Shown here in pieces: positions 1-64,000 of a stretch of 64,000 bases of DNA. How positions within the stretch are numbered: position 1 is the first letter of the stretch; the number at the start of each line of letters is the position of its first letter. This stretch comes from Diadophis punctatus similis. Its lineage: Eukaryota; Chordata; Lepidosauria; Squamata; Dipsadidae. The stretch spans positions 139,249,126-139,313,125 of the forward strand of contig JALIGW010000003.1 in assembly GCA_023053685.1 (NCBI GenBank), in the 5' to 3' direction. Position numbers and translations under genes: made by a program. The notes beneath the pieces were generated by a model, which was not told where the DNA came from, did not search any database, and saw only the letters and a program-made list of their open reading frames with translations.

Positions 1-301
1 AGCAAATATGCACATGACTTTAGAGGGCATAGAATAAGAAAGACCTGGCCAGGAAGAGAGCCCTGAAGAAGACAGGAGGGATATGGATGGATGGATCAAA
101 TGGAAAATGAATTGTCAACCCAAATAAATAAAACCTTTAATGTGTCGGTGTACTGTTGTTGCTTCACTGATAGGAATAGCTGCAGCAGATAGAACAGTAG
201 CTTGTAGATTATGAGTTTGCTAAAAGATGTTGCCAAAATTTCTGGTAATGTTTGAAAGGGATAGTTTCTTGTGTAAGAGAGTTGTTATTGTACGCTGTTA
301 A

Positions 302-526
302 GAGCTGAGGTGCTGCAGTGGTTAAATGCAGCACTGCAGGCTACTGCTAGTTCAGCAGTTCAGCTGTTCAAATCTCACCGGCTCAAGGTTGACTCAGCCT
401 TCCATCCTTCTGAGGTCGGTAAAATGAGGACCCAGATTGTTGGGGGCAATATGCTGAACTCTGTAAACCGCTTAGAGAGGGCTGTAAAGCGGTATATAAG
501 TCTAAGTGCTATTGCTATTGCTATTG
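302..526 (+). mobile_element. tRNA-derived SINE, Squam1-like
   Basis: A tRNA-like head (GTGGTTAAATGCAGCACTG) is followed by the family body with CTTCCATCCTTC and AAACCGCTTAGAGAG. It ends in a short CTATTG repeat tail. Three more copies lie in the window (4652, 7029, 52198). The family name is from memory. Confidence 0.8.
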
Positions 527-1807
527 TTAGAGGAAGACAATTATTTTTATAGAAAGATATTCTGCAATCCAATGAACCTTCATCATTTCATTTGAAAGCG
601 GGCACAATTGTTAGTTTTTTTGTGCAAAAAGATTAAATCTCTAGTAGTACATGCATATATAACATTTAAGTGACTGATTGATACAACACAAACATCAATT
701 ATTATTCTTTGGTGATTTGATGAATAGTGAGAGATCCGTTGCACAGATTGCATTTTGTTAATATGAAAAAGCCTGTGTGTATGAATAACATACTCAGACA
801 AATGCGATGTGCAGGCCAAGTTCTTACTTTGCAGAAAGTTTAAAAGCAATGTGTTCTGGTTTCCAGTATTCATGAAGGAAAAAATATAATGGGTGAAAAC
901 AAAGAAGCTAAGCTATTGGATAAAACACATTTAATCAAAGTGTCTGTATAGCAGAAATCATTTACATGTTTCTGCTTTATAGCAGCATTTTTATCTCTAG
1001 GTACTTTCCTAGACTCTTGTCTGTAACTGGCAGGCTTGTAAAACCTTGATGAACTTCAAAGCTGGTTTGCTATTGCAGTACACAAGTTTCCTGGCAAGTC
1101 AGACCTATGAATTATTTAATTTGATTAGGTTTGCAAATGTTTATGAGGTCTTTAGGCCACTTCTCATAAAATATATGCTTCTAGAAACTCACCATGTACA
1201 GGGTATAAAGCAGCAACATTAATAGATTTCAAGCCAAGATACTAGCATTTCAGTAAACCAGACTTTTTCATTCCGATACTTGGCAAACCATTTGGATTTG
1301 CAGTTCACCAAACTGGGATTGCCAAAATATTTTCTGTGTATTTCAGTATTTACAGTGTATGTATTTATGCCTCTTTGTAATTTGGATTTATAAGGCTGCC
1401 CCAACTCAAAACTGATTAATTAAAAACTCGAGATGTTTTGTTTGCTAAAAAAGCAAACAAAATGAACCTAAAGTAAACTCACATATCAGGAAACACATAT
1501 CACAAAACAAATAATATGTAACAGATTGACATATCGTGACCTGCTCCAGTGTTTGTGGACAAAGAGGTTTTTAAAAATCATCTGAAGACTGGCAGGTTTG
1601 ATGCAGTCTGAACTCTGGAGAGGGAGAAGCCATTTTAAGGGACAGGAGCCATGATAGAATAAACTGTTTACCTCAATTACCATTTAATTGTCAGGACATA
1701 AAGATAGATTTTACAGGGCTGGAAGAAATGTCAGAAGAAAAACTGACCCTCAGAATGCTAGGGCCTTTGCCATGAAAAGAGATCTATTTGATCCCCAGGG
1801 CATATTG
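527..1807. other. Upstream/intronic sequence with no recognised feature
   Basis: AT-rich, single-copy-looking DNA. I see no coding exon, CpG island or known repeat. If a non-coding RNF144B first exon lies in the window it would be in 1-3738, but nothing here marks it. Confidence 0.4.
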
Positions 1808-1815
1808 GTATAGAA

Positions 1816-2054
1816 CAGTGGTTCTCAAGCTTCCTAATGCTGCGCTCCGCCCCCACCGCCACGCCCGCCACCGCGACCCCTGCCCTGCCGCCGCCATTTG
1901 GGTTCTTTTACCATCTGCGCATGCGCAAAACGTTCTGAGCATGCGCAGAGGGTAAAAGAACCCAAATGGCGGTGTCCGGGCGAAGTCTCCCGACCCCTGT
2001 GAAAAGGTCGTTCAACCGCCAAAGGGGTCGCGACCCCCAAGTTGAGAACCGCTG
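1816..2054. mobile_element. Non-autonomous hAT element, 239 bp
   Basis: The termini are CAGTGGTTCTCAA and TTGAGAACCGCTG. Perfect 8-bp target duplications GTATAGAA flank it at 1808-1815 and 2055-2062. The core is GC-rich and includes a hairpin whose arms carry TGCGCATGCGCA (1916-1927) and TGAGCATGCGCA (1936-1947). Confidence 0.9.
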
Positions 2055-2139
2055 GTATAGAACATATTGGTAACCAGTGCGGTTTGTGTAACAGAGATGT
2101 TACATGAGTGCACCAAGATGCATGCACAACTGCTTGTGC

Positions 2140-2650
2140 TCCTGCCTTTTGACCAGCCTTACTTCCAAATGGTCTTCAAGAATAGACCTATGTACAGCGT
2201 GTTGCAGTAGTCCACGCATGAATCAGGGCTTCTACTCAGAAGTTTGCAGATACAATCACCATGGAGAAGAATTGACACTTTGCCATTCTTATCACCAGTG
2301 TGTAGGCTGAGACCTCAGCTCTTAACAGTAATTGGTGATGTCCACTTTGAGTTCTATGCCAACATCTCTTCAGGCACTTCATTTCCCTCAAATTCCTCAG
2401 TAAACCAAACATTTGTTTTTGATTAGTGACTGGAGAGAAATTGTACTATTTTATCAAGTGCTCTGGCCATGTTACATAGGTCACCCAAACATAAGGTGAA
2501 CTGTCTACCAGATTGGATAATCTGGATCTTTCTGGGAAGTGCTTCAATAGATATACAGGTTGAGGTTGTTGGTTCCTTAGGGGTTTAAGGTCTGGGATGG
2601 ATGCCAACTGGACACAGTCCATAGCAGATCTGCAGAATTAGTACACAGGA
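2140..2650 (-). mobile_element. Degenerate L2-like LINE remnant
   Basis: The segment around 2165-2225 reads like the reverse complement of the L2 reverse-transcriptase C-terminal region (TTCAAGAATAGACC, then CAGCGTGTTGCAGTAGTCCA), as in the better copy at 24060-24730. Further 3' the similarity is vague. There is no intact frame. Confidence 0.4.
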
Positions 2651-2936
2651 AAGTGTCACATTGATAAATTAAAAATCATTGCAAGCCACAAAGGAATACC
2701 TGGTATATTTGGTAGCTGACGGAATGGTAGCAATGCTGGAGCTGGTGGTGGCACTGTGGCCTGGAAGTTTTGTAATTTTTTGACAGTGCATCTTTTGGGG
2801 TAGAAATGGTGAATTTAAAAATGTATGTGGGCTTTGCAGGTCTGCTTGGAAAGCTACATATTGGCAGGCCTGGTCTACAGTGATGAGCAGGGCAATGTCT
2901 TATGGAATCATCAGGGATTATTTTGAGCTTGTAGAG

Positions 2937-3362
2937 CAGGGGTGTCAAACTTGATTTCATTGAGGGTCGCATCAGGGTTGTGTTTGACCTCGGGTGGCGT
3001 GGTTGGGGTGGGTATGGCCAGACTGGCGTAGCCAGGGTGGGCATAGCCAGTTCAACGTCACTCGTTGAGGCTCCGTTTTCGGCCGTGACAGCCTCCTGCA
3101 GCCTTCTGCCAGCGAATGGGCTCTGTTTTCAGCCACAACGGCCTCCTGCAGTCCTCTGCCAGCAAAAATGGAGCCCAAGGGAACTGCACACGGCCTGCCC
3201 GGGCTCTATTTTCGCTGGCAGAAGCTGCAGGAGGCCGTTGAAACCAAAAATGGAGCTTGGGAGGGCTGTGCAAAGGCACTGCGGTATGGTCCTTTACTGT
3301 TTCCAAGGCGACCCCGTGGGCCAGATCTAAGCACCCCATGGGCCTTGAGTTTGACACCTCTG
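2937..3362. mobile_element. hAT element with internal tandem repeats, 426 bp
   Basis: The ends are CAGGGGTGTCAAAC and GTTTGACACCTCTG. Perfect target duplications TTGTAGAG lie at 2929-2936 and 3363-3370. The core holds about three 60-bp units built on GGCCTCCTGCAGCCTTCTGC. A relative with the same ends and core lies at 41348. Confidence 0.9.
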
Positions 3363-3761
3363 TTGTAGAGTATGTGGAAGTGGCTCATTTTGTCTAGTTG
3401 TGGGCCATGCCATAGCTGTGGCACGTTACGAATATTTCTGATAGAAAATATTTATTTCTAGTAAGCTTATGTTGTTGATTTATCTGAATGTGTTTTCTCC
3501 ACCTGAATTGATGAAGGCTGCTGTAGAATTAGGAGGGAATATACTTGTGTTATCTTGCACAAAATATAAATGGGTTAGCTCTATCAGTGTATTTGACAGT
3601 CTATATTGATGAGTAAAAGAACAGGTTAAAAGACGGAGCTGTTGAAGACGTCACTTATACATTGCTTACAATTCCGCTATGTTAAATTTTAGCTTGCAAA
3701 ATATTTCTCATTGGCACATTCTGATTTATATCTTGTAGAATTGCTGGGTGTGTTTAAATTG

Positions 3762-42035
<38,274 letters not shown>

Positions 42036-42462
42036 AATGTTTTGTCTATTTTGGATGTGAATGTCTGTCATGTTTGTCAGGGAGAAGACTTAACGGTGGA
42101 CGTCTTGCACTGTGCTTTACCAACCAATTCTCCGTTGTTTTGCCAACTTCTGTAAAAAGTGCCTACTGGTTCACAGGTTGCCACTTTATTTGCAAGCTGC
42201 AGTTCAGCGGGGGTGGGAGTAGGGTGGGGCTATTCGTTGTGATCTGGGTTAATTCTGTTTTTTCATTTTTTTAAATGGAGCTGAACTTGTAAGGTATTTT
42301 AAGGTGTTTCAAAACGACTGCTTTGTTGAAATTGGCAGATGAAACTGCAGCCGTTCACCAGATTCTGAATGACTATTGGTTTTCAGAGCACCTTGATACT
42401 GTATCTTCGGAAGAAGTTGTACAGTTGAGTAGGAAAATAAAATGGGCAATTCAGCACTTTTA
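42036..42462 (+). other. RNF144B: RNF144B 3' UTR (proximal form)
   Basis: This is non-repetitive sequence from the stop codon to just past the first good AATAAA. It contains a GT-rich stretch around 42210-42240. The cleavage site is estimated, not seen. A longer UTR would run into the transposable element that begins at 42514. Confidence 0.6.
42436..42441 (+). promoter_or_regulatory. AATAAA polyadenylation signal for RNF144B
   Basis: A canonical hexamer lies 400 nt after the stop codon. It is the first convincing one downstream of the last exon. Cleavage would be expected about 10-30 nt later. Confidence 0.6.
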
Positions 42463-42513
42463 AAAGAAAATGTTGGTTACTTTAAATTTTAGATTTCTAG
42501 TGCAGACTTAGTG

Positions 42514-43249
42514 TAAGGTGACCAGACGTCCCGCTTTTGGCGGGACAGACACACTTTTCAAGCATGTGTCCCGCGTCCCGCATTCTTTCCAAAAAGTCAC
42601 GCTTTTTTGGAAAGAATGCCGAAACAGCGGGACATCTGGTCACCTTAGAAGGCGAAGCACAAAAGAGAGGTACTACCACCGAAATACAAACCGGAAGCAA
42701 GTCGGGCAAAATGGAATTTCAGCAAGCCGGCTGCCTGCTAGGGAGAGGGGGAAGGGGGACTGCTTCTCCTCTCCTTCCCCCGCCCCATCCCTAGCCCCGC
42801 CCTCGGAGGCGCCGCTGCTGTTGGGATGCGGGTGGAGGGGTGAGGGACGAGGAGCCGTCGCCGCTGCCGTCGTTGCCCTGGGGCCGGGCGGGCGACCGGG
42901 AGACCGCGACGCTTGGATGCCTGGAGCTCGCGACTTAGACCCAGCCCCGAGCCCGCCATGGGCTGCTGCGGGAGCGCCGCCTCGCAGGTAAGCTGCCGGC
43001 TGCCTCCTTTCCCCGCCTCCCGCCTCCCGTTCGTCGCTTGCTAGCCCAAGCCACTGCCGGCTCCCGAAGGGGAGGTGGGAGGCGAGGAAAGGCCTCCCGC
43101 CTCCCCCCCCACCTGAATGCTGACATTTGCATTGTTTTGCCCTCTGCGCATGCGCAGCGTTCTGCGCATGCGCAGAGGGCAAAACTCAAATGGCGGCGCC
43201 CAGGCGGGCCCGCCCCCCGTCCCGCTTAAAAAAAAATCTGATCACTTTA
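42514..43249 (+). mobile_element. hAT-type element carrying a captured host 5' exon, 736 bp
   Basis: Left end TAAGGTGACCAGACGTCCCG; right end reads, reversed, TAAAGTGATCAGA followed by a GCGGGACG block. Perfect 8-bp duplications ACTTAGTG lie at 42506-42513 and 43250-43257. A second, better right end (CATCTGGTCACCTTA, to 42647) lies inside. The unit therefore looks like a 134-bp MITE plus 600 bp of GC-rich host DNA that ends at an alternative terminus. Confidence 0.85.
42958..42987 (+). pseudogene. Captured host first coding exon (gene unidentified)
   Basis: ATG is followed by nine codons, MGCCGSAASQ, and an ideal splice donor GTAAGC at 42988. The upstream 200-300 bp is CpG-rich like a promoter and 5' UTR. 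The peptide has an N-myristoylation pattern (MGxxxS) with neighbouring Cys, as in membrane-tethered proteins. I cannot name the donor gene. It lies inside a transposable element, so it is not taken as an active gene. Confidence 0.55.
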
Positions 43250-43257
43250 ACTTAGTG

Positions 43258-44559
43258 GCAATTAAAAAAACCCAACTCTCTAAGTTACTGTACAACTTTT
43301 TATTTTTTAAAAAAATTATAGCTGAAAAGGGGGAAACAAACTCAAGTGTTGAACATCATTGATAGATCACCTTGCCAATTTATACTTTTTTCAAAGGCAA
43401 GTCAGGTCAAATAACTTATTTAAAATAAGTTCTAAAACCAAATAGCACCAAAAACAATAATACGAGTCTGGCCTTACATTGTAAGCATAAAATGCTGAGC
43501 AGATCACCCTATTTGTATCATTTATATGGCCTATAAATTAATTACTTCCAAGCAGTTGATAAATCCTGAGTGCTAGTTGAGATGCTAGCTTTGGTCCAGA
43601 ATTCGGAAGTGTAGCATAACTGACCTGAATATGACATAACTGGGCCTTTATTTATTTTTCCTCTAGATTTCATTATTACTGTCTTATTCCTCATGGTTGA
43701 AGTTTAGCAGAGGAGTGAAAATGATATTGAGACATAAGGACTTTGATCATCAGTGGTAACAACTGAACTTGCCAAAAGGTTTGCCTTTGTAGACATACTG
43801 TTCAGTAAAGAATAGTAAATACTTAAAAAAACAAGAACATGATCCTAATACATATTGTTGCAACAAATAATAGCCATTTTGTTGAGCTAGGGAGAGACTG
43901 TGAAAATAACACAGTGTTCTCTGAACAAATGTTTGTAAGTTGTGGACTCCCTGTATATCTACAACAAAACTGTGAAGATAACATACAGCTCAAAACAAGT
44001 TACATGTGCAAGCATAGTTAATAAATCTAATTTTCAGATGAAATAACTATTTGCCCATGTTGGAGTAACTACTATCTCAAAACAGATCCTCAGCTAATGT
44101 GAAATTAAAAAAAAAAAGACCCGCCTTGAAAATATTGGAAAAGAACAAAGGATGATGGAGAATATGCAGCTCTGCAATCTTGGTTACAAGAAAATAATAC
44201 TCTATTCTGATCATGCATTCATCCGCACAACCCCATTCTATAATAAAAGGTGGCATTACATACACAAGGCACTCAATTGTTTCTCGAACAATTACGTTTA
44301 TGTATTCTGTGGTATCTAGTCTAATACATCAAGGAAAGCCATGTATGTTTCATAATGCTCAAAATGTTGTCTAATGTCATAAAACTCTGTGGACTTCTAC
44401 AAGAAAATTCTTTTTAATAAGCTTAAATTATTGGATCATTTACTGTAGAAATAAATTGCCATATCATCAAGGAGTATTTTAGTTAACAGAATACTTTGTG
44501 ATTTTATTATCTCACGTATTCCTTATGAAACAGCAATACTCTATCTACAGTATCTAGCA
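43258..44559. other. Intergenic stretch, nothing recognised
   Basis: AT-rich single-copy-looking DNA downstream of RNF144B; no supported coding region. Confidence 0.4.
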
Positions 44560-44630
44560 TGGTGGCTGGGGAATTCTGGGAGTTGAAATCCACATTTCTT
44601 AAGGTTGCTGAGGTTGAGTATCACTGACCT
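44560..44630. mobile_element. Palindromic MITE, half copy
   Basis: GGCTGGGGAATTCTGGGAGT then TTGAGTATCACTG; the left arm is missing. Confidence 0.6.
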
Positions 44631-45265
44631 AGAACTACCTGACTTGTATGCATCTAATTTTCTGTTATCTAGCTTGATAGTAAAACATAAGTCTTAGGAA
44701 CCTTGGCCGGCATAAAAATTTAATAAGTAATAATAATTAGGACTTGAACCTTTACTATCTGAATGAAAAGGGAGAGGGCAAAGAACCACAATAAAGAACC
44801 AGTTCTCCTACTATAAATTTCTCTACACCCCCCAAAAATATTTCCACATCCCCAGTTCTTTTTAGAATTAAAATTGATGAAATTTATAGGAAATCAATAA
44901 GACAATGTTTATCAAAAAATGGTAGCTCATGAGATTAAGGATGCATATTTCTTGTTATTTCTTTTTCTTTGTGTAAAACTTGTTAACATGAATAAATAAA
45001 ACTTATTTTGACAAAAAGCTGTTGACCCACTATGGGAAAGGATTTTTAAAAAAGTTTTAAAGTCTGTCACTATTTTCAACAGACATCTCAGTAATTTTTC
45101 TATACATTCAGCATTAAGTGGCAAAGGGCAGGAAATAATGGGCCAAAGCATGTGCTTTCATTTCTACTGTGCATTTTCTCAGGTGAAAAATGGCAAAGGG
45201 ATATTATAGAAAATGTATTTAGGTTTTATTAGGAAAATGTATTTAAGGGGAAAAAATTTGACATC
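44631..45265. other. Intergenic stretch, nothing recognised
   Basis: AT-rich; no gene or repeat identified. Confidence 0.35.
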
Positions 45266-45273
45266 CTTTAGAC

Positions 45274-45707
45274 CAGTGATGGCGAACCTTTTTTGGTTCG
45301 CGTGCCAAAAAGGTGGGGGTGTGCGCGCTAGTGCGCGCACGCATACCCACACCCATTCCCTCCCACCATGCATGCGCACAACCCCCCCATGCTGCCCCCT
45401 ACGCATGCACGCACACACACACACACGCGCAAAGCCCTTACTGGAGCCTGGGACGGTAAAAAACGACGAAATGGGCAAACCGGAAGTTCGGAAAAACGCA
45501 CTTCTGGTTTGTCCGTTTCATCGTTTTTTGCATTCCAGGGCTTTAGGAAGCTTCCCTGAACCCTCCGGAGTGCAAAAAACAGCTCACCGGCAAACCGGAA
45601 GTGCATTTTTCCACACTTCCGGTTTGCCGGTGGGCATCGCTCGCGTGCCCTCCGCTATGGCTCCATGTGCCACCTGTGGCACGCGTGCCATAGGTTCGCC
45701 ATCATGG
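45274..45707. mobile_element. hAT element, GTGATGGCGAACC family, 434 bp
   Basis: Ends CAGTGATGGCGAACC and GGTTCGCCATCATGG. Perfect duplications CTTTAGAC lie at 45266-45273 and 45708-45715. The core contains paired GGGCAAACCGGAAGTTCGGA segments in both orientations. Confidence 0.95.
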
Positions 45708-45715
45708 CTTTAGAC

Positions 45716-46314
45716 ATTCGCAGAGGTTATCATGCTCATCAAGGATTTCAAAAAGGAGATAATTATCTGTTGATGTTTGTTTAAGCTAGTACAATTTTAT
45801 TAGTCTCTTAGTGTAACAAAGGTGCAAGGCTATCATTTTTTAAAAGATTCATTAGAAACTGTGCAGGAAGAAAGTGCAAATGTTCTAAGTTATTTAACGA
45901 TTCAGCATAAGGAGCTTTCAAAAACAGAAGTGTACACGAGTCTGTATTTTCTTTCTTTTCCCCTGTTTTTAAAGTCATAGCATGCAATATGTGCAAAATC
46001 AAAAATTCAGCAGAGCTTGTCTTCAGCAAGCTGCTTTTAAAAGAGACTGTAAATATTTAGCTTTGTTATTAGAAGACATTTCAGTATGGTCACACATAAG
46101 TATCGCCAAGAAAGGAATGCAGAAAAAGAGGGAAAGTAACATTTGTCTTGTGGATTTAGCAGCATACTTCAATAGTTCAAAAAGCATCCAGACCCAACTC
46201 CAACCCAACCCAACTAGTCAAGACAACCAGCAAGAGGAATCTGCTTATTATTTCTGGACTGAGTAGTTCATCTCCATTGGTGGAATGGAAGACAGATCTC
46301 TGATGTGCTTTAGG
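45716..46314. other. Intergenic stretch, nothing recognised
   Basis: A 94-codon + strand frame (45982-46266) matches no family I know. Confidence 0.3.
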
Positions 46315-46727
46315 TACAGATAGTCCTTGACTTAAAACCATTTGTTAATAACCATTCAAGCTTAGAGTGACACTGACAAAATTTACTTATGATCAGTCCT
46401 TCCACTTACAATTGTTGTACCATCCCTATGGTCACGTGATCACAATTTGGGCGCTTGGCAATTGGCATATATTTAAGATGGCTGCAGCATCCTGGAGGGG
46501 TCACGTGATTGCCATTTGTGACCTTCCCAACTGGCTTCCAACAAGCAATGTCAATGATGGAACCCAGATTCACTTAACAACTGTGTGATGGTCTTAACAA
46601 CTACAGTGATTCACTTAGCACCAGAAGCAAAAATGTGGTACAATTGGTTGTGACTGACTTAAGGACTACTTTGCGTAGCAACAGAAATTCTGGTCTCAAT
46701 TGTGGATGTAAGTTGAGGACTTACCTT
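46315..46727. mobile_element. MITE, ACAGGTAGTCC family
   Basis: Starts TACAGATAGTCCTTGACTTA and ends GATGTAAGTTGAGGACTTAC. Inner motifs are in reverse order to 30058. Confidence 0.75.
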
Positions 46728-46897
46728 TTATCAAGTCTCCTATTTTAGGAAACAGAGCTAACAAGTTACCACCATTGTGTTCTTGCTTTCGTTGCTTTCC
46801 CATTCAAAGCAAACTAAATGCTGTTAACAAAGCAAACTCTTACTAGCCTGGGAAACTTTCTTCATTTCTGGCAAAAAAGAAGGCATTCTTTTATGGC

Positions 46898-47302
46898 ACA
46901 GGTAGTTCTTGATTTATGACCACAATTGAGCCCCAAATTTATTTTGCTAAGCAAGACAGTTTTAACTGAATTTTGCTGTATTTTGTGACCTTTCTTGCCA
47001 CCGTTTTTAAGTGAATCCCTGCAGTTGTTAAGTTGTAACATGGTTGATATGTGAATCTGGCTTCCCCATTGGCTTTGCTTGTCAGAAGGTTGCAAAAGGT
47101 GATTGGTCACATGACCCCGGGACACTGCAATTGTCATAAATATGAAGCAGTTGCCAAGCTTTAGAATTTTTGATCATGTGACAACGGGGATGGTGCAATC
47201 GTTGTGTAAAAAACAGCCATAAGTCACTTTTTTAAAGTGTCGTCGTAACTTCAAACAATCACTAAACAAATGTTTGTAAGTTGAGAACTACCAGTACCTG
47301 TA
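46898..47302. mobile_element. MITE, ACAGGTAGTCC family
   Basis: Starts CACAGGTAGTTCTTGATTTA and ends GTTGAGAACTACCAGTACC. It lies in opposite orientation to the copy 170 bp upstream. Confidence 0.78.
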
Positions 47303-47455
47303 TATTGACAACAAAATATCTCCAGTACTGTCCACTTTGTGTAACATCTGCTGAGACAGAAGACAAAGGTGGGTATAGTTATAAAGTATCTGCGGTTTCC
47401 CTAAACTTTTATTGCTGATGAGTTGAACTACAATTCACAGCCAACATATTTAGCT

Positions 47456-47738
47456 CAGAGGTGGGTACCTCCCGGTTCGGACCAGTTCTACGGAACCGGT
47501 AGTAACTTGGCGGCCTGGGTCACTAGAACCGGTAGCAACCCAGGCCTGCCACGCCCCAGAATCGGCTCTCTCGGCGGCACCGTAGGCACCACCATCTTGT
47601 TTTTTGCTCCTGTGCACGCGCAGAAGCTGTGTTTTGCTTCTGCGCATGCGTAGAAACTAGTTTTTTAGCACTGTGCATGCGCCCGCGCGGTACGGCAAGG
47701 AGCCAACCGGCAGCGAATAAATTTAGAACCCACCCCTG
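47456..47738. mobile_element. hAT element, CAGAGGTGGGT family, 283 bp
   Basis: Ends CAGAGGTGGGTACC and AGAACCCACCCCTG. Perfect duplications ATTTAGCT lie at 47448-47455 and 47739-47746. The core includes GGAACCGGTAGTAACTTGG and CTTCTGCGCATGCGTAGAAA. Confidence 0.95.
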
Positions 47739-47746
47739 ATTTAGCT

Positions 47747-48411
47747 GATATATGGGTACAAAATGAAAAATAAAACCCAAACACTTTATACCATAATGAG
47801 AAATGCAGGCCCAGTTTTTCTATCCCTTTGTGTATGCAGTACAAAGTCCAAATTGTTTCAAAAACAGAATTTTAATTTATATTTCAAGAGAATTCAAACC
47901 TGTCACTAATATTAATGGTTGGCACTTCTACTTCAAGTGAAAAAAGCAATATAGTTCTCTCTCCTGAGAGAGGTGACAGATTCAGAATGCAGATCAAGAG
48001 CAAGGCTATAAAATGGGAGAGAAAATGTGACAAAATGACATTGGGCTAATTATGCATCTGATCCTTTTAAAGTATTTCCACCATCAAGGAATAATGTTTG
48101 AAACCAAGGTCACTGAAGCTTTGATTTGTTTTGATTGTTGGCATACAGACTCCAAATAATTTGACCTGGCCATTAGCTTTAAGTTGTGGTTATATCAACA
48201 CAGCTGTATAAGCTATATTTTCTTTTTTAAAATAATGTTGTTGAATAACCCTCTGACTCAAGTTCTTTCTCCCTGAGAATGTCGAATAGTTTGGAAACTC
48301 TACTTTATGCGAACAAGGGTTCTTACCTTTTTCCGAGTAAGTCTTTCCTGCCTTTAGGAACTATACTCCCAGAAAAGGTCCCATATATTCACCCCTCCCC
48401 CAATTATAACT
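47747..48411. other. Intergenic stretch, nothing recognised
   Basis: No gene or repeat identified. Confidence 0.35.
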
Positions 48412-48616
48412 TGTTTGTTTGTTTATTTGTCAAGCATATATGATTATAAGCAAAGTATAAACAGTAAAACATGATTGAATATATATGTAATAGTACAAGC
48501 ATGAATAAGAGTAAAAGAGGTAAGAATATATGTGTACATTAGGACAGGAACGGTAGGCACGATTGTGCGCTTATGCACGCCCCTTACCGACCTCTTAGGA
48601 ATGGGGTGAGGTCGAT
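48412..48616 (-). mobile_element. LINE 3' end, TAGGCACG family
   Basis: Nearly identical to 36820-37020 over its length (TTTGTCAAGCATATATGATT, AGGACAGGAACGGTAGGCAC), suggesting recent activity. Confidence 0.85.
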
Positions 48617-48902
48617 ATAAGCTTCCCACAAATGCTTATCAGTGTGTTGGAAGGAAAATCCATCTGGTTCAGTTCCAAGCTGGGAGAAAGACACTGGAAA
48701 CAACATGGAGGTTGATTGAAAAGAAAGTTCAATGATGAATAGAACCAACAGCAGTTCTGGATCAGCTGAACAAATGAATGAATGGATGGCTCTTTATAGG
48801 TTTCTGTGACTTTGAAATTTGAACTGTTCTGGCGGGTTGTGCAATGAAGGGGCTTGTGACTTTTGCTAAATGGTGGTGGGTTAATCCTACTATGTCCTAA
48901 CC

Positions 48903-49037
48903 CAGGAGTAGGCAAAGTTGGCTCTTCTATGACTCGTGGACTTCAACTCCCAGAATTCCTGAGCTAGCATGATTGGCTCAGAAAGTCTGGGAGTTGAAGT
49001 CCACGAGTCATAGAAGAGCCAACTTTGCCTACCCCTG
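48903..49037. mobile_element. Palindromic hAT-type MITE, 135 bp
   Basis: Ends CAGGAGTAGGCAAAGTTGG and its complement. Flanks TCCTAACC/TCCTAACT match at 7 of 8. Long near-perfect hairpin. Confidence 0.9.
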
Positions 49038-49045
49038 TCCTAACT

Positions 49046-50840
49046 TAAAGGGCCATGTCCTGTTCTTAGAAATTGGGTGGAGGAGAATGTAAATTTTAAT
49101 CCCATCCTTGGAGGTGAAGTTATTTTGTTTTGTGAATAGGCAGGCCCAATCTTTCTTAATGGGCACAAAATATCTGCTGGGGGTTATTAAGAAAGATTGA
49201 CTCTGTCTTCTTGCCTCTAAAAACATGTTTCTCCATTTCTCCTTTAGGGAAATATAATATTCTGCCTTTTTAATATTTCCTAAAATATTTCATTCTTCTA
49301 GGAGAGGGGGTTTCCCACAAAATGTATAAGACTTTTTTGCCAGGAGAAAGCCTTGAGTAGCTAACTACTGTTTCTTAGTAAGGAAAAAAATCATACCAAC
49401 CATGTGTGTTCACGGTTTAAAAGAAAAACCCAGCATTCCTTGTTTCTATTTGCAGCCTTGGATGTGCAAAAAAAAAAAAAAAGGGAAAAAAGGTATATGC
49501 TATATACAAATTTCATTATTTAGAATTCTGGGAGATGAAATCCATATGTGTGAAGCAGTATTAGAACCGATTCTTTATGCATCAGCATTGCATCCCAGGA
49601 TTGATGATAATACTATAACTACATACTTCCTGTATAATTATTATAATCTTAACTTACAAATATTAGCAGTTTTGTACCAAATGAAGTCAATTTGGGCTTT
49701 GTAAGTGAATGCATATAGAAATGTATTGTTAATTATGAGCAAAGCAAGCTTCTAATGGTATCTTGTTGATTTTAAAATATGCCATAAGCATCAATATTCA
49801 GTTAGACAATCTGGATATTCTGATTCACAGCAAACCAGTTATGGATTATTTTTGCAAATTCTATTTGCACATAGTGATTATTTTCCTGATTCATAGAAGT
49901 GGAACAGCTACAACAGACAGTAGTGCAGTATTTGTGCACCACCTAGTGGTGTCATAGTCTGAGTAATTTTGTTTTGTGTTTTATATTTTAATATATAAAC
50001 ATGTGGAAGAGGCCTTCATCCTGAAATAGATAGACAATGGCTAAAATGATATGTATTAAATACAAATAAATATAAATCTTTAATATATGTATAATGTATG
50101 TGTGAAACATATAATACATATGTTTTTCCTTACAAGTGTAGTAATTAGTAGCAATTAGTAATGTTTATAGTTAAGCTATAAAACTTTTATAAGAAAAACT
50201 ATATGCATAAACTAAACTATACAAAGCTAACTAAAAAAAAGTTAAATCAGAGAAAGAAAAATAATATATTAATAAAAGAAAAAGAAAATGACATCAAAAA
50301 TGAAAAATCCAATAACACAAAATTTCAAAAGTTGAAGAGAAAATGTGGGATGAAGATGTAGAATTAGAAAATATTGTAAGATAATGTATAAATTGTATAA
50401 ATACAAAAACAATGTATATAAAAGGTTGTAAATCTGCTTAAAGAATTGTTGTGATATGTAAAATGTGAAAAATCAATAAAGATATATTTAAAAATAAATA
50501 AATAAAATAAAAAGAAAATGACATCAAAAAGGAAAAATCCAATAATGCAAAATTTCAAAAATTTGCTATTTTGTATTTTTAAATTTAAATTTTATATTTA
50601 AACAAATTATTGCAATCCAGTTGTTTTTTAAACAACAAACTATCCACCTGCCATTTAACCAATTTTACCTATCCACTGAAAGCAAATTTAAAGTTTGTCA
50701 CTGTGCCAGTTTTCAGAATCTGGATACCTAAATGTCTTTTCAGGAATACATAATCATGCTCTTCATAATAGTTCAGGCATAAGAAATCTAAAGTTCTTAT
50801 AAATTGATCAATTCCAGGTTTCTGGAGTCTAAGTTAATGG
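49046..50840. other. Intergenic AT-rich stretch, nothing recognised
   Basis: Very AT-rich, especially 50030-50640, with poly-A at 49469-49482. A duplicated segment (GAAAATGACATCAAAAA and AATCCAATAA at 50284 and 50514) indicates a local 230-bp tandem duplication. No gene is supported. Confidence 0.35.
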
Positions 50841-50867
50841 TATATTTAATATAATATATAATATAAT

Positions 50868-51905
50868 AACAGAGTTGGAAGGGACCTTGGAGGTCTTCTA
50901 GTCCAACCCCCTGCTTAGGCAGGAAACCCTACACCACTTCACACAAATGGTTATCCAACATCATCTTAAAAACTTCCAGTGTTGGAGCATTCATAACTTC
51001 TGGAGGCAAGTTGTTCCATTGATTAATTGTTCTAACTTTCAGGAAATTTCTCCTTAGTTCTAAGTTGCTTCTCTCCTTGATTAGTTTCCACCCATTGCTT
51101 CTTGTCCTACCCTCAGGTGCTTTGGAGAATAGTTTGACTCCCTCTTCTTTGTGGCAACCCCTGAGATTTTGGAAACTGCTATCGTGTCTCCCCTAGTCCT
51201 TCTTTTCATTAAACTAGACATACCCAGTTCCTGCAACTGTTCTTCATATGTTTTAACCTCCAGTCCCGTAATCATCTTTGTTGCTCTTCTCTGCACTCTT
51301 TCTAGAGTCTCAACATCCTTTTTGCATCGTGGCGACCAAAACTGAATGCAATATTCCAAGTGTGGCCTTACCAAGGCATTATAAAGTGGTATTAACACTT
51401 CACGTGATCTTGATTCTATCCCTCTGTTTATGCAGCCTAGAACTGTGTTGGCTTTTTTGGCAGTTGCTGCACACTCCTGGCTCATATTTAAATGGTTGTC
51501 CACTAGGACTCCAAAATCCCACTCACAGTTACTACTATTGAGCAAGGTACCACATATACTGTACCTGTGCATTTTGTTTTTCTTGCCTAAATATAGAACC
51601 TTACTTTTTTCACCATTGAATTTCATTTTGTTAGATAGCGCCTAATGTTCAAGTCTGTCATGATCCTTCTGTATCTTGAGCCTATCTTTTGGAGAGTTGG
51701 CTATTCCTGCCAGTTTGGTGTCATCTGCAAATTTGATGAATTCCCCATCTATCCCCTCGTCCAAGTCATTGATGAAGATGTTGAAGAGTACTGGGCCTAA
51801 AACAGAGCCTTGGGGTACTTCACTGCATACTTCCCTCCATGTACGTAGATGCAGTTTCATTGAGGACTACACGTTGAGTGTGGTTTCATTTCCAAGAACC
51901 TGGTT
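50868..51905 (-). mobile_element. CR1 LINE, 3' terminal 1 kb with reverse-transcriptase fragments
   Basis: The 3' end is ACAGAGTTGGAAGGGACCTT, next to a TATAATA repeat. The minus strand encodes [20 protein letters not shown] and [16 protein letters not shown] (51642-51860) and, after a frameshift near 51635, the C-terminal region LYLGKKNKMHRYSICGTLLN to LEYCIQFWSPRCKKDVETLE (51081-51626). The PQGS and FADD boxes identify a reverse transcriptase. 5'-truncated and inactive. Confidence 0.93.
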
Positions 51906-52197
51906 TACCATAGTTTAACTGACAGGGAACTATCAGGGGACATTTTCCTAGCATATCACTAAAGAGCCTTCAAACTGATTACAAAACGAGAGCCAGTCAC
52001 ATGCTTTTAGGTGCCCAATAAACACCAATGCAATTTTTACTTTGGTTAGATTACCCATGTTTTAAACATAACAAAACTTACTTAACATTTCTTAAAAGCT
52101 GAAACCATTGGCTTTGCAATTATTCATTCATGAATAATTCTCTATTCCAAATTCCTAATACACTACCCAAATTTATTCTCTTTTTAATTTTTTAATA

Positions 52198-52421
52198 TAG
52201 CAATAGCACTTAGACTTATATACCGCTTCATAGCTCTTTACAGCACTTTCTGAATGGTTTACAAATGTCAGCATATTGCCTCCAACAATCTGGATCCTCA
52301 TTTTACTGATCTCAGAAGGATGGAAGGCTGAGTCAACCTTGAGCCGGTCAGGATCAAACTCCTGGCAGTGGGCAGCGTTAGCCTGCAATACTGCATTCTA
52401 ACCACTGCGCCACCGTGGCTG
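52198..52421 (-). mobile_element. tRNA-derived SINE, Squam1-like
   Basis: Reverse copy with the CAATAGCACTTAGACTTATA end and GCCACCGTGGCT head. It is more diverged than the copies at 302 and 4652. Confidence 0.8.
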
Positions 52422-52523
52422 TTATATTATATATAATAACAGATTCTTGGTTTAGTCTCTCTATGGTAGCCTTCTCTAATAGATTCAATGTTTCTAAGAT
52501 TTTGAAGGCTGCTGGTATATCTG

Positions 52524-52928
52524 CAGTGGTGGGATTCAGCCAGTTCGCACCGGTTTGGGCAAACTGGTTGTTAAACTACCCACCCACCACTATTAAAGTG
52601 GATCCTGGGCACTGCGCTGCAATGGAGAAATGGGCAATGGAGCGGCCGGCGCGAGGGAAGAAGAAGGCCGCTTTCCATCTTTCTTCTCCCTGCTCCTCCT
52701 CCATCCCTCGTGCTGGCCGCTCCATTGCCCATTTCTCCATTGCAGCATAGCACCCAGGATCCACTTTGATAGAGGGGGTGGGTAATTTAACAACCAGTTT
52801 ACCCAGGGTCAGGTTAGCCGTTGTGGGAGGCTTGTCCTGCATGTGCGGTGGAGCTGGGCCACACCTCCCATGACAGCCAACCTGAGCATGGGCGAACCAG
52901 TTGTTAAATTATTTGAATCCCACCACTG
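52524..52928. mobile_element. hAT-like element with a 55-bp hairpin core
   Basis: Ends CAGTGGTGGGATTCA and GAATCCCACCACTG. Inside, 52595-52647 (AAAGTGGATCCTGGGCACTG onward) is repeated in inverted orientation at 52714-52768, with a purine/pyrimidine-rich loop. The flanking duplication is not clear. Confidence 0.8.
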
Positions 52929-52992
52929 GGTCAAACACTGAACATACCAGATATTTTCAATGCATGTTCAGTGTTTTAGCTAAGGTCTACTC

Positions 52993-53331
52993 CAGGGGTG
53001 GGTTTGTACCGGTGCGGTCCAGTGCGTAGCTCCGGTAGGGACTCGCCAATTACGCAATTTGCGCGTGACTGCTCCAATACCGTCTCCACCGGGCAGTCGC
53101 ACGCGTCGCCATCTTTTTTTTTACAAATGTTTGGGCGATTGTGCTTCTGCGCATGCGAGGAAGCAAAATCGCACCGAAATCTCGTGAGGGAATGCGCGCA
53201 CGTGTGAGATTTTGGCTAGATTTTGCTTCTGCGCATGCGCAGAAACAAAATTGCACGAGGGGGCGCGTGCACGAAGCATGAAGAAACGCGGAGCAGCACA
53301 CCGATCTCAGTAAGTAAGCGACTCGCCCCTG
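52993..53331. mobile_element. hAT element, CAGGGGTGGGTT family, 339 bp
   Basis: Ends CAGGGGTGGGTTTGTACCGG and ACTCGCCCCTG. Perfect duplications GTCTACTC lie at 52985-52992 and 53332-53339. The core contains TGCGCATGCGCA at 53230-53241 and repeated AAATCTCG-type units. Confidence 0.95.
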
Positions 53332-53632
53332 GTCTACTCCTTTTTTATGTTTAAGAAATTTTAATGAGGGGCACTAATATCCTGAGCTAAAAGCAAGTCT
53401 ATCACAGAGTGTTATTACTTAAATATAATTATTCAGGAGGATTCGTATTGTTTGGTGAAGATAAAAATTACCATATACATGCAGTTATGTATACCCATTA
53501 GAATTGAAATGTACAGTCATTGACCAAATACTCAAAAGCTAAAAAAAACATTCTATGATGATCCAATAAAAGCCTATTTATGCCTGAGACTGCTGGGAAG
53601 CAGTCAGATCCAAAACCTCCTATTTGTTATAT

Positions 53633-53790
53633 TGTGATGATGATTTTATCCATTTAGTCATGTCCAACTCTTGGCAATTCTATGGGCCAGGTCTTTCCAC
53701 ATCTTCCAATCTTGCCCTACTTCTCTGAGTTTTTCTATGCTCTGGCTGGTGTCAGCTTTGATGGCGGCCTGATTTTCTTTTACCACTAAC
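53633..53790 (-). mobile_element. RTE/BovB-like LINE 3' end
   Basis: TTTAGTCATGTCCAACTCTT, GGGCCAGGTCTTTCCACATC and CTGGCTGGTGTCAGCTTTGA are the reverse complement of the BovB/RTE end seen at 23735. Confidence 0.65.
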
Positions 53791-54026
53791 CCTTCCCAAC
53801 ATAATTGAATTCCTCCACATGACATGGCCAAAATAAGGGAGACACAGTTTTGTGATTTTGCTAATTGTTATAATAAAGGTACAACATTTGGGTTTAATTT
53901 AATTTAATTGGTCATTGAATCAGTAATGCACATTTGCCACGTAAAAGGATTCTGAATAGTCTGTAATTAGAAGGGAGATTAACTCTGCCCTCTAAAAGTG
54001 GTAGACAGAATATTTCTAGAATACAG

Positions 54027-54427
54027 TACAGGTAGTCCTTGAGTTACAACAGTTCATTTAGTGACCGTTCAAATTTACAACAGCACTGAAAATTGTGACT
54101 TACGACTGTTTTTCATAGTTATGATTTTTGCCGCATCCCCATGGTCACGTGATCAAAATTTGGATGCTTGGCAACTGGTTCATGCTTATGAATTTTGCTG
54201 TGTCCCAAGGTCATGGTATCCACTTTTGCGACCTTCTGACAAGCAGAGTCCACGGGGAAGTCAGATTCACTTAACAAGCGTGTTACTAAACTTATCAACT
54301 GCAGTGATTAACTTAACAATTGCGGCAAGAAAAGTCGTGAAATGGGGCAAAACTCACTTAACAAATGTCTCACTGAACAACAGAAATGTTGGGCTCAGTT
54401 GTGGTTGTAAGTTGAGGACTACCTGTA
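54027..54427. mobile_element. MITE, ACAGGTAGTCC family (full length)
   Basis: TACAGGTAGTCCTTGAGTTA at the left and GTAAGTTGAGGACTACCTGT at the right; same inner order as 46315. Confidence 0.85.
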
Positions 54428-55076
54428 CATGTGCTACTGTCTCAGTTTCAAACCCTGAGCAAATACTTGGTAAGGAATTCCATCTATCTATCTGTGCAAT
54501 AGTATTGCTGAATTCCATTGTGTCTATGTACAGTTGGTCCAGTGAGGCAGGATTTATAAATGATATAGCTATAGGGGAAATGTAAAAAGAGGATGCATGA
54601 GCTCATTGTAGCATAGATAAATTCTGGTACCATCTCTTTATAAAATAATAACTAAATATCTCTATTTGAACTGTTTTCTGGCTTTACCCAAGCCTAGCAA
54701 AGATATAGACTGGGAGGTGATCCCACATTAGCCGAGCCATCCACTCCAAGAAGAGTCAAAACTAGTTCAGCTAAAAATTTCATTCTTCCTCCTCCCCCAC
54801 TTACGTTTTTTGAGCCAATACTTCCCCTGGCAGAATTGCAATTAAGCTTTGATAAAGCCAAATTCTAGATGGAGAAGTGCATTAGTGACAGAGTGGGAAA
54901 ACTGAAGGACTCAGAAGCTTAGATTGTACAGCTTCTAATGCACGAGTGTTCTTGTAAGTGGAACATTAAGCACCATGCATTATAACACTTAGCGTTTGGG
55001 CTTTAAAAAAATTTAATTGCTGTGGGCATCTATTTCTTACCCCTATGGGTTGAATCTCTTAATGATTGCATTAGAG
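54428..55076. other. Intergenic stretch, nothing recognised
   Basis: No gene or repeat identified. Confidence 0.35.
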
Positions 55077-55597
55077 CTGTGATGGCGAACCTATGGCACG
55101 CGTGCCACAGGTGGCACACGGAGCCATATCGGAGGGCACGCGAGCCTTGCCCTATGTAAGCTCCAGCACGCATGTGCGCACTGGCCAGTTGATTTTCGGC
55201 CTTAGGGAAGGCCATTTCGCCCTCCAGAGGCTTCAGGGAAGCTTCCTGAAGCCACGGAGTATGAAAAACGGGCCAACGGGCAAACCAGAAGTTCGGAAAA
55301 ATGCATTTCCGGTTTACCGTTGTGCCGTTTTTTGTACACTGGAGGGTTCAGAGAAGCTTCCTGAAGCCCCGGAGTACAAAAAACAGCCCAATGGGCAAAC
55401 CGGAAGTGCGTTTTTCCGAACTTCCGGTTTGCCCATTTTGCTGTTTTTCACCGTCCCAGGCTTCAGTGAGGCCTTTGCGCATGCAACTGGTAGCGCCAGT
55501 GGCGGGAGGCTCCACCCACCCGCACGGGACACTTTTGCGCATGCGCAGAAGGGTCACGCGTGCGCTCTCCTGGTAGTAAAGGGTTTTAGAACCCACT
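55077..55597. mobile_element. Chimeric hAT-like element
   Basis: The left end (GTGATGGCGAACCTATGGCA) is the reversed right end of the 45274 family. The right end (TTTTAGAACCCACTACTG) belongs to the CAGTAGTGGG family seen at 8464. The middle has the GGGCAAACCGGAAGTGCG units of the first family, and from 55490 the CCACCCACCCGCACGG block of the second. No matching target duplication was found. Confidence 0.7.
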
Positions 55598-56055
55598 ACT
55601 GATATAGATGCCAAGGCATTTGAAAGCCTTCTCCTGCTCAGATTGGTAGTTATCCATGTTCCAAATATGGAGCACGATTTGTGCTTTGCTTGATGAATGC
55701 CGCCACCTTGATTTTTGTGCAACTAATTTCTGGCATTACCAATTGATAGTGGGATGGTAAAGCATGAAGGAATTGCACTCCTGCTTGAGAAACAGATGCG
55801 ATTAGCACATCACCAGAATACATGGAGATTGGTTTACTGACCAGAGAAAGGGGATGAAATTTAGTTTTGATGTAAAAATTAAATAATGAAAGGGTATCCA
55901 TAACAGAGCCTTAATTAATTATTATGCAACGATCAGATGTCATGGGTAATCCAAAACATTTATATATGATTAATAAAATGTATTTTAACAAGACAAGTGT
56001 ATGGCTCCCATTTCAGATTCTTCTTACCCCAGTTCAGCCGTACCTCTTTAATTTA
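55598..56055. other. Intergenic stretch, nothing recognised
   Basis: The 55600-55900 segment may be an old LINE remnant (CTTTCAAATGCCTTGGCATC-like text in reverse), but I could not assign it. Confidence 0.3.
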
Positions 56056-56063
56056 ATCAGAGC

Positions 56064-56350
56064 CAGGGGTGGGTTCTAACTTACCTCGCTGCCAGTTCGC
56101 TTCCTCCTGCATGCGTGGCAAAAAAACAAAGCCGAAAAACAGAGGGCGACCGCATGCACAGTGCCAGAACTCGGCTTCTGCGCATGCTCAAAAGGTAAAA
56201 AAATGAAAAAAAATAAAAAAAATAAAAAAAAGATGGCGGCACCCACGGACCGGCACCGACCGATCTGATTCGGTGATGTCATCGTGACATCACCAGCGGG
56301 TCGCTACCAGTACGGGCGAACCGGTGCGAACCGGGAAGAAGCCACCCCTG
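56064..56350. mobile_element. hAT element, CAGGGGTGGGTT family, 287 bp
   Basis: Ends CAGGGGTGGGTTCTAAC and AAGAAGCCACCCCTG. Perfect duplications ATCAGAGC lie at 56056-56063 and 56351-56358. Contains an A-rich AAATAAAA run and GGGCGAACCGGTGCGAACC. Confidence 0.95.
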
Positions 56351-56358
56351 ATCAGAGC

Positions 56359-57025
56359 GATAACAGGAAGCTGCACTGCAGCACAATACACTTTGTTATC
56401 ATATTGAAACAAGGTCAAAGAATTTGCTTTAAAACAATATGCAGGTTTTTTTCCGTTTTTTTAAAAAAGTATTATTGCCAAATCAACATTAGTCCCTTTA
56501 GAGAACTGGGCACTAGGGGGTATTTTTTCACATATGTCAGACTCATGCTTGTTTCTTGAGGGAATTTATAAGACACTTCAGTGGATTTGAGACTCATGAA
56601 TCAGAGATGTTCTTTGAGTGAATAACTTCAAAACAAGACAGTAAAAGCATTTCTGAGGGTCTCTAAAGGTGTATCCATCTTCTTCATGGGGGATTTCTAG
56701 AAGAATTTGGATCCTGGGAATTTGCAACACTTTAATACATTCTCAAAGTCAAACTTTTCTATACAATTTTTATATTCCCCCAGGTGGTTAAAGCGGAGTT
56801 AGTTGATGCGCACCGTCCCTAAAGTCTAATATGTGTCCCTCATGGTTATTTTCATTTATATTATTCTTCATTCTGGATCTAGTTGCTTTTTGTTAGGAAG
56901 AGTCAAAGTGTCCTTGTTCTCTCCTGTGGATGATATCCATCCAGTCAAATCAAAATGCAAGTAGACAGGGATGTTCACAATGCATTTCAACATTGCTCTG
57001 GTCTGTCCACCTTTCTGAGAAATGG
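56359..57025. other. Intergenic stretch; possible short LINE end at 56780-56880
   Basis: CTAAAGTCTAATATGTGTCC may be a degraded TAGGCACG-family LINE end. Otherwise nothing is recognised. Confidence 0.3.
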
Positions 57026-57033
57026 AGCAGGAG

Positions 57034-57282
57034 TGGTGGGATTCAAATTTTTTACTACTGGTTCTGTGGATGTGGCTTGGTGCACATGGCGTGGTTTGGT
57101 GGGCGTGGCAAGGGAAGGATCCTGCAAAATCCCCATTTACTCCCGATCAGCTGGGACTCGGGAGGCAGAGAATAGATGGGGTGGGGCCAGTCAGAGGTGG
57201 TATTTACCTGTTCTCCGAACTACTCAAAATTTCCGCTACCGGTTCTCCAGAACTGGTCAGAACCTGCTGAAACCCACCTCTG
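57034..57282. mobile_element. hAT-like element, TGGTGGGATTCAA type
   Basis: Inverted-type ends TGGTGGGATTCAAA and TGAAACCCACCTCTG. Flanks AGCAGGAG/AGCAGGAC match at 7 of 8. The core has GTGGGCGTGGCAAGG and CTACCGGTTCTCC. Confidence 0.8.
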
Positions 57283-57303
57283 AGCAGGACACGATAACCA
57301 TTC

Positions 57304-57579
57304 CAGTGGTGGTTCCTACCGGTGCGGTCCACTCTACTGCACCGGTAGCGGCCGGCCGATTACATAATTTGCGCGTGACACCGGTCCGTCGTCTTCACCG
57401 GTCCGTCGCGCGTTGCCATCTTTTTCTCAGAATTTTTGCGCTTTTTTTGCTTCCTGCACATGCGCGGAAGCAAAATCTCATGATGGGATGCACGTGTGTG
57501 TGAGATTTCAGCAATTTTTTGCTTCCACGCATGCTTACCTTAGTGCACCTGTAGCAACTTCGAGAGCAACCCGCCCCTG
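57304..57579. mobile_element. hAT element, CAGTGGTGGTTCC family, 276 bp
   Basis: Ends CAGTGGTGGTTCCTACCGG and AACCCGCCCCTG. Perfect duplications AACCATTC lie at 57296-57303 and 57580-57587. Core related to 40227 and 52993. Confidence 0.95.
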
Positions 57580-57794
57580 AACCATTCCCTCCTTTTCATG
57601 TAGTCAATAACATTAAAACCAGTAATTATATGGGGCAGCCATTTGGCAGAGAATCTGCAGTCTTCTTTTAATGCATCCCTCAAAAGTTGTGCTTATTGGG
57701 AATTACAGGAGATGACAATACACAGCTGGAGAAACCATGCTGAAAAAAAAAGGCTATTCTAAAATGTTTTGGAGACAGATTCTATCAATTCTAT

Positions 57795-57845
57795 ATAGGC
57801 AGTCCTCAACTTTAGACAGTTCATTTATTGACCGTTCAAAGTTAA
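57795..57845. mobile_element. MITE left end, ACAGGTAGTCC family
   Basis: ATAGGCAGTCCTCAACTTTA then GTTCATTTATTGACCGTTCA. The matching right part may be 58840-58987, with a SINE and a hAT element between them. Confidence 0.55.
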
Positions 57846-57849
57846 GTTG

Positions 57850-58065
57850 CCCAGTGGCTTAATGATGCTGGGCCAGAAATGGTCTGCACTCTGGCAGTTC
57901 GAGCATCATTAATGATCTCTAGCTCCTGCCCGCCCAACAGTTCAAAAGCATGCAATATTGTGAGTAGATAAATGGGTACCATTTCTGTGGGGAAAAAATC
58001 TAGCTGTGTTCGTGTGCACGGAGGGGAAAGACGATGCTGGACCTGGCTGGATAGGCATTGTGACA
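57850..58065. mobile_element. Sauria-like SINE fragment
   Basis: CAACAGTTCAAAAGCATGCA, TGTGAGTAGATAAATGGGTA and CCATTTCTGTGGGGAAAAAA match the central and 3' body of the Sauria SINE as I recall it. The tRNA head is degraded. Confidence 0.55.
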
Positions 58066-58215
58066 CGAGGTAAGGTGAGGTGAGGCTAACGAAGGAGGAT
58101 GGAAGAGCCAGAATATGAGCACCTCTAGCTAATTGGTGTAAGGCTAGTTCAACCCACCATGGTGCACCAAGGATAGGCACGCAAGTGCCAAACAGAATGA
58201 ACTAGCAATCTAAGC

Positions 58216-58745
58216 CAGTGATGGCGAACCTTTTTTGGCTCGGGTGCCAAAACACGCGATAGCTCGGGTGCCAAAACACGCGATATGCATGTGCCCACAC
58301 CCATAATGCAATGCCCTCCCCCCACGAAGGCACACAACCCCCGTGCTGCCCCCGCGCATGCGCACAACCTGCCCCCCATGCGCATACGCACAGGCCTCAC
58401 TGAAGCCTCCGGACTTCCGGTCGGCCCATTGGGCTGTTTTTCTCTCACCCCAGGGTTCAGGAATGCCTCCCGAAGCCTGGGGACAGCGAAAAATGGCCCA
58501 ACGGGCCAACTGGAAGTTCGGAATGAGCTTCCAGTTGGCCTGTTGGCCCATTTTTCACCGTCCCCAGGGTTCAGGAGGCTTTCCTGAAGCCTGGGGAGAG
58601 CGAAAATGGCCGAAAAGAAGGCCGAAAATCAGCTGGCCAGCACGCGTATGCGCACTGGAGCTGAAATATGGCAACACCTCGCGTGCCCTCAGATATGGCT
58701 CCCTGTGCCACCTGTGGCACGCGTGCCATAGATTCGCCATCACTG
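58216..58745. mobile_element. hAT element, GTGATGGCGAACC family, 530 bp
   Basis: Ends CAGTGATGGCGAACC and GATTCGCCATCACTG. Flanks ATCTAAGC/ATCTAGGC match at 7 of 8. A 23-bp CTCGGGTGCCAAAACACGCG-containing unit is duplicated at 58239-58285. The core has repeated inverted GGCCAACTGGAAGTTCGG segments. Confidence 0.92.
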
Positions 58746-58839
58746 ATCTAGGCTGTTAAGACTGCATTGTATCTAGCATGTGTAGATTTCCCTGGCATTG
58801 TATGCCATATGCTAAGTAAAGAAAGAAAGAAAGAAATAC

Positions 58840-58987
58840 ATTGCCCAGTGTCTGAATTTTATCACATGATCATGGGAATGCTTCAATGGTTGTATGTGTG
58901 AAAAATGGTCGTAAGTCACTTTTTTCAGTGATGTTGTAACTTTGAATGGTCACCGAATGAATTATCCTAAGTCAAGGACTAGCTGTA
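58840..58987. mobile_element. MITE right part, ACAGGTAGTCC family
   Basis: GTCTGAATTTTATCACATGA, GGTCGTAAGTCACTTTTTTC and TAAGTCAAGGACTAGCTGTA follow the family order. Confidence 0.75.
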
Positions 58988-59115
58988 AAGGAATCACCTT
59001 CTCCCCACGCTAAAGAACCAGAAGGAAAAAAAATCATAATCTTTATATGGTATAGTCTTGCCCATGCTGCAACATTGCTCAGTCACCTAAATATGAGCTC
59101 CTTCATTCCTTAAAC

Positions 59116-59786
59116 CAGTCCTCTTCAAATAGTGAGGCGCCCCCCCCGGGGGGGCTCGGAGCAATGCCAGGGGCGGCGCGTGTGACCCCGGGGGACATGC
59201 GTGATCCCTCTTGATCGATTCCCCCAGAAGGGGAGTGTTTTCCCAGTTGCACACTGCTCCGAACCCGGAAGAGAAGGCGGCCAGGCGAGCCAGAGCGGCT
59301 GCATGGGTTCTTGTTGTTCTTGGCGGGCGCCATGGTAGCCATGAACAGCGTGGCAAACCTGCTGCTGGACAAGGAGGAGCATCCTCTGCAGCTGGGCGAA
59401 AGCTTCGAACGGCACCCTAAAGCCTCCTTCCACACCATTCGCTGTGAGTGCCCGGCAGAGGCGACGCTTATGGGCCAGGCTGGCAACCCCAAAACATTGG
59501 CTTGATTAAGCTGGCCTGGCCCCATGTCAAAAGAGGGCCCTAACCATGGTAGCCTATGCCTGCCTAACTGAAAACAGGCTCCACTGAGTTCAGTGTGACT
59601 TACTCCCAGGTAAGTGGGTAGAGCAGCCTTCCCCAGCCAATAGTTTTGCTTGCAGCTTATAATAAGTAAAATAATAAATATTAACACTAAAATTCCATTG
59701 GGGCCCAGATCGGATAGTTGGGGGGGGCGCGAAATGTTTACTTCTTCCTGGGGGGGGGCGTAACAGAAACTAATTGAGAAGCACTG
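59116..59786 (+). mobile_element. hAT element carrying captured EAF1 exon 1, 671 bp
   Basis: Ends CAGTCCTCTTCAAATAG and, reversed, CAGTGCTTCTCAATTAG, followed on each side by C-rich runs (GCGCCCCCCCC and its counterpart). Flanks CCTTAAAC (59108-59115) and GCTTAAAC (59787-59794) match at 7 of 8. Between the ends lie a GC-rich 5' UTR, a coding exon with donor, and intron-like sequence (59444-59700). That intron-like part includes GACTTACTCCCAGGTAAGTG, a common reptile repeat motif. Confidence 0.88.
59341..59443 (+). pseudogene. EAF1: EAF1 coding exon 1 (captured copy)
   Basis: From the ATG at 59341 the frame gives [20 protein letters not shown], then [14 protein letters not shown], and one base of the next codon, followed by a GTGAGT donor at 59444. 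EAF1, an ELL-associated transcription elongation factor, starts with the same pattern, including LLDREEH, LGESFE and RASFHTIR followed by Tyr (the spare T fits a Tyr codon). No second exon is present, so this is an isolated genomic fragment, not a gene or a processed retrocopy. The frame is intact. EAF2 fits less well. Confidence 0.88.
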
Positions 59787-59794
59787 GCTTAAAC

Positions 59795-60808
59795 GAATGC
59801 TAATTTTACCAAGCATGGCTGTATAAAAACCAATCTTATTAGATCAGATTCCTCATCACAGACAAACCTCTGCCCTGAATAAAGCAGCACATCCAAGTAA
59901 ATGAGTTCCTCGCTTCCAACTGTTAATTCAGACAATTATGAAATGGTTAAAATAAGCGTAAATCAAAGCCTTGTGAATGATGGACCCTCGTCTCCTCTTC
60001 AGCCCCCATCCGGCACAAGAGCAAAATATGTTTTAACCCTCAAATTAAACCCTGGAAAAGGAAAGGGCATCCCTGAGATCATTTAATGAGCTATCCATCT
60101 GGATTAAATAAGCGTGATTTGGCTGCCGAGCAGCTCTGAAAACCTAGGAACATGTTAGATGTTGATGAGGAAAGAATGCCCAGGAATTCTTTCTGGCACA
60201 AGGCCTAATGACTTCGAAACAAGGACTTAACAGCTGTAACAACATTAATACGCTCCACAGTAATGAAGGTGACTTGTTTGGACGAAGAGATGGCTCAGCT
60301 CAGAATGATGATGCCTGATGAGCCTAAACCCTCATGATCGGTGAGTTATGATGCTGACATCTTAGTTGACTCATATATTCTCAGAGCCCCTTCCCACAAA
60401 GGGAAAACAGACGCATTTTTAATGGAAGGCTGTCTTCCTTGATTCCGACAACCCTGGAACATTAAGTGCCTTGCCAAATACAGTTGACTGAGCGTGTATG
60501 TATGGTGTTCCCAAAGGGGCCCAATTAGGCAAGCAGAATCTGAGTTTTGCCATTTGGAGGTGGCTGAGAAGGATGAGAGATGGGTACCAGGAGGAAGGAC
60601 GCTGGGAGGAGAGTGCAAGAGCAGTAACACTCTCTGCTGGATTTAGGCATCTCGTTCTAAAATGCAGTTGTTGCCCTACAGCCCGCAAATCGTATGTATT
60701 TTGAGAACATTTGTTCCCAATCATAAAACAAACAAACATTTAATAGTGTGTAAAGCCAGGGAGTGGACTAGAAGGGAATTGCAGGGAGGTCATTGGGCAA
60801 TGTTGAAA
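59795..60808. other. Intergenic stretch; 59880-60420 is a candidate conserved non-coding element
   Basis: About 540 bp with balanced composition, no repeat similarity and no frame (for example GGATTAAATAAGCGTGATTT and CATTAATACGCTCCACAGTA). It has the look of regulatory sequence. Conservation cannot be tested here. In mammals RNF144B borders a gene desert reaching ID4. Confidence 0.3.
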
Positions 60809-61443
60809 AAGTACTCGACGTATGGCCACAACTGAGCCCAAAATTTCTGTTGCTAAGCAAGACATTTGTTAAGTGAATTTTGCCCCGTTTCACGACCTTT
60901 CTTGCCACTGTTGTTGAGTGAATCCCTGGAATTGTTAAGTTAGTCACACAGTTTTTTAAGTGAATCTGGCTTCTCCATTGACTTTGTTTTGTCAGAAGGT
61001 CGCAAAAGGGAATCACATGACCCTGGAACACTGCAACTGTCACAAATACATGCCAGTTTCCAAGCTTTTGATCACATGACCATGGGAATGCTGCAATGGT
61101 CGTAACAGGGGTGAAATGCTACCGGTTCGGCCTGGTACGGGTGTACCGGTAGCAACGGATATCAGTGGTTTCGGAGAACCGGTAGCGAAGGTAGCACGAG
61201 ACAACCCACCCGGCCGTATGTCACCATTTTCTTTGTTTTAACCCTCTGCATATGCGCAAAGCGTTCTGCGCATGCGCAGAGGGTGAAAAAACACGCGCGT
61301 GAGCAGAGCATGGACGATAAAGCACGCGCGAAGCGTGCGCTTCCGAACCATTAGGGTTCCAATGGTCATAAATCATTTTTCAATGCCATTGTAATTTTGA
61401 ACAGTTATTTAATGAACTGTTGTAAGTCAAGGACTATCTATAC
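60809..61443. mobile_element. MITE, ACAGGTAGTCC family, interrupted by a hAT element
   Basis: The family body runs from GTACTCGACGTATGGCC to 61105 and resumes at 61364 (TAAATCATTTTTCAATGCC), ending in TGTAAGTCAAGGACTATC. The hAT at 61106-61363 is nested within it. Confidence 0.82.
61106..61363. mobile_element. hAT element nested in a MITE, 258 bp
   Basis: Left end CAGGGGTGAAATGCTACCGG; the right end is diverged (GAACCATTAGGGTTCCAAT). Flanks GGTCGTAA/GGTCATAA match at 7 of 8. Contains TGCGCATGCGCA at 61267-61278 in a hairpin arm. Confidence 0.82.
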
Positions 61444-61482
61444 TGCACTTGTTCTCTGTGTGGATTAGCAAAGCCTACAGGA

Positions 61483-61705
61483 TGTTTATTTATTTATTTT
61501 ATTTATTTGTTTGTCAAACATGTACAAGATAGCAGGTATTGGTATAAACATGAACATTAGCAAAGTAGATACAGGTAAATTAGGCAATAGGACAGTAGGA
61601 CAGGGATGGTAGGCACAATGGTGAGCTTATGCATGCCCCTTACAGACCTCTTAGGAATGGGGTGAGGTCGACTGTAGACAGTTTAAGGTTAAAGTTTTTG
61701 TCATG
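61483..61705 (-). mobile_element. LINE 3' end, TAGGCACG family
   Basis: TTATTTGTTTGTCAAACATG, GGACAGGGATGGTAGGCACA and CTTAGGAATGGGGTGAGGTC. More diverged than 48412. Confidence 0.82.
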
Positions 61706-62689
61706 ACTTCTTAGGAAATACCAATAATCTCTTGAGCAGATCACCAGTTGCTAGTCTGCCACTCCCCATCTCTCATTCTTGTTTTTGATAAAACTTTGTA
61801 GAGTCCTTCTAGGATCTTCAAAGCCAAATGGTTTCTCCCAACTAGTGGGGCTCAGCAGGCTAAGCAATCAAGCAAGTCCCTGAAGTTTTTAGCATTCTCT
61901 CTTTCTTTCAAGAAGGAGTCCCATGGTGTCTTATAACAAAAAGTGACAGGAAACTGCAGCCTTATGGTTTGTTGGAAGCGTGCCTAAAGAAAGAGTAAAA
62001 CTGCTGTGGCAGACAGCCACCCGGGAACCTCAAGGAAGATGTAATCTCACCAGTTTGTTTACTGGTCAATATGGTTATTGACTGGCCATGTTTACTCTGG
62101 AAGTAATATTGTGGTTCCTTAATCCCCCAATGTTTTGTTTCGTTTTTTTGTAAGCTGCCACAATATAATTTCCAAAGTTCAAAAGTGGTTATCAGCTCTA
62201 TAATGTTTTCAGCCCTAGTAATGTGAGTTAAAAGTCTGGAAAAGGTGACTTAAAAATTGTGAAAGATCACCCTTTGTATAGATTTAAATTCTACAACAAT
62301 ACAAATATATCTCTTGTATATCACATGACACTAAAGAAAAAAAGCAATGATAAAATCTGTCATGATTGTACCGGTATTATTCATTACTTATATATCAAGA
62401 CATAATATATCTTCAAAAAACACTTTAAATTGTTGTTGTACTTGATGCAAACAGAACTATGTGTTTGTATGGTTTATCTGCCTGTGAGACAGACTAATTT
62501 ATGGTTGCTTTTCCATACAAAAATGATTTTTTCCTGCAGGAAAAACCAAACATAAATGTATTCAATGCGGAATTTACTATCCATTTCCAAATGTGTTCTT
62601 TACTTGATCATATAACAGGGCAATGATTCTACTTTTTCTGGGTTTTTTTTTGAAAGCACAAATTCCTGCATTTTTCTTAGTAAATTTTG
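61706..62689. other. Intergenic stretch, nothing recognised
   Basis: Single-copy-looking AT-rich DNA. Confidence 0.35.
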
Positions 62690-62830
62690 GTTTTGCCAGT
62701 GGCTTGTTCCTAGGGCTGAGAGAGGGTGACTGGCTCAAAGTCGCCCAGCTGTCTTTGTTCCTAAGGCAAGACTAGAACTCGCTGTCACCCAGTTTGTAGC
62801 CTGGTACCTTAACCACTATGCTGCTCATGA
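62690..62830 (-). mobile_element. tRNA-derived SINE head region (reverse)
   Basis: GAACTCGCTGTCACCCAGTT, then GCCTGGTACCTTAACCACTA, is the reversed tRNA-like head and body of the family at 30497. Its tail is missing. Confidence 0.6.
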
Positions 62831-63415
62831 TCTTTCTGATAACCTTAAAAATATATTAGGATGAGAGGCCCAATGCTCTGAGATTTAAATGCCAGTCCAG
62901 GACAGGCTATTTATTTAATTTATTTTGGAATGGAATAAAATAGTAGAATTCCTTAAATAACATATTTGGTTTTTTTTTAAATTAAAGATTCTTACAAGGC
63001 AGAGACATATCAATGCATGAAATCAATTGCAGGGTTGCGGTCAGTGATTATATTGACTTGAATCACTTTATTAATTTGTATAATTCAAAAGGGTGGGCTG
63101 TATTAAGAATGCTATATCATTGAGAAATTATTTGTTAATTCAGAATACCATATTTATATATGATTAGTTTTCAGCAACCCCACCCCTCCAAAAAATAGTA
63201 CACCAAATCTATTGCTTTATGGGCACTGTGCACAATGTGTGAAATTGGGTTATCAGTTGTGGTGGTTGAGGAATTAGAGTAGTCCCGGAGAAATCTAGAA
63301 AATATGTTGAATATTATGAGCCAAACACTATTTCTTTTTCTAGTCTATTGATATATTATTGGAGCAGAGAATTTTATACAATTATCTTGAACTTTTGAAG
63401 AAAAGTTGGGGATAT
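62831..63415. other. Intergenic stretch, nothing recognised
   Basis: AT-rich; no gene or repeat identified. Confidence 0.35.
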
Positions 63416-63540
63416 AAATTTATTTATTTATGTATTTATTTTGGAAATTTATATTGCCGCCTATTCGCACATGGCGACTCAAGGTGGCTTACAAGAATAT
63501 ATCTCTATTATATGGGACCCGCAACATTCCTTGCCTCCTC
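63416..63540 (-). mobile_element. L2-like LINE 3' end
   Basis: A TTTA run, then TTATATTGCCGCCTATTCGC and GGCGACTCAAGGTGGCTTAC, a variant of the L2 terminal segment. Confidence 0.6.
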
Positions 63541-63662
63541 GCTCTGGTGAGTCAGGTAGATGTGACCGGCATGAGACGGTCCCTCAAATTAACAAATAAA
63601 GAATCTATATTGATGGGGATCCATTCTTCAGTGATTCCTACCATCTAACAATACACCTATAG

Positions 63663-64000
63663 CAGTGATGGCGAACCTTTTTTTCCTCGGGTGCCGAAAT
63701 AGTGCACGTGCATGCTATTGCACGCGCGTGCGTGCCCACACCCATAATTCAAAGCCCCTCACTTGCCCCACCCCCTGCACATGCATGTGTGACCCCCCAC
63801 TCCCCTGTTTCCCAACTTCCAGTGGGCCCGGTGGGCCCATTTTTTGTCCCCCCAGGCTCCAGAGGCTTTCTTGGAGCTTGGGGAGGGCGAAAACATTCCC
63901 CCCGCCACCCTGGAGGCCCTCCGGAGGCCGAAATCGCCCTCCCAGAGCCTCCACGCGAGCCAAAAATCAGCTGGCGGGCACGCACATGCGCACTGGAGCT
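63663..64000. mobile_element. hAT element, GTGATGGCGAACC family, cut by the window end
   Basis: Left end CAGTGATGGCGAACC followed by the family core (TGCCCACACCCATAATTCAA). The right end lies beyond base 64000. Confidence 0.85.

Follow-up and report, generated by a model that had tools for sequence, protein, structure and literature searches.

A hAT-type element family carrying promoter-side DNA and the first coding exon of EAF1 at over a thousand places in the genome of Diadophis punctatus similis

The window, a stretch of 64,000 nucleotides from the Diadophis punctatus similis assembly, harbors exons that we take to be those of RNF144B, judging from motifs of the human protein; the last one located lies near 41.9-42.0 kb. 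About 17 kb downstream, in the same orientation, a complete non-autonomous element of 667-670 bp, bounded by hAT-type ends and here denoted EAF1-hAT, occupies positions 59116-59786 (start CAGTCCTCTTCAAATAG, finish ATTGAGAAGCACTG). It is bordered by the target-site duplications CCTTAAAC (59108-59115) and GCTTAAAC (59787-59794), which agree at 7/8 positions. Read along the plus strand, a hAT-type left end of ~83-85 bp (59116-59198), common to elements with other interiors, is followed by captured 5' flank and 5' UTR of EAF1 (59199-59340, aligned to the intact gene from C386:472378 onward) and by the coding part of EAF1 exon 1 (59341-59443; 34 codons and one further base). The start of EAF1 intron 1 with the donor GTGAGT (59444-59465), 120 bp outside the EAF1 match (59466-59585), and further pieces of intron 1, termed B (59586-59638), C (59639-59694), and D (19 bp, 59693-59711), lead to a hAT-type right end of ~74-76 bp (59711-59786), which is common to the elements L107, L109, and L110 discussed below.

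The exon is identified by a PDB match and by alignment to the EAF1 gene. Translated from 59341, the 34 codons align with residues 1-34 of human EAF1 (PDB 7okx, E 9e-11), with 25/34 residues identical as counted in the alignment; 7okx was the sole PDB sequence matched by the 34-codon exon at E up to 10, and a Pfam search with the 34 residues returned no family. The reading frame from 59341 is open to CGCT/GTGAGT, and its donor at 59443/59444 lies at the exon 1 donor position of the intact gene, in agreement with the open exon and splice donor reported in the preliminary description of this locus. Besides reading frame and donor, the window copy retains the motif CCGGAAG in its captured 5' stretch, whereas the GGGCGG of the consensus is gone; we take these motifs to be an ETS-like site and a GC box, respectively. 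An upstream in-frame ATG is present in the window copy and absent from the consensus.

The parental gene lies elsewhere. A profile search of the genome with PF09816 yielded two places, both of which were scored. One of them, C386:477059, is situated on a contig other than that of the window, and its translation is presumably EAF1 exon 3. Upstream on the same strand, exon 2 was found at C386:474981 (30/30 residues equal to the human sequence) and exon 1 at C386:472517, and the exon 2 acceptor finishes the Tyr codon left incomplete by exon 1; an intact EAF1 locus with exons 1-3 is thus present. The second match, L043 (C1:214879147-214879308), is perhaps EAF2.

The 670-bp family consensus is collinear with the gene over positions 84-350 (93.3% identity), 471-523 (piece B, 98%, 53 bp), 524-578 (piece C, 100%, 55 bp), and 577-595 (piece D, 100%). 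Captured from the gene were accordingly 139 bp ahead of the ATG, coding exon 1 with its donor, and intron 1 in several pieces. Between gene and consensus, 8/208 non-CpG and 6/56 CpG-involving sites differ on the promoter side and exon, as do 1/108 sites in two intron pieces. The sequence behind the donor had been described as intron-like: this holds for 59444-59465 and 59586-59711, but the 120 bp between them, although part of the family consensus, are missing from the present gene (absent from 90 kb of the EAF1 locus), which has 15 bp at this point. Conversely, 178 bp of gene DNA are missing before piece C and 99 bp before piece D. The excess and the two gaps imply that either the element or the gene has been rearranged. 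The junctions show microhomology of one or two bases (GC at the left, TT shared between pieces C and D, perhaps C at the right), which would fit, without proving it, a filling of the interior by repair or template switching.

Since the gene is collinear with the element, intron included, the capture took place from DNA, as had been proposed. A coding exon inside a repeat is often a retrocopy, and a repeat might later have picked up a reverse-transcribed EAF1 mRNA; this origin has next to no probability, as collinear promoter-side DNA and the donor speak against it, the intron 1 pieces refute it, and the ends and 8-bp duplications are of the DNA transposon type. No intermediate capture forms were found in a search that covered one longer copy (L111, partly read) and the gene segment, the latter search being swamped by a repeat. 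L111 (C1:145407398, 100 bp longer) was rejected as an intermediate, its extra DNA being a nested (GTTT)n-tailed insert. Another copy, at C1:108992705-108994316, has its end cores ~1 kb farther apart than usual, representing a nested insert or a longer form.

The abundance of the family was assessed in the window's own assembly (1.78 Gb, 419 contigs). The 671-bp element as query gave 2,515 candidates on first look, and the 40 top-ranked among them were scored; apart from the window copy, all 39/39 of these best-ranked places align the query from positions 1-10 to 671 at 92-94% identity. A 32-bp exon core, allowing up to 2 mismatches, has 584 + 577 = 1,161 matches (0 + 0 for the backwards control), among which, judging from its sequence with a single mismatch to the core, the EAF1 gene should be counted. 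All 40 scored copies were read, together with 50 of 100 listed exon-core places (30 + 20), all on contig C1 and all with the exact core, so that this sample is biased to intact exons. At least one hAT-type end was present at 50/50 of these places, and 39/50 were full length. As one copy is common to both samples, 89 distinct places and 78 distinct full-length copies result. The EAF1 package is present at over a thousand places in one genome, and the earlier supposition that EAF1 first exons with promoter DNA might be scattered through it is supported. According to terminal bases 5-6, the 78 copies fall into 44 of GT-type (including one AT), 33 of CC-type, and one other; (nearly) fixed differences between the two sub-lineages occur only at these positions, with partial differences at 25-41, 110, and 608. 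Since both carry the same interior, a single capture at the origin of the family is the most parsimonious reading.

The flanks agree at 7/8 or 8/8 positions in 36/40 best-scored copies and in 19/20 and 18/19 pattern copies, i.e. in 72/78 distinct full-length copies, as compared to 20/1,560 mispaired left and right flanks for the best-scored set. This corroborates the 8-bp flanks seen around the hAT-like inverted ends of the window copy and supports mobility as a DNA transposon. The six full-length copies lacking a good duplication are L005, L028, and L064 (6/8), L023 (3/8), and L037 and L089 (1/8). The duplications center on TA (T at position 4 in 24/25, A at position 5 in 25/25). For 7/40 copies an empty site was found, a copy of the surrounding repeat that lacks the element and aligns with the two joined flanks across the insertion point. 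Most of these sites are 70-93% identical and some have small gaps; the best is that of L025 (97.2% over 109 bp, gap-free), and that of L016 lies in the window itself (50865-50935, 91.5%, gap-free). A repeat with CTAGTCCAACCCCCTGC is located at window positions 14948-14983, 27220-27255, and 50889-50924, and L016 and L028 are inserted at the same position in other copies of it. Segmental duplication frequently moves gene fragments, and EAF1 could in principle have been duplicated segmentally or in tandem, with the hAT-like sequence just happening to lie close by; target duplications around the whole unit refute this, the empty sites and the spread of copies over many contigs argue against it as well, and it is judged extremely improbable. 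Terminal inverted repeats of hAT elements are short and start with CAG. Those of EAF1-hAT are short too, CAGT(GT/CC)TTCTCAA at the left and, read inward, CAGTGCTTCTCAA at the right. Together with the 8-bp target duplication, they identify the element as hAT-type, a label based solely on these two features.

The ends are more widespread than the EAF1 package. A left-end core has 385 + 364 = 749 matches in the genome and a 22-bp right-end core 1,189 + 1,183 = 2,372 (control 0 for each), figures that should not be set directly against each other, since the two patterns are neither equally long nor equally variable. Inspection of six left ends that have no exact exon core close by showed four to be EAF1 copies (one of them, L104, minus most of the exon) and two, L107 and L103, to be other elements. 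L107, L109, and L110 carry one common interior, L107 and L109 having been read at both ends and L110 at the right end only. Left-end sharing extends to consensus position 84 in L109, to ~72 in L107, and to ~71 in L103. The target duplication of L107 is perfect (8/8, CTGTACTC); L109, with an interior ~340 bp longer than that of L107, is flanked by ACATAACA and ACATAACG. Excluding L107 itself, the L107-type interior was recovered at 40/40 scored places (the best of 1,231 candidates) with 89-94% identity. This interior corresponds to a portion of another dispersed repeat.

A second capture from the EAF1 locus was considered, as the L107 interior matched a stretch ~2.6 kb upstream of EAF1 and the match ends at the hAT junctions. 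It was withdrawn: at 34/39 other scored places, the match runs through the longer repeat of that stretch at 77-88%, so the EAF1-upstream stretch is one copy of a ~1-kb dispersed repeat. This copy (L050:2507-3545, on C386) finishes with CCGACCCCTG.

In L103 (C1:23441560-23442360), read at its left end, the same hAT left end is followed by a third, GC-rich interior (65% G+C, CpG o/e 0.6), and a right-end match lies 0.8 kb farther on. This interior, for which the genome search gave 25 candidates, each of them scored, may likewise be a captured promoter or first exon. For 5/5 reading frames from L103 and L107, Pfam returned no family. Taken together, the EAF1, L107-type, and L103 interiors indicate that these ends took at least three kinds of cargo; the same ends without an EAF1 fragment, the termini shared by other elements, are found in L107 and L109 at both ends, in L110 at the right, and in L103 at the left.

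Within the window, the left end of EAF1-hAT matched nothing but itself, and a BLAST search with the element found no match below E 0.1 in the remainder of the window. A second hAT-like element, CAGTGATGGCGAACC ... GATTCGCCATCACTG, lies beside it at 58216-58745, flanked by ATCTAAGC and ATCTAGGC (7/8). If up to 2 mismatches are allowed, the sequence GAGAAGCACTG is found at 28 places in the window compared to 15.8 expected (0/100 shuffles reach 28), an excess that suggests further hAT-like ends there.

The age and state of the copies were estimated from 59 full-length copies, leaving out columns with a second base at 20% or more. The median non-CpG distance to the consensus is 1.4% for the 40 best and 1.9% for 19 pattern copies. 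With a substitution rate near 2e-9 per site per year, the burst of EAF1-hAT would roughly date to ~7-10 million years ago. In the captured 5' DNA, 251/1,691 CpG cells are changed, versus 106/6,187 at other sites; such heavy CpG decay suggests methylation. Substitutions in the exon (129 nonsynonymous and 61 synonymous, versus 133 and 74 expected, p 0.33) look neutral in kind. Exon stops were seen in 0 instances versus 2.4 expected, numbers too small to carry weight; these exon counts cover substitutions only.

Both the reading frame and the GT donor have survived in 34/40 best-scoring and 26/38 pattern-sampled full-length copies, CCGGAAG is present in 26/40 and 18/38, GGGCGG in 36/40 and 25/38, and all four features in 19/40 and 8/38; the pattern copies were picked by the exact exon core, which favors intact reading frames. 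These counts allow a variant of the same history, in which many copies would have a working captured promoter and exon and supply nearby genes with alternative first exons. Such use is conceivable, as at least 30% of Pack-TIRs in three species are transcribed as chimeras according to a survey of animals (PMC8277862), yet it is rather doubtful here: the CpG changes point to methylated, mostly silent promoters, the exon appears to be without constraint, and the intact-frame count of the pattern copies is favored by the exact-core sampling.

EAF1-hAT is thus very probably a Pack-type hAT family, in which EAF1 DNA was captured and then spread. A host gene fragment sits between terminal inverted repeats inside one target duplication, and the consensus of 667-670 bp is accounted for in the alignment by ends, EAF1 pieces, and the 120 bp, i.e. 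it is without a transposase. In the proposed course of events, a hAT copy would have acquired EAF1 DNA once, its interior being filled from the EAF1 locus through repair or template switching. A hAT transposase made elsewhere would have spread the product in trans, and the copies would afterwards have decayed neutrally, probably methylated. A bolder and improbable extension would make the hAT lineage a serial packer and the EAF1 package a mobile first-exon cassette, made up of core promoter DNA, start codon, in-frame exon, and donor, whose promoter DNA aided amplification; some of the ~1,160 copies might then start transcripts spliced into neighboring genes or feed back on EAF1 via small RNAs.

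EAF1-hAT has multiplied a single captured piece of DNA, including start codon, coding exon, and donor, to more than a thousand copies. It represents a replicated natural experiment, with the same promoter-side DNA and donor at ~1,160 sites, in which alternative first exon use, silencing, and effects on the parent gene are measurable. It is also an annotation hazard, as gene prediction may place N-terminal EAF1 exons throughout the Diadophis punctatus similis genome.

Ordinary hAT MITEs share with EAF1-hAT the short hAT-type structure, the 8-bp duplications, and a very high copy number, but not its interior of promoter-side DNA and a coding exon from a host gene. A literature search covering titles and abstract starts, with most subscription papers outside its reach, returned no report of an EAF1-carrying hAT element, and the text of a review of snake repeats contains neither "captur" nor "transduc" (PMC8303610). 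Pack-type elements had been thought little described in reptiles; this does not hold, since Tan et al. (2021; PMC8277862) report 370 Pack-TIRs among 100 animal genomes, of which 208 are hAT and 38 come from the American alligator. Animal gene capture by DNA transposons is portrayed there as mostly single-copy and transposition-independent. Four multicopy Pack-TIRs in reference genomes (given as 1.4%) comprise three from frog and one from alligator, exemplified by a three-locus CAPSL 5' UTR, and a four-copy fly family was found besides (PMC8277862).

The CAPSL element, Pack-hAT-N8_XT of Xenopus tropicalis, resembles EAF1-hAT in its hAT ends, host gene DNA, several distinct target duplications, and a parental gene elsewhere, but it carries 291 bp of 5' UTR alone at three loci, whereas EAF1-hAT carries coding exon, donor, and intron pieces, with ~1,160 exon copies (PMC8277862). 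Ssk-FB4 of Drosophila melanogaster is likewise a multicopy TIR capture of 5' upstream and genic DNA spread through transposition; it differs in having four copies, long TIRs, 9-10 bp duplications (its authors lean to a MULE), and nearly the whole gene captured (PMC8277862). The plant Pack-MULE, Pack-CACTA, and Pack-hAT elements are also non-autonomous TIR elements with gene fragments mobilized in trans (PMC8903248), and usually not highly repeated according to a review (PMC8616336); the host of EAF1-hAT, in contrast, is an animal. Set against these cases, EAF1-hAT is by kind an animal Pack-hAT of the sort already known, and by its copy number and its start codon, coding exon, and donor an outlier among the surveyed cases.
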